Positions 1-64,000 of a DNA stretch of 64,000 nucleotides are shown in pieces. Every line of letters starts with the position of its first letter. Positions within the stretch are counted from its first letter, which is position 1. The translations under genes were made by a program, and so were the position numbers. Source of the stretch: an uncultured Acetobacteraceae bacterium (GTDB taxonomy: Bacteria; Pseudomonadota; Alphaproteobacteria; Acetobacterales; Acetobacteraceae); NCBI GenBank assembly GCA_903895595.1, contig CAITUP010000141.1, positions 1 through 64,000 on the forward strand, given 5' to 3'. Below the pieces are notes generated by a model that did no database searches, was not told the origin of the DNA, and worked only from the letters and a program-made list of their open reading frames with translations.

Positions 1-24
1 CCTGAGCATTGTCCGCGCCCTGCG

Positions 25-46
25 ACGGCCCCTGCCGGGGGGCCGT
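25..46. terminator. Perfect 8-bp GC-rich hairpin before the tRNA gene
   Basis: The arms ACGGCCCC and GGGGCCGT pair perfectly around a six-base loop. No T-tract follows on either strand, so this is only terminator-like. It may end transcription of a gene lying to the left of the window. No coding sequence is visible in the first 60 bases. Confidence 0.3.
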
Positions 47-60
47 TGAACGCGCGGGAT

Positions 61-136
61 GGGGCTGTAGCTCAGTTGGGAGAGCGCCTCGTTCGCAATG
101 AGGAGGTCAGGGGTTCGATTCCCCTCAGCTCCACCA
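61..136 (+). tRNA. tRNA-Ala, anticodon CGC
   Basis: A complete cloverleaf of 76 nt with an encoded CCA end. The acceptor stem pairs GGGGCTG with CAGCTCC, including a G3-U70 wobble, which is the classic identity element for alanyl-tRNA synthetase. The D arm contains AGTTGGGA. The anticodon loop is TTCGCAA, giving anticodon CGC, which reads the alanine codon GCG. The T arm contains TTCGATT between AGGGG and CCCCT. A tRNA-Ala that reads GCG fits a GC-rich genome. Confidence 0.97.
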
Positions 137-154
137 CCGTCCCGCGACGGCCCC

Positions 155-625
155 CTATTCCGCCCGCAACGACGACCGGATCGAGGCAACGCCCGCCGGG
201 TCCTCCATGGCCGCCAGCCGTCCGGCCGCGAGCGCCGCGAACTGCCGTAACAGCGCCGTCCGCCGCGCCGGCGCCAAGGGATGGGACGGCGCATCGCGCA
301 GCACATCGGCCTCCAGGTCGGCCGCGACGATCAATCCCACTTCAGCCGGCAGCAACTCCGCCGGGAAGTCGGTATCGACCGCGAAATACAGCGCGTCGGC
401 GTAGCCACGGTATTCCGGCCATTTGCCATCCGTCAGGAAATCCCGAGGCCCCGACTTGACCTCGATGCACACAAACCCGCCATCCGGCCGCAGCGCCAGA
501 ATATCGGCCCGCCGGCCGTTCGGCAGAGGCACCTCATGCAGCGGCGCCCACCCCATCTGCAGGCACAGCCGCGCCGTCGCCCGCCGCACCAATGCCGCCC
601 GTTCCGGGAATGACGGCCCGGTCAC
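155..625 (-). CDS. mmcB: MmcB family DNA repair protein
   Basis: A 156-residue protein with the PD-(D/E)xK nuclease core of the MmcB family: an acidic residue in RADILAL (about residues 39-45) followed by CIEVKSG (about 53-59), which supplies the E-x-K pair. MmcB is an alphaproteobacterial protein implicated in survival of DNA damage; an endonuclease role is inferred from the fold. The start codon overlaps the stop of the preceding phhB by four bases (ATGA), so the two are co-translated. The next feature downstream is the tRNA-Ala on the opposite strand. Confidence 0.88.
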
Positions 626-912
626 GCCAGCAAAGCGTCGATCGCGGCGGCCATCCGCACATCGCGCGCCGTTAGACCGCCTGAGTCGTGGGACGTCAGT
701 TCGATTCGCACCGTATTCCAGACATTGGACCAGTCGGGATGGTGATCCAGTTTCTCCGCCAGCAGCGCGACACGGGTCATGAAGCCCCAGGCCTCATTGA
801 AATTCTTGAACTTCAGCGTCCGCGCGATGGCGGTGCCGGCCTTCTCCAGCGTCCAATCCGGCAGAGTGGCGGCAAGGTCGGCACGGGCCTGTTCGGTCAG
901 CAAAGCGGACAT
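622..912 (-). CDS. phhB: 4a-hydroxytetrahydrobiopterin dehydratase
   Basis: A 96-residue pterin-4a-carbinolamine dehydratase, the usual full length. The family motif [20 protein letters not shown], near residues 55-74, carries the His-His-Pro and Trp residues of the pterin site. The enzyme dehydrates the carbinolamine made when an aromatic amino acid hydroxylase uses a tetrahydropterin. It is cytosolic. It lies upstream of mmcB with a four-base overlap. No aromatic amino acid hydroxylase is present in the window, so its partner must be elsewhere. Confidence 0.93.
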
Positions 913-1016
913 CTTCGGTCTTCCTGTGCGTGGACGAGGCGGGAGAATACCCCTTATCGCCTCCCGCCCCGCAAGCCGCTAAACTGTCATCCAGCAAAGG
1001 CGGGGGAACGAACGGG

Positions 1017-1577
1017 ATGGAACCAGTGGTGCGTGTCGCGGTCACCGTCACGTTTTTGCGGATGGACAAGCCGCCGTCCGACCGCGCCGCCGCGCTGCCG
1101 CCGGGGTATCAGGTCGTGCAGGCCACGAACCCGACGGTGGGGTTCTACCGCTATCTCTATAATACCGTCGGCGCCGACTACGTCTGGTGGCTCCGCCGGA
1201 CGCTGCCGGACCGGGAGCTGGCCGATTGGCTGGACCAGCCCGAGGTGTCCGTCCACACGCTGTATCACGAAGGCGAGCCGGCCGGGTTCTTCGAACTCGA
1301 CAGCCGCCATTGGCCCGACGTGAACCTGTGCTATTTCGGCCTGATGCCGCACGCGGTCGGCACCGGCATCGGCTATCGGTTCCTGCGCCACGCCGTGGAT
1401 ACCGCCTGGCGGCAGCGGGGCGTGAAGGCGTTGACGGTGAACACATGTACCGCCGATCACGCTCGGGCACTGCCGACCTACATCCGCTCCGGCTTCCGCC
1501 CGCAGCGTCAGGCGCGAGAGGTCTGGAACGTGCCGACCCGGCTGGGGTTGCGTATTCCGCAGCATGTTCGGGCCTGA
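1017..1577 (+). CDS. GNAT family N-acetyltransferase
   Basis: About 186 residues with a GNAT fold. The acetyl-CoA loop is recognisable in LMPHAVGTGIGYRFLRHAVD (motif A, R/Q-x-x-G-x-G/A type). It is followed by VNTCTADHARALPTYIRSGF, the usual C-terminal motif in which a conserved aromatic/Gly pair ends the domain. The substrate cannot be read from the sequence. I chose the ATG preceded by GGGGGAACGAACGGG; a GTG at 930 would add 29 residues of low-complexity sequence, and an ATG at 1062 is also possible. It is followed in the same direction by hemW. Confidence 0.8.
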   Translation: MEPVVRVAVTVTFLRMDKPPSDRAAALPPGYQVVQATNPTVGFYRYLYNTVGADYVWWLRRTLPDRELADWLDQPEVSVHTLYHEGEPAGFFELDSRHWPDVNLCYFGLMPHAVGTGIGYRFLRHAVDTAWRQRGVKALTVNTCTADHARALPTYIRSGFRPQRQAREVWNVPTRLGLRIPQHVRA

Positions 1578-1590
1578 CCCGCGCGCACCC

Positions 1591-1602
1591 GTTCGATCGA
1601 AC
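1591..1602. promoter_or_regulatory. 12-bp perfect palindrome upstream of hemW
   Basis: GTTCGATCGAAC is its own reverse complement and lies 38 bases before the hemW start, just past the acetyltransferase stop. A dimeric regulator could bind here, but a palindrome this short can occur by chance in GC-rich DNA. Confidence 0.25.
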
Positions 1603-1640
1603 CATGCCGCGAACCGCCCGACATCGCCTATACCTCTGCC

Positions 1641-2789
1641 ATGGAACCCATCGCGCTCTATATCCACTGGCCGTTTTGCCTCGCCAAGTGCCCGTACTGC
1701 GACTTTAACTCCCACGTCCGGGAGCGCATTCCCCAGGCCCGCTTCCGCGCCGCCTTGCGTGCCGAGTTGGCGTGGGAAGCCGCCCGCCTCGGCTCGCGCC
1801 GGCTGACATCGGTGTTCTTTGGCGGTGGCACCCCCAGTCTGATGGAACCGGAAACCGTCGCGCTGCTGCTGGAGGACGCGTTCCGCCTGTTCGAACCGGC
1901 CCCGGATATCGAGATCACGCTTGAAGCCAACCCCACCAGTGTCGAATCCGCCAAACTCCGCGCCTTTCGCGCCGCCGGCGTGAACCGAGCGTCGCTGGGC
2001 GTGCAAAGCCTGGACGCGGAGGCGTTGCGGATGCTCGGCCGCCAGCATTCCGCCAGCCAGGCCATCGCGGCCCTGGAAACGGCGCGCGAAATCTTCCCTC
2101 GCTTGTCCTTCGACCTGATCTACGCCCGTCCCGGCCAGACCGAGGCCTCTTGGCGCGGCGAACTGCGGGCCGCCTTGGCGCTCGCGGCCGATCATCTGTC
2201 GCTGTACCAGCTGACCATCGAGCCCGGCACCGCGTTCGAGGCCTTGCACCGCCGCGGCGACATCGTGCTACCGGAGGACGACGACGCCGCCGCTCTCTAC
2301 GAAGCCACCGCCGACGAAGCCGCCCGCTTCGGGCTGTTGCCCTATGAAATCTCCAACTACGCAAAGCCCGGCGCGGAAAGCCGGCATAACCTGGCCTACT
2401 GGCGCTACGCCGATTACGCCGGCATCGGCCCCGGCGCGCATGGGCGCGTGATGGTCGGGGGAGACCTCCGCGCCACCCGCCGCCACCGCGCCCCCGAACC
2501 CTGGGCGGAGCGGGTCGAACGCGACGGCCACGGCACCACCGACGACTCGCCGCTGGCAGCCGAGGACAAGGCCCGCGAAATGCTGCTTATGGGCCTGCGT
2601 CTCACCGAGGGCCTCGACACCGCTCGGTTTACCGCCCGTACCGGCGTGGCGCTGGAAAGCGCACTCGACGTCGGTGTGCTGGGGCAGGCGGTTGACGCCG
2701 GCTACATGACGCATGACGACGGCCGCCTGATCGCGACCACGGAAGGCCGGCTGCGGTTGGACTCATTGCTGGTGGCGTTGGTGCTGTAG
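1641..2789 (+). CDS. hemW: HemW-type radical SAM protein (coproporphyrinogen III oxidase-like)
   Basis: A 382-residue radical SAM protein. The [4Fe-4S] cysteines are C13, C17 and C20 in CLAKCPYC, and FFGGGTPSL supplies the SAM-binding GGE-like strand. HemW proteins resemble HemN but lack the extra N-terminal cysteine and cannot oxidise coproporphyrinogen. The family is now regarded as a heme chaperone that inserts heme into respiratory enzymes. The C-terminal HemN-like domain is present (LMGLRLTEGLD). A mis-annotation as oxygen-independent coproporphyrinogen oxidase is likely in databases. It converges on ppx. Confidence 0.9.
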   Translation: MEPIALYIHWPFCLAKCPYCDFNSHVRERIPQARFRAALRAELAWEAARLGSRRLTSVFFGGGTPSLMEPETVALLLEDAFRLFEPAPDIEITLEANPTSVESAKLRAFRAAGVNRASLGVQSLDAEALRMLGRQHSASQAIAALETAREIFPRLSFDLIYARPGQTEASWRGELRAALALAADHLSLYQLTIEPGTAFEALHRRGDIVLPEDDDAAALYEATADEAARFGLLPYEISNYAKPGAESRHNLAYWRYADYAGIGPGAHGRVMVGGDLRATRRHRAPEPWAERVERDGHGTTDDSPLAAEDKAREMLLMGLRLTEGLDTARFTARTGVALESALDVGVLGQAVDAGYMTHDDGRLIATTEGRLRLDSLLVALVL

Positions 2790-2953
2790 CGTCTTCGACT
2801 TAACATGCCGCTTTCGGCGAGACCATAGCGTCCGCTGGCCCGATGTAACCCTTCCAGGACCTCGGGACACTTGGCCGCGCGGAGCGCTGTAACGCTTCTT
2901 CGCGCAAAATAACGGCGCCGCGGGGTCATGCCGCCAACGGATGGCCTCAACAC

Positions 2954-2972
2954 ATCCGAGAACCGCTCGGAT
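2954..2972 (-). terminator. Hairpin at the end of ppx
   Basis: ATCCGAG and CTCGGAT form a perfect 7-bp stem with a five-base loop that begins at the last base of the ppx stop codon. The following bases on the minus strand (GTGTTG) are only modestly T-rich, so this is a weak intrinsic terminator candidate. The rest of the 180-bp convergent gap with hemW shows nothing else I can name. Confidence 0.4.
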
Positions 2973-4480
2973 TATTCCGCCGCCCGGGCCAAAGCGGTTT
3001 CGGAAACAGCCTCCAGCCCCAAAGCCTGTGCCAGCCGGTCGAGCCGGCGCATCACGCTCTCGCCTGTGAAGACCCCATGATCCTCTTCCAAACTCAAAAC
3101 CAGCTGTCTGCCCCGAATCCGCAACGACGTGCCGCTGAGCAAATCCGGCGTTCCCGCCGACAGTGTGTAAGCCAGCCGCAGCGCCGTGCCCAAAATCTCC
3201 GCCCGCGCGGTGGAGGCCAAATCCAGTAACGCCCGCGCCGGCCGCAGGAACCCGGCATCGGCGTTGACCTCGTAGCGGAGCGCCGTCGCCAGCGCCAGGA
3301 AGGCGCGGGTCGGGTGATCCAGCCCGATGCCGGGTTGGCGCAGCACCCGCAGAAACGCCTGCTCTGCCCGGAATTCCGGGTGATCGTGACTGCCGATATC
3401 CGACACCCAGCACGCGGCCTCCCGCAGATGCCGTTCCGTCACGGTTTCGCGCGGGAACAGCGGCGCGGTCCAGGCGAACAGCGCCGGCGGCAGCGACGGA
3501 TCGCGGCCCAGCCGTTCTGCCATTTCGTGGCCGGCGGCCAGCAGCGGGTCCTGGGTGCGGATCTCGGCGGGCATCCGGTGCATGAACCAGCCCTCCCGCA
3601 AGCCGCTGGCACTGAATACGACCTGCCGCGCGTTCGTCACCCGCAACAGCCGTCGTAAAGCGATGGCTGCGTAGGGGAGGTCGTCGATACGCCGGCGCGA
3701 CACGTCGGGCAGCCGCTCCAGCGCCCGCCGCCCGGCGGTGGCAAGCAGCGCCGTCAGATCGCGCGCCGCGTCCCGGCCAATCTTGTAATGATGCACCATT
3801 TGCAGCGGATAGCCGGACTGCGCCATATGGATGCGCGCCAGCGCGCGCCAGGCGCCGCCCACCAGATACAAATCCCGGTCCCACCCGTCCGCCAGCCACG
3901 GCACCGTGGCCATATCCGCCTCGGCCAGCTCTCGCGCGCGATTCAGGTCGCCGCCAGACCGCTCCGCCAGCCGGATGACGCCGAGGCGCAGGGTTTGGGA
4001 GGGGCCGCGCAAGGCCCCGTCGAGCCGCACGACTTCCAAGGAGCCGCCGCCGATGTCCGCCAGGATGCCATCAGCATCGGGAATGCCGCACAGCACGCCG
4101 TCGGCGGAATAGGCCGCTTCCTCGTGGCCCGACAGGACGCGGATTGGCACCTCCGGCATGCGGGCTTGCAGCGCGGCGACGAAATCGGGGCCGTTGGTGG
4201 CGTCGCGGACCGCGGCGGTCGCCAGCACCTCGAACGGCGTGGCCCCCATGGCTTTCGCGATCAGGTAGTAGCGCTGCATCACGGTCAGTGCCGGGCCGAT
4301 GCCGTCCTCGTTCAGCCGTCCGGTCGCCTGTAACCCGCGCCCGAGCCGAAGGACGGCTTTCTCGTTGAAAATAGGGACGGGATTGCGGTGATGGCCCTCG
4401 TAGACGACCAGGCGCACGGAGTTGGAGCCGAGGTCCACAACCCCGCAGCGCGGCAGGTTGACGGAGGGCGTATAGGGCAT
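2972..4480 (-). CDS. ppx: Exopolyphosphatase, Ppx/GppA family
   Basis: About 502 residues of the actin-like ASKHA fold. The phosphate-1 loop VVDLGSNSVRLVVYE sits near residues 12-26, and the second nucleotide/phosphate loop ILADIGGGSLEVVRLD follows near 145-160. A C-terminal HD-like helical part contains the conserved DIGSHDHPEF. The enzyme removes terminal phosphate from inorganic polyphosphate, or the 5'-phosphate of pppGpp. The ATG at 4480 lies five bases after the ppk stop, so synthesis and breakdown of polyphosphate are in one operon. The open frame continues upstream inside ppk; I do not consider that part coding. Confidence 0.93.
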   Translation of the reverse strand: MPYTPSVNLPRCGVVDLGSNSVRLVVYEGHHRNPVPIFNEKAVLRLGRGLQATGRLNEDGIGPALTVMQRYYLIAKAMGATPFEVLATAAVRDATNGPDFVAALQARMPEVPIRVLSGHEEAAYSADGVLCGIPDADGILADIGGGSLEVVRLDGALRGPSQTLRLGVIRLAERSGGDLNRARELAEADMATVPWLADGWDRDLYLVGGAWRALARIHMAQSGYPLQMVHHYKIGRDAARDLTALLATAGRRALERLPDVSRRRIDDLPYAAIALRRLLRVTNARQVVFSASGLREGWFMHRMPAEIRTQDPLLAAGHEMAERLGRDPSLPPALFAWTAPLFPRETVTERHLREAACWVSDIGSHDHPEFRAEQAFLRVLRQPGIGLDHPTRAFLALATALRYEVNADAGFLRPARALLDLASTARAEILGTALRLAYTLSAGTPDLLSGTSLRIRGRQLVLSLEEDHGVFTGESVMRRLDRLAQALGLEAVSETALARAAE

Positions 4481-4485
4481 GCGGG

Positions 4486-6708
4486 TCAGTCCTGATTCAC
4501 GCGGTCCTGCCGGCGCGGGGCCAGCAGCGGGGTGGCCAATATCGGCTCGTGCAACGCGGAGCCGCGGCCCGACAGCGAAGGATTGGTCATGAAGTAGTTG
4601 TGCGCCGAGACCGGCCGCCGGCCGGCCGCCACGCGGCGCCATGTGCCGTCGGCGCGCAAATCCCAGGATTGCAGGGTGTCGCGGATGTTGGTCACCATGA
4701 TCTGGTCCAACACTTGGGCATGCACGGTCGCATTGTGAATAGGGACCAGGGTCTCGACCCGCCAGTCCAGATTCCGCTCCATCCAGTCGGCGGAGCTGAT
4801 GAACAGCTTCGCGTGGCGATTCGGCAGCGTGTGACCGTTGCCGAAGGCGAAGACGCGGCTGTGTTCCAGGAAGCGGCCGACGATGGATTTGATCCGGATG
4901 TTCTCCGACAGGCCGGGCACGCCGGGGCGCAGGCAGCAGATGCCGCGCACGATGCCGACGATTTTCACCCCGGCTTGAGATGCTTCGTACAGCGCGTCGA
5001 TCAGCGTCTGGTCGACCAGGCTGTTCAGCTTGATCCAGATGGTGGCGGGCCGGCCGGTTTTGGCGAACGCGATTTCGCGCTGGATGCCGTCCAGCAGCGT
5101 GTCGCGGGTGGTCAGAGGGCTGAATCCGATGTCCTCCATCGTATCCGGGCGGGCGTAACCGGTCATGAAGTTGAACAGCCGAGCGGCGTCGCGGGTCAGC
5201 GCGGGGTCGGAGGTGAAGAAGCTCAGGTCGGTGTAGATGCGCGCGGTGATCGGATGGTAGTTGCCGGTACCGAAATGCGCGTAGGAGCGGATGGCGCCTG
5301 CCTCCCGCCGGACAACGAGCGATAGTTTCGCGTGGGTTTTCAGTTCGGTGAAACCGAACACCACCTGCACGCCGGCGGCCTCCATGCTGCGGGCGAGGCG
5401 GATGTTGGCTTCCTCGTCGAACCGGGCGCGCAATTCGACCATGGCGGTGACGGATTTGCCGGCCTCGGCGGCCTCGATCAGCGCCTTGACGATCGGGCTA
5501 TCGCGGCTGGTGCGGTAGAGCGTTTGCTTCACCGCGATCACGTTCGGGTCCTGCGCGGCCTGCCGCAGGAACTGCACCACCACGTCGAAGCTTTCGTAGG
5601 GGTGGTGGACGACGATGTCCTTCGCCCGGATCGCCGCGAAGCAGTCCCCGCCGAAGTCGCGGATGCGTTCCGGGAACCGCGGTGTGTAGGGGGTGAACAG
5701 CAGTTCCGGCAGGTCGTCGACGATCAGTTGCGACAGATCGGCGGGGGCCAGCAGCCCTTCCTGCGTGTGGGTCTCATCCGGCGTGGCCCCGAGCTGATCG
5801 CTGACCAACAGGCGGAGCTCGTCGGGCATGGTTTTTTGGAGTTCCAGATGGATCACCACCCCCCGACGGCGGCGTTTCAACGCGGTCTCGTAGGAGCGGA
5901 CGAGGTCTTCTGCCTCTTCTTCGAATTCCACATCGGTATCGCGAATGATGCGGAACAGGCCGTTACCGGTGACCCGAAAACCGGGGAACACACGGGTAAG
6001 GAACAGGAGGACCAGATCCTCCAGCAGTACGAAGCGGATCGCGGTGTCGTTGCCCGTGGGCGGCAAGCGGATAAAGCGTTGCACCTGCGCCGGAAGCGGC
6101 AGCAGGCCGCGCATGGTCAGGCCGTCTTCTTCCCGCAGCAGCAGCAGGGCCATCACCAGGCCCATGTTCGGGATGAAGGGGAAGGGGTGGGCCGGATCGA
6201 CCGCCAGAGGGGTCAGGACCGGAAACACCCGTTCCATGAACCAGGCATCCAGCCATGCGCGATCTTCGTCGGTCAGCGCTGCCGGCTTGCAGACTTCGAT
6301 ACCCTTCTTGCGCATCAGGGCCGCCAGATCGCGCCAGACGCGTTGTTGATCCGCCAGCAGTGCCTCGGCCCTAACCTTGATTTCCGTCAGCTGCTGTGCG
6401 GCGGTGCGGCCGTCTGGGGAGACGTGGGTAAATCCGGCCTTAGCCTGCCCCACCAGCCCGGCGACGCGGACCGAGTAGAATTCGTCCAGGTTCGACGCGC
6501 TGATCGACAGAAAGCGGAGGCGTTCCAGCAGCGGATGGCGCGGATTTTCCGCTTCCTCCACAACCCGGTGGTTGAAATCCAGCCAGGAAAGTTCCCGGTT
6601 AATGAACCGCTCGGGGCTGTCCGGCGCGATGTCCCCCGAAACTTGGGGGCGTTCGGCCGTGAGGGAAGCGTCGTCGGTTGGGGCAACGATGTTCATACCG
6701 GCGACCAT
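4486..6708 (-). CDS. ppk: Polyphosphate kinase 1
   Basis: A 740-residue PPK1, typical in length. It begins with the N-terminal helical domain ([20 protein letters not shown]). The phospholipase-D-like catalytic half contains [14 protein letters not shown], whose histidine is the phosphorylated residue, then [20 protein letters not shown] and the second site [21 protein letters not shown]. It reversibly makes polyphosphate from ATP. The start may be the ATG at 6696 instead, four codons in. It is followed by ppx in the same operon. Confidence 0.96.
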
Positions 6709-6809
6709 ACAGGATAGGCGGGCCGGACGGCGAGAGGGGTATTCCCATCCAGGCCGGTTCGGTATTCTTTTGGACCACGGCGTGTTTCCTCATACGCGAG
6801 TTGTCGATA

Positions 6810-7526
6810 GTGCCCGAATTTGCCGCCGCCCCCGCGACCTTGCCGCCTGGACAACGTGTCTACGCCGTGGGCGACATCCATGGCTGCCTGGAGCATTTGC
6901 AGGCGGTCCACGCGATGATCGCGGCGGATATCGCGGACCGGCCGAGCGACAACTGCGTCCTGATCCATTTGGGCGATTACATCGACCGGGGACCCGACTG
7001 CCGAGAGGTCGTCGATCTGCTGACCGCCGGACCGAACGTGCCGGGTGCGACTGTGATCAACCTGATGGGCAACCATGAGGAGATGATGATCGACGCCATC
7101 AGCACCGGTCGGGCCGAGGACGCTGCCCAGTGGATGCGCAACGGCGGGGCGGAATCGCTGCTCGGCTGGCGGATCGGCCGCAGCGTGCCCCCCACTTTGT
7201 GGCCGGCGATGATCCCGTTCGCACATCAGCGGTTCGCGCGCGACTTGGCGTTGACCCACCGGATCGGGCCGTACTTGTTCGTCCATGCGGGCGTCCGGCC
7301 GGGTAAGGCCCTGGACGCGCAGACGCGGGAAGACCTGCTGTGGATACGGGAGCCGTTTTTAGGCTCCAAAAAGGATCACGGGGCGGTTGTGGTACACGGG
7401 CACACGCCGACGCAAAATCCGGTGGTGCGGGCCAACCGCATCGGCATAGATACCGGCGCGGTGCTGGGCGGCGTCCTGACCTGCGCGATCCTGGAAGGCG
7501 GCCGGATCGGATTTATTCAGGCGTGA
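6810..7526 (+). CDS. Serine/threonine protein phosphatase-like metallophosphoesterase (PPP family)
   Basis: About 238 residues. The PPP signature blocks appear in order: GDIHG (residues 21-25), GDYIDRGPD, GNHEEM, and a late VVHGHTP. These supply the Asp, His and Asn ligands of the two-metal site. Bacterial members hydrolyse phosphoprotein or dinucleotide substrates (PrpA/ApaH-like); the length suits a bacterial protein phosphatase rather than ApaH. I chose the GTG at 6810 because the homologous part starts with PGQRVYAVGDIHG. An in-frame ATG at 6678 would overlap ppk and add unlikely sequence. It is divergent from ppk. Confidence 0.85.
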   Translation: MPEFAAAPATLPPGQRVYAVGDIHGCLEHLQAVHAMIAADIADRPSDNCVLIHLGDYIDRGPDCREVVDLLTAGPNVPGATVINLMGNHEEMMIDAISTGRAEDAAQWMRNGGAESLLGWRIGRSVPPTLWPAMIPFAHQRFARDLALTHRIGPYLFVHAGVRPGKALDAQTREDLLWIREPFLGSKKDHGAVVVHGHTPTQNPVVRANRIGIDTGAVLGGVLTCAILEGGRIGFIQA

Positions 7527-7575
7527 TGTCACCGGTTTCTTGCAACCGCGTGTCGGGCACGTTACGGCGGGGGCA

Positions 7576-8556
7576 ATGGATCCCCTGACACAGACCCCCG
7601 ACTATGCCGCCGCCGTCCGGACGCTCGCACACGCCAGCGTGCTGGTGATCGGCGACGCGATGCTGGACCGCTTCGCCCACGGCGCCGTGCACCGCCAGAG
7701 CATCGAAGCGCCGGTGCCGATTCTGACCATCGAGAGGGAATTCGCCCAACCCGGCGGCTCTGGCAACGTGGTCCGGAACCTGACGGCGCTGGGCGCGGCC
7801 GTGGCGTTTATCTCGGTCGTCGGCGACGACACCGCGGGATCGGACCTGACGGCGCTGATCGGCGGGCAGCAGGGGGTCGAGCCTTGGCTGCTGGTGCAGG
7901 GCGGCCGCACGACGACACTCAAGACGCGGTTCATCGCCTCCGGGCAGCAAATCCTGCGCACCGACCGGGAGCAGACGGATCCTATTCATCCCAAACTCGC
8001 CGACCGGCTGGTGCGCATCGCCAGCGACGCGATGGCGGCGACCTCGGTCACCGTGCTGTCCGATTACGGCAAGGGCGTGCTGACGAACGACGTACCAGCG
8101 GCTTTGGTCGCCAACGCCCGCCGCATGGGAAGGCCGGTGATCGTCGATCCGCGCGGCACGGACTTCGCCCGTTACGCCGGTGCCGACGTGGTGATGCCAA
8201 ATCGTCCGGAACTGGCCGCCGCGATCGGCATGCCGACGGGGAATGAGGCCGAGATCGTCGCCGCCGCTTTGGCGCTGCGGGCCAAGTTCGGGTTCGGCGC
8301 CGTGGTGGTGACGCGGGCGAACGACGGGATGACGCTGGTGGATGCCGACGGCGTTCAGCACTTCCCGGCGGAGGCGCCTGTGGTGCTGGATACGTCCGGG
8401 GCTGGGGATACGGCTTTGGCGACTTTGGCCGCGGCTGTCGCTTCCAAGCAGCCTTTGGCGGTCGCGGTGCGACTGGCGAACCTGGCTGCCGGGCTGTCGG
8501 TTGCGCATCCGGGTAATTCCGTCGTGCAGGAAGCCGATCTGCTGGCGGCGCTCTAG
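7576..8556 (+). CDS. rfaE1: D-glycero-beta-D-manno-heptose-7-phosphate kinase
   Basis: A 326-residue PfkB/ribokinase-fold kinase. The N-terminal GDAMLDRFAHG and PGGSGNVVRNL match the HldE kinase domain, and the catalytic-base motif DTSGAGDT lies near residue 278. It phosphorylates D-glycero-D-manno-heptose 7-phosphate at C1 on the way to ADP-heptose for lipopolysaccharide. The cytidylyl/adenylyltransferase domain of E. coli HldE is absent, so the adenylyl step needs a separate HldC-type protein not in this window. A GGCGGGGGCA ribosome-binding site precedes the ATG. Confidence 0.9.
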   Translation: MDPLTQTPDYAAAVRTLAHASVLVIGDAMLDRFAHGAVHRQSIEAPVPILTIEREFAQPGGSGNVVRNLTALGAAVAFISVVGDDTAGSDLTALIGGQQGVEPWLLVQGGRTTTLKTRFIASGQQILRTDREQTDPIHPKLADRLVRIASDAMAATSVTVLSDYGKGVLTNDVPAALVANARRMGRPVIVDPRGTDFARYAGADVVMPNRPELAAAIGMPTGNEAEIVAAALALRAKFGFGAVVVTRANDGMTLVDADGVQHFPAEAPVVLDTSGAGDTALATLAAAVASKQPLAVAVRLANLAAGLSVAHPGNSVVQEADLLAAL

Positions 8557-8614
8557 CCCCGTTCGCCGGCTTGAGGCAGAAACGCCCTCACCATTCCCAG
8601 GAAGGAGCGCCATC

Positions 8615-9541
8615 GTGGCCAAAGTTATCATCAGCTGCGCCGTCACCGGCGGCATTCATACCCCCAGCATGTCGCCCTATCTGCCGATCACGCCGGAGGA
8701 AATCGCGAAATCCTCCATCGAAGCCGCCGAGGCCGGGGCTGCCATCATTCATCTGCACGCGCGCGACCCGAACGACGGCCGCCCCTCGCCCGACCCGGCC
8801 TTGTTCATGCAGTTCCTGCCGCGGATCAAACAGAACACCGACGCGGTGATCAACATCACCACCGGCGGCGGGTTGGGCATGACGCTGGAAGAACGCCTCG
8901 CGGCCGGTATCCAGGCCAGCCCGGAAATGTGCAGCCTGAACATGGGCAGCATGAACTTCAATATTTCCCAGGCCGGCAACCGCATCACCAAGTGGAAGTA
9001 CGACTGGGAGAAGCCGTACCTCGACGCCACCGACAACTTCATCTTCCGCAACACCTTCAAGGACATCGAGAACATCGTCGAGCGTCTGGGCAAGGGCCAC
9101 GGCACCCGGTTCGAGTTCGAGTGCTACGACATCGGTCATCTCTATAACTTGGCCTACTGCCTCGATCGCGGCATCGTCGAGCCGCCGCTGTTCGTGCAGT
9201 CGATCTTCGGCATCACCGGCGGCATCGGCGCCGACCCGCGCAACCTGCTGTTTGCTCGGGAAACCGCCGACAAGCTGTTCGGCGATCAGTACGTCTGGTC
9301 GGTGCTGGCGGCGGGACGACATCAGATGGCGTTCACCACGATGGCCGGCATCCACGGCGGCAATGTGCGCGTCGGGCTGGAAGACAGCCTGTACATCGGC
9401 AAGGGCGAGCTGGCGGTGTCGAACGCGCAGCAGGTCGCCAAGATCAAGCGCATCCTGGAAGACCTCAGCCTGGAAATCGCCACCCCGGCCGAGGCGCGTG
9501 AGATCCTGAAGCTCAAGGGCGGCGACCGGGTCGGGTTCTAA
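8615..9541 (+). CDS. Beta-keto acid cleavage enzyme (BKACE, DUF849)
   Basis: A 308-residue TIM-barrel protein. The N-terminal ISCAVTGG and the zinc-binding pair H46/H48 in IIHLHARDPNDG are diagnostic of the BKACE family, whose members condense a beta-keto acid with acetyl-CoA to give acetoacetate and a new CoA ester. Later conserved blocks are NITTGGG, CSLNMGSMNF and GGNVRVGLEDSLY. The substrate cannot be inferred. The start is a GTG seven bases after a strong GAAGGAG. It follows the heptose kinase but has no clear functional link with it. Confidence 0.92.
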   Translation: MAKVIISCAVTGGIHTPSMSPYLPITPEEIAKSSIEAAEAGAAIIHLHARDPNDGRPSPDPALFMQFLPRIKQNTDAVINITTGGGLGMTLEERLAAGIQASPEMCSLNMGSMNFNISQAGNRITKWKYDWEKPYLDATDNFIFRNTFKDIENIVERLGKGHGTRFEFECYDIGHLYNLAYCLDRGIVEPPLFVQSIFGITGGIGADPRNLLFARETADKLFGDQYVWSVLAAGRHQMAFTTMAGIHGGNVRVGLEDSLYIGKGELAVSNAQQVAKIKRILEDLSLEIATPAEAREILKLKGGDRVGF

Positions 9542-9545
9542 ACCC

Positions 9546-9926
9546 ATGGAACGGCGGCTGTTGCAGGCCGCCGTTCTGTTGGCCGGCATTGTGCCGGTGT
9601 CCGCGGGATCGGCGGGGGTGATCCTCGGCGCCGGCCTCGCGGGCGGCGGCGGGACCGATCTGGACAGTCATGTCCGGTATTTGTCGGGGCTGTTGCTGGG
9701 GATTGGACTGGTTTTCTGGTCCCTGGTGCCGCGAATCGAACGCCACGCGGTGCTGTTCCGCGTGCTGACGCTGATCGTGTTTGTCGGCGGACTCGGGCGC
9801 TTGCTGGGGGTGTTCGTCGTCGGCCAGCCATCCGCCCCGATGACGGCGGCATTGGGGATGGAGCTGGTGGTAACGCCGCTGCTCTGCTGGTGGCAAGGGC
9901 GGCTCGCCCGACTGTCCGCAGTTTAG
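9546..9926 (+). CDS. DUF4345-like small membrane protein
   Basis: A 126-residue protein with four predicted membrane segments (about residues 7-29, 46-60, 70-92, 100-118). The spacing and the RYLSGLLLGIGLVFWSLVPRIERH block resemble the DUF4345 family, whose function is unknown. It starts four bases after the BKACE stop and so is probably co-transcribed with it. No signal for a specific role is visible. Confidence 0.75.
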   Translation: MERRLLQAAVLLAGIVPVSAGSAGVILGAGLAGGGGTDLDSHVRYLSGLLLGIGLVFWSLVPRIERHAVLFRVLTLIVFVGGLGRLLGVFVVGQPSAPMTAALGMELVVTPLLCWWQGRLARLSAV

Positions 9927-10014
9927 GCAAAAAGCAAAAACACACGCCATCATTCCGCCACTTGGCTGGGCGTTAATATTCTGGCAACAGGGCGCCTCAG
10001 CCGCCCATTTTCGA

Positions 10015-11610
10015 GTGCCCCACTCCCCCATGCAGCCCGTTCCCACACGCGCTTTCGATCCCGCCAGCCCTGCTCGGCGGACCATGATCGGCGTCGCCAG
10101 CGTGCTGCTGCTGGGGGCCGCGCTGGCCATCATGCTGTTCGCCGTCATGCGCACGCCGCTGAAGGACGATATCGCCTGGCTGCTATACGTGGCGCGCCGC
10201 TGGATGGCCGGACGTGCGCTGTATGTGGACGTGGTGGAGGTCAACCCGCCTCTGATCGTCTGGCTCTCGGCGGTGCCCATCCAGATTGGCGGATGGCTCG
10301 ATATCGACCCGCAGCGCATCGCGATGCCGTTCTTTATCGTATCCGTCATGGGCTGTGCCTGGTGGGCCGCGGCGCTGCTGCGCGCCAGGGGCGGTTTATT
10401 CGCCGATCGGCTGCCGGTGTTCGCGGTCATCGGGTCGGTGTTGCTGATCGTGCCCGCGGCCGATTTGGGCCAGCGGGAGCATCTGCTGGTCGCCGCCATG
10501 CTGCCCTACTTCGTGTTGTTCGCTGGGGCGCTGGATCGCGCGCCGCCAAAACGGCTCATTGGCCTCGCCGCGGGTATTTTGGCCGGGTTGGGTTGCGCGT
10601 TGAAACCTCGCTATGCCGGGGTGTTCGTGGCGCTGGAATGCGTCGCGCTGCTGCAAGGACTGCGCCCCTGGCGTGTCATGCCGATCGCCGCCGCCACGAC
10701 CATGGCGCTGTATGGTGCCGCTGTCGCTTTGACCTGCCCCGCGTATTTGACCCGAGCGGTGCCGCTGGCTTTGGCGTTGTACGGCGGGACGGATGTGCCG
10801 TTTACCTCCCTGCTCGTGGACAGCCTGCCGTTGATTCTGGGCGAGGTCATCGCCCTGCTGCTGTGGCACCACGCTCGTAAGGACCTGCCAGAGCGCAATC
10901 TGCTGCTCACTCTGGTCGCCTTCGCCGCCGCCAGCACGGTGATCTGCTTCATCGACGGCAAGGACTGGTTTTACCACCGCCTGCCCGCCACCATCGTGAC
11001 CGTCCTGGCGCTGCTGTGCTGGGCGATCTCGACGTGGCTGCACCGGCACTCGGAAGCCCGCAGCCTGCGCCTGCCGATGGCCATGGCCGGCATCGCCGCG
11101 ATGGTGTTCAGCGTCACCGCCTTCCAGCGCCTGGAGCCCGAGGTCGCGCTGGCGATGGAGCCTGAGGTCACCACCGTCCAGAAGCTGGAGCAGCTCGTCC
11201 GCCAGCAGCATGCCCGCACCTATATTGCCTTCTCCGAGTGGATCGCGTTGGGCTTCCCCGTGGTGAACAACACCGGCGTCGCCTGGGCGTCCCGCTTCGA
11301 TTCCATGTGGGCCTTGAAGGGGGAGCTGTGGCGCGCCCGCTTCGACCCGGCCGGCACGAAGGAATTCCCCATCCGCCGCTGGGTCGCGCACGATTTCATC
11401 GCCGGCTGCCCCGATATCGCGGTCGTCGATACGCGGGAAGCCACCGATTACATCCGTGTCCTGAGCGTCGCCGATCCGTCGTTCGCCCGTGTGTGGACGC
11501 GCTACAAGCCGATCGCGTCGTTCGACGGTCTGACCGTCTACCGCCGCGGCAAAGCCGGCTGCATCGATCCCTGGGTCGCCGCCGAGGCTCGGGTGACCGC
11601 GTCGCGGTAG
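10015..11610 (+). CDS. GT-C type membrane protein, probable glycosyltransferase
   Basis: A 531-residue polytopic membrane protein. After the first membrane helix it has a periplasmic loop with acidic residues (LKDDIAWLLYVARRWMAG) and then LYVDVVEVNPPLIVWL. This layout is seen in ArnT/PMT-like GT-C enzymes, which move a sugar from a polyprenyl-phosphate carrier in the inner membrane. About ten to twelve helices follow, then a soluble C-terminal tail of roughly 150 residues. The acceptor is unknown. The first start is GTG; an ATG five codons later at 10030 is equally good. The preceding 88-bp gap is unremarkable. Confidence 0.7.
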   Translation: MPHSPMQPVPTRAFDPASPARRTMIGVASVLLLGAALAIMLFAVMRTPLKDDIAWLLYVARRWMAGRALYVDVVEVNPPLIVWLSAVPIQIGGWLDIDPQRIAMPFFIVSVMGCAWWAAALLRARGGLFADRLPVFAVIGSVLLIVPAADLGQREHLLVAAMLPYFVLFAGALDRAPPKRLIGLAAGILAGLGCALKPRYAGVFVALECVALLQGLRPWRVMPIAAATTMALYGAAVALTCPAYLTRAVPLALALYGGTDVPFTSLLVDSLPLILGEVIALLLWHHARKDLPERNLLLTLVAFAAASTVICFIDGKDWFYHRLPATIVTVLALLCWAISTWLHRHSEARSLRLPMAMAGIAAMVFSVTAFQRLEPEVALAMEPEVTTVQKLEQLVRQQHARTYIAFSEWIALGFPVVNNTGVAWASRFDSMWALKGELWRARFDPAGTKEFPIRRWVAHDFIAGCPDIAVVDTREATDYIRVLSVADPSFARVWTRYKPIASFDGLTVYRRGKAGCIDPWVAAEARVTASR

Positions 11611-11611
11611 C

Positions 11612-12367
11612 TTACCGCACTAGCCCCAGCGCCACCCCCTCCACATCCGTCGCCGCTGCGCACCCTGGATGCCGTGTCAGCAGCGGCGCCTGGCGCCGGA
11701 TCGTGTCCCGCACCTTGTCGTCCCGCCGGACCACCCCGGCCAACCCAGGCTCGAACTGCAGAAACGTCGCGCAGGCCCGGCGCAGCGTTGCGTACGTCCG
11801 ATCCCCGCCGGCAACCGAGGACGCCAGATTAACGACCACCCGCGCCTCCCCATCCGGCCGATCCGCGCGAAACAGCTTCAACACCGCATAGGCATCCGTC
11901 AGGCTGGTCGGTTCCTCGGTCGCCAGCACCAGTAGCAGGTCCGAGGCCGCTGCCATCCGCCGCACCGCGCGTTCTACCCCCGCACCAAGGTCCAGCAGCA
12001 CGTCATCGTAGGACCTTGCCCCCGCGCGCGGCATGGCCAGCACCGTTTCCAGATGTGCCGGGTCCAACCCCGACAACGATCCGGACCCGGACCGTCCCGC
12101 CAGAATATCGAACCCGCCACGCGGTTCCCGCACCACCGCCTCGGCCAGCCCGACCCGGCCTTCCAGTACCGACCCGAGGTCGTATTCAGGCACCAAACCC
12201 AGCTGCACATCGATATTCGCCAGCCCCAGATCGCCATCGAACAGCAACACCTGCCGGCCCAACCGGGTCAGCGCATGCGCCAGCGTGATCGCGAACCAGG
12301 TCTTGCCGACGCCTCCTTTCCCGGAGGCAATGGCGATCAGGCGCGGGCGAAAACTGTCAGCGGTCAT
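11612..12367 (-). CDS. flhG: FlhG/FleN-type MinD-like ATPase
   Basis: A 251-residue deviant-Walker ATPase. IASGKGGVGKTWFAITLA (about residues 12-29) is the MinD/ParA P-loop with the signature lysine, followed by LLFDGDLGLANIDVQLGL (Walker A'). FlhG restricts flagellar number by acting with FlhF at the pole. The C-terminal amphipathic helix is short or absent. The start overlaps the flhF stop by 11 bases, and it is the last gene of the leftward flagellar operon. It converges on the GT-C gene with no gap. Confidence 0.88.
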   Translation of the reverse strand: MTADSFRPRLIAIASGKGGVGKTWFAITLAHALTRLGRQVLLFDGDLGLANIDVQLGLVPEYDLGSVLEGRVGLAEAVVREPRGGFDILAGRSGSGSLSGLDPAHLETVLAMPRAGARSYDDVLLDLGAGVERAVRRMAAASDLLLVLATEEPTSLTDAYAVLKLFRADRPDGEARVVVNLASSVAGGDRTYATLRRACATFLQFEPGLAGVVRRDDKVRDTIRRQAPLLTRHPGCAAATDVEGVALGLVR

Positions 12368-13226
12368 GGCGGGGTGTCCCGGTACGAAGCAGGCGGTGCA
12401 GCAGAAAATCAGGCGTCAACGGTACGAGCCCGTCGGGGATGCCGGTTCCGATCCCGGCCTCGGTCAGCGCCAAACGTCCGGCGTGAGCTGCGGCCAGCAA
12501 CCCGCCGAGGCGGCGACTGAGGTCCAACCGGGTCGCGATCAAACTGTCCGCCCCCAGCGCGGCATAGGCCTGGCCAAGTTCCCCAGCCTCTGCCGGGTCC
12601 AATCCGCTGGGCAGTACCAGCACCACCCGAGCATCGGCCGCACCGATCAGGGCGCGCAGGGAGTCTGCCTGGGCGGGGTCGAACGGATCCGATCCCGGTG
12701 CATCGATCAGCACCGGTGCCCCATTCCGGCGCAGTTGTGGCGCGCGGGCCATCGTCAACGGGTCCGGGGCGTGAATCAGCTTCACGCCCAATACCCGGGT
12801 GAACGCGAGCAACTGCTCCGTCGCGCCGGCCTTGTTGCCATCGGCGGCGACGATCATGGGGACGATCCCGCTCAGCATCAGCCGTGTCGCGAGCCGCACC
12901 ACCGTCAGCGTCTTTCCCGCTCCCGGCGGTCCGGCGATCAGCAGCGGGCGATCGAACGCCAAAGCGCCGAACCGCAAAGGACCGTCCAACGGACCCGTCT
13001 CCAGCGCCGATCGTAACGGTTCCGGCACCCCATGAAATTGCAATACCGCCACGCGGTTCGGCTCCGGCGCCGGCAACGGCCGCTCCGCCTCCTCCAGCGC
13101 CGCGGTCACCTCCACCCCGTCCGAAACCCGGCGGGTCCCGACAATCAACGCATCCGCCCCCAGGTCGGCGCGCACCTTCGCCATCGCCTCGGGAACCGAT
13201 GCCGCCCGGTAAAGCTTCAGGCGCAT
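12357..13226 (-). CDS. flhF: FlhF-type SRP-like GTPase
   Basis: A 289-residue protein. The N-terminal segment MRLKLYRAASVPEAMAKVRA and DALIVGTRRV is typical of FlhF. The NG domain has a P-loop GPPGAGKT (about residues 98-105), VAADGNKAGATEQL (G2-like) and LIDAPGSDPFD (G3-like). It is shorter than many FlhF proteins because the basic B domain is much reduced. It places the flagellum at the pole and interacts with FlhG. It follows flhA by 16 bases. Confidence 0.85.
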   Translation of the reverse strand: MRLKLYRAASVPEAMAKVRADLGADALIVGTRRVSDGVEVTAALEEAERPLPAPEPNRVAVLQFHGVPEPLRSALETGPLDGPLRFGALAFDRPLLIAGPPGAGKTLTVVRLATRLMLSGIVPMIVAADGNKAGATEQLLAFTRVLGVKLIHAPDPLTMARAPQLRRNGAPVLIDAPGSDPFDPAQADSLRALIGAADARVVLVLPSGLDPAEAGELGQAYAALGADSLIATRLDLSRRLGGLLAAAHAGRLALTEAGIGTGIPDGLVPLTPDFLLHRLLRTGTPRHDR

Positions 13227-13242
13227 GGCGGGTTAGGATCGA

Positions 13243-15327
13243 TCATATCGTCCCCACGGTGCGTATCCTCACCTTCGGGAAAATCTCCATCTGCGACAGC
13301 ACCGGGGTGCCGGGACGGAAACGTTCCACGATCGCCCGCACATGCCCGCGGATCGTGCCGCTCGTCAGCAGAACCGGACTCTCCCCCGCCGCTGTCGCCG
13401 TATCGAACGCATTGCGCAGCGCCTGCATGAATGCCTGCAATTTGCTCGGCGCCATCGCCAGTTGACGGTCGTCGGGCGGGCCGGTCAGAGCCTCTTGAAA
13501 CGCGGCCTCCCAATCGGGGGAAAGCGTGATCAGCGGGATGAACCCTTGCGGCCCCACATGCGAATCGCTGATCTGTCGCGCCAAACGGATACGGACATGG
13601 GCGACGATGGCCGGGACGGCGCGTATCGTTGCGCCGCAAGCCTCCTGTATGCCCTCCAGAATGGTGGAAAGATCGCGCACCGAAACGCGTTCGGCCAACA
13701 GCATTTGCAACACACGTTGCACCCCGCCAACGGTGATCTGGGCCGGGATCAGATCGGCGACCAGCTTCTGCTGCTCCCGCGGGAGTTCGTCCAGCAGATT
13801 CTGCGTTTCCGCGTGGGACAGGAGTTCGGCAACATTCTCCCGCACCAGTTCGGTCAAGTGTGTAGTCAATACACTGGGTGGATCGACGACGGTGCAGCCG
13901 CGGAACATCGCCTCTTCCCGGGTCTCCGGCTCGATCCACATCGCCGGCAGGCCGAATGCCGGTTCGCGGGTCTCTTCGCCGGATATGGGCGGCGTCGCGC
14001 CGGCGGGGTCCATGGCCAGCAGCATGGTGGGGCGGAGTTCGCCTTTGCCGGCCTCGATTTCCTTGATGCGGACGACGTATTCGTTGGCGGGCAGTTGCAT
14101 GTTGTCCTGAATGCGGACCGGGGGCAGCACGAACCCCATTTCGGCCGCGATGGCCCGGCGCAGTCCTTTGATCTGTTCCGTCAGGCGGGGCGTGTCGCCG
14201 CCGGCCAGCGAGAGCAACCCGTACCCCAACTCCACCCGGATCATATCCATCCGCAACGACTCGGCGATGGGCGGTTCGGTCGCGACCGGCGCCGGTTCGG
14301 CTGCATCCGCCGCCAATTCCGGATGCCGGTGCCGCAGCCAAGCCGCCCCACCGGCCAGCCCGGCCAGCGCCACGAACGGCATGAACGGCAGACCCGGCAT
14401 CAGTCCGAGGACCAGCGCCGCCCCCGACGCCATTGCCAGCGGTTTGGGATTGCCGCCGAGCTGGCGGATCAGCGCGACGTCGGCCGAACCCTCCATCCCG
14501 CCTTTGGTGACGACGATGCCGGCGGAGACCGAGACCAATAACGACGGTATTTGCGAAACCAAGCCGTCGCCGGCGGTTAGAGTGGTGAAGGTGGCGGCGG
14601 CTTCCGCGAACGGCATCCCGTGGCGGATCACGCCGATCGTCAGCCCGCCGATGATGTTGATAACCGTGATCAACAGGGCGGCGATGGCATCGCCCCGCAC
14701 GAATTTCGCGGCACCGTCCATGGCGCCGTAGAAACCGCTTTCCTCCTCCAGCTCCTTGCGGCGGCGGCGGGCGATTTTCTCGTCGATCAGCCCGGCGGAG
14801 AGGTCCGCGTCAATGGCCATCTGCTTGCCGGGCATCGCATCCAAGCTGAAACGCGCGGCGACTTCGGCGATGCGGCCGGAGCCTTTGGTGATGACCATGA
14901 AGTTCACGACCAGCAGGATCGAGAACACGATCAACCCGATCACCACGTCCCCGCCCATGAGGAACCCGCCGAACGCCGCGACGACATGGCCGGCGGCGGT
15001 GGGGCCTTCGTTGCCTTGCGACAGGATCAGCCGGGTGGTCGCCACGTTCAGCGACAGGCGCAGTAGAGTGGTCAGCAGCAGCAATGTCGGAAAACTGGTG
15101 AAATCGAGCGGCCGGCGCAGGAACAATGCGACCATCAGCACCAGGACGGCCGCGGTGATGGACAGCGCCAGCCCGATATCCAGCAGCACCGTCGGCAACG
15201 GCAGGACCAGCACGGACAGCAGCGCCACCACGCCCAGCGCCAAGCCGATGTCGCTGCCCGGCGCATAGCGGCGCACCCCGGCCATGAGGCCCGGCGGCAG
15301 TCCGGCGAGGAGGGCGGAGGCTGGCAT
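13243..15327 (-). CDS. flhA: Flagellar export apparatus protein FlhA
   Basis: A 694-residue FlhA, full length. The N-terminal half has about eight membrane helices with the conserved FHIPEP-region sequence (FPTLLLLTTLLRLSLNVATTRLIL) and the cytoplasmic loop SGRIAEVAARFSLDAMPGKQMAIDAD without interruption. The C-terminal cytosolic domain, from about residue 350, is the docking site for export chaperones. FlhA is the main membrane channel component of the flagellar type III export gate. It is separated from the upstream flbD-like gene by 180 bp of hairpin-rich DNA, the only real gap in the operon. Confidence 0.97.
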   Translation of the reverse strand: MPASALLAGLPPGLMAGVRRYAPGSDIGLALGVVALLSVLVLPLPTVLLDIGLALSITAAVLVLMVALFLRRPLDFTSFPTLLLLTTLLRLSLNVATTRLILSQGNEGPTAAGHVVAAFGGFLMGGDVVIGLIVFSILLVVNFMVITKGSGRIAEVAARFSLDAMPGKQMAIDADLSAGLIDEKIARRRRKELEEESGFYGAMDGAAKFVRGDAIAALLITVINIIGGLTIGVIRHGMPFAEAAATFTTLTAGDGLVSQIPSLLVSVSAGIVVTKGGMEGSADVALIRQLGGNPKPLAMASGAALVLGLMPGLPFMPFVALAGLAGGAAWLRHRHPELAADAAEPAPVATEPPIAESLRMDMIRVELGYGLLSLAGGDTPRLTEQIKGLRRAIAAEMGFVLPPVRIQDNMQLPANEYVVRIKEIEAGKGELRPTMLLAMDPAGATPPISGEETREPAFGLPAMWIEPETREEAMFRGCTVVDPPSVLTTHLTELVRENVAELLSHAETQNLLDELPREQQKLVADLIPAQITVGGVQRVLQMLLAERVSVRDLSTILEGIQEACGATIRAVPAIVAHVRIRLARQISDSHVGPQGFIPLITLSPDWEAAFQEALTGPPDDRQLAMAPSKLQAFMQALRNAFDTATAAGESPVLLTSGTIRGHVRAIVERFRPGTPVLSQMEIFPKVRIRTVGTI

Positions 15328-15342
15328 CAGCCGCCTAAACGC

Positions 15343-15432
15343 GTCATCCCCGGGCTTGTCCCGGGAACCAGATCACGCACAATTTCGCGATTTCCCGTCG
15401 GTATTTGTCCACGGGGCAAGCCCGGGGATGAC
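15343..15432. repeat. Inverted repeat with perfect 16-bp arms
   Basis: GTCATCCCCGGGCTTG (15343-15358) is matched exactly by CAAGCCCGGGGATGAC (15417-15432); a further four bases pair with one mismatch. The 58-base interior is not coding. GTCATCCCCGGGCTTG-type sequences are common dispersed intergenic palindromes in alphaproteobacteria, so this looks like such an element inside the flagellar operon. It could also act as a transcript-stabilising or processing stem before flhA. Confidence 0.7.
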
Positions 15433-15470
15433 GGAAAGGGGAGACCACAGTGCGGTAGTATTAGTCGGCG

Positions 15471-15490
15471 ATGCCGACCTGCGTCGGCAT
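15471..15490. terminator. 8-bp hairpin after the flbD-like gene
   Basis: ATGCCGAC and GTCGGCAT pair perfectly around CTGC, 17 bases past the stop of the flbD-like gene. No T-run follows on the minus strand. It may be part of the neighbouring dispersed repeat rather than a terminator. Confidence 0.35.
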
Positions 15491-15507
15491 GACGGGAAAT
15501 CCCCATA

Positions 15508-16845
15508 TCAAGCTGCCATATTCGAAGGCGGCGGCGGTACCGGCATGCCCTGGGCAACGTAGTCCTTCAGCTTGTTCCGCAATGCCCGAATGGAGATCCC
15601 CAAAATCGTCGCCGCATGTGTCCGGTTGCCCAATGTCCGAGAAACCGTTTCGATAATCAAATACCTTTCCACCTCATCCATCCGCCGCCCGACCAGACCT
15701 GCGATCCCGCCCTGCGGCGCGCTGGCCGAAGCGCCACCGCCAGGCGCCGGAGGGCCAAGCTCGATCGCCTCGATCCCGATATCGTTCCCCTCGGCCAGCA
15801 GCACCGCGCGGTGGATGGTATTTTCCAACTCCCGCACATTGCCGCGCCAGCGATGCGCGGTCAGCCGCAGCAGACCGTCCGCCGAAACCGGCCGGTACGA
15901 CAATCCGTTCACATCGGCATACTTACGAGCAAAATGTTCCGACAGCGCCGCGATATCCCCCGGCCGGTCCCGCAGGCTGGGCACTGTCAACGAAACGACG
16001 TTCAGGCGGAAATACAAATCCTCCCGAAACCGCCCGGCGCGCGCGTCGGCCAGCAGATCGCGGTTGGTGGTCGCCAGGATGCGCACGTCGATCTTGACCG
16101 GCGTATCGCCGCCCAGCCGGTCGATCTCCCGCTCCTGCAAGGCGCGCAGTAGCTTCGCCTGTAGCCGCACATCCATTTCGCTGATTTCGTCCAGCAGCAA
16201 GGTCCCGCCCTGCGCCGCCTCGAACTTACCGATGCGTCGCGCCAGCGCCCCGGAGAACGCGCCTTTCTCATGCCCGAACAATTCGCTTTCCAGCAGATTC
16301 TCCGGGATCGCCGCGCAATTCAGCGCCACGAACGGGCCGCCGGAGCGGCGGGAGCGGCGATGGATATGCCGCGCCAACACCTCCTTACCGGTGCCGGATT
16401 CACCGGCGATCAGGACGGAAGCCTCCGACTTCGCCACCTGCTCCGCCCGCCGCACCGCCGCGGCCATGATGGGATCGTTGACGATCATGGCGTGGGATTC
16501 GCCCGACGCGGCCTCCAGGATCGCGGCGATCAGATCGGGATCGGGCGGCAGAGGCAGAAACTCCCGCGCGCCTGCCTGGATCGCACGCACCGCCGCATCC
16601 GGGTCGTCGTTGGTGCCGCAGGCGACGACGGGTACGTTGATCCGCTCCAACGCCAGCGCCCGCACCACCGCGCCCACGTCGTGTGCCAGATCGCACAGCA
16701 CCAGATCCAGCCGAGCATCTGCCCGCAGCCGGGGCATCGCCCGGTCGGCATCGTCCGCGTGATCCAGCTTGGCGCCTCGGGCGATCGCGATCCGCGCGGC
16801 CTGCCCCAAATCCCCCGCCAGCGACCCGATAATCAGCACTTTCAT
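15508..16845 (-). CDS. flbD: Sigma-54-dependent flagellar activator, FlbD-like
   Basis: A 445-residue regulator with a receiver-like domain (residues 1-115), an AAA+ sigma-54 activator domain (about 118-350) and a C-terminal Fis-type helix-turn-helix (ETVSRTLGNRTHAATILGIS region). The receiver lacks the usual acidic pair near its start (MKVLIIGSLAG) but keeps an aspartate at 52, as in FlbD/FleQ-like proteins that need not be phosphorylated. Walker A is GESGTGKE (148-155) and Walker B is TLLLDEIS. The sigma-54 contact loop reads GAFSGA (195-200) in place of GAFTGA. It overlaps fliN by four bases (ATGA) and probably activates late flagellar genes. Confidence 0.88.
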   Translation of the reverse strand: MKVLIIGSLAGDLGQAARIAIARGAKLDHADDADRAMPRLRADARLDLVLCDLAHDVGAVVRALALERINVPVVACGTNDDPDAAVRAIQAGAREFLPLPPDPDLIAAILEAASGESHAMIVNDPIMAAAVRRAEQVAKSEASVLIAGESGTGKEVLARHIHRRSRRSGGPFVALNCAAIPENLLESELFGHEKGAFSGALARRIGKFEAAQGGTLLLDEISEMDVRLQAKLLRALQEREIDRLGGDTPVKIDVRILATTNRDLLADARAGRFREDLYFRLNVVSLTVPSLRDRPGDIAALSEHFARKYADVNGLSYRPVSADGLLRLTAHRWRGNVRELENTIHRAVLLAEGNDIGIEAIELGPPAPGGGASASAPQGGIAGLVGRRMDEVERYLIIETVSRTLGNRTHAATILGISIRALRNKLKDYVAQGMPVPPPPSNMAA

Positions 16846-17165
16846 GATTGCGCTCGGTCGGTCTTTACGATTTCCGTCATGGTCACGCCCAGCCGGTTGT
16901 CGTCGACCATGACGACCTCACCCCGGGCCACCAGGCGGTTGTTGACGTAGATGTCGATGGCCTCTCCCAACTTGCGGTCCAGCTCCACCACCGCGCCGCG
17001 GCCGAGTTTCAGCAGCTGGCTTACCTGCATGGTGGTTTTTCCGAGCACCGCGGAAAGAGTGACGGGGATGTCGTAGACCGCTTCCAGCTCGCGCCCGGAG
17101 CGCGGGGTGTTGGCTTCCGGCGCTTGGGGTTCGTTCAGTTCGGCGAGTTCCATGTCATTCGACAT
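16842..17165 (-). CDS. fliN: Flagellar motor switch protein FliN
   Basis: A 107-residue FliN with a SpoA domain: VYDIPVTLSAVLGKTTMQVSQLL, LGRGAVVELDRKLGEAIDIYVNN and RLVARGEVVMVDDNRLGVTMTEI. It forms part of the cytoplasmic C ring. The ATG at 17165 begins MSNDMELAEL and overlaps the fliH stop by 11 bases; a second ATG at 17153 is possible. No fliM lies next to it, so the gene for that switch subunit is outside the window. Confidence 0.93.
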   Translation of the reverse strand: MSNDMELAELNEPQAPEANTPRSGRELEAVYDIPVTLSAVLGKTTMQVSQLLKLGRGAVVELDRKLGEAIDIYVNNRLVARGEVVMVDDNRLGVTMTEIVKTDRAQS

Positions 17166-17823
17166 TTTCGGTCTCTTTCCTGGTGATGGTTGCGCGGACG
17201 GCGGGAGACAGCAGCCCGGCGGGAGCAAGAATGTTTTCGATGTCGGCCCAAAGTCCGGCGGTATCCCGCCGAACCGATCCCGCCCGCCAGGAGATGCGCA
17301 TGTCCCCCGGCGGGATGGCATCGGTGGGGATCAGGCGCACGCGGTCCAGCAGGTCAGGGTCCAGGGCCGCGATCTCCTGCGTCAGCGCCGCCGTCATGTG
17401 GGGGCCGGTGCGCACGACGATCTCGGGTTCCTCGTGCAGCCGTGGCAAAATGGCTCGGACAATCGCGCGCAATTCGGCCTCGGCATGCCGCGCGCATAAA
17501 GCCGGGAACGCGGCGGCCAACGCATCCATGACCAGCCGGCCGATCGCTTCGGCGGCTTCCTCGGCAATGGTGCGGGCTTCCTCCCTGGCAGTATCCAGCC
17601 GGCCGGCGATGGCCAGCAGCGCATCGCGGGCGAGGACAAGGTTCGACTCTTCCGCCTCCGCCATGCCGGCGGCATGCCCTTCCCGCAACGCCTCCGCGCG
17701 GGCGGTCTGCAAGTCGGCGGCGCTGTAAACGGGTTCCACCGGCGCGGGTTCCGGTGGCTTGGCGACGGGACGCGGTTCGTCGAAATCCTCGGCGAAGACC
17801 AGATGGGCGGTTGCGTGGGCCAT
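17155..17823 (-). CDS. fliH: FliH-like flagellar assembly protein (FlbE type)
   Basis: A 222-residue protein with a proline-rich N-terminus, an alanine- and glutamate-rich central helix (about residues 35-100, likely coiled coil) and a C-terminal FliH/HrpE-like domain (RTGPHMTAALTQEIAALDP, IPPGDMRISWRAGSVRRD). FliH regulates the export ATPase FliI, which is not in this window. Between fliG and fliN this position is occupied by flbE/fliH in other alphaproteobacteria. The sequence is divergent, so the call rests on position as well as on the C-terminal motif. Its start overlaps the fliG stop by one base (TGATG). Confidence 0.78.
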   Translation of the reverse strand: MAHATAHLVFAEDFDEPRPVAKPPEPAPVEPVYSAADLQTARAEALREGHAAGMAEAEESNLVLARDALLAIAGRLDTAREEARTIAEEAAEAIGRLVMDALAAAFPALCARHAEAELRAIVRAILPRLHEEPEIVVRTGPHMTAALTQEIAALDPDLLDRVRLIPTDAIPPGDMRISWRAGSVRRDTAGLWADIENILAPAGLLSPAVRATITRKETENVE

Positions 17824-18842
17824 CAGTAGATCACCTCTTCGTCTTTGCCGGCCGCGATATCGATCAGGCCTTGCGCCGCCAGTTCCTTCGCCAGCAGCAC
17901 GATGCTGGCCTGCGCTTCATCCACATCGCGCAGCTTGACCGGCCCGAGGCCTTCCATGTCGTCGCGCAACATTTTGGCGGCGCGTTCCGACAGATTCCCG
18001 ATGAACAGTTCCTTGATCTTGTCGGACGCACCTTTCAGCGCGACGGGGAGCTTGTCCTTTTCGACGGAGCGCAGCAGCACCTGCACCGACGGGCCGGACA
18101 GGCGTTGCAGATCGTTGAAGGTGAACATCAGCGACTTGATGCGTTCGGACGCGTCGCGGTTGCGTTCCTCCAACCCGTTTAGGAACCGGGTTTCTGCCTG
18201 ACGATCCAGGTTGTTGAAGATGTCCGCCATCAACTCGTGCGCGTCGCGGCGGGCGCTGCGGGCGAGGTTGGACATGAACTCTGCCCGCAATGTTTTCTCC
18301 ACGCCGTCCAGAACCTCCTTCTGCACGGTTTCCATACGCAGCATCCGCATCACCACTTCCATGGCGAAGGTGTCGGGAAGCAGGCTCAGGACACGGGCGG
18401 AGTGATCCGGTTTCACTTTGGACAACACGACTGCCACGGTCTGCGGGTATTCGTTCTTGAGGTAATTCGCCAACACGTCTTCGCTGACATTGCCCAGCTT
18501 ATCCCACATCGTGCGACCGGCGGGACCGCGGATTTCGTCCATGATCTGTGCCACGCGATCGCGCGGCAACGCTTTTAGCAACAGGTTTTCTGTCGATTCG
18601 AAACTGCCGGTCAGGGCACCGGTCAGACCCATACCCTCCATAAATTCATTGCAAACCTGTTCCACCATGTCCGATCGGATATTACCGAGCTGCGCCATGG
18701 CGGAGGAGATGTCCTTGATTTCGTCCTCGTGCATCATGCCGAACAGGCGGCCGCAATGGTCTTCGCCCAACGCCATCATCATGATGGCAGCGCGCTCGGA
18801 GCCCCTCAGGTTACGAATGTCGCCGGATTTGTATTCAGGCAT
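17823..18842 (-). CDS. fliG: Flagellar motor switch protein FliG
   Basis: About 339 residues, full length. The N-terminal domain binds FliF ([23 protein letters not shown]), the middle domain carries the EHPQ-like motif region ([23 protein letters not shown]), and the C-terminal torque-generating domain contains [34 protein letters not shown] with charged residues that contact the stator. I chose the ATG at 18842 (MPEYKSGD); it overlaps the fliF stop by eight bases. Confidence 0.96.
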
Positions 18843-20484
18843 TGTCGCGCGCCATCCAGCCACGGAGAATATTCAGCGTGGCGCTGGGGTGTTTTTCCAC
18901 CATTTCCGACAGTTTCCGTATCGACGACGCCCGCATCTGGCCTTCGATTTGCGCGATATCCACCATGCTTTCGTCCTCTGCTGGGCCGCCCAGCAGCAGA
19001 TTGTTGTGTGCGCCGGGCTGGCCTGGGGCGCCCGGACCTTGTCCCCCGACGGTCCCGGACAACTGAGCCGCACTGCCGGCCTCTCCGGCCAGAGCGGCAC
19101 CCGTCGGCGCCATGGCGACGATGCCGTTGATCATCGGCCGCAGCACCAGAAGCAACGCCAACAGACCGATGATGCCGATCAGCGCGGTCTGCGCGAGCGT
19201 CAGAATTTCAGCCTTCTCCAGCTTGATGCCCAAAAATCCAGGATTTTCCTGCGGCGGAGCCTCGGACGCCACGAAGGGCATGCTGACGACGTTGACTTGG
19301 TCGCCGCGCTTGTCGTCGAAGCCGATGGCGGTTTTCACCAGACCCGTGATCTGCGCCAGATCGGCCTCGGCCATTGGCTGCCAGGGTTTCCCGGGTTCCG
19401 CGGCGCCGGCGACCATCACCGCCAGACTGATGCGGTCGATCTGCGGCTGCTCCCGGATCAAGGTGCGGACGGTCTTGCCGATCTCGAAATTGGTGGTTTC
19501 CTCCTGCCGGCCTTCGTTGGATCCTGCGCCCTCCTTGCCGGCGTCGGCGTTCGGCAGGTTGTTCTGTACCGATACAGTGGACGTCTGTTCGGTCGTCTTG
19601 CTGTTGGTCGTCACGGATTGTGAACTGCGGGCCACTTGCCCGTCCGGATCGTAGATTTCCTTGGTTTCGTTGACCCGGTCGTAATTCATGCGGACCGATG
19701 CTTCCGCCCGTACCCGCTCCGGCCCCAGGCTGCGTTCCAGCATCTCCTCCACCGCGCGGGACAGGCGCAACTCGGTGGCGCGGCGTACTTCGTCCGCCGT
19801 CGCGGCTTCGGCGGATTGGCCGGTCGGCTGTCCCGACCGGGCCAGCAAGTCCCCGCGCGAGTCGACGATGGCGATGTTGCGTGCTGTTAGCCCCGGCACG
19901 GCGGCGGCGACGAGGTTCAGGATCGCCTGCACCCCCTCCCGGTCCAGACGCTGGGCGCCGGCCATGGTCAGCAGCACGCTGGCCTGGGCGTCCTGGCGAT
20001 CGCGCGCAAAGGGTTCCCGGTGCGGCAGTACCAAGTGTACCCGTACCTGCCGCACGCCCCGCATCGCCTTGATGGTGCGGCCGATCTCCCCTTCCAGCGC
20101 GCGGGTTTCGTTGATCTTCTGTTGGAATTCCGTGAACGCGAGGCCGTCCCCTCGATCGAACAGCTCATAGCCGACCGACCCGCCGGAAGGCAGGCCATCC
20201 CGCGCCAGGGCTATCCTTGCATCGGCGACCTGATCGGTAGGGACAAAGATCTGGGTCCCGTTGGCCAGCAACCGGTAGGGGATGTGCTTGCGATTCAATT
20301 GCTCCGTGATCTGGGCGGAGTCCCGCAGATCGAGATCGCCGTAGAGCAGCGACATTTGGCTGCCCCCGCCGCCGCTTCGCAGCACAAGGACCGCCAGCAG
20401 CGCCAGCAGCCCGACCGCGACCACGCCCATCGCGACGAGACGCGCGGCGCCAAGCGTCCGCAACCCCTCAAGGAAGGACGTCAT
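18835..20484 (-). CDS. fliF: Flagellar MS-ring protein FliF
   Basis: A 549-residue FliF. There is an N-terminal membrane helix (about residues 14-34), the periplasmic YscJ/FliF ring-building domains ([50 protein letters not shown]), a second membrane helix near residues 445-465, and a C-terminal cytoplasmic tail that binds FliG. It is the first gene of the operon. The 153-bp upstream gap presumably holds the promoter, but I find no convincing sigma-54 -24/-12 pair there. Confidence 0.96.
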
Positions 20485-20637
20485 GGGGTGCCACCGGGGT
20501 GGCGGGGCGTGGGTTTGGGCGTTTTGCCGGTCATCCGCGTCGGTCGATCCTGTTGTCCGGCCTCGCGGCCGCGACGACAGAATGACGCAAAGGAGTTACC
20601 AAACAGTTAACACGGAGCGATTATCTTCGCCTCGGCG

Positions 20638-21006
20638 TCATTTTTTTTGGTCCTTCTCCCGGTCCCGGAGCTGCGGGACCGCCACTTGCAGGAAAGCGGC
20701 GTAGTCGTAGACGGTTGTGTCTTCCTGATTCCAGCAGACATAGCCCCGGCAGTCGTTGGGCCGCGCCTCATAGACGCCGCAGAGCCGGTCCTCGGTCAGG
20801 AACTGGCATGTCTTGAAGCCGGGCTTGATGCGCTTCTCACCCTTGCGGGTGGTTTCCAGGATATGTTTGTCCTCGAACGCCGGGACCGTCATCTTCAGAT
20901 GTTTCGCCAGCCGGCGGATGTCCTCGCGGCTGACGGCGACGTAGCCCGCCATGCGGCAGCACAGGCTGGGGCATTTGAGGCAATCGAGTCTTGGATTGTT
21001 CACCAT
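20638..21006 (-). CDS. YkgJ-type cysteine cluster protein
   Basis: About 122 residues. The N-terminal CLKCPSLCCRM (C9, C12, C16, C17) and later FKTCQFL, LCGVYEARPNDCRGYVC fit the zinc- or iron-binding YkgJ/CxxCxxCC family, whose function is unknown. I chose the ATG at 21006; the open frame extends further upstream without homology. It sits between the flagellar operon and fbiC in the same direction, 55 bp after fbiC. Confidence 0.82.
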   Translation of the reverse strand: MVNNPRLDCLKCPSLCCRMAGYVAVSREDIRRLAKHLKMTVPAFEDKHILETTRKGEKRIKPGFKTCQFLTEDRLCGVYEARPNDCRGYVCWNQEDTTVYDYAAFLQVAVPQLRDREKDQKK

Positions 21007-21061
21007 CCCCCGATGATCCGGGGGGTGGGCACCGGACGCAAGAGGCAGGAGTAGGTCGCTG

Positions 21062-23422
21062 CTACTCCGCCGCGTATGCCTTCCTAGGCGGAGTCTGCAC
21101 CACCGGCGCCAACTCGGGCGCGTTGAACGACACGATCTGCCGCTCATTCGACACGCCGCCGTAGGCAGTCGCGCGCTGCACCGGCTGGCGCCCGATGCCG
21201 TGGATCAACCCCTCCATCGCCTCGGGCGGGAATTCCTGGCCGTGCTGGGTGCCGGCGGCGCGCGAGATGCTTTCGTTCATCAGTGTGCCGCCCATGTCGT
21301 TGGCGCCGGCGTTCAGGCACAAGGCCGCGCCCTCCGGCCCCATCTTCACCCACGACGTCTGGATGTTGGGGATCAGCGGGTGTAGCACCAGCCGAGCGAC
21401 CGAGTGCATCAGAACAGCCTCACGCGAAGTCGGGCCTTTGCGGGCCATGCCGCGCAGGTACATCGGCGCTTCCATATGGACGAAGGGCAGCGGCACGAAT
21501 TCGGTGAAGCCGCCGGTTTCCTCCTGCAGATCGCGCAGCACCAGTAGATGCCGTGCCCAGTTCAGCGGAGTTTCCACATGGCCATACATGATGGTCGATG
21601 TGGTGCGCAGCCCCAACGAGTGCGCGGCGCGGGCGACGTCGATCCATTGTTGCGTATTGATTTTATCCGGGCAGATGATCGCGCGGATTTCGTCATCCAG
21701 AATTTCCGCCGCCGTGCCGGGCAGGGTGCCCAGGCCGGCGTCCTTCAACCGTTGCAGAAACTCGACCAGCGTCAGACCCAAAGTCGCCGCGCCCTGCGTC
21801 ACTTCCAGCGGCGAAAACGCGTGGATGTGCATATCCGGCACAGCCGCCTTGATGGCCTTGCAGATGCCGATATAGGTCTCCCCGGTGTAATCCGGGTGGA
21901 TGCCGCCTTGCAGGCAGACCTCGGTGGCACCGCGATCCCAGGCTTCTTCGGACCGGCGAACGATTTCGCTCCATTCCAGATCGTACGGGGTGCCGCGCAG
22001 GTTTTCGTGGGTTTTCCCCTTGGAGAATGCGCAAAACTTGCAGCGGTAGTAACAGATATTGGTGTAGTTGATGTTGCGGTTGACGACGTAGCGCACGACC
22101 TCGCCGCTGACGGCCTGGCGCAGTTCGTCGGCGGCCGTAATGACGCGCTCGTAGTCCGCGTCGCGGGCGGCGAACAGGCGGATGATTTCGGACTCATTCA
22201 AACGCTTGCCCAGCATGGCACGGGCAATGGCGGATTCCACGGCGGGATCGACCGTGGACAAGCGCACTTTGCGCGGCTTGGGGGAGAACGTCAGACCCGG
22301 CGCCCAATCGTCGTCGCGCGCCCAACCCTCGGCGTCGGCGTGCTGCATGACGCGCGTGGCGATTTTCGGGTGGCACCAGCGGGCGGTGTCGGCGGCATAA
22401 GCCGGATAAACCGGCAGGCGCGCGACCAGGATTTTGTCCATCTCGGCGGTGCGGTCGGCCAAAGCCTCCAGCTCCGGCCAGGGCGCTTCCGGGTTCACGT
22501 GATCGGGGGTCACCGGCGACACGCCGCCCCAATCGTCGATGCCAGCCTTGATCAGTTGCGGAAACACGCCGGGCGACAGGTTCGGCGGTGCCTGCACGTG
22601 CACATCGATGGGCAAAATCATACGCGCGGCGGCGATGGTCCAGAGCAGATCGTCCAGCCCCGGCTCGTCCGCGTCGGCCATCTTTGTATCGGTCTTGGCG
22701 CGGAAATTCTGGACGATGACTTCCTGGATATGCCCATGCGCGGCGTGCAGGTCGCGAATCGCATACAGCGCGTCCAGCCGTTCCTCGGCCGTTTCGCCGA
22801 TCCCGATCAGGATGCCGGTCGTGAACGGCACGGCCAGTTCCCCGGCCAGCCGCAACGTTTCAAGCCGCACCGCCGGCTTCTTATCTGGCGAGCCGAAATG
22901 GACGCCGCCCGGCAGGCACAACCGCTCGCTGGTGGATTCCAACATCACGCCCATGCTGGCGGACACTTCGCGCAGCCCCGCGATTTCCTCGCGCGTCATG
23001 ACGCCGGGATTCGCGTGCGGGAGCAAGGACGTTTCCTTCAGCACCAGCGCGCACATCGCCTTCAGATATTCGATCGTGCTCGCATACCCCAGCGCCGCCA
23101 AGGCTTCCCGAGCGGCGCGGTGCCGCAGTTCCGGCTTGTCGCCGAGGGTGAACAGAGCCTCGGTGCAGCCCGCTTCCTGCCCGGCGCGGGCGATCGCCAG
23201 CACCTCGTCCGCCGTCAGGTAGGCCGCGTGCCCATCGCGCGGATGTTCCGCGAAGGTGCAATAATGGCACACGTCGCGACACAATTTTGTCAATGGAATG
23301 AACACTTTGCGCGAATACGACACCAGCCTGCCGTAAGAAAGATCGCGTTTCGCTGCCGCCGCCGCCATCAGCTCGGGCAGCGGGGTTGCATACAGCCAGG
23401 TGCTCAATTCCGTATCGGTCAT
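21062..23422 (-). CDS. fbiC: FO synthase, fused CofG-CofH (FbiC)
   Basis: About 786 residues with two radical SAM domains. The first, CofG-like, has C48, C52 and C55 in CRDVCHYC. The second, CofH-like, has C457, C461 and C464 in CYYRCKFC. Together they make 7,8-didemethyl-8-hydroxy-5-deazariboflavin (FO), the chromophore of coenzyme F420, from tyrosine and 5-amino-6-ribitylaminouracil. Fused FbiC is typical of actinobacteria and of those proteobacteria that acquired F420 synthesis. The ATG at 23422 overlaps the LLM stop by four bases; the long open frame upstream of it lies antisense-frame within the LLM gene and is not part of the protein. CofC, CofD and CofE homologues are not in this window. 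Confidence 0.95.
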   Translation of the reverse strand: MTDTELSTWLYATPLPELMAAAAAKRDLSYGRLVSYSRKVFIPLTKLCRDVCHYCTFAEHPRDGHAAYLTADEVLAIARAGQEAGCTEALFTLGDKPELRHRAAREALAALGYASTIEYLKAMCALVLKETSLLPHANPGVMTREEIAGLREVSASMGVMLESTSERLCLPGGVHFGSPDKKPAVRLETLRLAGELAVPFTTGILIGIGETAEERLDALYAIRDLHAAHGHIQEVIVQNFRAKTDTKMADADEPGLDDLLWTIAAARMILPIDVHVQAPPNLSPGVFPQLIKAGIDDWGGVSPVTPDHVNPEAPWPELEALADRTAEMDKILVARLPVYPAYAADTARWCHPKIATRVMQHADAEGWARDDDWAPGLTFSPKPRKVRLSTVDPAVESAIARAMLGKRLNESEIIRLFAARDADYERVITAADELRQAVSGEVVRYVVNRNINYTNICYYRCKFCAFSKGKTHENLRGTPYDLEWSEIVRRSEEAWDRGATEVCLQGGIHPDYTGETYIGICKAIKAAVPDMHIHAFSPLEVTQGAATLGLTLVEFLQRLKDAGLGTLPGTAAEILDDEIRAIICPDKINTQQWIDVARAAHSLGLRTTSTIMYGHVETPLNWARHLLVLRDLQEETGGFTEFVPLPFVHMEAPMYLRGMARKGPTSREAVLMHSVARLVLHPLIPNIQTSWVKMGPEGAALCLNAGANDMGGTLMNESISRAAGTQHGQEFPPEAMEGLIHGIGRQPVQRATAYGGVSNERQIVSFNAPELAPVVQTPPRKAYAAE

Positions 23423-24378
23423 CGTACTTTCCGTATGACGTCTTCCGCGAACCGCTCGGTCAGATCCATCGTCTGCTCGATCGTCGGGCGTTGAAGATAG
23501 AAGATGCAGTGCTTGACGCCAATCGCCTCCAGCGCCGCGATGTCGGCCAGCATGTCGTCCGGCCCGCCGCTGAACATCTGCCGTCCCTCGCCGTCCGGCC
23601 CCGGACGCGCCTTCCAGGATGGCGGCATGAACCAGACATAGGCGATGTCGATGGACGATGGGTCGCGGCCGACTTTTTCCACCGCGCGATGCATGCGGCC
23701 GATGCCGGCCTGGAGCCGTTCCGGCGTGTTCAGCGGCACCTGCGCGTTGTTGGACACGGGGTACCAACCGTCGCCCAGTTCCGCCACGCGGCGCAAAGAC
23801 CGGGGGCTTTCGCCGCCCACCCAGATCGGCGGATGCGGTTTGGTTACCGGTTTCGGCTCGAACACCACATTGGAGAAATTCGCATATTTCCCCGCCATCT
23901 CCGGCCGATCCTGAGTCCACAGGGTCTTCCACGCTCGGATATATTCGTCCGTCACGGCCCCGCGCGCCTCGAACGGCGGCGTGCCCAGAGCGGCGAACTC
24001 CTCCGGCATCCAGCCGGCGCCGACGCCGGCAATGATGCGCCCGTCGGACAGCACGTCGGCCGTGGAGAATAGCTTGGCGGTCAACACCGGCTGACGGTGC
24101 GGCACGACGATGACGGATGTCAGCAGCCGTATCCGTTCGGTGCACCCGGCGAGGAACGCCAGTACGGCCAGCGTGTCCATGCACTCCCCGGTCGGCGCGC
24201 CCGGCCAGACGCCGTCGGCGGTGTAGGGGTAGCGCACGGTGGTGCTGACCGGCGCGATGACGTGATCCGCCACGCCCAGAATGTCGTAGCCCAGAGCCTC
24301 GGCACGCGTGCCCAGCCGCATGATGTTGGCGCGGTTGGTCATGCAGCCGCGCGGGCCGATATGGATACCGAATTGCAC
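23419..24378 (-). CDS. LLM class F420-dependent oxidoreductase
   Basis: A 319-residue luciferase-like TIM-barrel protein. Family landmarks are ALGYDILGVADHV near residues 28-40, TERIRLLTSVIVVPHRQPVLTAKLFSTADVLSDGRIIAGVGAGWMPEEF without large gaps, and PPIWVGGESPRSLRRVAELGDGWYP. The GVGAGW and IWVGGES blocks are characteristic of the F420-binding branch. Direct coupling to fbiC (ATGA overlap) strongly suggests F420 rather than FMN as cofactor. The substrate is unknown. It is transcribed divergently from the LLM gene at 24565. Confidence 0.9.
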   Translation of the reverse strand: MQFGIHIGPRGCMTNRANIMRLGTRAEALGYDILGVADHVIAPVSTTVRYPYTADGVWPGAPTGECMDTLAVLAFLAGCTERIRLLTSVIVVPHRQPVLTAKLFSTADVLSDGRIIAGVGAGWMPEEFAALGTPPFEARGAVTDEYIRAWKTLWTQDRPEMAGKYANFSNVVFEPKPVTKPHPPIWVGGESPRSLRRVAELGDGWYPVSNNAQVPLNTPERLQAGIGRMHRAVEKVGRDPSSIDIAYVWFMPPSWKARPGPDGEGRQMFSGGPDDMLADIAALEAIGVKHCIFYLQRPTIEQTMDLTERFAEDVIRKVR

Positions 24379-24396
24379 GCCGTCCGCTCCCCCTAA

Positions 24397-24416
24397 GCAA
24401 ACCTCTGGAGGTTTGC
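24397..24416. promoter_or_regulatory. 20-nt palindrome between divergent LLM genes, candidate operator
   Basis: GCAAACCTC and GAGGTTTGC are exact reverse complements separated by two bases. The element lies 18 bases before the leftward LLM-fbiC start and about 150 bases before the rightward LLM start. GGTTTGCG recurs 28 bases further on (24438-24445). The remaining 186-bp divergent region also has a CCAAGCT/AGCTTGG pair. A dimeric repressor controlling both directions would fit this location, although a hairpin in the leftward leader is an alternative. Confidence 0.5.
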
Positions 24417-24564
24417 GTAAAAATCAGAACCCAAGCTGGTTTGCGCGGGCGCCGAGCTTGGTAGGTTGCCCATAACCTTCCCCGCGGAAGCCGGCTTGGG
24501 TTGCCACCGACCGTGGCATCGTGTGCTATCCTGGCCCATAGCGCAAACACACGGGAGAAGACTC

Positions 24565-25518
24565 ATGCAAATCGGTTGCAGTGCACCATCCAGCGGCCCC
24601 CTGATCGGGCCGGACAGCCTCGTTCGCATCGCCACCGAGGCCGAGATGCTGGGGTTCGACTATGTCACCGTTAGCGATCACGTGATGATCCCGACGTCGA
24701 TCGCGTCGCGCTACCCGTATTCGGACTCGGGCGAATTCCCCTCCGGCGCCGCCGCCGCTCGTTTGGAGCAGTTGACGGCCGCCACCTTCATCGCCGCGTC
24801 CACGTCGAAGCTGCGGATCGTCACGTCGGTGATGGTCGTGCCGCACCGCCCGGCGGTGCTGACGGCGAAAATCCTGGCGACTCTGGACTTCCTGTCCAAA
24901 GGTCGCATCACCCTGGGCATCGGCGCCGGCTGGTGCGAGGAGGAATTCATCGCCATCGGCGCACCCCCCTTCGCCGAACGCGGTGCCGTGACCGACGAAT
25001 GGATGATGGTCTGCAAGGAACTGTGGACGTCGGACGAACCCAAATTCGACGGCAAATACGTGCAGTTCAAGGACGTGCTGTTCCCGCCCAAGCCGGTGCA
25101 GCAGCCCATCCCCATCTGGGTCGGCGGGGAGAGCGGCCCGGCGCTGCGCCGCACCGCGAAGTACGGCGATGCCTGGTATCCGATCGGCACCAATCCTCAG
25201 TTCCCCATGGACACCCTGTCCCGCTTCAAAGCCGCCGCTGCCAAGCTGGCCGGCATGACGGAAAAAGCCGGTCGCGATCCGAAAGCCGTGGCGCTGGCCT
25301 ATCGCGTTTCGTCGAACCCCGAGGCGCAGCCGAAAGGCACCGTGGACGGCGAACGGAAATTGTTCACCGGTAGTGCCGCCGATTTCGCGGGGGATATCCG
25401 GGCGCTGCGGGATGTCGGTGTGACGGCGTTCGACTTCGGGCTGTTCGGGCCTTCGTTGGATACGACCGTCGATAACATGCGGCGGTTCCGCGATGAGGTT
25501 ATCGCCAAGGTGCGGTAA
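24565..25518 (+). CDS. LLM class F420-dependent oxidoreductase
   Basis: A 317-residue paralogue of the two neighbouring LLM proteins. It has MLGFDYVTVSDHVMIP near residue 26, KLRIVTSVMVVPHRPAVLTAKIL, the GIGAGWCEEEF turn and IPIWVGGESGPALRRTAKYG. A GGGAGAAG ribosome-binding site lies before the ATG. It is the first gene of a rightward set (LLM, LLM, alpha/beta hydrolase, DsbA-like). It is most similar to the next gene, so the two look like a tandem duplication. Confidence 0.9.
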   Translation: MQIGCSAPSSGPLIGPDSLVRIATEAEMLGFDYVTVSDHVMIPTSIASRYPYSDSGEFPSGAAAARLEQLTAATFIAASTSKLRIVTSVMVVPHRPAVLTAKILATLDFLSKGRITLGIGAGWCEEEFIAIGAPPFAERGAVTDEWMMVCKELWTSDEPKFDGKYVQFKDVLFPPKPVQQPIPIWVGGESGPALRRTAKYGDAWYPIGTNPQFPMDTLSRFKAAAAKLAGMTEKAGRDPKAVALAYRVSSNPEAQPKGTVDGERKLFTGSAADFAGDIRALRDVGVTAFDFGLFGPSLDTTVDNMRRFRDEVIAKVR

Positions 25519-25547
25519 CCGGCGCGCAACGACAGGAGGAAATTGCC

Positions 25548-26513
25548 ATGCAAATCGGCTTCAACGCCCCCACCTCCGGCCCACTGATCGAGCCGGACTC
25601 TCTCTCGCGGATCATCGTCGAAGGAGAGACCCTCGGCTTCGACTACGTCACGATCAGCGACCACATCATGGTGCCGCGTAATCTGGACTCGAAGTACCCC
25701 TACACCGACACGGGGGAATTCCCCGCCGGTACCCAAGCGGCATGGCTCGACCAGCTCGCCACCACCGCCTGGATCGCGGCGCAGACGAAGAAGCTGCGTT
25801 TCGTGCTGTCGGTCATGGTCGTGCCTTACCGTCCCGCTGTGCTGACCGCGAAGCTGCTGTCCACCATCGATTTTCTGTCCAAAGGCCGGCTGACCTGCGG
25901 CATCGGCGTCGGTTGGTGCCGGGAGGAGTTCGAGGCTCTGAACGCCGCGCCCTACGACGACCGAGGCAACGTCACCGACGAATGGATGGCGGCCTGCACC
26001 GAGTTGTTCACGGCAGATGAGCCAAAATTCAACGGCAAATACGTAAAATTCGACGACGTGCAGTTCACGCCGAAGCCGGTGCAGAAACCGATCCCCATCT
26101 GGGTCGGCGGCGAGAGCGGTCCGGCCCTGCGCCGCACGGTGAAATACGCCCACGGCTGGTATCCGGTTGGCACCAACCCGCAATTTCCGATGAACACGCT
26201 GTCGCGGTTTAAAAAGGGCATCGAACGCTTCCGCGGCTTCGCCGAAAAAGCCGGACGCGATCCGTCGGAAATCGCGTTGGCCCTCCGCGTGCTCGCCGCC
26301 CCGGGCGGACGCCCGCGCGGGAGCATCGACGGGGAAGCGGAAATGTTCACCGGCAATGACGCCGACTGGGTTGCCGACATCAAGCAGCTCGAAGCGCTCG
26401 GCGTTTCCTCCGTCGATGTGAGGCTGTTCGGACGGACCCGCGATGAGGTCGTGGACCAGACGATCGACAACATGCGCCGGTTCAAGGATGGCGTGCTGGA
26501 CAAGTTGGGGTAA
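25548..26513 (+). CDS. LLM class F420-dependent oxidoreductase (tandem paralogue)
   Basis: A 321-residue protein that matches the preceding LLM gene nearly block for block (TLGFDYVTISDHIMVP, GIGVGWCREEFEALNAAP, IPIWVGGESGPALRRTVKYAHGWYPVGTNPQFPMNTLSRF split over two segments). The strong AGGAGGAAATTGCC before the ATG and the 29-base gap indicate one transcript with its neighbour. The downstream hydrolase starts six bases after the stop. The substrate is unknown, but the tandem pair suggests successive or alternative reductions on related compounds. Confidence 0.9.
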   Translation: MQIGFNAPTSGPLIEPDSLSRIIVEGETLGFDYVTISDHIMVPRNLDSKYPYTDTGEFPAGTQAAWLDQLATTAWIAAQTKKLRFVLSVMVVPYRPAVLTAKLLSTIDFLSKGRLTCGIGVGWCREEFEALNAAPYDDRGNVTDEWMAACTELFTADEPKFNGKYVKFDDVQFTPKPVQKPIPIWVGGESGPALRRTVKYAHGWYPVGTNPQFPMNTLSRFKKGIERFRGFAEKAGRDPSEIALALRVLAAPGGRPRGSIDGEAEMFTGNDADWVADIKQLEALGVSSVDVRLFGRTRDEVVDQTIDNMRRFKDGVLDKLG

Positions 26514-26519
26514 CCGACC

Positions 26520-27329
26520 ATGCCGAATTTCCGCCCGACCGGCGATCTGGACATGTTCTATCGGGTCGACGACTTCACCGACCCGTGGACATACCCGGAA
26601 ACCGTTCTGATGCTGCACGGCAATGCCGAGAGCAGCCTCGCTTGGTACGCCTGGACGCCAAAGCTCGCACGTCATTACCGCGTGGTGCGGCCGGACATGC
26701 GGGGATTCGGGCAGTCGACCCCGATGCCCGCGGATTATCCGTGGACATTGGATCGGTTGGCCGACGATTACTGCGCACTGATGGATCATCTCGGCGTGGA
26801 GAAATTCCACGTCGTTGCCGCCAAAATCGGCGGCACCATCGCGCGCGCCTTCGCTGCTCGGCGCCCCGAGCGGGTGAAGACCTTGTCGGTTGTGGGGACT
26901 CCGGCACCGTTCCGGGTGGGGGTAAAGGAGAATGTGCCCAAGCTGATCGAGGATTTTAAAAATCACGGCGTCGAATATTGGGCCAAGCAAAACATGGGCG
27001 GGCGGCTGGGGTCGTCCTTTCCACAGGCGGGCGTGGACTGGTGGACCCATTATATGGGCCGTACCGCCGTATCGACTCAGCTGAGCTTCATGCCGACCAT
27101 CGCCGCCGCCGATATTCGGGAGGATTTGCCGAAGATCGCCTGCCCGACACTGGTGATCACGACCGAAAAAAGCGGGCTGGGTTCGGTGGAGGATACACGT
27201 GCCTGGCAGCAACAGATTCCGAACTCGGAACTGGTGGTGCTGCCTGGGGATTCGTATCATGTGGCGACGTCGCACGCCGAACCGGCGGCAGAGGCGGTGC
27301 TGGCGTTTATTCGAAAACATGCGGGGTAG
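26520..27329 (+). CDS. Alpha/beta-hydrolase fold protein with Lys at the nucleophile position
   Basis: A 269-residue protein of the epoxide-hydrolase/haloperoxidase-like branch. The oxyanion motif MLHGNAESS lies near residues 31-39, the RPDMRGFGQS block follows, and the C-terminal histidine sits in GDSYHVATS. At the nucleophile elbow, where relatives have G-x-S-x-G-G, the sequence is VVAAKIGGT, with lysine 102 (codon AAA at 26823-26825) in place of Ser/Asp/Cys. Classical ester or epoxide hydrolysis is therefore unlikely; binding, non-covalent catalysis or a lysine-based mechanism is possible. It starts six bases after the LLM stop and shares its operon. Confidence 0.85.
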   Translation: MPNFRPTGDLDMFYRVDDFTDPWTYPETVLMLHGNAESSLAWYAWTPKLARHYRVVRPDMRGFGQSTPMPADYPWTLDRLADDYCALMDHLGVEKFHVVAAKIGGTIARAFAARRPERVKTLSVVGTPAPFRVGVKENVPKLIEDFKNHGVEYWAKQNMGGRLGSSFPQAGVDWWTHYMGRTAVSTQLSFMPTIAAADIREDLPKIACPTLVITTEKSGLGSVEDTRAWQQQIPNSELVVLPGDSYHVATSHAEPAAEAVLAFIRKHAG

Positions 27330-27342
27330 TGCCGAGGGTAGT

Positions 27343-27939
27343 ATGACGATGTTGCGCCGCTCTTTGTTAATGATGGTGCCAGCTGGATTTTTAGCGGCGC
27401 CGGCCCGTGCAGCGGATTCGGATCCGCGCGGCGAGCGCTCTATCGGTTCGAAGTCCGCCAAATCCACGGTGGTGGAATTCTTCTCGTTCACGTGCCCACA
27501 TTGTGCGCGGTTCGCGAAAGAGACCATGCCGGAGGTAAAACGGAACCTGATCGATACCGGACAGGTCCGATGGGTATTCGCCGATTATCCGATGGGTCCG
27601 GTTGCCACGATCGCGGCGATGGTCGCGCGCTACGTGCCCATCGAACGCTATGAAGGCTTTGCGAAAGCGCTGTATGCGACCCAACGCCAATGGGGAAATT
27701 ACGATATCGCCCCGGCGGATGCGACTCGGGAACTCTGGAACGTCGCCCGCGAGCAGGGCATGACCCGAGAGATTTTCGACCGGGCGACCAACGATGCCGC
27801 GTTACGGAATTGGATTACGAGTCAGAAAGATGCCGAAGGCAAGAAATACCTGATCTCCTACACGCCGACATTCGTGATTGGTGGCCGGAAATACGAGACT
27901 CTGCTGTCGTACGACGCTTTGCGGGCGGCGCTGTCGTAG
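27343..27939 (+). CDS. DsbA-family thiol:disulfide protein, exported
   Basis: A 198-residue protein with a signal peptide (positive RR near residue 5, hydrophobic core to about residue 19, AxA-like cleavage in PARAAD). The thioredoxin-fold active site is CPHC (C51-C54), preceded by VVEFFSFT, and the cis-proline loop is YTPTF. DsbA-like proteins oxidise cysteines of secreted proteins in the periplasm. The gene lies 13 bases after the hydrolase in the LLM set, which may be incidental. No dsbB is nearby. Confidence 0.85.
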   Translation: MTMLRRSLLMMVPAGFLAAPARAADSDPRGERSIGSKSAKSTVVEFFSFTCPHCARFAKETMPEVKRNLIDTGQVRWVFADYPMGPVATIAAMVARYVPIERYEGFAKALYATQRQWGNYDIAPADATRELWNVAREQGMTREIFDRATNDAALRNWITSQKDAEGKKYLISYTPTFVIGGRKYETLLSYDALRAALS

Positions 27940-27955
27940 CCGCCCGCCCCGGATT

Positions 27956-29032
27956 TCAGTCCAACATGTGCCCAAACCGAGCGGCTTTGGTCGCCAAATA
28001 CTCGTCGTTCACCCCATTCGGCGCGAACGCATGTGCCTCCCGCCCCACAACCTCCACCCCGCAGGCAGCCAAAGCCGCCAGCTTGTCTGGGTTGTTCGTG
28101 AGAAGACGCACCCGCTTGATGCCCAGCTCCACCAGCATCAGCGCCGCCACCAGGAAGTTCCGCTCATCGGCGCCCCAGCCGAGGACCCGGTTTGCATCCA
28201 GTGTGTCCAAGCCACGGTCCTGTAGCGTGTAGGCGCGAAGCTTGTTCACCAGCCCGATGCCGCGTCCCTCCTGCGCCAAGTAAAGCAATACCCCCGCGCC
28301 ATCCTCGGCCATCTTCTGGATCGCCCCTCGCAGTTGTTCGCCGCAGTCGCAGCGCATCGAGCCCAGCAGGTCGCCAGTGAAGCATTCGGAGTGGATGCGC
28401 ACCAACGGCGCCTCCGCCTCCTCCGGCGTTCCCACCAAAATCGCCAAATGCTCGATCGCCGATGCCTCCGCTCGGAACGCCACGACGCGAGAATCAGGCG
28501 CGCCGTTCAGCGGCACCGGCGCTGCGGCCACCTTGCGTAGGCCGGCGGTTTCCCCAACGGGGTAAGTCAGCACGCCGGACGCCGAAAGCGACACCAAACC
28601 GTCCGGATTGAAGGCCGGTCCAGGCGACACCGCCAACAGTGCCGGCAGCAGCCGCCCCAGTTTCGCCAGGGTCAAAGCCGCCATGGCGGCGGCGGGCGTG
28701 AGGACCGGCTCCAAAGCCGTGCGTGTCTGCGGCGCCGTCGGGTCGGCGAAACCGCGCACAACGTCGGCGGTCAACAGCGCATCCGGCACATGCGCGGCGA
28801 CCGCGGCCACCGTGTTTTCCACCGGCCGGCGCAGCACCGCTGCGCCGCGCACTGGGGCCACCAGCAGCATCGGGGCACCTTGGGCACGCAATTCTGCGAT
28901 CCCCTGCGGACCCGCGGTTTCCGCCGACAGAATCAGCAACGGTTCGGCCCCCGTCAGCAGCACGGGAACGCCACGCCGGAGGTCGGATGCGGCGCGGTGG
29001 ATTTGGCGGTATTGGGCGATTTCGGTATCCAT
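27956..29032 (-). CDS. ribA: GTP cyclohydrolase II
   Basis: A 358-residue RibA with an N-terminal domain of about 185 residues in addition to the catalytic C-terminal domain. Zinc ligands C217, C228 and C230 are seen in ECFTGDLLGSMRCDCGEQL; YLAQEGRGIGLVNKLRAY and the LTNNPDK block are conserved. It opens GTP to 2,5-diamino-6-ribosylaminopyrimidinone phosphate, the first step toward riboflavin and also toward the 5-amino-6-ribitylaminouracil that FbiC uses, so its closeness to fbiC makes metabolic sense. The N-terminal domain lacks clear DHBP-synthase motifs. I start it at the ATG at 29032 (MDTEIAQ). Confidence 0.92.
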   Translation of the reverse strand: MDTEIAQYRQIHRAASDLRRGVPVLLTGAEPLLILSAETAGPQGIAELRAQGAPMLLVAPVRGAAVLRRPVENTVAAVAAHVPDALLTADVVRGFADPTAPQTRTALEPVLTPAAAMAALTLAKLGRLLPALLAVSPGPAFNPDGLVSLSASGVLTYPVGETAGLRKVAAAPVPLNGAPDSRVVAFRAEASAIEHLAILVGTPEEAEAPLVRIHSECFTGDLLGSMRCDCGEQLRGAIQKMAEDGAGVLLYLAQEGRGIGLVNKLRAYTLQDRGLDTLDANRVLGWGADERNFLVAALMLVELGIKRVRLLTNNPDKLAALAACGVEVVGREAHAFAPNGVNDEYLATKAARFGHMLD

Positions 29033-29197
29033 GATCCCCGGATAATGGGCGTTCCCGCCCGTTCCAACAAGGGACGATCGGAACGCTCTTGCTACGCGCG
29101 CGCGCGCGGTGAAGAATGCAGGCCATTGCACGGATAACGTGCCAACATGCCCGGCTGGGTATCTTGGCGACCCGGCAACGGACGACAGGGAGCAGAC

Positions 29198-29917
29198 ATG
29201 GCAGCCGGACACCCGATCCTGATCGTGGACGACGACGACGCCTTGCGGGAGACTTTGGCCGAACAGTTGGAGGTCGATGGCGAATTCGCTACCAGCGAAG
29301 CCGCGTCCATCGCCGCAGCTGAACAGATGTTGTCGGCGAAGGAAGCCCGCTTCGACGCCATTATTCTGGACGTTGGACTGCCCGACGGAGACGGCCGCGA
29401 CCTTTGCCTCCAGCTGCGGCAACGCGGGCTGAAAATGCCCATCATCATCCTGACCGGCTCTGACGACGATGACGACGTCGTGCGCGGCCTGGAAGCCGGC
29501 GCCAACGACTATATCGCCAAGCCGTTCCGTCTGGCGGTACTGCTGGCGCGTGTTCGCCGCCAGCTCAGCAGCTTCGAAAACAGCGAGGACGCGGTCTTCC
29601 CGATCGGCCCCTACATGTTTCGTCCGGCCGCCAAACTGCTGGAGGAACGCACCAAAAACCGCCGCATCCGGCTAACGGAAAAGGAAGCGGCGATCCTCAA
29701 ATTCCTCTATCGGGCGGGGAAGATTCCCGTGGGGCGGCAGGTGCTGCTGAATGAGGTGTGGGGTTACAACGCCGCCGTGACGACGCACACGCTGGAGACG
29801 CACATCTACCGGCTGCGCCAGAAGATCGAGCCCGATCCCGCCAACGCCAAACTGCTGATCACCGATGCCGGCGGCTACCGCCTGGACCCGGACGGCATTC
29901 CGCACCCGCCGGTTTAA
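29198..29917 (+). CDS. OmpR-family response regulator
   Basis: A 239-residue regulator. The receiver has the acidic cluster VDDDD at 10-14, phosphoacceptor D58 in ILDVGLPDGDG, T-containing ILTGSD, and K in IAKPFR. The C-terminal winged helix (about 145-235) ends with HTLETHIYRLRQKIEPDPANAK. It lacks an adjacent histidine kinase and so is an orphan regulator. The 5' side is divergent from ribA. Its end overlaps the hugZ-like gene by four bases in convergent orientation. Confidence 0.9.
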   Translation: MAAGHPILIVDDDDALRETLAEQLEVDGEFATSEAASIAAAEQMLSAKEARFDAIILDVGLPDGDGRDLCLQLRQRGLKMPIIILTGSDDDDDVVRGLEAGANDYIAKPFRLAVLLARVRRQLSSFENSEDAVFPIGPYMFRPAAKLLEERTKNRRIRLTEKEAAILKFLYRAGKIPVGRQVLLNEVWGYNAAVTTHTLETHIYRLRQKIEPDPANAKLLITDAGGYRLDPDGIPHPPV

Positions 29918-30600
29918 CCGCGTGCCTCCCGCGCAAGACGCACCAGCTCCGACCGGATTTCGCCGGCGGAGTTGACGGGCGCGGCCCATGGGATGCGGAT
30001 CACGCGTTCGTCCTGTACCAGGTCGCACCCGTCCACGTCGGCTGTCGCCATCCGCCAATTGCCGGGTTCTCGCGCGATGGCGGCCAGCGCGGCCGGATGG
30101 TCTTGGTTGCAATGGGCGACGATGTCGGCCTCCGCCGCCGCCACGGCGGCCACCGCCGCGGCGTCAGGCGTCAGATCGGCCGTGCGCAGCCGCACCGCTC
30201 GGGCGAATCCGCCGACATACAGCGCGGCGACCGGGCGAATGCGCCAAACGTTGAAATCGGCGAACTCCGCATACAGCGATGCATAGGGATGAATCGCTAG
30301 ATACCGAGCCTTTAGCGCCGGATCGGCGACGGCCTCGGCCAGCCCAGTGACGGTCACCCGCGGCGCGGTCTGCGGGTTGGTTTCCTCCGGCGTTCCGTAG
30401 ACAAGCAGGGAGCACCGGGCGTCGGCCCGCAAATGCCGCGTGTGTTCCGACAGATCTGACAGAAACAACAGGAGCGACAGGTCGGGGGCGCAGGCATGGG
30501 TGACCAGCGACGCGAATGGTTGCCCCTGCGCCGAGGTCGCCAAGGTTCCAGCGCGGAGGGAGCGGAGCAGGCACCGCGTATGCCAAGCGGGAGAGTCCAT
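29914..30600 (-). CDS. HugZ/pyridoxamine-phosphate-oxidase-like protein with DUF2470 domain
   Basis: About 228 residues. The N-terminal split-barrel flavin-binding fold is recognisable in GTLATSAQGQPFASLVTHACAPD and the LLLFLSDLSEHTRHLRADAR strand-helix. The C-terminal DUF2470 part includes ADIVAHCNQDHPAALAAIA. HugZ relatives degrade heme without a canonical heme oxygenase fold; others bind FMN or F420, so the substrate stays open. I chose the ATG at 30600. Its Shine-Dalgarno GAGGA sits in the 3' arm of the strong hairpin just upstream. Confidence 0.8.
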   Translation of the reverse strand: MDSPAWHTRCLLRSLRAGTLATSAQGQPFASLVTHACAPDLSLLLFLSDLSEHTRHLRADARCSLLVYGTPEETNPQTAPRVTVTGLAEAVADPALKARYLAIHPYASLYAEFADFNVWRIRPVAALYVGGFARAVRLRTADLTPDAAAVAAVAAAEADIVAHCNQDHPAALAAIAREPGNWRMATADVDGCDLVQDERVIRIPWAAPVNSAGEIRSELVRLAREARG

Positions 30601-30611
30601 GTCGCAATTGT

Positions 30612-30655
30612 CCTCGATCCATGGGCCGCGCGGCATCGCGGCCCATGGATCGAGG
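30612..30655 (-). promoter_or_regulatory. 19-bp perfect hairpin between beta-roll gene and hugZ-like gene
   Basis: The two 19-base arms (30612-30630 and 30637-30655) are exact reverse complements around a six-base loop. The stem begins immediately after the stop codon of the beta-roll gene. On the minus strand the 3' arm ends in GAGG, which with the next A forms the Shine-Dalgarno of the hugZ-like gene ten bases before its ATG. There is no U-tract, so it may be a terminator of poor quality, an RNA-stabilising 3' end, or a switch limiting hugZ translation. Confidence 0.75.
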
Positions 30656-31837
30656 TTACGCGATCACATGCGAACTGCCCAGCAGGCTCGGGATCGTGAA
30701 GTGGCCGGAATTCAGCAAGGTCATCGTTGCGGTGCCCTGCAGCCCCGACACGGTCAGCACGTTGTCGGTCCAACCGCTGTGGGACGGGTCGGTGAACGAC
30801 CTCAAAGACAGGTGCGCGGCGATGCTGTCGTGGGCGATACCGGCCAGGATATCCGTCAGGCAGAGCGTCATGCCGTTGGTGATATTGAACCCGAGCACGG
30901 TTTCGGTTCCACCGTGGGCGTTCAGCTCCTCGATTGTGCCGGCACCGTGCAGTACCGTGATGTTGTCGTTGCCCGTACCGTCGTAGATTTTGTCGCCGCT
31001 GCCGCCGAGGAATACGGTGTTGCTGCCGTTACCAAGATGCAGCGTGTTAGCGGTGATCGCCGCCCGGCCGTCGTGGTCGGACATCTCGCGATCGAGGGTA
31101 ATGGTATTCCGGCCGCCCCCGGTCATGATGTTGTTGCCAATACCATTGGATTCGAACGTATCGTTGCCGAACCCCATGCACAGGGTCATGAAATTGCCGA
31201 TCGAGTGGACGCTGGCGTTGCCGTCGCCCAGATCGACGGTGTTGTTGTTGCCATGTACGTCGACGCGGTATGTCGTGACCTGTCCGGTATTCACCCCGGT
31301 ACCCATATCGGCATTGCCGGCCATGATGGTAATATGGTCGCCGCGGACATCGAAGGTATCGACCCCGAAGCCCATGCACAACGTCATGGTGTTGCCAACG
31401 GCATGGATCAGATTGTCGCCGTCGCCGATCTGTATGTTGTTGCGGTCGCCGCCGACGGAGACGGTATGATGGGGCACACGACCGGTCGAGGGGTTGCCGA
31501 CATCCATCACGACGGTCGCGTCGCCGCCCGTCAGGATCATGGTGGAATTGCCGTGACCGACAAGGATATTCGCGCCGGCAGCCGGATCGTAAATAAAGCT
31601 GTTGCCGTCGTTCAGCGCGATGAGCGCGTTAACGCCGTACTCGACGATGTAATTGTCGCCTGCACCGGCGACGATGAATTGATTAGCCTGATTGTCCAGT
31701 ACGATGTGATTGCCGGACGACAACAGAAGCGGCGATCCCGCGGCGGCGGTGGTCCAGCCGGTCGCGGTATGGGTGATGACCTTGCCGGTCCCCGGTGCGA
31801 TCGTGCCGCGATTGAAATCGAATGAAAGCTCGCTCAT
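30656..31837 (-). CDS. Repetitive beta-roll/beta-helix protein, probably secreted
   Basis: A 393-residue protein with no signal peptide. It consists of glycine-, asparagine- and aspartate-rich repeats such as GDGDNLIHAVGNTM, LGDGNASVHSIGNFM and GGSGDKIYDGTGNDNI, resembling the parallel beta-roll of RTX proteins without perfect GGxGxDxUx nonapeptides. MTLC occurs three times (residues 151-154, 217-220, 323-326), twice within a near-identical MTLCMGFGxDTF unit; these are the only cysteines. Type I secretion is plausible but no transporter is adjacent. The start has a good AGGGAG site. The function is unknown. Confidence 0.75.
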   Translation of the reverse strand: MSELSFDFNRGTIAPGTGKVITHTATGWTTAAAGSPLLLSSGNHIVLDNQANQFIVAGAGDNYIVEYGVNALIALNDGNSFIYDPAAGANILVGHGNSTMILTGGDATVVMDVGNPSTGRVPHHTVSVGGDRNNIQIGDGDNLIHAVGNTMTLCMGFGVDTFDVRGDHITIMAGNADMGTGVNTGQVTTYRVDVHGNNNTVDLGDGNASVHSIGNFMTLCMGFGNDTFESNGIGNNIMTGGGRNTITLDREMSDHDGRAAITANTLHLGNGSNTVFLGGSGDKIYDGTGNDNITVLHGAGTIEELNAHGGTETVLGFNITNGMTLCLTDILAGIAHDSIAAHLSLRSFTDPSHSGWTDNVLTVSGLQGTATMTLLNSGHFTIPSLLGSSHVIA

Positions 31838-32140
31838 GTCGGAATCTCCCTGAATTGCCCCAGCGACGGCACGGCGGTCCGTCGCGACTGCGACAGGCAG
31901 TGCGATATCGCGAAACCACGGTCAACAAAACAGAATGAGATTAGGTGCACTCTCACACAGACGTGACAATCGCCATCCAGAGATAGATTGTCGGTAATAT
32001 TATTTGGAACATCTCTTCGGCCGTCGCATTTTTCAATGCTGGCCGGCCCGTTCACGCGCCATTTTTTGTTCACCTTCCATCCACAAAGCGCCACAATTGC
32101 CTGCCACAACAGGGTCGGTTCCCCATCCCGGAGCGCACTC
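31838..32140. promoter_or_regulatory. Divergent intergenic region, beta-roll gene / chvI
   Basis: No gene is visible in these 303 bases. They are noticeably more AT-rich than the surroundings. Two dyads stand out: GCGACGG/CCGTCGC (31863-31885) in the leader of the beta-roll gene, and GACAATC/GATTGTC (31965-31992), a possible operator. Promoters for both directions must lie here, but I cannot place -35/-10 boxes with confidence. Confidence 0.5.
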
Positions 32141-32869
32141 ATGACCCAGCCGCCCAAAGACGCCTCGTCCAAACAGACCATCGCCTTGGTCGACGACGAC
32201 CGAAACATCCTGACCAGTGTGTCCATGACGCTCGAACAGGAAGGCTTCGCCGTCCGTACCTATACCGATGGCGAAAGCGCCCTTCAGGGTCTCACCGCCC
32301 GCCCCGCCGATCTGGCGGTGCTGGACGTGAAAATGCCGCGCATGGACGGGATGGAGCTGCTGCAGAAGCTGCGCCAGCGCTCCACCATGCCGGTAATCTT
32401 CCTGACCTCGAAGGATGAGGAAGTGGATGAGCTGATGGGTCTGCGCCTCGGTGCCGACGACTATATCACCAAACCCTTCAGCCAGCGCCTGCTGATCGAA
32501 CGCATCCGAGCGCTGCTGCGCCGCAATGAGGCGAGCAAGGCGGAAGGGTCGGGCGCGCCTCCCGGTGGTGTGCTGACCCGTGGCAGTCTGGTGCTGGACG
32601 ACACCAAGCACCAGTGCACGTGGCATGGAGAGGACATCCAGCTGACCGTGACCGAATTCTTGCTGGTCAAGGCGCTCGCCGCGCGTCCCGGCATGGTGAA
32701 AAGTCGGGATCAGCTGATCGACGCGGCGTACGGCGCAAACACCTATGTCGACGATCGCACCATCGACAGCCATGTGAAGCGGGTGCGCAAGAAATTCCGC
32801 ACCGTCGACGATACCTTCAATCATATTGAGACGCTCTACGGCATCGGCTACCGGTACAAGGAGCACTAA
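32141..32869 (+). CDS. chvI: Response regulator ChvI
   Basis: A 242-residue OmpR-family regulator. The receiver has [20 protein letters not shown] at the N-terminus, phosphoacceptor D62 in [10 protein letters not shown] and K in [14 protein letters not shown]. The winged helix contains [24 protein letters not shown] and the [19 protein letters not shown] recognition segment, which is close to the ChvI signature. With ChvG it forms the alphaproteobacterial envelope/acid-stress two-component system. GGAG precedes the ATG. chvG follows within five bases. Confidence 0.94.
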
Positions 32870-32873
32870 GCCG

Positions 32874-34529
32874 TTGTCCCAGGCGATCCCGGCTGCCCCG
32901 TCCTCGGTTTTTCGTCAGCGTTGGGTTTCGCCGCTGCTGCGGCGCATCCTGCTGGTCAACGCGCTGCCGCTGGCATTGCTGGTCGTGGCCCTGCTGTACC
33001 TGGACCAGTATCAGAACGGCCTCCTCGAAGCCCAGGTCGGCGCGTTGCGGGAGCAAGCGCGGGTTTTCGCCGGTGCCATGGGCGAAAGCGCGGTGCGCAC
33101 GATCGACCCCGACAACCCCCGCCTGGTGCCGGAGATCGCCCAGCCGCTGCTGCGCCGTCTGACCGATCCCACCCCGGATGCGCAGGCGAAGCTGTACGGC
33201 CCGGATGGCACCCTCGTCGCCGACTCCCGCGTACGGGAAGGCGCAGGCGGCATCGTGACCACCGAACCCTTGCCACCCGCACCCGATCGCGGGGCCCTGC
33301 TGACCACCATCACATCGCTGTACGACATCATCCTGTCCTGGCTGCCGCATCGCCCGGCCCTGACGCAGGTCGATCTGAACCCCAATGCCGGCGGGCCGGA
33401 ATGGCAACCCAACGTGAAGGAAGAGTTTCGGCTCTCCAGCTCCGGCAAAAGCACCGACATGCCGCCCTATATTCGTCGGACGCGCGACAACCGCCTGCTG
33501 GTCACCGTCGCCGTGCCCGTCGAACGCGACCGTCATACCGTGGGTATCGTCCTGCTGACCCGCGAGGGGCGGGAAGTCGATGCCAGTCTGTTTGCCGTCC
33601 GAACGTCCATCCTGGTGCTCTTCGGCTTGGCGCTGGTACTCACGGTCCTGCTGTCCTGGTACCTGTCGTTGACCATCGCCCGCCCGATCCTCCGCCTCGC
33701 CGGGGCCGCCGTCAGCATGCGGGAGGGGCAAGGACGGACCGGCGGTGTCCCGGCCTCGTTGCTCGCCCGACGGGATGAGGTCGGCATGCTCGCCACCGCT
33801 TTGGCCGATTCGGCTTCGGCGCTGTGGGCGCGTATGGATGCCATCGAGCGCTTCGCCGCCGATGTGGCACACGAAATCAAGAACCCCCTGTCGTCCATCC
33901 GCAGCGCCATCGAGACCCTGCGCCGCATCGACGATCCCGCTCGGCAGCGCCAACTGTTGGCCATCATCGGCCAGGACGTGGTGCGGCTGGACCGCCTGAT
34001 CAGCGACGTCAGCGACGCGTCCCGCCTGGATGCCGAAATGTCCCGCGTCACCGCCGAACGCGTCGATATCGCGCCGATCCTCAGCACCTTGCTGGAACTG
34101 GATGAGGCCACGCGCGACACCGAAAACGACCCGAAGCTGGAGGTGATCGCTCCGCCCGGTGAGTTCGCCGTCTGGGCCGTAGAGGACCGGCTGGTGCAGG
34201 TCCTGCGCAACCTGATTGGCAACGCCCAATCCTTCAGCCCGCCCCGCGGCCGCATACGGGTGCGTCTGCGCGATGTTGGTGCCATGGGGGAACTGAGCGT
34301 CGAGGACGACGGCCCTGGCATCCCCGAGTCGAATCTGGAACACATCTTCGACCGCTTCTACTCCGAACGGCCGAAGGGGGAGAGCTTCGGCCAGCACTCC
34401 GGTCTGGGTCTGTCGATCAGTCGCCAGATCGTGGAGGCGCTGCACGGCCAGATCTCCGCCGAAAACCGGCGGGACCCCGCCGGCAAGGTTCTTGGGGCCA
34501 AGTTCATCGTGCGGCTACCGAAGGCGTAA
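32874..34529 (+). CDS. chvG: Sensor histidine kinase ChvG
   Basis: About 551 residues. Two membrane helices (about 25-43 and 245-265) flank a periplasmic sensor domain. After it come HAMP, the HisKA box FAADVAHEIKNPLSSIRSA with H333, and a HATPase domain with N-box LRNLIGNAQSF, DDGPGIPE and GLGLSISRQIVEALHG. I start at the TTG at 32874, which sits ten bases after AAGGAG; an ATG at 32826 inside chvI is the alternative. In many alphaproteobacteria chvG is followed by hprK and PTS genes; here it is followed by noncoding DNA. Confidence 0.93.
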   Translation: MSQAIPAAPSSVFRQRWVSPLLRRILLVNALPLALLVVALLYLDQYQNGLLEAQVGALREQARVFAGAMGESAVRTIDPDNPRLVPEIAQPLLRRLTDPTPDAQAKLYGPDGTLVADSRVREGAGGIVTTEPLPPAPDRGALLTTITSLYDIILSWLPHRPALTQVDLNPNAGGPEWQPNVKEEFRLSSSGKSTDMPPYIRRTRDNRLLVTVAVPVERDRHTVGIVLLTREGREVDASLFAVRTSILVLFGLALVLTVLLSWYLSLTIARPILRLAGAAVSMREGQGRTGGVPASLLARRDEVGMLATALADSASALWARMDAIERFAADVAHEIKNPLSSIRSAIETLRRIDDPARQRQLLAIIGQDVVRLDRLISDVSDASRLDAEMSRVTAERVDIAPILSTLLELDEATRDTENDPKLEVIAPPGEFAVWAVEDRLVQVLRNLIGNAQSFSPPRGRIRVRLRDVGAMGELSVEDDGPGIPESNLEHIFDRFYSERPKGESFGQHSGLGLSISRQIVEALHGQISAENRRDPAGKVLGAKFIVRLPKA

Positions 34530-34758
34530 GTGGTCGATCCGCGTACTCCGAGCGTTACAATTTCATGGTTTTGTGCCGCACGAGGGGAGTAAACCACCGT
34601 TGCTCGCGTTCGATGTCGACCATTCCATCACCGTCTCAATACGATAAAAGCAGAGACCCTGTCTCAGAAACCGCGTCCGGCATGCTCTGATCGGAGCGTG
34701 TGGTATCATAGCAGCGGCCGGAATTATCGACCGGTGGGCTGCGGTGCTTTTTTGTCAT

Positions 34759-34776
34759 CCTCGGCGAAGGCCGAGG
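34759..34776. repeat. Hairpin CCTCGGC-GAAG-GCCGAGG
   Basis: A perfect 7-bp stem with a four-base loop, preceded on the plus strand by GTGCTTTTTTGTCAT. It belongs to the same kind of intergenic palindrome as the 15343 element and could end transcription from chvG or rpoD. Confidence 0.45.
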
Positions 34777-34778
34777 CC

Positions 34779-34810
34779 CCACGCCTTCTGTCGGTGGAAC
34801 AAAGGCGTGG
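34779..34810. repeat. Inverted repeat CCACGCCTT / AAGGCGTGG
   Basis: Perfect 9-bp arms with a 14-base loop, two bases after the preceding hairpin. Tandem stems of this kind are usual in dispersed repeat elements of GC-rich alphaproteobacteria. Confidence 0.45.
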
Positions 34811-35011
34811 TGGTCCGCCGTAGCCTGTCCTCGGGCGGGCCATGACATGCAGGGGCAACCGTCCAAAGGTCAAAAGATAGGACCTCTGCTATCGGAGGTT
34901 CGCTTGGGTTTGAGCGGCCGCATCGATGGACGAAACCGGGGATAAAATCCGGCAACGTGCCAATGCTTTTCCAGGGGTCACCGAAACCGGGAACCCGCGG
35001 TGGCGTCAGTA

Positions 35012-36964
35012 TTAGTCATCCAGGAAGCTGCGCAGCTTCCGGCTCCGGCTCGGGTGTTTCAGCTTGCGCAGCGCCTTCGCCTCGATCTGGCGGATACGCT
35101 CGCGAGTCACGTTGAACTGCTGGCCGACTTCTTCCAGCGTGTGATCGGTGTTCATCCCGATGCCGAAGCGCATGCGCAGCACGCGTTCCTCACGCGGCGT
35201 CAGCGACGACAGCACCCGTGTGGTAGCCTCGCGCAGGTTGGCCTGAATCGCCGCATCCAGCGGAATGACCGCCGCCTTGTCCTCGATGAAATCGCCGAGA
35301 TGCGAATCTTCTTCGTCGCCGATCGGCGTTTCCAGGCTGATCGGCTCTTTCGCGATTTTCAGAACCTTGCGCACTTTTTCCAGCGGCATGCCAAGCTTCT
35401 CGGCAAGCTCTTCCGGGGCGGGCTCGCGGCCGATTTCGTGCAGCATCTGGCGCGACGTGCGCACCAGTTTGTTGATCGTCTCGATCATGTGCACGGGAAT
35501 GCGGATCGTGCGCGCCTGATCGGCGATCGAACGCGTGATCGCCTGCCGGATCCACCAGGTCGCGTAGGTGGAGAATTTGTAGCCACGACGGTATTCGAAC
35601 TTATCCACCGCCTTCATCAACCCGATATTTCCCTCCTGGATCAAATCCAGGAACTGCAAACCGCGGTTGGTGTACTTCTTGGCGATGGAGATCACGAGGC
35701 GCAGGTTGGCCTCGATCATCTCTTTCTTGGCGCGGGCACTGTCGCGCTCGCCGCGAGACACCGTGACGTAGACGCGACGGAATTCGTCGATCGGCAGGCT
35801 GGCATCGGTGGCCACGGCGGAAATCTGGCCGCGGATGTTGCCGATATCGGTGTAATGCTTCGCAGCGAACAGCCGCCAGCCTTTGCCCGTCAGCTGGCTC
35901 ACGCGTTCCAGCCAGTTCGGGTCCAGCTCGGCGCCGCGATAGTTCTTCAGGAACTCCTCGCGGTTGACCTTGCAGCCTTCCGCCATGCGCATCAGCTGGC
36001 CTTCGAGAGTCGTCAGGCGCTGGTTGAGCTGCTTGAGCTGGGTGACCAACTCCTCGCTCCGGTTGTTGTGCAGGCGGACCTGACCGACCTTCTGAACCAG
36101 CTCCTCACGGGTGCGCTCATAGCTTTTTTCCGACCGGGACGTCATTTCCTCGCCCGAGGTCATGGTCTCCAGCCGGCGGTGCTGCATTTTGTGCAGCTTC
36201 TTGTACAGATTCTCGATCTCCTCGAAGTTCGCGAGAACCTCGGGCTTCAGTTTCTCTTCCAGCGCCGACAGCGACATGCTGGGGCCGCCGTCCTCATCGT
36301 CGGAGTCCATGTCTTCGGCCGGGGGCGTGAAGGCTTCGACCGGGGGCGCGCCTTCTTCAACCTCGCCAACCGCTTCCGGCGGCGGCGCGCCGGCGCCCTG
36401 CGTGGCTTCCAGATCGATGATGTCGCGCAGCAGCATCCGCCCAGCCTTGAGCTGGTCGTGCCAGGAGATGATGGCCTTGAACGTCAGCGGGCTTTCGCAC
36501 AGCCCGTTGATCATCATGTCGCGGCCGGCTTCGATCCGCTTGGCGATGGCGATTTCGCCCTCACGCGACAGCAGCTCGACGCTGCCCATTTCGCGCAGGT
36601 ACATGCGGACGGGGTCGTCGGTGCGGCCGAGGCTCGCTTCGTCGACGTTGCCGGTCTGCTCCTCGGCTTCCTCTTCCTCGGCCTTTTCGGCCTTGGCGAC
36701 GGGAAGATCGCCTTCTTCGTTTTCCTCGGACTCGACGACCTGAATCCCCATTTCGGAGAAATTGGCCATCACGTCTTCGATCTGCTCGGAACTGTTCTGG
36801 TCCGGCGGCAGGATGGCGTTCAGCTCATCGAATGTGATGTAGCCACGCTCTTTGCCCTTCGCGATAAGCTTCTTGACGGAAGCGGTCTGTACGTCCAGCA
36901 GGTTACTCTCCACGTCCTGTTCGGATGTCACGGTTTCAGAGGCAGTGGCGGGTTTCGTGGCCAT
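35012..36964 (-). CDS. rpoD: RNA polymerase primary sigma factor RpoD
   Basis: A 650-residue group 1 sigma-70. Region 1.1 is at the N-terminus ([23 protein letters not shown]), followed by an acidic non-conserved insert. Region 2 contains [29 protein letters not shown] in the expected order, including the -10 recognition helix. Region 3 follows, and region 4.2 is [20 protein letters not shown], which binds the -35 element. It lies downstream of dnaG in the conserved macromolecular-synthesis block, 45 bp from it. The length fits alphaproteobacterial RpoD. Confidence 0.98.
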
Positions 36965-37009
36965 CGGTCAAGACACTCCTAATCTCAATGCGGGCTCGCG
37001 CCCCGTTCG

Positions 37010-38845
37010 TCACGCGGCGGCGAGATCGATCCCATCCGGATCGCCACGCAGCACCTTCAACAAGGCTTCCTTCAAGGCAACCAGACGTCGCGCGGTATCG
37101 CCCGTGAGGTTTCGCGCGACCTCGGCTTCCGCCAAAGTCAGCTCTTCCCGCAAGCGGTCCACGTTCAGGAACCCGAAGATATGCCACCAACCCGTCGCGG
37201 CTTCCGCCGGCATGGCCGCGGCGGCCGCGCATTCCGGTAAGGGAACCGGAACCGGCGCCATGACCTGACCGACATCCGCCGTTAGCCCAGCCGATGACAG
37301 GTGGTCCATCAGGTCTTGAGAGTCAAGGTGATCTCTTTCACCGGCCCATTCCCGCAATGCATTGCGCACCCGCGCGAGGCCGTCGGTCAGCTCCAATTCG
37401 GCGTAGGCATGTTCCACATCGTGCAGCAAATGCGGGTGTCGGATCAGGATGGCGGTCAGGATGCGGGCACGTTCCTGGGCGGTGATGTCCAAAGCAGGAT
37501 GCGGCCGAGGGCCGGTGCGCACCGGCGGCGGAGCAAAACCGGGAAATTTGCGGCCAGAGGTAAAACCGCGCCTGGCGGAGGCCGGTCGCTGCCGGCTGGC
37601 GAAAAATTTGTCCAGGAATGTGCTGCGGTATTCGCTCGCCAAGGATTTGTCGGGGATCCGCTTGGCGGCTTCTTCCAACCGGGTGCGGAACGCCGCGCGC
37701 AGTTCCGGTGTGGAATCGCCGTTGGCTTGCCGCAGCAAATCGAACAGCGCGTCGGCCAACGGCGCGGCTGCTGCCAACACGGCGTCGAAACCGGCCTTTC
37801 CTTGCCGACGCACCAGACTGTCCGGGTCCTCACCGGCGGGCAGAGTCGCCAGTTTCAACGTCTTGTCCGACGCCAGCAGCGGCAGGGCCAGTTCCGCCGC
37901 GCGTGCCGCCGCGCGCCCGCCGGCCGCGTCGCCGTCGAAGCACAGGACCGGCATCGGCGAAAGGTGCCACAGTTCCTCCAGCTGCTCTTCGGTCAAAGCG
38001 GTGCCGAGCGGGGCGACGGCGCCGGCGAAGCCGGCTTGGGCGAGGGCGATGACGTCCATGTAACCCTCGACCACCACCAAAGTGGCGCCGGCCCGCATGC
38101 CTGCGCGTGCCAGATCGAGGCCGTAGAGGTTGCGGCGCTTCGAAAACAGCGGGGTTTCCGGCCCGTTGACGTATTTCGGCTGGCCGTCGCCCATGATGCG
38201 GCCGCCGAAACTGATCGTGCGGCCGCGGCGGTCGCGGATCGGGAACATGACGCGGTTGAAGAACAGGTCGTAGACCCGGCCGGAGTCCTCATCCCGCCGC
38301 ATCAAGCCGGATTCGACCAGTTGGTCCTGGGTGATCCCGTCGCGGGTCAGATCGGCGGCCAAGGCGCCGCGCCCCTCGCCCGACCAGCCGAGGCCGAAGC
38401 GCTTGATGGTTTCTTCGGTCAGGCCGCGGCGGAGCAGGTAGTCCAGTGCGGTGCGGCCTTCCGGCAGGAATAGCCGGCGCTGATAGGCGGTTTCAGCGGC
38501 TTGCAGGACGGTGACGAGCGTATGCCGCTCGCGTTCCGCCTCCGCCGCTTCCGGGGTGGGTTTGGGGACATCGAGGCCGGCCTCGGAGGCAAGCTGTTCC
38601 ACCGCCTCCATGAATCCCGCGCCCTGGCTTTGCATGACGAAGCCGATGGCATCGCCGTGGGCGCCGCAGCCGAAGCAGTGGAAATGGTCGTCGTAGACAT
38701 AGAAGCTGGGGGATTTCTCCCCATGGAAGGGGCAACATCCCTTCCAATTCCGCCCGGACCGAGCCAAGCGGACCCGCCGCCCAATGACGGCTGCGATCGG
38801 CGTGCGGCCGCGTAGTTCGTCCAGAAAATTGGGCGGCAGTGCCAT
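37010..38845 (-). CDS. dnaG: DNA primase
   Basis: A 611-residue DnaG. The N-terminal CHC2 zinc ribbon uses C38, H41, C57 and C60 (CPFHGEKSP and FHCFGCGAHGD). The TOPRIM catalytic core includes VVEGYMDVIALAQAG and CFDGDAAGGRAA with the metal-binding acidic residues. The C-terminal part binds the replicative helicase. It makes RNA primers at the replication fork. Its start overlaps the yqeY stop by one base (TGATG). Confidence 0.97.
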   Translation of the reverse strand: MALPPNFLDELRGRTPIAAVIGRRVRLARSGRNWKGCCPFHGEKSPSFYVYDDHFHCFGCGAHGDAIGFVMQSQGAGFMEAVEQLASEAGLDVPKPTPEAAEAERERHTLVTVLQAAETAYQRRLFLPEGRTALDYLLRRGLTEETIKRFGLGWSGEGRGALAADLTRDGITQDQLVESGLMRRDEDSGRVYDLFFNRVMFPIRDRRGRTISFGGRIMGDGQPKYVNGPETPLFSKRRNLYGLDLARAGMRAGATLVVVEGYMDVIALAQAGFAGAVAPLGTALTEEQLEELWHLSPMPVLCFDGDAAGGRAAARAAELALPLLASDKTLKLATLPAGEDPDSLVRRQGKAGFDAVLAAAAPLADALFDLLRQANGDSTPELRAAFRTRLEEAAKRIPDKSLASEYRSTFLDKFFASRQRPASARRGFTSGRKFPGFAPPPVRTGPRPHPALDITAQERARILTAILIRHPHLLHDVEHAYAELELTDGLARVRNALREWAGERDHLDSQDLMDHLSSAGLTADVGQVMAPVPVPLPECAAAAAMPAEAATGWWHIFGFLNVDRLREELTLAEAEVARNLTGDTARRLVALKEALLKVLRGDPDGIDLAAA

Positions 38846-39303
38846 CAGGCGGACAGCTTCGCTTTCACGATCGGGCCAGCCTTGGCCATGTCCAGCGTCG
38901 CGGCATATTTCGCCCGCAGCACGGCCATGACCTTGCCCATGTCCTTAATGCTGGCAGCGCCGGCCTCGGCGATGGCGTCTGCTACGGCCTGTTCCATCGC
39001 AGAATCGTCCATCTGCTGGGGCAAGAAGCCCTCGATCACCGCGATCTCGGCCTCTTCCTTCGCCACCAGCTCGGGGCGGTTGCCTTGGCGATATAGGTCC
39101 ATGGACTCGCGGCGGGATTTCACCATGCCGCGCAAAGCAGACAGGATTTCCTCATCCGGCACCTTGTCGACGCCCTTGGGGCGGGCGGCGATATCGCTGT
39201 CCTTCACTTTGGACAGGATCATACGAAGCGTGGACGTGCGGGGTGCGTCGTGAGCACGCATCGCGATCTTAAGCTGCTCGGAAAATTGGTCGCGGATACT
39301 CAT
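38845..39303 (-). CDS. yqeY: GatB/YqeY domain protein
   Basis: A 152-residue YqeY-type protein: the family core STLRMILSKVKDSDIA, EEILSALRGMVKSRRESMDLYRQGNR and the GKVMAVLRAKYAATLDMAKAGPIVKAKL tail are present over the full length. It resembles the tRNA-binding tail of GatB, but the freestanding protein has no settled function. In alphaproteobacteria it usually sits between carA and dnaG, as here. It is the first gene of the yqeY-dnaG-rpoD operon. Confidence 0.9.
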   Translation of the reverse strand: MSIRDQFSEQLKIAMRAHDAPRTSTLRMILSKVKDSDIAARPKGVDKVPDEEILSALRGMVKSRRESMDLYRQGNRPELVAKEEAEIAVIEGFLPQQMDDSAMEQAVADAIAEAGAASIKDMGKVMAVLRAKYAATLDMAKAGPIVKAKLSA

Positions 39304-39387
39304 GGTGCCCTCCGGGTGCGGATTGTCTCTATAACAGGAAATCCGCCCCGGAGGGGAACCGAGTCGTTGTCGTTCCGCGCGAACGGA

Positions 39388-39942
39388 TCAGGCGGTGAAC
39401 GTATCCACCTTACCGTCCAGCCCCATCAGGCCAGTTTCCACCGTCAGATCCTTATGACGTTCAGCCATCACGGCTCGGAATTCGGCGAACACCTTCTTAT
39501 GGGTCTCGTTCTCCTTCTCGCGGGTGGCGATAGAGTCCGGGCCATAGGCGATGCCGGCGGCGCCGCATTCCCGATGGTTCAGCACGATGACCTTGGGGAT
39601 GTGGTGCAGAGAGATGGAGGCGGCCAAATTCTCCCAATACGCGGGGCGCCAGGTCTTGAACGGTTCGGCGACCACGGCGATGGACGCCCCGGCGAGGCTG
39701 ATCTGGCTGTATTTGCCCGCCAAATGCCGGTCCCGCATGTAGTTCAAGGTGTTTTCCGGGAAGCGCGGATCGATGCAGGTCAGCAGCAGGGCTTCGTAGT
39801 TGCCGCTGGCCGCGCCGGCGAAGCGGGGCAGCAGCGCGGTCGCGCCGAGCGCTCCTGCGAGGCCGAACAGGCTGCGGCGCGCGAGACGGGGGGAAGGGGT
39901 GCAGCAGGCGCAAAGCAGTGTATGCAAGGTTGGATCGGTCAT
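39388..39942 (-). CDS. Tat-exported beta-carbonic anhydrase-like protein
   Basis: About 184 residues. A twin-arginine signal (ARRSLFGLAGALGATALLP, residues 21-39) follows an N-terminal segment with an unusual CACC. The mature part has the beta-carbonic anhydrase zinc/catalytic motif C56-x-D58-x-R60 (LTCIDPRF) and H123-x-x-C126 (NHRECGAAG). The protein is short for the family and may have lost the C-terminal helices. It would interconvert CO2 and bicarbonate in the periplasm. It is divergent from carA, whose enzyme consumes bicarbonate. I chose the ATG at 39942. Confidence 0.82.
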   Translation of the reverse strand: MTDPTLHTLLCACCTPSPRLARRSLFGLAGALGATALLPRFAGAASGNYEALLLTCIDPRFPENTLNYMRDRHLAGKYSQISLAGASIAVVAEPFKTWRPAYWENLAASISLHHIPKVIVLNHRECGAAGIAYGPDSIATREKENETHKKVFAEFRAVMAERHKDLTVETGLMGLDGKVDTFTA

Positions 39943-40033
39943 GGAGCGCTCCTGTTTGTTGTAAGTCTGCCGATAGGTGCAACGGTAGCATGCGCTGCAA
40001 CCGAGCGCAACCGGATTGTCCGTTGGGATGGAA

Positions 40034-40069
40034 TTTCCGTCCTGTCGACAAACTCCTTGGCGACGGAAA
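40034..40069. promoter_or_regulatory. Dyad TTTCCGTC / GACGGAAA upstream of carA
   Basis: Perfect 8-bp arms separated by 20 bases, 22 bases before the first carA start. AATTTCCGT and AATTTCCGG also occur as direct repeats on either side. It may be an operator or a leader stem for pyrimidine/arginine control; the sequence alone does not decide. Confidence 0.35.
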
Positions 40070-40091
40070 AAATTTCCGGTAGCCTCTCGGC

Positions 40092-41456
40092 ATGTCAATC
40101 CGCATCGATCTCATCATCGACCGCCTCGGCGGGCCCGAAGCTGCCGCGCGCCTGACGGGCGTCAGCACCGAAGCCGTGCGTAAGTGGCGTCAGGCCGGCT
40201 TCGTCCCGTCCCGTCACTGGCCGAGCGTGATTGCCGCGACCGGATTTACCCTGGCCGATTTGCAGGCCGAACCCGTCGGAGAGAAACCCGCCATGACCGA
40301 TGTGCCCCCCGGTGCCACCGCCGCTCTGATTTTGGCCGATGGCGCCGTGTTCTGGGGCCGTGGCTTCGGCGCCCACACGCCGTCGGAGAACCCGGTGGGC
40401 GAGGTGTGCTTCAACACCGGCATGACCGGGTATCAGGAGACTCTGACCGACCCGTCCTATGCCGGGCAGATCATCACTTTCACCTTCCCGCATATCGGCA
40501 ACGTCGGCACGAACAATGAGGACCTGGAAGCGGGTGGGATTTCCGCGCGCGGTCTGGTGATCAAGCAGGATATCACCGAACCGTCCAACTGGCGTTCGAT
40601 CCAGCATCTGGACGGTTGGTTGAAGACGCGTGGCATTACTGGCGTGTCGGGCGTGGATACGCGCGCGATCACGGCTCGCATCCGCGACGGTGGGGCGCCG
40701 ACGGGCGTGCTGGCGTTTCCGGCCGATGGGCGGTTCGATGTGGCGGCACTGACGGCGCGGGCCGCGGCTTGGCCGGGGCTGGAGGGGATGGACCTCGCGA
40801 AGGATGTCACCTGCGCGCAGACCTACGGGTGGGATGAGACGCAGTGGGAATGGGGCGTCGGTCAGGGTCGCCAGACCGCGCCGAAGCATCATGTGGTCGC
40901 GGTGGATTTCGGGGCGAAGCGGAACATTCTGCGGTGCTTGGCCTCGGCCGGGTGCCGGGTCACGGTGGTGCCGGCGACGGCGTCGGCCGAGGATATTCTG
41001 CGGCACAAGCCGGACGGTGTGTTCCTGTCCAACGGACCCGGCGATCCGGCGGCGACGGGGGTTTACGCGGTGCCGGCGATCCAGGGCGTGCTGGCGGCGG
41101 GACTGCCGGTGTTCGGGATTTGCCTCGGGCATCAGCTGCTGGCGCGGGCGCTGGGGGCTTCCACGTATAAGATGGAGCGCGGGCATCGCGGGGCGAATCA
41201 GCCGGTGAAGGATCTGACGACGGGGAAGGTGGAGATCACGTCGCAGAACCACGGGTTCGCGGTGGATTTGAAGACGTTGCCCGCGACGGTGGAGGCGACG
41301 CATGTGTCGCTGTTCGACGGGTCGAACGAGGGCTTGGCGTGTACCGATCGCCCGGCGTTTTCCGTTCAGTATCACCCGGAAGCGAGCCCGGGCCCGTCCG
41401 ATAGCCATTATTTGTTCGGGCGTTTCGTGGAGATGATCGAGCGGGTCCGGGGGTGA
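40092..41456 (+). CDS. carA: Carbamoyl-phosphate synthase small subunit with N-terminal HTH domain
   Basis: In the longest frame, 454 residues. Residues 1-60 (IDRLGGPEAAARLTGVSTEA, then VRKWRQAGFVPS) form a small Cro/YdaS-like helix-turn-helix. The CarA proper starts at MTDVPPGATAALILADG (residue 68, ATG at 40293). The GATase domain has the nucleophile Cys344 in GICLGHQLLARALG and the YHPEASPGP His-Glu. It supplies ammonia from glutamine to CarB. A good GGAGAG site precedes the 40293 ATG, whereas the 40092 ATG has only a weak one, so both a fused and a standard form may be made. The domain resembles NCBI's 'carph-isopro' domain as I recall it. Confidence 0.93.
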   Translation: MSIRIDLIIDRLGGPEAAARLTGVSTEAVRKWRQAGFVPSRHWPSVIAATGFTLADLQAEPVGEKPAMTDVPPGATAALILADGAVFWGRGFGAHTPSENPVGEVCFNTGMTGYQETLTDPSYAGQIITFTFPHIGNVGTNNEDLEAGGISARGLVIKQDITEPSNWRSIQHLDGWLKTRGITGVSGVDTRAITARIRDGGAPTGVLAFPADGRFDVAALTARAAAWPGLEGMDLAKDVTCAQTYGWDETQWEWGVGQGRQTAPKHHVVAVDFGAKRNILRCLASAGCRVTVVPATASAEDILRHKPDGVFLSNGPGDPAATGVYAVPAIQGVLAAGLPVFGICLGHQLLARALGASTYKMERGHRGANQPVKDLTTGKVEITSQNHGFAVDLKTLPATVEATHVSLFDGSNEGLACTDRPAFSVQYHPEASPGPSDSHYLFGRFVEMIERVRG

Positions 41457-41457
41457 G

Positions 41458-41778
41458 ATGGACGCTGTCCAGTTGCTTCTGACCACGGCCCTGACGCATC
41501 GGATCGACGAACCGAACATTGAGGCGGGGTTCGAGCGGTTCTCCGCGCTGACTGGCAGCTCGGTCGGATACGGTGCGTTTTGCGATGCGGTCGCAGCGTG
41601 TGTGCGCGACAAGCTGGTGCGTGAGCCGGTTCGGCTGCCGGAAGGGGCGTTGCAGTGCCATTGGCATTTGGAATTGACGCCTGCCGGGGTTGGGGCGGCG
41701 CGGACAATGTCCGTTGGTCCTTGCAGCCGGCTGAATTCCCCGAATGTTGACGCCTTAGGTTGGGTCGGGAGGTCATGA
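41458..41778 (+). CDS. Small hypothetical protein after carA
   Basis: A 106-residue protein starting one base after the carA stop codon, so it is almost certainly co-translated. The first 80 residues have ordinary codon use and a plausible small helical/winged fold (ALTHRIDEPNIEAGFERFSA, then PEGALQCHWHLELTPAGVGAAR). The last 20 residues look unrelated and may be read-through after the native end was displaced by the insertion that carries the ATPase. I do not recognise the family. Confidence 0.6.
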   Translation: MDAVQLLLTTALTHRIDEPNIEAGFERFSALTGSSVGYGAFCDAVAACVRDKLVREPVRLPEGALQCHWHLELTPAGVGAARTMSVGPCSRLNSPNVDALGWVGRS

Positions 41779-41861
41779 GTACTCGCTTCATCTCGGTCCG
41801 GCATGAAGGCTCGATGCAGGCCGAGCATCGCAGGCGCACCGGAATAGCGGCAATTTATGCT

Positions 41862-41906
41862 TTTAGGTGGACATTCTCACCTAAATTGGTAAACTTCATC
41901 TAAATG
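41862..41906 (+). promoter_or_regulatory. Dyad and repeat motif at the ATPase start; leaderless start candidate
   Basis: TTTAGGTG (41862-41869) is an exact reverse complement of CACCTAAA (41878-41885). The same half-site recurs as CATCTAAATG (41897-41906), whose last three bases are the ATPase start codon. The copies of the right half-site are 19 bases apart. No Shine-Dalgarno is visible before the ATG. The stretch is markedly AT-rich. It reads as an autoregulatory operator overlapping a leaderless or near-leaderless start. Confidence 0.55.
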
Positions 41907-43103
41907 AACCCCGTTCGCAATCCCTTCTCCGCTGGCGCTGGTGTTCAACCCCCAGAATTGGTTGGAAGGCAACCAATTTTGGAGCATGCTCGGGTCATGC
42001 TGGAGCGTTTGCGTGTCGGCCGCAGCGCCAAAAGCTTTATAGCGGTTGGATTACGCGGGGTAGGTAAAACCGTGTTGCTGAATCGGGTACGCGATTTGGC
42101 GGAACGCGCTGGGTGTAAGCCCGTTTTCATTGAGGCGCATGAGCAGAAATCACTGCCGGAACTGTTGGTCCCAAGTTTGCGAGAACTGTTGCTGGAGCTA
42201 GATCGCCTCGGTGCCGTCAGCGACCAAGTGAAGCGGGGTCTGCGCGTACTGCGCAGTTTCATGTCGGGAGTCAAACTGCGATACGGGGAAGCGGAGTTGT
42301 CGCTCGGCGTGGACCCAGAGGTTGGGACCGCCGACAGCGGCGATCTCGAAGCCGATTTGCCGACGTTGTTTTTGGCCGTCGGCAAGGCTGCGGCGGCGCG
42401 ATCGGTCGTTGTCGTTATCTTGATCGATGAACTGCAATATTTATCCGTGCGGGACATGAGCGCGTTGATCATGGCGCTCCACCGTGTCGTGCAGAACAGT
42501 CTGCCATTAATGTTGGTCGCGGCGGGATTGCCTCAGGTCGTTGGTCTCAGTGGCCGATCCAAGTCCTATGCGGAACGATTGTTCGATTTTCCGCCCCTTG
42601 ACGCGCTGCCGCCGGAGGACGCGATTCGGGCCTTGGAACTGCCCGTCGAAAAGGAAGGCGCGCAATTCGACTCCGACGCATTGATCGAGATTGTGCGCAT
42701 AACCCAAGGTTATCCATATTTCCTACAGGAATGGGGCTATCAGACCTGGAATATCGCACGCTCGAACCTGATCAAATTGACCGATGTGCGAGCGGCGTCC
42801 GATTTAGCGATCAAGCGGCTCGACGAAAGCTTTTTCCGGGTGCGCTTCGATCGTCTGACACCCCGGGAAAAGGACTATCTGCGCGCGATGGCCGAGATTG
42901 GCCCAGGACCGCATCGTTCCGGCGATATTGCGGAGATTTTGGGCATCCGAATACAGAATATCGGCCCGCTTCGCAGCGCACTGATCCATAAGGGCATGAT
43001 CTACAGCCCGTCGCACGGCGACACAGCCTTTACGGTACCGCTATTCGATGAATTCCTGCGCCGAACCATTCCCGTTTGGCAAACCCCATACAAGAAGCAA
43101 TAG
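41904..43103 (+). CDS. Orphan AAA ATPase inserted between carA and carB
   Basis: A 399-residue P-loop ATPase. It opens with [20 protein letters not shown], then has Walker A GLRGVGKT (49-56), Walker [12 protein letters not shown] (about 166-176) and a sensor-like AAGLPQV. The C-terminal third ([16 protein letters not shown] onward) looks like a winged helix. The overall plan resembles Cdc6/Orc1-like or DUF-type STAND ATPases found as lone genes; the function is unknown. The base composition is less GC-rich than its neighbours, and it sits inside the pyrimidine operon, ending eight bases before carB. This looks like a transferred cassette. Confidence 0.8.
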
Positions 43104-43111
43104 GCGATACG

Positions 43112-46100
43112 ATGCCCAAACGCACCGACCTCAAATCCATCATGATCATCGGCGCCGGCCCCATCGTCATCGGGCAGGCCTGCGAATTCGACTACTCCGG
43201 CGCTCAGGCCTGCAAAGCCTTGAAAGCCGAGGGCTATCGCGTGATCCTGGTAAACTCCAACCCCGCCACCATCATGACCGACCCCGGTCTGGCGGATGCC
43301 ACCTATATCGAGCCGATCACGCCGGAGATGGTCGAAAAGATCATCGCCAAGGAACGCCCCGACGCGATCCTGCCGACCATGGGCGGGCAGACCGCGCTGA
43401 ACACGGCGATGAAGCTGGATGCCTCCGGCGCGTTGAAGAAGTACGGCGTCGAACTGATCGGCGCCAAGGCCGACGTGATCGACCGCGCGGAAGATCGGCT
43501 GAAGTTCCGCGACGCCATGTCGGAAATCGGGATCGAGTCCCCCCGCTCCACCATCGCTCACACGATGGAGGAAGCCCGCGCCGGCTTGGCGCTCACCGGC
43601 CTTCCTGCCGTCATCCGCCCCAGCTTCACCCTCGGCGGCACCGGCGGCGGCATCGCATACAACAAAGAAGAATTCGAACAGATCGTCGCCGGCGGTCTCG
43701 AAGCCTCCCCCACTACCGAAGTGCTGATCGAAGAATCCGTCCTCGGCTGGAAAGAGTACGAAATGGAGGTCGTCCGCGACTCCAAGGACAACTGCATCAT
43801 TATCTGCTCGATCGAGAACGTGGATCCGATGGGCATCCACACGGGCGACAGCGTTACCGTCGCGCCGGCCCTGACGCTGACCGACAAAGAATACCAACGG
43901 ATGCGCGACGCCTCGATCGCCTGCCTGCGCAAGATCGGCGTCGATACCGGCGGATCGAACGTGCAGTTCGGCTTGAACCCGGCCGATGGGCGCATGGTGG
44001 TGATCGAGATGAACCCGCGCGTGTCGCGGTCCTCGGCGCTGGCGTCCAAAGCGACGGGCTTCCCGATCGCCAAAATCGCCGCCAAGCTCGCAGTCGGCTA
44101 CACGCTGGATGAGCTGACCAACGACATCACCATGGTCACCCCGGCCTCGTTCGAGCCCACTATCGACTACGTCGTGGTCAAAATCCCGCGCTTCACGTTT
44201 GAGAAATTCCCCGGCACCCCGGCGTTGCTGACCACGTCCATGAAATCCGTGGGTGAGGCGATGGCCATCGGCCGGTCCTTCGCCGAAGCCCTGCAAAAGG
44301 GGCTGCGGAGCATGGAAACCGGGTACGCCGGCCTCGATCCTGTACCGGCGCCCGGCGACGGCAGCCAGGACGCGTACAGAGCCGCCTTGTCCGCCCCGCG
44401 TCCGGACCGGTTGGTCATGGCGGCGCAGGCCATTCGCGCCGGCCTGTCCATCGAGGACATTCACGACGCCACCAAATTCGACCCCTGGTTTCTGCGGGAA
44501 CTCGAACGGATCGTCCTCGCCGAACGCGCTGTCGAAGCCAACGGCCTTCCCACCGAAGCCGGCGCCCTGCGGCGGCTGAAGGCGCTGGGCTTCTCCGACA
44601 AGCGTCTGGCGCAGCTGACGAACCAGCCGGAAGAATCCGTCGCCGCCAAACGGCAAGCGCTGCACGTCGTCCCCGTCTACAAGCGCATCGACACCTGCGC
44701 CGCCGAGTTCGCCTCCGCCACACCCTATATGTATTCCACTTACGAAGGCGGTTACGGCACGCCGGTCTGCGAGTCCGATCCGACCGACCGGACCAAGATC
44801 GTCATCCTCGGCGGCGGCCCGAACCGGATCGGCCAGGGGATCGAATTCGACTATTGCTGCGTTCACGCCGCCTATGCGCTGAAAGACGCGGGGTTCGAGA
44901 CCATCATGGTCAACTGCAACCCGGAAACCGTCTCCACCGACTACGACACCTCCGACCGGCTGTATTTCGAACCGCTGACGGCCGAGGACGTCATCGCCCT
45001 GATCCGCCGCGAACAGCAAAACGGCACGCTGCTGGGCTGCATCGTGCAGTACGGCGGGCAGACGCCGCTGAAACTGTCGCAGGCGTTGTCCAAGGCGGAC
45101 ATCCCGATCCTGGGCACCAGCGCCGACGCCATCGACATGGCGGAAGACCGGGAACGGTTCCAGCAACTGCTCCACCGCCTCGGCCTGCTGCAGCCGGAGA
45201 ATGGCATCGCCCGTTCCACCGCCGAAGCGGAAGCCATCACCGAACGCATCGGCTATCCCGTCGTCATCCGCCCCAGCTACGTGCTCGGCGGGCGCGCGAT
45301 GGAAATCGTCTACGACCGCACCGGCCTGCAACGCTACATGCGCGAAGCCGTGATCGTGTCCGGCGATAATCCTGTCCTCATCGACCGCTATCTGAACGAC
45401 GCCATTGAGGTCGATGTCGACTGCATCTGCGACGGCGACACTGTCTACGTCGCCGGCGTGATGGAACATATCGAGGAAGCCGGCATCCACTCCGGCGACT
45501 CCGCGTGCAGCCTGCCGCCCTACACGTTGGCGCCGGCGATGGTCACCGAACTCAAAGCCGAGACCGAAGCCATGGCGAAAGCCCTGGGCGTCGTGGGGCT
45601 GATGAACGTGCAGTATGCCATTCAGGACGACACGATCTATGTGCTGGAGGTGAACCCGCGCGCGTCCCGCACGGTCCCGTTCGTCGCCAAGGCTACCGGC
45701 GTCCCCGTCGCCAAGATCGGCGCTCGGGTCATGGCCGGCGCCAAGCTGACGGAGTTCAACCTCGACGACGATTCCATCGCGCCGCACGTCGCTGTGAAGG
45801 AAGCCGTCTTCCCCTTCGCCCGTTTCCCTGGCGTGGATACGATCCTCGGGCCGGAGATGCGTTCGACCGGCGAAGTCATGGGCCTCGACTCGTCGTTCGA
45901 ACGCGCCTTCGCCAAAGCCCAGCTCGGTGCCAGCGTGATCCTGCCGGAGAAAGGCACCGTGTTCCTGTCGGTGAAGGACTCCGACAAGAAAGCGCTGCCC
46001 GCTTTGGCCCGCCGGCTGATCGACATGGGCTTCACGATCGTGGCTACGCGCGGGTCGGCCGCCCGGATCAAGGAAGCCGGCCTGCCGGTGACCGTGGTGA

Positions 46101-46354
46101 ACAAGGTGCTGGAGGGCCGGCCGCATTGCGTGGACGCCATCCGCTCCGGCGACATCCAACTGGTGATCAACACCGCGTCCACCCCGCAATCGGTGGCGGA
46201 CAGCTCCACCATCCGCCGTGGCGCGTTGACGCATGGGGTGCCGCACTACACCACATTCGCCGGTGCGCGGGCGGCGGTACACGCAATCGCGGCTTTACGC
46301 GCGGGAACGCTTGAAGTCGCGCCGCTACAGTCCTACTTTCGGGGTTCGTTCTAG
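43112..46354 (+). CDS. carB: Carbamoyl-phosphate synthase large subunit
   Basis: A 1,080-residue CarB with both homologous halves. The N-terminal carboxyphosphate domain ([29 protein letters not shown]) and the C-terminal carbamate domain ([33 protein letters not shown]) each carry an ATP-grasp fold. The MGS-like allosteric domain ends the protein. It makes carbamoyl phosphate for pyrimidines and arginine. I chose the ATG at 43112 (MPKRTDLK), eight bases after the ATPase stop, with a weak TAGGCGA site, so its translation may depend on the upstream gene. Confidence 0.97.
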
Positions 46355-46448
46355 GCTGAACGCCGCGCGCGGGGGCATCTTCTCCCCGTCGCGGCTTTCG
46401 TGCTTGACTGCCTCCCTACGCAATACATGCTCATCGAAGGACCCTAGC

Positions 46449-46922
46449 GTGCAGAAGTTTCCGATGACCGCCCCCGGTCTTCAGCGGTTGGAAGACGAGC
46501 TTCGCCTACTCCGTTCGCAAGAACGCCCCGCCGTGATCCGCGCGATCGCGGAAGCGCGCGCGCACGGCGATCTGTCGGAAAACGCCGAGTACCACGCGGC
46601 GCGCGAACGCCAATCCTTCATCGAAGGCCGTATCGAAGAGCTGGAGGTGATCGTCTCCGCCGCCGAGGTCATCGATCCTTCGACCCTGACCGGCGAACAC
46701 GTGAAGTTTGGCGCGCATGTCTGGCTGGTCGATGAGGAGACCGAGAAGGAAGCGACCTACCAGATCGTCGGCGTGCATGAGGCGGATATCAAGCATGCGC
46801 GTCTGTCGCTGTCGTCGCCGCTGGCGAAGGCGCTGATCGGGAAGAAGGTGGGCGATACGGTGTCCGTGCCGGCGCCGGGTGGGGATCGGTCTTACGAGAT
46901 TCTGGGGATCAAGTTTATCTAA
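46449..46922 (+). CDS. greA: Transcript cleavage factor GreA
   Basis: A 157-residue GreA. The N-terminal coiled coil has the acidic tip ARAHGDLSENAEYHAARERQ, whose Asp and Glu reach into the RNA polymerase secondary channel; the C-terminal FKBP-like domain ends with GDRSYEILGIKFI. It rescues backtracked polymerase. The start is a GTG (reading MQKFPMTAPGL) behind AAGGA; starting at the later ATG would lose the conserved KFPMT. It follows carB by 94 bases. Confidence 0.96.
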   Translation: MQKFPMTAPGLQRLEDELRLLRSQERPAVIRAIAEARAHGDLSENAEYHAARERQSFIEGRIEELEVIVSAAEVIDPSTLTGEHVKFGAHVWLVDEETEKEATYQIVGVHEADIKHARLSLSSPLAKALIGKKVGDTVSVPAPGGDRSYEILGIKFI

Positions 46923-46944
46923 CCCCCCTCGTCACGGTCAGGCA

Positions 46945-46987
46945 TGACCCGACCATTTTTACCCATTGGCCGGATTTGGTCGGGTCA
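46945..46987. promoter_or_regulatory. 11-bp inverted repeat between greA and ilvA
   Basis: TGACCCGACCA (46945-46955) and TGGTCGGGTCA (46977-46987) pair perfectly, and three more bases pair with one mismatch. The 21-base loop begins with TTTTT. It may terminate greA transcription on the minus-directed reading, but its right arm ends only nine bases before the ilvA start, so it could equally control ilvA. Confidence 0.45.
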
Positions 46988-46996
46988 GGCCCGATT

Positions 46997-48217
46997 ATGA
47001 CGGTGATAACGGACACCCCCATGATCACCCTCGCCGACATCGAAGCAGCCGCTGGCCGGATCGCCGGGCGGATTATCCGCACGCCGAGCCTCCCGAGCCA
47101 TGCGGTGTCGGTGGCGACTGGCGCGGATGTGGTGCTGAAGCTGGATCACCTCCAGGTGACCGGCGCGTTCAAGGAGCGTGGCGCCGCCAATCGGCTCGCG
47201 TTGCTGTCCGACGGCGAACGCGCCCGTGGCGTCATCGCGGTGTCCGCCGGCAACCACGCGCAGGCCGTCGCTCGGCATGCCCAGCTACTGGGTATCTCGG
47301 CCACCATCGTGATGCCGAAATTCACCCCCTCCACCAAAGTCACCCGCACGGCCGCCTGGGGGGCGGAGGTCGTGCTGCATGGGGAGACGTTGGCCGAGGC
47401 GGCCGCGCATGCCGGCGAACTCGGGCAACAACGGCAGTTGGTCTACGTGCATCCTTACGACGATGCCGCCATTGTCGCCGGGCAGGGCACGTTGGCGCTG
47501 GAACTGCTGACCGATGTGCCGGACCTCGACGCGATCGTGATACCGGTTGGCGGTGGCGGCTTGCTGGCGGGGTGCCTGATCGCGGCGACGGCGCTGAAAC
47601 CGGGCATCGCGGTCTACGGCGTGGAAGTGGAAGCTTATGCGGCCATGGCGCAGCGGCTGGCCGGTCGCGGCGTGTCCGTCGGCGGTCCGACGATCGCCGA
47701 GGGTATCGCGGTGCGCGACATCGGCGAATTGCCGTTCGACATTGTCCGCCGCCGCCTGACCGATCTGCTGGTCGTGCCGGAACGCGCCATCGAGGAAGCG
47801 ATCGGTCTGCTGGCCGAGGGCGCCAAAACCGTCGTGGAGGGCGCCGGTGCGGCCGGGGTCGCGGCGTTGCTGACGTATCCCGAGCGGTTCCGGGGGAAAA
47901 AGGTCGGGGTCGCGATTACGGGCGGGAACATCGACGCACGCATTCTGTCCAACGTGCTGCTGCGCAATCTGCTGCGCGACGGGCGCCTGCTGCGGCTGCA
48001 TCTGCAAATCCCGGATCGTCCCGGCGTGTTGGCCGATATCGCCGGAAAGATCGGCGGCCAAGGCGGCAATATCATCGAGGTTTCCCACCAACGGCTTTTC
48101 GCCGCTGCGTCGGTTCAGGCCGCCGAGCTGGAGGTCATGGTCGAGGCGCGGGATTCCGCCCATGCCACCGCCATCGTGGAGGCTTTGGAACAAAGTTACG
48201 TGGTACGGCGGGTCTGA
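46997..48217 (+). CDS. ilvA: Threonine ammonia-lyase (biosynthetic or catabolic)
   Basis: About 406 residues of the fold type II PLP family. The PLP lysine is in VTGAFKERGAANRL (near residue 55), the PLP phosphate loop is VGGGGLLAGCL, and a single C-terminal ACT-like domain is present (LLRLHLQIPDRPGVLADIAGKIG). It converts threonine to 2-oxobutanoate for isoleucine synthesis. The size and single ACT domain place it with the shorter IlvA/TdcB group. Starts at 46997 or 47021 are both reasonable. Confidence 0.9.
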   Translation: MTVITDTPMITLADIEAAAGRIAGRIIRTPSLPSHAVSVATGADVVLKLDHLQVTGAFKERGAANRLALLSDGERARGVIAVSAGNHAQAVARHAQLLGISATIVMPKFTPSTKVTRTAAWGAEVVLHGETLAEAAAHAGELGQQRQLVYVHPYDDAAIVAGQGTLALELLTDVPDLDAIVIPVGGGGLLAGCLIAATALKPGIAVYGVEVEAYAAMAQRLAGRGVSVGGPTIAEGIAVRDIGELPFDIVRRRLTDLLVVPERAIEEAIGLLAEGAKTVVEGAGAAGVAALLTYPERFRGKKVGVAITGGNIDARILSNVLLRNLLRDGRLLRLHLQIPDRPGVLADIAGKIGGQGGNIIEVSHQRLFAAASVQAAELEVMVEARDSAHATAIVEALEQSYVVRRV

Positions 48218-48285
48218 AACATTATGATAATTGCGGCGGGGTGCGGGATTCGTTAGGCAAGCCCTTCCAATCAGGATAATTCCGA

Positions 48286-49188
48286 ATGACCATGCGTCCC
48301 GCGCATTTGAAAGCGCTTGAAGCCGAGAGTATTCACATTCTGCGGGAGGTCGCGGCGCAGGCGGCCAATCCGGTGCTGCTCTATTCGATCGGCAAGGACT
48401 CCTCGGTTTTACTGCATTTGGCGCGGAAGGCGTTTTTCCCCGCGAAGCCGCCGTTTCCGCTGCTGCACATCGATACGACCTGGAAATTCCGGGACATGAT
48501 CGTGTTCCGCGACAAGACCGTGCAGCAATTCGGGTTCGAATTGCGGAAGCATACCAACCCCGATGGTTTGCGCGATGGCATCAATCCGTTCGATCACGGC
48601 AGCGCGTATACGCAGATCATGAAAACCGATGCGCTGAAACAAGCTTTGACAATCGGTAAATACGATTTCGCCATCGGCGGCGCCCGCCGGGACGAGGAAC
48701 GCTCGCGCGCCAAGGAACGCGTCTTTTCCGTGCGCGGGCCCGGTCATACGTGGGAGCCGAAACGGCAGCGCCCCGAACTCTGGCATTTGTATAATGGCAA
48801 TTTGGCGCCCGGCGAAACGTTGCGGGTGTTTCCATTGTCGAATTGGACCGAACTCGACGTGTGGACCTATGTCCTGGCCGAAGGCATCGACGTGGTGCCG
48901 CTGTATTTCGCCGCGCCGCGCCCGACCGTGATGCGCGACGGGCAGATTATCGTCGTCGATGACGACCGTATGCGGTTCCTGCCGGGCGAAAAACCCGAAA
49001 CCAAACTGGTCCGGTTCCGGTCGCTCGGTTGTTACCCGCTGTCGGCGGCGGTGGATTCTCCGGCAGCCACGTTGGAAGACATCGTCGCGGAAATGCGCAG
49101 CACGCGGGTGTCGGAACGCGCGGGCCGGTTGATCGATCAGGATCAGGATTCCTCAATGGAGAAGAAGAAGCGCGAGGGATACTTCTGA
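48286..49188 (+). CDS. cysD: Sulfate adenylyltransferase subunit 2
   Basis: A 300-residue CysD with the PP-loop [17 protein letters not shown] (about residues 35-51), [16 protein letters not shown] and the family's [18 protein letters not shown]. With the CysN GTPase it activates sulfate to APS at the expense of ATP and GTP. The stop overlaps the cysNC start by one base (TGATG), so the subunits are made together. A 68-bp region separates it from ilvA. Confidence 0.97.
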
Positions 49189-51029
49189 TGCCTGATTCTC
49201 TTCTGCGCGTCCTGACCTGCGGCAGCGTCGACGACGGCAAATCCACGCTGATCGGGCGCCTGCTGTTCGAATGCGGCTCCATTCCCGACGACGTGTTGGT
49301 CGCGCTGGAACGCGACTCCCGCCGCTTCGGCACGGTCGAGGGCGGGACCGATTACGCCCTGCTGGTCGATGGGCTGGCGGCGGAGCGGGAGCAGGGGGTG
49401 ACGATCGATGTCGCCTACCGCTTTTTCGAAACCCCGGTGCGGCGCTTCATCCTGGCGGACTCGCCGGGGCATCAGCAGTACACCCGCAACATGGTGACGG
49501 GGGCCTCGACCTCGGACTTCGCCATTCTGCTGATCGACGCGCGCAAGGGGATTCTGGCGCAGACGCGGCGGCATGCCGCGATCGTGTCGCTGTTGGGCAT
49601 CCGCGATGTGGTGCTGGCGGTGAACAAAATGGACCTGGTTGGGTTCGATCAAGCGGTGTTCGACGGCATTGTCGCCGGGTTCCATGCGCTGCTGGATCGC
49701 CTGGGGCCGCTGAACGTGACGGCCATTCCGGTCGTGGCCCGCGACGGCGACAACGTGACGCGGCCGTCCACCAACATGCCTTGGTATACGGGCGCGACGC
49801 TGCTGGCGACGCTGGAGCGCGCCGAACCGACCCTGAGGCCGCTGGACGTGCCGTTCCGCATGCCGGTGCAATACGTCAACCGGCCCGATCACACGTTCCG
49901 GGGTTATGCGGGCACGGTCGAAGCCGGGACGATCAAACCCGGCGATACCGTCATCAACACGACATCCCGCGTCGAAGCCAAAATCGCCCAAATCGTCACC
50001 ATGGACGGCGATCTGGCGACGGCCGGTCGGGACGAACCAGTGACGCTGGTGCTGGACCGGGAAATCGACGTCTCCCGCGGCGATGTGCTGGCGGTGGAGC
50101 CGATCCCGGCTTTGGCCGGTCAGATCGACGCCTGGGTCGTATGGATGGACGAAACACCGCTGTTCCGCGGGCGCGCCTACCAATTCATGCTGGGTACGAA
50201 ATCGGTCGTCGGCACCATCACCGACATCACCAACCGCCTGGATGTGGACACGCTGACCGAGGTTGCGGTGCGGGAACTCGCATTGAACGAGATCGGGCGC
50301 GTGTCGATCTCCCTGTCGCACCCCGTCGCCTGCGAGGTCTACACCGAAAGCCGCACTCTCGGCGGGTTCGTGCTGGTCGATCGCCTGACCCGCAACACCG
50401 TCGGTGCCGGCATGGTCACCGCGATCAAGGCCGCTCGGTCGGACGTGTACTGGCACCGGATGGATGTCGGTAAGGATGCGCGTGCTCTGTTGAACGGCCA
50501 GAAACCGGCGGTGCTGTGGTTCACCGGCCTATCCGGTGCCGGCAAATCCACCATCGCCAATCTGGTGGAGAAGCAGTTGCTCGCCATGGGCCGGCACAGC
50601 ATGACGCTGGACGGGGACAATGTGCGGCATGGGCTGAACCGCGATCTTGGGTTCTCGGAAGCCGATCGCGTCGAAAACATCCGCCGCATCGCCGAAGTCT
50701 CGAAACTATTCGTCGAGGCCGGGCTGATCGTGCTGGTGTCCTTCATCTCCCCCTACCGGAACGAGCGAATGCTGGCGCGGGATTGCGTGGAGGAAGGCGA
50801 ATTCCTGGAAATCTACGTCGATACCCCGGTGGACGAATGCCGCCGCCGCGATCCCAAGGGTCTGTATCAGAAGGCAGATTCCGGTCAGTTGCGGAACTTC
50901 ACGGGTGTTGACGCGCCCTACGAAGCGCCTTTGGACCCGGAAATCCGGTTGCCGACGCTGGAAGGATCGCCCGAGGTTCTGGCGGCGAAAGTGATCGATG
51001 CACTGCGCGAACGCGGCATCATCGGCTGA
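49188..51029 (+). CDS. cysNC: Bifunctional sulfate adenylyltransferase subunit 1 / adenylylsulfate kinase
   Basis: A 613-residue CysN-CysC fusion. The EF-Tu-like GTPase has G1 CGSVDDGKSTLIGRLL (residues 7-22), G3 DSPGHQQY and G4 NKMD. After two beta-barrel domains the APS kinase part begins near residue 430 with LWFTGLSGAGKSTIANLVE (P-loop) and DGDNVRHGLNRDLGF. The protein promotes APS synthesis with CysD and then phosphorylates APS to PAPS. PAPS reductase is not in the window. It overlaps the next gene by 32 bases. Confidence 0.97.
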   Translation: MPDSLLRVLTCGSVDDGKSTLIGRLLFECGSIPDDVLVALERDSRRFGTVEGGTDYALLVDGLAAEREQGVTIDVAYRFFETPVRRFILADSPGHQQYTRNMVTGASTSDFAILLIDARKGILAQTRRHAAIVSLLGIRDVVLAVNKMDLVGFDQAVFDGIVAGFHALLDRLGPLNVTAIPVVARDGDNVTRPSTNMPWYTGATLLATLERAEPTLRPLDVPFRMPVQYVNRPDHTFRGYAGTVEAGTIKPGDTVINTTSRVEAKIAQIVTMDGDLATAGRDEPVTLVLDREIDVSRGDVLAVEPIPALAGQIDAWVVWMDETPLFRGRAYQFMLGTKSVVGTITDITNRLDVDTLTEVAVRELALNEIGRVSISLSHPVACEVYTESRTLGGFVLVDRLTRNTVGAGMVTAIKAARSDVYWHRMDVGKDARALLNGQKPAVLWFTGLSGAGKSTIANLVEKQLLAMGRHSMTLDGDNVRHGLNRDLGFSEADRVENIRRIAEVSKLFVEAGLIVLVSFISPYRNERMLARDCVEEGEFLEIYVDTPVDECRRRDPKGLYQKADSGQLRNFTGVDAPYEAPLDPEIRLPTLEGSPEVLAAKVIDALRERGIIG

Positions 51030-51597
51030 TACGCTCGCCGCCGTCGCGGCGGAGGTGCGGGCCTGCCGGGTTTGCACTCTGCCGCTTGGGCCTCGGCCGG
51101 TGTTTCGCGTGTCCACGACCGCGACGGTCTTGATCGCCGGGCAGGCGCCGGGGACGGCGGTACACGCGACCGGCATTCCCTGGAACGATCCGTCCGGGGA
51201 GCGGTTGCGGCGCTGGCTCGCGATGGATCGCGACACTTTCTACGACGAGAGCCGTATCGCCATCCTGCCCATGGGCTTCTGTTATCCTGGGCGGCTGCCG
51301 AACGGCGGCGACGCCCCGCCTCGGCCGGAATGCGCGCCGTTGTGGCGGGCGCGGTTGCTGGCCGCGATGCCGGCGATCCGGTTGACGCTGCTGGTCGGCA
51401 GCTACGCGCAAGTGCATGCTCTGGGGCGCGGGCCGATGACAGAACGCGTCCGAGACTTTCGGGCATTTCTGCCGGAGCGGTTCCCGCTGCCGCATCCGTC
51501 CTGGCGCACGACGGCGTGGGAGCGAAAGAACCCGTGGTTCGAAGCAGAGGCTTTGCCGGCGCTGCGGGCGGCGGTGGGCGCGGCGCTGTTGCAATAG
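50998..51597 (+). CDS. Uracil-DNA glycosylase family protein
   Basis: A 199-residue UDG-superfamily protein. VLIAGQAPGTAVHATGIPWNDPSG corresponds to the catalytic GQDPG-type loop followed by the substrate pocket. RACRVCT upstream offers two cysteines but not the full four-cysteine cluster of family 4 UDGs. HPSWRT is the C-terminal HPS loop that inserts into DNA. Activity on uracil is unproven. The ATG at 50998 overlaps the cysNC end by 32 bases; a GTG at 51055 is the alternative. Confidence 0.8.
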   Translation: MHCANAASSADTLAAVAAEVRACRVCTLPLGPRPVFRVSTTATVLIAGQAPGTAVHATGIPWNDPSGERLRRWLAMDRDTFYDESRIAILPMGFCYPGRLPNGGDAPPRPECAPLWRARLLAAMPAIRLTLLVGSYAQVHALGRGPMTERVRDFRAFLPERFPLPHPSWRTTAWERKNPWFEAEALPALRAAVGAALLQ

Positions 51598-51615
51598 GCT
51601 GCGCCGCCGCTCTGA

Positions 51616-52749
51616 CTACCCCCGCCCCCCATCGAAGAACTCCTTCACCCGAGCGAAGAAACCCTCGTTCTCTGGGCTGCCTTTGGCGTTTTTCTTACCC
51701 TCGGCGTCGAACTGCTCCAGCAGTTCCCGCTGCTTCGCCGACAGGGATTGCGGTGTCTCCACGGTCACCTCGATCACCATGTCGCCACGGGCCGGGCTGC
51801 GCAGGACGGAGAATCCCTTGCCGCGCAACCGGAATTGCGACCCCGTCTGCGTCCCGGCGGGGATTTTCACCCGCGCCTTGGTGCCGTCGATCACCGGGAC
51901 TTCGACGTCGCCGCCGAGCGCCGCCTGAGTCATCCGCAATGGCACGCGCATCAGGATATGCGCGCCTTCCCGCTGGAAGAACTCGTGCGCGCGGATGCCG
52001 ATGTGGACGTAAAGGTCGCCATTGCGGACGCCCTGGCCACCGGCCTCGCCCTCGCCGGTCAGGCGGATGCGTGTGCCGTGATCGACGCCGGCGGGGATGG
52101 TCACCTCCAGCGTGCGATCACGCTGCACCGTCCCCGCGCCACGGCAGATGCGGCAGGGGTTGCGGATGGTTTTGCCCTGGCCGCCGCAGGTGTGGCAGGG
52201 GCGTTCGATGGTGAAGAACCCTTGCTGCTGCCGGACCTTGCCGGCACCGCGGCAGGTGCCGCAGGTCTGGGCGCCGCTGGCGTCCGCCGATCCGCTGCCG
52301 GTGCAGGTCTCGCACGTCACCCGAGTCGGCACGCGAATCGGCGCTTTCACGCCGTTGAACGCCTGCACCAGATCGATTTCGACCGCCTGTTGGATGTCGT
52401 TGCCGGTGCGTGGGCGGTTCCGTCCGCCGCCCATCTGGCCGAACATCTGCTCGAAGATATCGCCCAGCCCGCCGCCGGCGCCGAAATCGAACCCGCCGGA
52501 GAATCCGCCCGCGCCGCCGCCCTGCTCGAACGCGGCATGGCCGTACTGGTTGTAAGCGGCGCGCTTCTGGTCGTCCTTCAGCACGTCGTAGGCTTCAGAC
52601 AGTTCCTTGAACTTCGCCTCGGCATCCTTATTCCCCGGATTGCGATCCGGGTGGTACTGCATGGCGAGCTTGCGGTACGCCTTCTTCAGGTCGTCCGCTG
52701 AGGCATCTTTGGCCACGCCGAGCGTGGTGTAGAAATCCTGTTTGGCCAT
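51616..52749 (-). CDS. dnaJ: Chaperone DnaJ
   Basis: A 377-residue class I J-protein. The J domain has [13 protein letters not shown] (HPD near residue 33), then a glycine/phenylalanine-rich linker. Four CxxCxGxG zinc repeats ([32 protein letters not shown]) come next, and the C-terminal substrate-binding domains follow. It delivers unfolded proteins to DnaK. It lies downstream of dnaK with a strong hairpin in the 94-bp gap. Confidence 0.98.
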
Positions 52750-52784
52750 TGTGGGCCTTTCCCCAGGCTCAGAACTGCAAATGA

Positions 52785-52818
52785 GTCGCGCCCGGCTTCA
52801 TCGAAGCTCGGGCGCGAC
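52785..52818 (-). terminator. Strong stem-loop between dnaK and dnaJ
   Basis: On the minus strand GTCGCGCCCG and CGGGCGCGAC pair perfectly and the stem continues through GCTTC/GAAGC past a single bulged A, giving about 15 bp with a three-base loop. There is only a weak T-rich tail. Such a stem may reduce dnaJ relative to dnaK by partial termination or protect the dnaK 3' end. Confidence 0.6.
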
Positions 52819-52843
52819 CGGTCAACCCAACAAGCTGAAAACC

Positions 52844-54757
52844 TCAGCCTGCTTTCTTCTTCTTGTCGTCGACTTCTTCGTATTCGGCGTCGACGACCTT
52901 ATCGTTCGGGTTGGCGCCACCCGGCTGACCACCCGCGGCCTGCGCCGCTTCGGCTTCGGCTTTGTACATCGCCTCGCCGATTTTCATCGCGGCCTGGCTC
53001 AGGCGTTCGGTCGCCTGCTTCAACGCCTCGGCGTCGGTGCCTTCCAGGGCCGATTTAGCCGCGGCGATCGCGGCTTCCGCTTCGCCCTTTTCCTGAGCAC
53101 CCAGCTTGTCGCCATGCTCGCTCAGGTTTTTCTCGACCTGATGCACAAGGCCCTCGGCGTGGTTACGGGCTTCCACCATCTCACGCCGCTTCTTGTCGGC
53201 TTCGGCGTTCGCCTCGGCCTCCTTGACCATGCGCTGGATGTCGGCTTCGGACAGACCGCCCGAGGCCTGGATGCGGATCTGCTGTTCCTTGCCGGTGGCC
53301 TTGTCCTTCGCCTGAACGGACACGATGCCGTTGGCGTCGATGTCGAAGGTTACCTCGATCTGCGGCACGCCGCGCGGGGCGGGCGGCAAGCCGGTCAGGT
53401 CGAAATTGCCCAGCAGCTTGTTGTCGGCCGCCATTTCGCGCTCGCCCTGCATGACCTTGATGGTCACGGCGGACTGGTTGTCGTCGGCGGTGGAGAACAC
53501 CTGCGACTTCTTGGTCGGGATGGTGGTGTTGCGCTCGATCAACCGGGTGAACACGCCGCCCAGGGTTTCGATGCCGAGCGACAACGGGGTCACATCCAGC
53601 AGCAGCACGTCCTTGACGTCGCCCTTGAGCACGCCGCCCTGCACCGCTGCGCCGATGGCGACCACTTCGTCGGGGTTGACGTTACGGGCCGGCTCGCGGC
53701 CGAAGAAGGTCTTCACCGTCTCGACGACCTTCGGCATGCGGGTCATGCCGCCGACCAGGATCACTTCGGTGATCTCGCCCGCCGTCACGCCGGCATCCTT
53801 CAGCGCCGCGCGGCACGGCCCAAGCGTCCGTGTGATCAAATCATCGACCAGCTGTTCCAGCTTCGCTCGGCTGATCTTCATGACCAGATGCTTGGGGCCA
53901 GAGGCATCCGCGGTGATGAACGGCAGGTTGACTTCGGTTTCGCGGGACGACGAAAGCTCGATTTTGGCTTTTTCGCCGGCTTCCTTCAGGCGTTGCAGCG
54001 CGAGCTTGTCGTTGCGCAGGTCGATCCCCTGCTCCTTTTTAAACTCGTCGGCCAAGTAGTCGATGATGCGAAGGTCGAAGTCCTCGCCGCCGAGGAACGT
54101 GTCGCCGTTGGTGGATTTAACCTCGAACACGCCATCGCCGATTTCGAGGACAGAAATGTCGAAGGTACCGCCGCCGAGATCGTACACGACGATGGTGCCG
54201 GAACCCTTCTTGTCCATGCCGTAAGCCAACGCCGCGGCGGTTGGCTCGTTGATGATACGCAGCACGTCCAGGCCGGCGATGCGGCCGGCGTCCTTGGTCG
54301 CTTGGCGCTGGCTGTCGTTGAAGTACGCGGGGACGGTGACCACGGCCTGGGTGACGGGTTCGCCAAGATAGGCTTCCGCCGTCTCTTTCATCTTGCCGAG
54401 CACGAAGGCACTGATCTGGCTCGGGGAGTATTTCTCGCCGCGGCACTGTACCCATGCGTCGCCGTTGTCGCCTTTGACGATTTCGTAGGGCACCATGCCC
54501 TTGTCTTTCGCGACCAACGGATCGTCGTAGCGCCGGCCCATCAGGCGCTTGATCGCATACAACGTGTTGGTCGGGTTCGTGACGGCCTGCCGCTTGGCGG
54601 ACTGGCCGACGAGGCGTTCGCCATTGTCGGCGAAGGCAATCATGCTGGGCGTGGTGCGCGCGCCTTCCGCGTTCTCGATGACCCGGACTTCGCTGCCTTC
54701 CATAATGGCGATGCACGAGTTCGTGGTGCCGAGGTCGATACCGATTACCTTACTCAT
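52844..54757 (-). CDS. dnaK: Chaperone DnaK
   Basis: A 637-residue Hsp70. The N-terminal ATPase begins [15 protein letters not shown] and includes the phosphate loop [17 protein letters not shown]; the peptide-binding domain follows, and the tail ends with the EEVDDKKKK-type acidic/basic motif. It binds unfolded chains with GrpE and DnaJ. A GGAG site precedes the ATG. It lies between grpE and dnaJ in one leftward cluster. Confidence 0.99.
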
Positions 54758-54830
54758 GTTTCAAAAGCTCCGTTTAGCGGACGCCGGCGGCCCGAAGCAC
54801 CGCGAACGCCCCTGGGGGGGAATGGTTTGG

Positions 54831-54859
54831 ATGTATGAGGCGGGGGCGTTGGCGACAAG
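54831..54859 (-). promoter_or_regulatory. Possible heat-shock (sigma-32) promoter for dnaK
   Basis: On the minus strand CTTGTCG and CTCATACAT are separated by 13 bases, about 75 bases before the dnaK ATG. This resembles the alphaproteobacterial sigma-32 consensus (CTTG at -35, a C-rich -10 with CCAT). One or two positions differ, and no CIRCE element is visible. Confidence 0.35.
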
Positions 54860-54895
54860 GGTTCCGGGTGGATTTTTTGTCGTTTTGCGCCTTGT

Positions 54896-55501
54896 TCAGG
54901 CCGCGTTACCCGTAATCTCGGCGGGAGGCGCCTTGGCGACGACGACCATCGCGGGTTTCAGCAGGCGCCCGTTCAGGGTCCAGCATGCGCTCCAGGCTTG
55001 CAGGACTGTGCCGGGTTTCTGGCTGTCGGTTTCCTGTTCCTGCATCGCCTGATGGCGATTCGGATCGAACGGGTGACCGACCGGGTCCTCCTTCTTAATC
55101 CCGTTGCGCTCCAGAATGCCGATGAAGCTGCGTTCGACGCCTTCCAGACCTTCGCGCACCTTGCCGACGATCGCAGGCTGGCTGTCGGAGTGGGGCGGCA
55201 GACTGTCGAGGCCGCGTTTGAGGTTTTCGGCCGCTTCCACCACGTCGGTGGCGAATTTCTGCACTGCGTATTGGCGGGCATCGTCGGCATCGCGGCGGGC
55301 GCGGGCGCGGATGTTGGCGTTCTCGGCCTCCGACCGCATCCAGCGGTCTTTCATCTCCGCCAGTTCCACTTCGAGTTCGGCGATGCGGGCGGTCGCGGCC
55401 TGCATCAGCTGTTCCGGGGTGTGCGGGATTTCGGGGTTCGCGGCATCCGGGCCAGTCTCGGTCGCCGGGTGCGCGTGGGCGTGTTCGTGATCGGTGCTCA
55501 T
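54896..55501 (-). CDS. grpE: Nucleotide exchange factor GrpE
   Basis: A 201-residue GrpE. A histidine- and proline-rich N-terminus precedes the long coiled coil (ARIAELEVELAEMKDRWMRS, then EAENANIRARARRD), and the beta-wing ends with GVERSFIGILERNGIKKEDP and the DPNRHQAM block. It releases ADP from DnaK. I chose the ATG at 55501; the frame stays open upstream by chance across another gene. The C-terminal tail (VVVAKAPPAEITGNAA) is ordinary. Confidence 0.96.
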   Translation of the reverse strand: MSTDHEHAHAHPATETGPDAANPEIPHTPEQLMQAATARIAELEVELAEMKDRWMRSEAENANIRARARRDADDARQYAVQKFATDVVEAAENLKRGLDSLPPHSDSQPAIVGKVREGLEGVERSFIGILERNGIKKEDPVGHPFDPNRHQAMQEQETDSQKPGTVLQAWSACWTLNGRLLKPAMVVVAKAPPAEITGNAA

Positions 55502-55559
55502 AGTCGCATCAGTTAGGGCGGCGGGTCCGTCAGGACAAGCGGGGCGAGGAATGAAAATC

Positions 55560-55871
55560 TTATTGCGCCCCGTCGTCTTGCGCGGCCGGCGGCAGGCCGG
55601 GCTTCGGCGCGCGCTTCGGGCGTGTGGCGCATTCGGCGTTGGCGCCGGTGCCGGGGGCGTTTTCGAACGTGCAATGCGTGGTGGGCGGGACGCCGCAGAC
55701 GCGGTCCATGTTCTTGAACCCGACGCACTGGCCGTTCGGCCCACGATAGCCCGGCCCGCCTTTGCAGCCGCATCCGTGACACGCCGGCCGCTCCGGGCAG
55801 TTTTCGGCGGCAGCCGGGTTGGCGAACAGGAGAAAAAGCGCCGCCAGGAAACATGCGAGCCGAGCAATCAG
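55560..55871 (-). CDS. Cysteine-rich secreted small protein with a non-ATG start
   Basis: About 103 residues, found only by reading the third minus-strand frame. A signal peptide (LIARLACFLAALFLLFANPAAA) is followed by a mature part with eight cysteines: ENCPERPACHGCGCKGG, GQCVG, RVCG, THCT and AECA. No ATG, GTG or TTG opens the frame. The start must be CTG (55871) or ATT (55868), both overlapping the TGA of the upstream winged-helix gene, which suggests translational reinitiation. Codon use and the clear signal peptide support it. The function is unknown. Confidence 0.55.
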   Translation of the reverse strand: MIARLACFLAALFLLFANPAAAENCPERPACHGCGCKGGPGYRGPNGQCVGFKNMDRVCGVPPTTHCTFENAPGTGANAECATRPKRAPKPGLPPAAQDDGAQ

Positions 55872-56215
55872 AGTGCGATCTCCGCCACGATCCGATCGGC
55901 TGTCGCCCGTACCGAACCGTCGGAGCGGTCGATGAGGCCAGTGGACTCCAACGCGGCCACATCGGCATGCACGCGACGATATTGCCGACCCAGCGCCCGG
56001 GCGAGGGCCGAAACAGACACTTCCGGTTGGCCGTGGAGGTGACGGAGCAAGCGGTAGCGCTCCCCGGTCATGACATGGGCCAGACCGTCCCAGGATTCAA
56101 ACGACAGCACCCGTTCCGGGGTCGTGTCGCCCCGTTCGGCTCGGTGCCAAGCCCCGAGGAACGCGACGGCGTCGTCGCGGAGCGTTCCGCCGACCGCGAT
56201 TTTCAGATCGTCCAT
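55868..56215 (-). CDS. Winged-helix DNA-binding protein, putative antitoxin of a TumE-type module
   Basis: A 115-residue protein. Residues 46-95 form a winged helix (HVMTGERYRLLRHLHGQPEV, SALARALGRQYRRVHADVAAL) like the HVO_A0114/TumA group that accompanies TumE (DUF6516) toxins. The ATG directly follows the TAA of the toxin's C-terminal fragment, with no bases between them. The partner toxin is broken, so the protein may now be only a residual regulator. Confidence 0.75.
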   Translation of the reverse strand: MDDLKIAVGGTLRDDAVAFLGAWHRAERGDTTPERVLSFESWDGLAHVMTGERYRLLRHLHGQPEVSVSALARALGRQYRRVHADVAALESTGLIDRSDGSVRATADRIVAEIAL

Positions 56216-56395
56216 TTAGCGGCCCTTATTCCTGTCATGTCCCGCGTAGTCCTGCACATCGGTCAGGTAGTCCTCGATCAGCTGCCCCGGCGTCGTGAAG
56301 GCGTAGGGTTCTTCGAACGCGCCGTAGTGCCGGTGGTCTCCCTTGCCGGGTTCGTTATCGTAGCCAATAAGCCGTTGTCTGTCCCGACCGTAGTA
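56216..56395 (-). pseudogene. C-terminal piece of a TumE/DUF6516-type toxin
   Basis: The frame reads YYGRDRQRLIGYDNEPGKGD, then HRHYGAFEEPYAFTTPGQLI and a short tail to a TAA that touches the antitoxin ATG. GYDNE-x-GKGDHRH is the signature of the DUF6516/TumE family. Upstream of 56395 the frame has no start and turns to unrelated sequence before a stop at 56468-56470. The missing N-terminus is found at 57641-57769 in the same orientation. Confidence 0.8.
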
Positions 56396-56524
56396 ATCGC
56401 CGAAACATTGAAAAAGATTCAGGTGGCCTGAAACCGCACCAGCAGGTGCAGGACGAAATGACGCGCTTCATGGCCGAGGGCGCGCCGGAATTCTGACCAT
56501 TACCGCTGGATGCCAGGTCGGAGG

Positions 56525-56806
56525 TTATCCAGCGAGCGTGCCGAACAGCGCGGTGATGCCTGCCAGCGACAGAATCAGCGGATTTGCCTCGATCAGGCCA
56601 TTTCTGAGCTTGCTTGAGAGCACCGCGCCACTCAGCACAAGAAGCGGGAACAACCCTGCCCCTCTTGCGACGTCGAAACCGGTGCCAACCGATAGAAAGC
56701 GGTGGGATGCCGCGCCGACGAGCTGGAGATACGCCGCATAGCCGAAACCCATGAGGAGCGAGCATACATCGATCCAGTGGCCGTCAAGATTGTCACGAAA
56801 ATTCAA
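56525..56806 (-). CDS. Small membrane protein
   Basis: About 93 residues with three hydrophobic segments (MGFGYAAYLQLVGAA, AGLFPLLVLSGAVL, NPLILSLAGITALFGTLAG). The start is a TTG that overlaps the stop of the preceding small gene (TTGA). The open frame extends further upstream, but those residues belong to the other gene's antisense frame. The family is not recognised. It lies within the DNA that splits the toxin gene. Confidence 0.55.
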   Translation of the reverse strand: MNFRDNLDGHWIDVCSLLMGFGYAAYLQLVGAASHRFLSVGTGFDVARGAGLFPLLVLSGAVLSSKLRNGLIEANPLILSLAGITALFGTLAG

Positions 56807-56991
56807 TGCCCTACCGCCACATAAAAGACTGCCAGTCCGATGTATGCCACAGCCCCTATGACCGCCCCGGTGGCGGATGCCGGTCGCCCGAGCCAACCAA
56901 AACCCGCGCCTCCGATGCATGCTCCGAGGTATGAGAAGGCGCCAAGCAAGTACATCATGCTCGCCCAGGACTGTGTCTGAAAGTCGTGCAT
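56803..56991 (-). CDS. Small membrane protein with two helices
   Basis: A 62-residue protein with two membrane segments (MMYLLGAFSYLGACIGGAGF and AVIGAVAYIGLAVFYVAVG). The stop overlaps the start of the next small membrane gene by two bases, so the pair is probably co-translated and may form a complex. No family is recognised. The upstream 160 bases, before the divergent hydrolase, would hold its promoter. Confidence 0.5.
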   Translation of the reverse strand: MHDFQTQSWASMMYLLGAFSYLGACIGGAGFGWLGRPASATGAVIGAVAYIGLAVFYVAVGH

Positions 56992-57156
56992 CCGATATTC
57001 AACCTCACGGTTTCTGAAGGTGCGGCTACTATATCAGAATCTGCTCGTCGTCTCAACGACATTCACCACGGGGCTCGTCACCGACTGCTGATCCCGCCGT
57101 AACGTCCTGCCATGAGCTCGGTCTGACCCTCAGTCACCGCTGAGGGGAACCGAACC

Positions 57157-57657
57157 ATGCTTCGCCGCCGCTTCATACTCGTCGCTACCACGATTGCCAT
57201 CGCCAGCGCCGCCCGCGCCGAACCACGGTTGTTAAAAGCCGCCGACGGGGTGGCGGTGTTCGGCGACCTCGCGAGGGCCACGCGGGCGCGGCGGGGCACG
57301 ATCCTGCTGTTCCATCAAGCGGGCACCAATCGCGGCGAATACGAACCTATCGCGCCACGATTGAATTCGGCGGGGTTCGACACGCTGGCGATCGACCAGC
57401 GTTCCGGCGGGCGAGCCTTCGGTCAGGTCAACGAGACGGTTCAGGATCTGGGGCATGAGACGGACTACGCCGCAGCTTTGCCGGACCTGGAGGCTGCCCT
57501 GGCGTGGGCCCGGTCGGACAATCTGGTGGGACCCATCGTCGTATGGGGCAGCAGCTATTCGGCAACGTTGGTGTTTGTGCCGGCCGCGCGGCACGACGCC
57601 GACGTCCAGGCGTTGCTGTCCTTTTCCTCCGGCAAGTATCTCAAAGGTTGTATTTGA
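57157..57657 (+). pseudogene. Truncated dienelactone-hydrolase-like protein
   Basis: A 166-residue fragment with a signal peptide (MLRRRFILVATTIAIASAARA) and the first two-thirds of an alpha/beta hydrolase: LFHQAGTNRGEYEPIAPRL, LAIDQRSGGRAFG and the nucleophile elbow VVWGSSYSA. The reading frame then ends abruptly as SFSSGKYLKGCI at the junction with the toxin fragment. The catalytic Asp and His of the C-terminal third are missing. Relatives are normally over 250 residues, so it is presumably non-functional. Confidence 0.75.
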
Positions 57658-57769
57658 ACATGTGGCCCGATCTCCGAACCGGGTTGGGGACGAGCCATAG
57701 AGCCATTTCCGAGATCGCGCCATCGTCGAACATCCGCTTTCGGTCCAGGAGGAGAGTGGCTTTCGACAT
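57641..57769 (-). pseudogene. N-terminal piece of a TumE/DUF6516-type toxin
   Basis: A 42-residue frame, MSKATLLLDRKRMFDDGAIS, then EMALWLVPNPVRRSGHMFKY and NL, ending in TGA. LW-x-VP-x-PV-x-GS-x-H-x-x-KY is how DUF6516/TumE toxins begin. It would continue naturally into YYGRDRQRLIGYDNE at 56395, so the two pieces were once one gene of about 100 codons upstream of the antitoxin. Confidence 0.78.
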
Positions 57770-57894
57770 ATGACATTATTTGTCATCGCGCGGTTCGAAG
57801 TCAAATTTTTACGTTGCCCGCACATGGAACCGCCGACCTTGACGTATTCGCTGACGCAAGAGTACCGCCTGTCAACCATATCGGAGCGATCGCC

Positions 57895-58872
57895 ATGACG
57901 AAGCCGTTGAACATACCCGCTCGCAGCCTGCCGGTGCCCGATACCGTCAGCACGGGGATGCAGGCGCTGATCGCGGCGCCGTTGCGGGCGGGGTGGAACA
58001 ATTTTCCCTCCACGCCCGAGGGTTGGCGCGCCCTCGCCGAAGCCGGGCGCAAGGCGGCGGCACCGAACGTCGCAGCGATGGCCGAGCGGTTGGGGGTTAA
58101 GGTGGAATCCGGCACGATCGGCGGGGTGCGGGTGCATACCGTGACCCCGGCCGCGATCGCACCGGAAAACCGGAACCGGACGCTCGTGCAGATTCACGGC
58201 GGTTGCTACGTGCTGAACCCCGGCGAGGCCGGACTGACCGAGGCGCTGCTGATCGCCGCCTTCGGCGGCTTCAAGGTTGTCGCGGTCGATTACCGCATGC
58301 CGCCCGAGGCGTATTTCCCGGCGGCGCTCGACGATGCCGTCACGGTTTGGCAAGCGGTGGCGGCGGGCGGCGATCCGCGGCGCATCGGGCTGATCGGCAC
58401 GTCCGCCGGCGGCGCGCTGGTGCTGGCGATGGGGTTGCGGGCGAAACAGTTGGGGTTGCCGATGCCGGGCGCCATCGCCTCGGGCACGCCGATGTCGGAT
58501 ATTACCAAGACCGGCGACAGTTTTTACACCAACGCCATGATCGACAACGTCCTGGTCTCCACCGACGGTTTCTGCGACGCCGCCGCTCGGTTTTATGCCA
58601 ACGGGCACGATCTGGCCGATCCGCTGCTGTCGCCGGTTTACGGCGACATGACGGGGTTTCCGCCGGTTATCCTGACCACCGGCACGCGCGATTTGCTGCT
58701 GAGCAATACCGTGCGGGTGCACCGGAAACTGCGAGGACTCGGGATCGCCGCCGATCTGCATGTGTACGAGGGGCAATCGCACGGACATTACGGCCGCGAC
58801 GACCGGAACCCCGAGACGGCCGAGGCGTTCGGGGAGATCGCGGCGTTCTTCAAGGCGCATCTGGCTGGCTGA
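57895..58872 (+). CDS. Alpha/beta hydrolase, hormone-sensitive-lipase (HSL) type
   Basis: A 325-residue esterase-like protein. The HSL oxyanion motif is QIHGGCYVLNPGEA, the nucleophile elbow is GTSAGGALVLA, the acid is in TTGTRDLLLS and the histidine in EGQSHGHYG. It is cytosolic and hydrolyses short acyl esters or amides; the substrate is unknown. The start is the ATG at 57895 behind CGGAGCGATCG. The gene is intact, unlike its neighbours. Confidence 0.88.
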   Translation: MTKPLNIPARSLPVPDTVSTGMQALIAAPLRAGWNNFPSTPEGWRALAEAGRKAAAPNVAAMAERLGVKVESGTIGGVRVHTVTPAAIAPENRNRTLVQIHGGCYVLNPGEAGLTEALLIAAFGGFKVVAVDYRMPPEAYFPAALDDAVTVWQAVAAGGDPRRIGLIGTSAGGALVLAMGLRAKQLGLPMPGAIASGTPMSDITKTGDSFYTNAMIDNVLVSTDGFCDAAARFYANGHDLADPLLSPVYGDMTGFPPVILTTGTRDLLLSNTVRVHRKLRGLGIAADLHVYEGQSHGHYGRDDRNPETAEAFGEIAAFFKAHLAG

Positions 58873-58901
58873 GCTAGCCTTTGTCGGTTGGCGCGGAACG
58901 T

Positions 58902-59218
58902 TCAATCCGCCATGCCGTCGTTGAGCGCCTCGAGCAGCAGCGCAATCCGCTCCCGTAAAATGGGCAGGCTTTCATGCACTGTGCGCCAAACCGTCTCATG
59001 TTCGATTCTGCGGTATCGGTGGACAATGGCATTTCGCATCCCAACAGCCCCACGCAGCTCGGGGATGCGTGCCGCGAGGTCCGGGGTCTCACGTGCGAAC
59101 TACGCCAGTGCCTCCCCGACGATCTCCAACTGCCGCTCGGCAGCCGACCGGAACATGACGTCCGCCGCGTAGTCTTCAAAACGACGTCCTCATGCCATGC
59201 ACGAGGATCATGGTCCAT
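58902..59218 (-). pseudogene. hepT: HepT-type toxin, disrupted
   Basis: The first 12 codons (MDHDPRAWHEDV) are in one frame. The rest (RFEDYAADVMFRSAAERQLE, IVGEALA) is in another, with about 15 codons missing at the frame change near 59175-59190. An in-frame TAG at 59100-59102 then interrupts ALA*FARETPDL. The HEPN RNase motif R-x4-H-x-Y is still legible in RNAIVHRY. With MntA it formed a toxin-antitoxin pair in which HepT cleaves RNA; here the toxin cannot be made whole. The start overlaps the mntA stop by 11 bases. Confidence 0.8.
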
Positions 59219-59516
59219 AGAGCAGCTGCCTCGATCGCTCCACGCCGGCTCGGACATAACGGTTCTCGATCGCTTTGTCGGCGACCAGGTCGACAGTCCG
59301 TCCGAGCAGCACGGCCAGCGCATCCTCCAGGGCGAGAAAACCCGAGATATTAGGCACATGCCCAGGCAGGAACGTCACCAGCAGATCGATATCCGATCGC
59401 GTTGGATCGAAATCGGCGACACGCGCAGCCGATCCGAATACATCCATGCGCTGGTCGTGAAACCGGCGGCAAAGTTCGGCGATCTCGTTTTGGCGGTCGG
59501 CGACAAGCGGCAGCAT
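59208..59516 (-). CDS. mntA: MntA-type nucleotidyltransferase antitoxin
   Basis: A 102-residue minimal nucleotidyltransferase with the signature VFGSAARVADFDPTRSDIDLLVTF: Gly-Ser at 28-29 and the metal-binding Asp-x-Asp in SDIDLL. In this family it AMPylates HepT to silence it. The frame is intact although the toxin is destroyed. The upstream region contains the only AT-rich patch (GATTTATACACCATACACC), a likely promoter. Confidence 0.88.
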   Translation of the reverse strand: MLPLVADRQNEIAELCRRFHDQRMDVFGSAARVADFDPTRSDIDLLVTFLPGHVPNISGFLALEDALAVLLGRTVDLVADKAIENRYVRAGVERSRQLLYGP

Positions 59517-59566
59517 GATTTCGATTTATACACCATACACCACCGTCTGTCGCCAACTCTGCCGGG

Positions 59567-60553
59567 TCACCTCCCGACCAACGGCAAAACCTCCTCCGTC
59601 AGCCGCCGCAACTGCGCCATCGCGTCGCCGCGCGTGGCCAGCCGGAACGTGAATCCCTGGCACGCTGTCCCCGCGAACCGCCCGATCCACGCCGCGCAAA
59701 TCTCCGGCGTTCCGATCGGACCCCAGGCGTGAAGCCGTTCCGGCGTGTAGTTCGCGCCGTAATACGTATCCAAATAGGATTTGGCGTCGGCGACCGCGGT
59801 TTCCGTATCGTCCTGAATGTTCAGCACTGCCGTCACGATATTGCCGAAACCGCGCATATCGCGCCCGGCTGCCGCACCGGTCTCCTGGATCAACGACCAG
59901 GAGCGGTCGAAGCCTTCGGGCGTGACGGAGTGCGTCATCCAGCCGTCGGCGACGCGTGCCACGCGTTTCAACGCGAACGCCGATCCGCCGGCGCCGGCCG
60001 CGGTATTGCCCAACCGTCCCGCATTGGTGGTCAGCCAGATCGGGCACGACGATTGCGCGGGTTTCGGCTCCATCGTGATGGGACCGAAGCGGAGGAATTC
60101 GCCCTCGAAGGGCACATTGTCCACCGTCCATAAATGCCGCAGCACCGCAATGTTCTCGATCATGCGGCCCCGGCGTTCGGCGGCGGGGATACCCATGGCC
60201 TCGGTCTCGGCGTTCCATTCCGTCGCCGATCCGCCGCCGGCACAGACCGACAGGATCGTGCGGCCACCGGAGATGACGTCCAAAGACGCCCACTCGTAGG
60301 CAAACGTCCTGGGGTCGCGCAGCGCGAACGATCCCATGCAGCTCGGGCCGATTTTCACCCGTTTGGTGCGTCCAGCGATGGCGGCGAGCAGCGTCAGCGC
60401 ATCCAACCGCCGGTTCACGAACAGCGCGTCGCCGACCCAGACGCTGTCCATCAGCGGGTTAGCATCCACGGCATCGGCCAGCGCCAACAGTTTGGGGACA
60501 TCCGACAGCCCGAGCAGGATGCCTCGGTTGCCGAGAGTGACGCCATATTTCAT
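59567..60553 (-). CDS. LLM class flavin/F420-dependent oxidoreductase
   Basis: A 328-residue luciferase-like protein of a different subgroup from those at 23-26 kb. It has MDSVWVGDALFVNRRLDALT, KRVKIGPSCMGSFALRDPRT, SVCAGGGSATEWNAETEAMG and CPIWLTTNAGR. The F420 branch is likely from the fbiC in the same window but not proven. The start overlaps the CoA-transferase stop by four bases (ATGA), so it probably acts on the CoA ester or its product. Confidence 0.85.
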   Translation of the reverse strand: MKYGVTLGNRGILLGLSDVPKLLALADAVDANPLMDSVWVGDALFVNRRLDALTLLAAIAGRTKRVKIGPSCMGSFALRDPRTFAYEWASLDVISGGRTILSVCAGGGSATEWNAETEAMGIPAAERRGRMIENIAVLRHLWTVDNVPFEGEFLRFGPITMEPKPAQSSCPIWLTTNAGRLGNTAAGAGGSAFALKRVARVADGWMTHSVTPEGFDRSWSLIQETGAAAGRDMRGFGNIVTAVLNIQDDTETAVADAKSYLDTYYGANYTPERLHAWGPIGTPEICAAWIGRFAGTACQGFTFRLATRGDAMAQLRRLTEEVLPLVGR

Positions 60554-61764
60554 ACGATTTTCCGATCACGAAACGCCGCGATCTCCGCCGCCGAATATCC
60601 AATCCCCGCCAGCACCTCGTCGTTATCCGCTCCCAGTTCCGGCGCGATGCCAATGTGAGCCGGTGTTTCCGAGAAATGCCATGGCGAGCCGTGCACTTTC
60701 AGTTTCTTGCCGTGCGCGGGGTATTCCACTTCCGTCACGTATCCGTTTGCCACGACGTCCGGATCGTTCGATGCCTCCAGCAGCGTATTGATCGGCGCGG
60801 CGACGATGTCCGCGCCGCGCAGACGCTCCACCCAATCGTCGCGCAAGCCCGTGGCGAACAGCCCGTCCAGAATGCGCAACAACGCCGAACGCTTTTCGTC
60901 GGACCCGATGATGACACCCAGATCGGCGAACCCCGCGGATTCCAGCGTGGCGAAAAACCCCAGTGCTGTCATCGCGGTTTTCCAAACGCGGTTGCCGTTC
61001 AACTGGAACACCAGCGGCTTGCCGTCGCGATCGTTGAAACTGGCGCTCATGCCCGGCCGCTCCGGCGTGCCGGTAATACGCGCCTGCCCGGTCACCGGGT
61101 CCTTGTCGCGCCACATCGCGGTGGTCAGCGTCCAGCCCATCAGGCGGATCTGACCGCCGAGCAGCGAACACTCCACCTTCTGCCCCACACCCGTCGCCCG
61201 CGCATGCGTCAACGCCGCCAAAGCTCCGCCGAACGCCAGAATGGCGCAGGTCTCGTCCGCCACCGACACGATGCCCGTGCGCAAGGGCTGCCCTGGCGAC
61301 GAATACGCCTCGGCGATGCCGCCCAACGCCTGCGCCATCGAGTCCGTCCCCGGCAGCGACGCATGCGGCCCCTTCGGTCCGTAGCCGGAGATCGACATGT
61401 AAACCAACCGAGGATTTACCTTCTTCAAATCCTCATACCCGAACCCATTCTTTTCCGCCGCACCCGGTCGGAAATTCTGCCCGAATATGTCCGCCTGGGC
61501 GACCAGACGGCGCAATATCTCCTGCCCCTCCGGCGCCTTCAAATTCAGCGTCACGCTCTTCACGCCACGATTATTCGTCTCAAAGTACGTGCTCGGCATG
61601 CCCGGCAACACGCTGTTGGCGCGGGAGGTATCGCCACCGTCCGGGACCTCGATCTTGATCACCTCGGCGCCAAGGTCGGCCATCAGCATGTAAGGCACCG
61701 TGCCGGCTTGCGCGGTGGAGCAGGCGACGACTTTGACGCCCGCCAGGGGACCGAAGGTTGCCAT
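60550..61764 (-). CDS. Class III CoA-transferase (CaiB/BaiF)
   Basis: A 404-residue family III CoA-transferase. VVACSTAQAGTVPYMLMADLGAEVIKIEVP is the N-terminal CoA-binding block, FETNNRGVKSVTLNLK follows, and the catalytic aspartate is D170 in GIVSVADETCA. It transfers CoA between carboxylic acids. The neighbouring LLM enzyme and the closeness of an ABC exporter suggest catabolism of an imported or xenobiotic acid; the acid is unknown. The ATG is at 61764. Confidence 0.9.
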   Translation of the reverse strand: MATFGPLAGVKVVACSTAQAGTVPYMLMADLGAEVIKIEVPDGGDTSRANSVLPGMPSTYFETNNRGVKSVTLNLKAPEGQEILRRLVAQADIFGQNFRPGAAEKNGFGYEDLKKVNPRLVYMSISGYGPKGPHASLPGTDSMAQALGGIAEAYSSPGQPLRTGIVSVADETCAILAFGGALAALTHARATGVGQKVECSLLGGQIRLMGWTLTTAMWRDKDPVTGQARITGTPERPGMSASFNDRDGKPLVFQLNGNRVWKTAMTALGFFATLESAGFADLGVIIGSDEKRSALLRILDGLFATGLRDDWVERLRGADIVAAPINTLLEASNDPDVVANGYVTEVEYPAHGKKLKVHGSPWHFSETPAHIGIAPELGADNDEVLAGIGYSAAEIAAFRDRKIV

Positions 61765-61805
61765 GGTAAACTCCTAAACAATTCACCGAACCATGCCAGA
61801 CCCCG

Positions 61806-63311
61806 CTACCGCCTGGAAGCAGCGGGCCGCAGCAGCCAAGCAATCAGCAGCGCCAGGGTCGCCAAACCGACTGGCACCAGCGCCATCCTACTCCCCCCGA
61901 CCACCAGAGCCGCCGCCCCGGCCCAGCCGATGGACGACAACGCCTCGGCATAGGTGGTGAAGCGGGACGCGGTCTGGCGCCGCCGGATGCGGCCGCGCGT
62001 TGCTTGCAGGCGGTACCAATACTGGATCGCGGTCGCTCCCGCCGCCGCGATCGCGATGCCAGCGGTAGCCACGATCCCGGCCCCTGGGGCGGCGACCGCG
62101 ACGCCCGCCAGAAACGGCCCGAACACCATCAGCGTGCCGCCCACCGTTGCCTCGAACTTCGCGCGTATCTCCAGCCCCTGTGGGATCGGGGCGGTGGCGA
62201 TCAGGTCCGGGGCGTCCTCGCCGGAGATCGCCAGCCACGCCAGCCCGCCCGCGAACTGGCCGCCGGCGGTGACCAGCACCGGCACCAGGATGGCGACAGC
62301 ATCCAGGCCGCCGCTGAACGTCAGCCACAGCAAATAGGCGGGAGGCACCAGATACAGCAATTGTACCAGTGTCTGCGAAACAAGCCACGGATCGCGCCGC
62401 AGCAACGCCCATTCCTTCGCGCGCAGCACCGCGCCGGGCGAGCGGCCCTTCAACCGCCCGCCGCCGCGCCGCTCGGCGATGCCAGCCGTGGCTTGGACGA
62501 AGCTCCCGAACCGCGGCGCGAACACCGCGATCGCCGTCCCCAACGCCGCCGCCGCGACCAGCATCAGCACCGCCAGCGGCACCGGATACCCCATAGCCGC
62601 GTACGCCAGCCCCCAAACCAGGCGGCCGAGATCGGGCGCCAAGCGCGCCAGAGAATCCGATCGCATCACTGCCAACCGGTCCGGCGCGCCGAAGGACTGT
62701 ATCGCCGCCACCTGCAGCCCGACCGCGAAGCTCGCGCCGATGAAGGCTGAGGCGATCTGCGCCACCAGCCGTGTCCGCTCCGCGCCGATCAGGCGGAACA
62801 GGCCCGCCGTCGCGGTCATCCCTACCGTCACCGCCAGCATCGCCAGTGCCACGACGACCGGATACAGCGCCAGCCACCGCGCCCCGCCGCGCCACGCCTG
62901 CACGTCGATGAACGCCGCCGACAGGGCCAAGGACATCGTTGCCAGCGTGATCGCCATCGCCGCGATCCGCACCGCGAACAGCTTCCACGCGGTGGCCGGC
63001 GAGGACAAAATCAAGTCCAAATCCCCGCGCGTGTAGAAGGCGCGAGTCACGGACTCGATGGCTTGCGAGACCATCAGCGCGCCCGACATCGCCAACAGCC
63101 CTGTCAGCACCAACAGAGCCTGCCGGTCCGGCGCGGTCGCGAGGCCGGGGTCGGGATGCATGACCGCCGCCGCGACCAGATGCAGCACCACGGCCAACCC
63201 GATCAGCATTACCGCCCCGCCCCAGCGCCCGCCGCGCGACAACAGGCGAAAATCCCGCCACGCCAGCCGCGCCTCATGCCGCGCGAACCACAGCAGGCCG
63301 CCCGGGTTCAT
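61806..63311 (-). CDS. ABC transporter permease
   Basis: A 501-residue protein with about ten to twelve membrane helices and no cytoplasmic ATPase. The pattern (FARHEARLAWRDFRLLSRGGR at the N-terminus) matches ABC-2 type permeases of exporters. It overlaps the ATPase gene by four bases (ATGA). The substrate is unknown. It precedes the CoA-transferase gene by about 40 bases. Confidence 0.8.
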   Translation of the reverse strand: MNPGGLLWFARHEARLAWRDFRLLSRGGRWGGAVMLIGLAVVLHLVAAAVMHPDPGLATAPDRQALLVLTGLLAMSGALMVSQAIESVTRAFYTRGDLDLILSSPATAWKLFAVRIAAMAITLATMSLALSAAFIDVQAWRGGARWLALYPVVVALAMLAVTVGMTATAGLFRLIGAERTRLVAQIASAFIGASFAVGLQVAAIQSFGAPDRLAVMRSDSLARLAPDLGRLVWGLAYAAMGYPVPLAVLMLVAAAALGTAIAVFAPRFGSFVQATAGIAERRGGGRLKGRSPGAVLRAKEWALLRRDPWLVSQTLVQLLYLVPPAYLLWLTFSGGLDAVAILVPVLVTAGGQFAGGLAWLAISGEDAPDLIATAPIPQGLEIRAKFEATVGGTLMVFGPFLAGVAVAAPGAGIVATAGIAIAAAGATAIQYWYRLQATRGRIRRRQTASRFTTYAEALSSIGWAGAAALVVGGSRMALVPVGLATLALLIAWLLRPAASRR

Positions 63312-64000
63312 TGCGCGGCGGTCAGGCTGAGGAAGACATCCTCCAGGCTGGCGTCCCCAGCGCCCGCCTTCACCCGCAGCTCGGCCAGAGTCCCCTCGGC
63401 GATCAGGCGCCCGGCTTCCAGAACGCCGATCCGGTCGGCCATGCGTTCGGCGACATCGAGGATATGCGTGGTCATCAGCACCGCGCAGCCCTCCCGCAGC
63501 CGGTCCCGCAGCAGCTCCTTCGCCACGCGCGCCGATCCGGCGTCCAGGCCGGTCAGCGGCTCATCCAGGACGATCAGCTTGGGGTCGTGCACCAGCGCCC
63601 CCGCCAGCGCGACCTTTTGCCGCATCCCTTTCGACAGGCTGTCGCACCGCTGCCGGGCATGCGGGGTCAAGCCGAGCCGGTCGAGCAAGGCGGGGGCGGC
63701 GGCGGCGTTTGGGACTCCCCAGAGGCCGGCAACGAAATCCAGATATTCGATGGGTGAAAGCTTGTCGTAAATCATCGGCTCATCCGACAGCCACGCCATG
63801 ACCCGCTTCGCCGCGACAGGGTCCGCCAGCGCGTCGATCCCGAAGACCGAGATAGCGCCTCGATCCGGCGGCAGCAGCCCGGCGACCATCCGTAGCGTCG
63901 TGGTTTTCCCCGCCCCGTTGGCGCCGAGCAGGATGTAGAACTCGCCGGGGTGGATCAGAAGATCGAGGCCGTCGACCGCCGGACGGACGAAGGATTTGGT
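63308..64000 (-). CDS. ABC transporter ATPase, 5' end beyond the window
   Basis: At least 230 residues. Walker A is LLGANGAGKTT, the signature is LSKGMRQKVALAGALVHDPK, Walker B is LIVLDEP and the switch is TTHILDVAERM. It is the energising subunit of the exporter with the downstream permease. The start codon lies outside the window, on the right. Confidence 0.9.
   Translation of the reverse strand, partial: TKSFVRPAVDGLDLLIHPGEFYILLGANGAGKTTTLRMVAGLLPPDRGAISVFGIDALADPVAAKRVMAWLSDEPMIYDKLSPIEYLDFVAGLWGVPNAAAAPALLDRLGLTPHARQRCDSLSKGMRQKVALAGALVHDPKLIVLDEPLTGLDAGSARVAKELLRDRLREGCAVLMTTHILDVAERMADRIGVLEAGRLIAEGTLAELRVKAGAGDASLEDVFLSLTAAQ

Follow-up and report, generated by a model that had tools for sequence, protein, structure and literature searches.

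Closest described systems

Archaeal orc1 genes adjoin origin repeats, and the STAND/NB-ARC proteins follow an ATP-switch logic. IniR is described as a protein in which MalT-like and DNA-binding domains are attached to an SSO1545-like ATPase domain (PMC5760070), and an NB-ARC protein compared with Cdc6/Orc1 is described as binding DNA and bending it in an ATP-dependent manner (PMC4599002), so that DNA binding by a core composed of a nucleotide-binding domain (NBD), a lid and a winged helix is plausible.

The ATPase described here is encoded between carA and carB, on a stretch of 64,000 nucleotides (hereafter the window) from an Acetobacteraceae genome of 5.46 Mb. Its predicted structure shares a near full-length fold with archaeal SSO1545 and PAB2304 (Z scores of 23.6 and 24.2), but it is only 16-17% identical to them and falls below the PF01637 cut-off. 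With archaeal Orc1/Cdc6 it has in common the AAA+ plus winged-helix arrangement (Z 17-21) and a gene located beside a short repeat array; it differs from them in scoring far below TIGR02928 and in that its array overlaps a predicted promoter. The NBD-lid-winged-helix core also resembles that of the STAND/NB-ARC switches NRC4, CED-4 and MalT (Z 14-20), whereas the modelled window ATPase displays neither a sensor nor an effector domain. Among phage families, PHROG phrog_6841 is matched at 8.7e-11 over residues 4-275, the winged helix lying outside the match, and distant relatives on viral contigs match it more strongly than the window ATPase does. Among the titles and abstract openings listed in a literature search, with subscription papers mostly outside reach, none dealt with this ATPase in carAB or with its array.

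Organization of the carA-carB locus

The carA stop codon is followed after 1 base by a 106-aa ORF, after a further 125 bases by the ATPase gene, and after 8 more bases by the ATG of carB (Table 1). The sequence-only reading had described a 399-residue P-loop ATPase of lower G+C content, flanked by carA and carB and ending eight bases before the latter, and each of these points was borne out: the ORF carries a Walker A (GLRGVGKT) and a Walker B motif (LIDELQ), its G+C content is 56.9% against 66.6% for carA and 64.6% for carB (GC3 of 0.647 against 0.818 and 0.852), and NCBIfam models identify both neighbours (448.7 bits for carA with TIGR01368; NF003671 for carB). The N-terminus of CarA (window 40,092-40,290) consists of a Cro/YdaS-like domain, named carph-isopro in NCBIfam.

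Table 1. Features of the carA-carB locus, in window coordinates.
Feature	Coordinates	Strand	Evidence
carA, carbamoyl-phosphate synthase small subunit, with N-terminal carph-isopro (Cro-like) domain	40092..41456	+	TIGR01368 1.3e-134, NF046037 1e-18
106-aa ORF, a small gene resident between carA and carB in the genus	41458..41778	+	relatives in the same gap
Nested palindromic half-site array, centre ~41873-41874	41850..41901	+	best array site in the 64-kb window
Predicted sigma-70-like promoter within the array, TGGACA-16-TAAACT with TG	41868..41895	+	9/12 matches
399-aa AAA_16/Orc1-STAND-type ATPase: nucleotide-binding domain, lid, C-terminal winged helix	41904..43103	+	Pfam, predicted fold
carB, carbamoyl-phosphate synthase large subunit	43112..46354	+	NF003671 1731.5 bits

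The small ORF, which the sequence-only reading had named beside the ATPase as splitting carA from carB, is rejected as a cassette part, since its relatives also occupy carA-carB gaps that have no ATPase (e.g. L065, L066, L068, L070-L072). The ATPase unit itself stood, with its start now placed upstream of the ATG, at the array and predicted promoter (~41,850-41,901). Of 59 genomes (own included), 19 have a relative of the small ORF, in many cases within the carA-carB gap; searches with the ORF at thresholds of 0.1-1 in Pfam and of 1 in NCBIfam gave no match. Such relatives were also seen on stretches having neither carA nor carB (G005, G007, G017, G019 and G034).

The junction between carA and carB was readable in 104 genomes: ten with an ATPase, two with remnants and 92 without. 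The ATPase-free gaps range from 4 to 4453 bases (14 of up to 60 bases, 32 of 61-450, 12 of 451-1000 and 34 of more than 1000). SDR-like and LysE-like proteins, recognised by eye, separate carA and carB in 13 of 20 chosen gaps of 662-4453 bases (L137-L144, L146-L149, L151). Because of these genes, and because 34 of the 92 ATPase-free junctions exceed 1 kb, the linkage of carA and carB is loose in the Acetobacteraceae anyway. By eye, a protein of about 100-130 aa with a WW motif was observed in the gaps of L152, L153, L155, L067 and L050 (WWN.IP..FL in several), accompanied by a small membrane-type ORF in L153, L155 and L067; in L049 and L050, a further small ORF of membrane type (LTYLLTKRKERE) separates the ATPase from carB.

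Predicted fold and family membership

An AlphaFold2 model of the window ATPase, computed from an alignment of 46 rows, has a mean pLDDT of 89.6 and a pTM of 0.85, and supports the C-terminal winged helix proposed from the sequence alone, with helices predicted at residues 320-332, 339-346 and 350-362 and a strand at 373-376. The predicted AAA+/lid/winged-helix fold is of a DNA-binding type, in agreement with the suggestion that the protein could bind DNA. In the model, NBD, lid and winged helix fill the 399 residues, leaving no STAND-type sensor or effector. The nearest solved folds are the SSO1545-type archaeal ATPases, followed by Orc1/Orc2/Cdc6, NB-ARC proteins, TnsC, MalT and MuB (VIA-align Z of 24.2 for 2qen, 23.6 for 2fna, 21.0 for A. 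pernix Orc2 and 19.7 for the NB-ARC of NRC4), and RuvB also ranks high in Foldseek. The predicted model agrees with a PF01637-type fold over 322 and 311 residues, at an rmsd of 4.5 and 3.7. Shared fold does not establish function.

The Walker A pattern is present in 123 of 124 copies and the Walker B pattern in all 124. Pfam AAA_16 (PF13191) is matched by the window ATPase with 47.2 bits, above the gathering cut-off of 32.6, and by all 46 aligned relatives at 1e-3. ATPase_2 (PF01637) is matched with 21.6 bits, below its cut-off of 33.2, and by 34 of the 46 relatives at 1e-3; the same threshold gave matches to nSTAND6 in 15 of the 46 and to TniB in one. The window ATPase scores 23.9 bits with TIGR02928 (Orc1/Cdc6), for which the cut-off is 181.3, and the family profile matches ORC4 at 2.5e-7 (residues 17-68).

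A palindromic array and predicted promoter upstream of the ATPase gene

Most copies of the ATPase gene are preceded, just upstream of the ATG, by a nested palindrome of half-sites with a 10-bp spacing, an array that is newly described here. The half-site reads outward as approximately TATAAcT and recurs at +10 (74 copies), and its sequence varies from copy to copy. Over 125 copies, the complementarity of the arms has two maxima separated by about ten bases, 7-11 and 16-18 nt away from the centre, reaching 78%, against a flat level of about 50% in shuffled sequences; the best palindrome per copy has a mean of 15.2-15.7 paired positions out of 26, against 12.7-13.0 after shuffling. Taken singly, 55 of the 125 copies have a palindrome matched by at most 1 of 40 shuffles, and repeated 6-mers reach p 0.05 in 51. 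A model built from 27 copies of the family and class samples was applied to 80 named loci outside its training set, and in 69 of them the best-scoring site lay no more than 110 nt upstream of the ATPase. Random placement would give 0.97, or by our own estimate about 8 if the competition were limited to some ten upstream regions per locus; this test is not fully independent, because the upstream regions were viewed first and the arm registers derive from all 74 arrays. In four of the 80 loci none of the ten best sites was upstream. With a 74-copy model the top site was upstream in 71 of the 80, and the four loci without one were Acetobacter L180, L206, L207 and L216. Loci L167, L171, L183, L186 and L228 each contain a further strong array site that does not lie at the start of the ATPase.

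In the window the array reads TTTAGGTG-8-CACCTAAA, with outer half-sites CAATTTAT and GGTAAACTT recognised by eye. It is the top-scoring site of the 64 kb (22.8, the next being 16.4), the window array being itself part of the training set; taken alone, its palindrome was equalled by 2 of 40 shuffles and its repeated 6-mers gave p 0.02. The pattern occurs once in the 5.46-Mb genome when up to three mismatches are allowed, a pattern that divergent sites may escape. The array overlaps the predicted promoter, one of 2 promoter-like sites in 3.4 kb, where shuffled sequences would lead one to expect 0.8. From this promoter, transcription would be expected to start at about 41,902, giving a leaderless or nearly leaderless ATPase mRNA.

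The array is missing from five Acetobacter-type copies at carAB, in which the ATPase starts right behind carA; in two genomes assigned to this type by the tree, G345 and G172, its absence was noted by eye. The divergence of the recognition-helix region relative to the AAA domain is 1.51 in the array-less copies (8 pairs) against 1.05 (85 pairs) and 1.01 (1042 pairs), which is only suggestive of a faster change of that region, the five copies being related and two of them nearly identical. Covariation between winged helix and half-site gave a partial r of 0.14 (11/999), but the AAA domain gave an r of 0.23 (0/999). In G008 (L047, 7600-8494) an array resembling that of the window stands not before an ATPase gene but before a DUF5677 gene of 272 aa, itself located between two ATPase copies; this array is possibly a relic promoter or a second target.

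Distribution and neighbourhood of the ATPase family

The ATPase was found in 19 of 59 genomes of a sample of relatives, in 36 of 299 genomes (20 of 102 genera) of an even sample of the Acetobacteraceae, and, at a stricter threshold, in 15 of 240 genomes of a class sample, the own genome being included in each. That genome also encodes another copy (54% identity), flanked by proS and a lolC/E gene. At least 584 stretches of genome_contigs encode relatives, the best 80 of which are 52-64% identical and come from Proteobacteria, Planctomycetes, Verrucomicrobia, Chlamydiae, Chloroflexi, Elusimicrobia, Acidobacteria and others. Relatives are also encoded on 119 of 72,556 plasmid records and on 1 of 50,697 phage records, the latter match being unannotated. 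An alignment-based scan of viral contigs yielded 43 loci, some of them only 25-32% identical, and the same scan with the window ATPase alone as query gave no match. The family is patchy across many phyla and most likely a horizontally spreading accessory gene. Away from carAB it displayed no preference for co-directional gaps, the downstream gene being co-directional in 40 of 72 cases against 268 of 422 other gene pairs (crude gene calling).

An integron, IS or phage unit was set aside, since visual inspection of the 25 neighbour clusters listed for 80 loci revealed no such partner. Another explanation is that the protein is an Orc1-like or TnsC-like helper or initiator of a mobile element, and the array an origin or a transposon-end-like site. 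The presence of Orc1/Cdc6 and TnsC among the fold matches, the iteron-like array beside the gene, the copies on plasmids and viral contigs (some of the latter being the distant ones noted above), and the IS genes seen at less than 5 kb from the gene in two of the seven plasmid regions inspected would agree with such a role. We nevertheless give it little credence, for no transposase, integrase or replicase was recognised by eye in the 25 clusters (most of which have no search-based name), the Orc1/Cdc6 model score is far under its cut-off, and the residence at carAB has probably been long.

A solitary anti-phage or anti-plasmid defence ATPase, sensing invading DNA or a phage product, with an array that merely keeps its level low, is also rather unlikely, if less so. 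The family is patchy, transferred and turning over with remnants, as would suit this role, which is hinted at because of methylase-like and BPTD_3080-type neighbours. An ORF of a methylase-like cluster lies upstream in six of 80 named loci (within 268 bp in five and at 2 kb in one); these ORFs measure 232-988 aa in the frames seen, and the two tested hold a CcrM-like segment far below the model cut-off. Three of the six loci also have an ORF of a second cluster, whose L210 member scores above the BPTD_3080 restriction endonuclease cut-off. Finally, the PADLOC model mad8 is weakly matched by 30 of 46 relatives, at best at 7.6e-8. These matches, however, cover the ATPase domain at 20-25 bits (six of the eight proteins that were scanned one by one), the window ATPase has no PADLOC 2.0 match at 1e-3 and no effector domain in its model, and seven annotated plasmid regions have no partner gene in common. 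The name mad8 comes from the MADS system, on which a literature search gave nothing among the papers listed.

Probable capture, inheritance and loss at carAB

The ATPase is not a fixed neighbour of carB, a possibility that had been raised against the cassette interpretation: a full copy lies at carAB in 19 of the 299 family genomes (own included). Of the 36 ATPase-positive genomes in this sample, three others hold a remnant there (G187 having a full copy elsewhere as well), and the remaining 14 carry copies or pieces away from carA and carB within the stretches fetched. In all, 22 of 45 full-length ATPases compared, from 21 genomes (own included), are encoded between carA and carB, and four of the 80 named loci share this location (Roseomonas L160 and Acetobacter L180, L206 and L207, L206 being nearly equal to the locus of G345). 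The gaps of G028, G194 and G187 contain ATPase fragments without a full copy; in G009 and G012 the full copy is accompanied by a fragment, and in G008 the full copy is present twice.

The 22 carAB copies fall on one side of a branch that separates them from the 23 others (86/88; 90% of 200 bootstrap trees), and in a larger tree with 79 further relatives 25 carAB copies are separated from 98 (SH-aLRT 76). With this branch support, which is moderate, the grouping suggests one old capture in or near the Acetobacteraceae, followed by repeated loss and some transfer. A lone, private and recent insertion is made unlikely by this clustering, which includes the Acetobacter and Roseomonas loci, and by the remnants in other gaps. 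The window ATPase is closest to a copy from another genus (70% identical to that of G120, with CarB at 85%) and only 57-59% identical to the copies of its own genus (CarB at 89-94% where complete); the AU test nevertheless allows a tree in which the genus copies stay together, as under vertical descent (p 0.115). G248 and G188 have ATPases of 91% identity but CarB proteins that do not group as sisters, an indication of transfer or replacement.

ATPases diverge faster than CarB, and they are under purifying selection: YN00 estimates of dN/dS were about 0.09 for L105/L108, 0.08 for L049/L050 and 0.11-0.13 for L053/L055 and L061/L062, with no value for three of the eight pairs and with dS near or past saturation in the more distant ones. 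A probably long residence at carAB might also mean that the protein has been domesticated as a regulator of carB, kept in the gap to couple carbamoyl-phosphate synthesis to the nucleotide state. The close spacing, from which the sequence-only reading had suggested that carB translation may depend on the cassette, recurs, the ATPase stop lying within 15 bp of carB in 15 of the 22 carAB copies (one of the 22 was not measurable), and the array-less Acetobacter-type copies start directly behind carA, as such a regulator might. This reading is nonetheless distinctly unlikely, given that so few family genomes have a full carAB copy, that the family occupies many other loci, including the proS-lolC/E gap of the same genome, and that the window array pattern has no second genomic copy.

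Proposed mode of action

On the computed anatomy, array, distribution, carAB clustering, purifying selection and predicted fold, the reading that we prefer, at a probability of about 0.6, is a self-contained one-gene unit, in which an array-embedded promoter and an Orc1/STAND-type ATPase would form a self-regulating pair that was captured at carAB. The protein would be an ATP-switched, DNA-binding ATPase that alternates between ATP- and ADP-bound states and uses its winged helix to assemble on the array of its own gene, with two or three protomers per arm and one per helical turn. When bound to the array it would limit its own transcription, an autoregulation that we infer because the promoter overlaps the array and the array sits at the ATPase gene itself. 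ATPase levels would then stay low until the protein is titrated away, whether by a signal or by additional DNA carrying the array. The unit would spread horizontally as an accessory gene, one lineage having reached the gap between carA and carB at an early stage, in or near the Acetobacteraceae, and having since been mostly inherited, lost or replaced; in the Acetobacter-type group the array may have been lost, the probable direction of change, and the ATPase have become a plain operon gene.

As a tentative first guess, somewhat short of even odds, the downstream role of this one-gene unit is that of a defence-type or stress-type switch. It is very doubtful that array and ATPase constitute a minimal selfish element, which would recognise only its own phased array, control its own dose, exclude or tolerate siblings by array identity and spread without a transposase of its own.

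Significance for the family

A widespread, transferred ATPase family has a recognisable DNA site in most of the copies examined, and this array therefore offers a direct handle on what the ATPase may bind and how it may be switched. The carAB lineage, with its array-bearing copies, array-less copies and remnants, provides a natural series for the capture of a gene by a core operon and for its loss.
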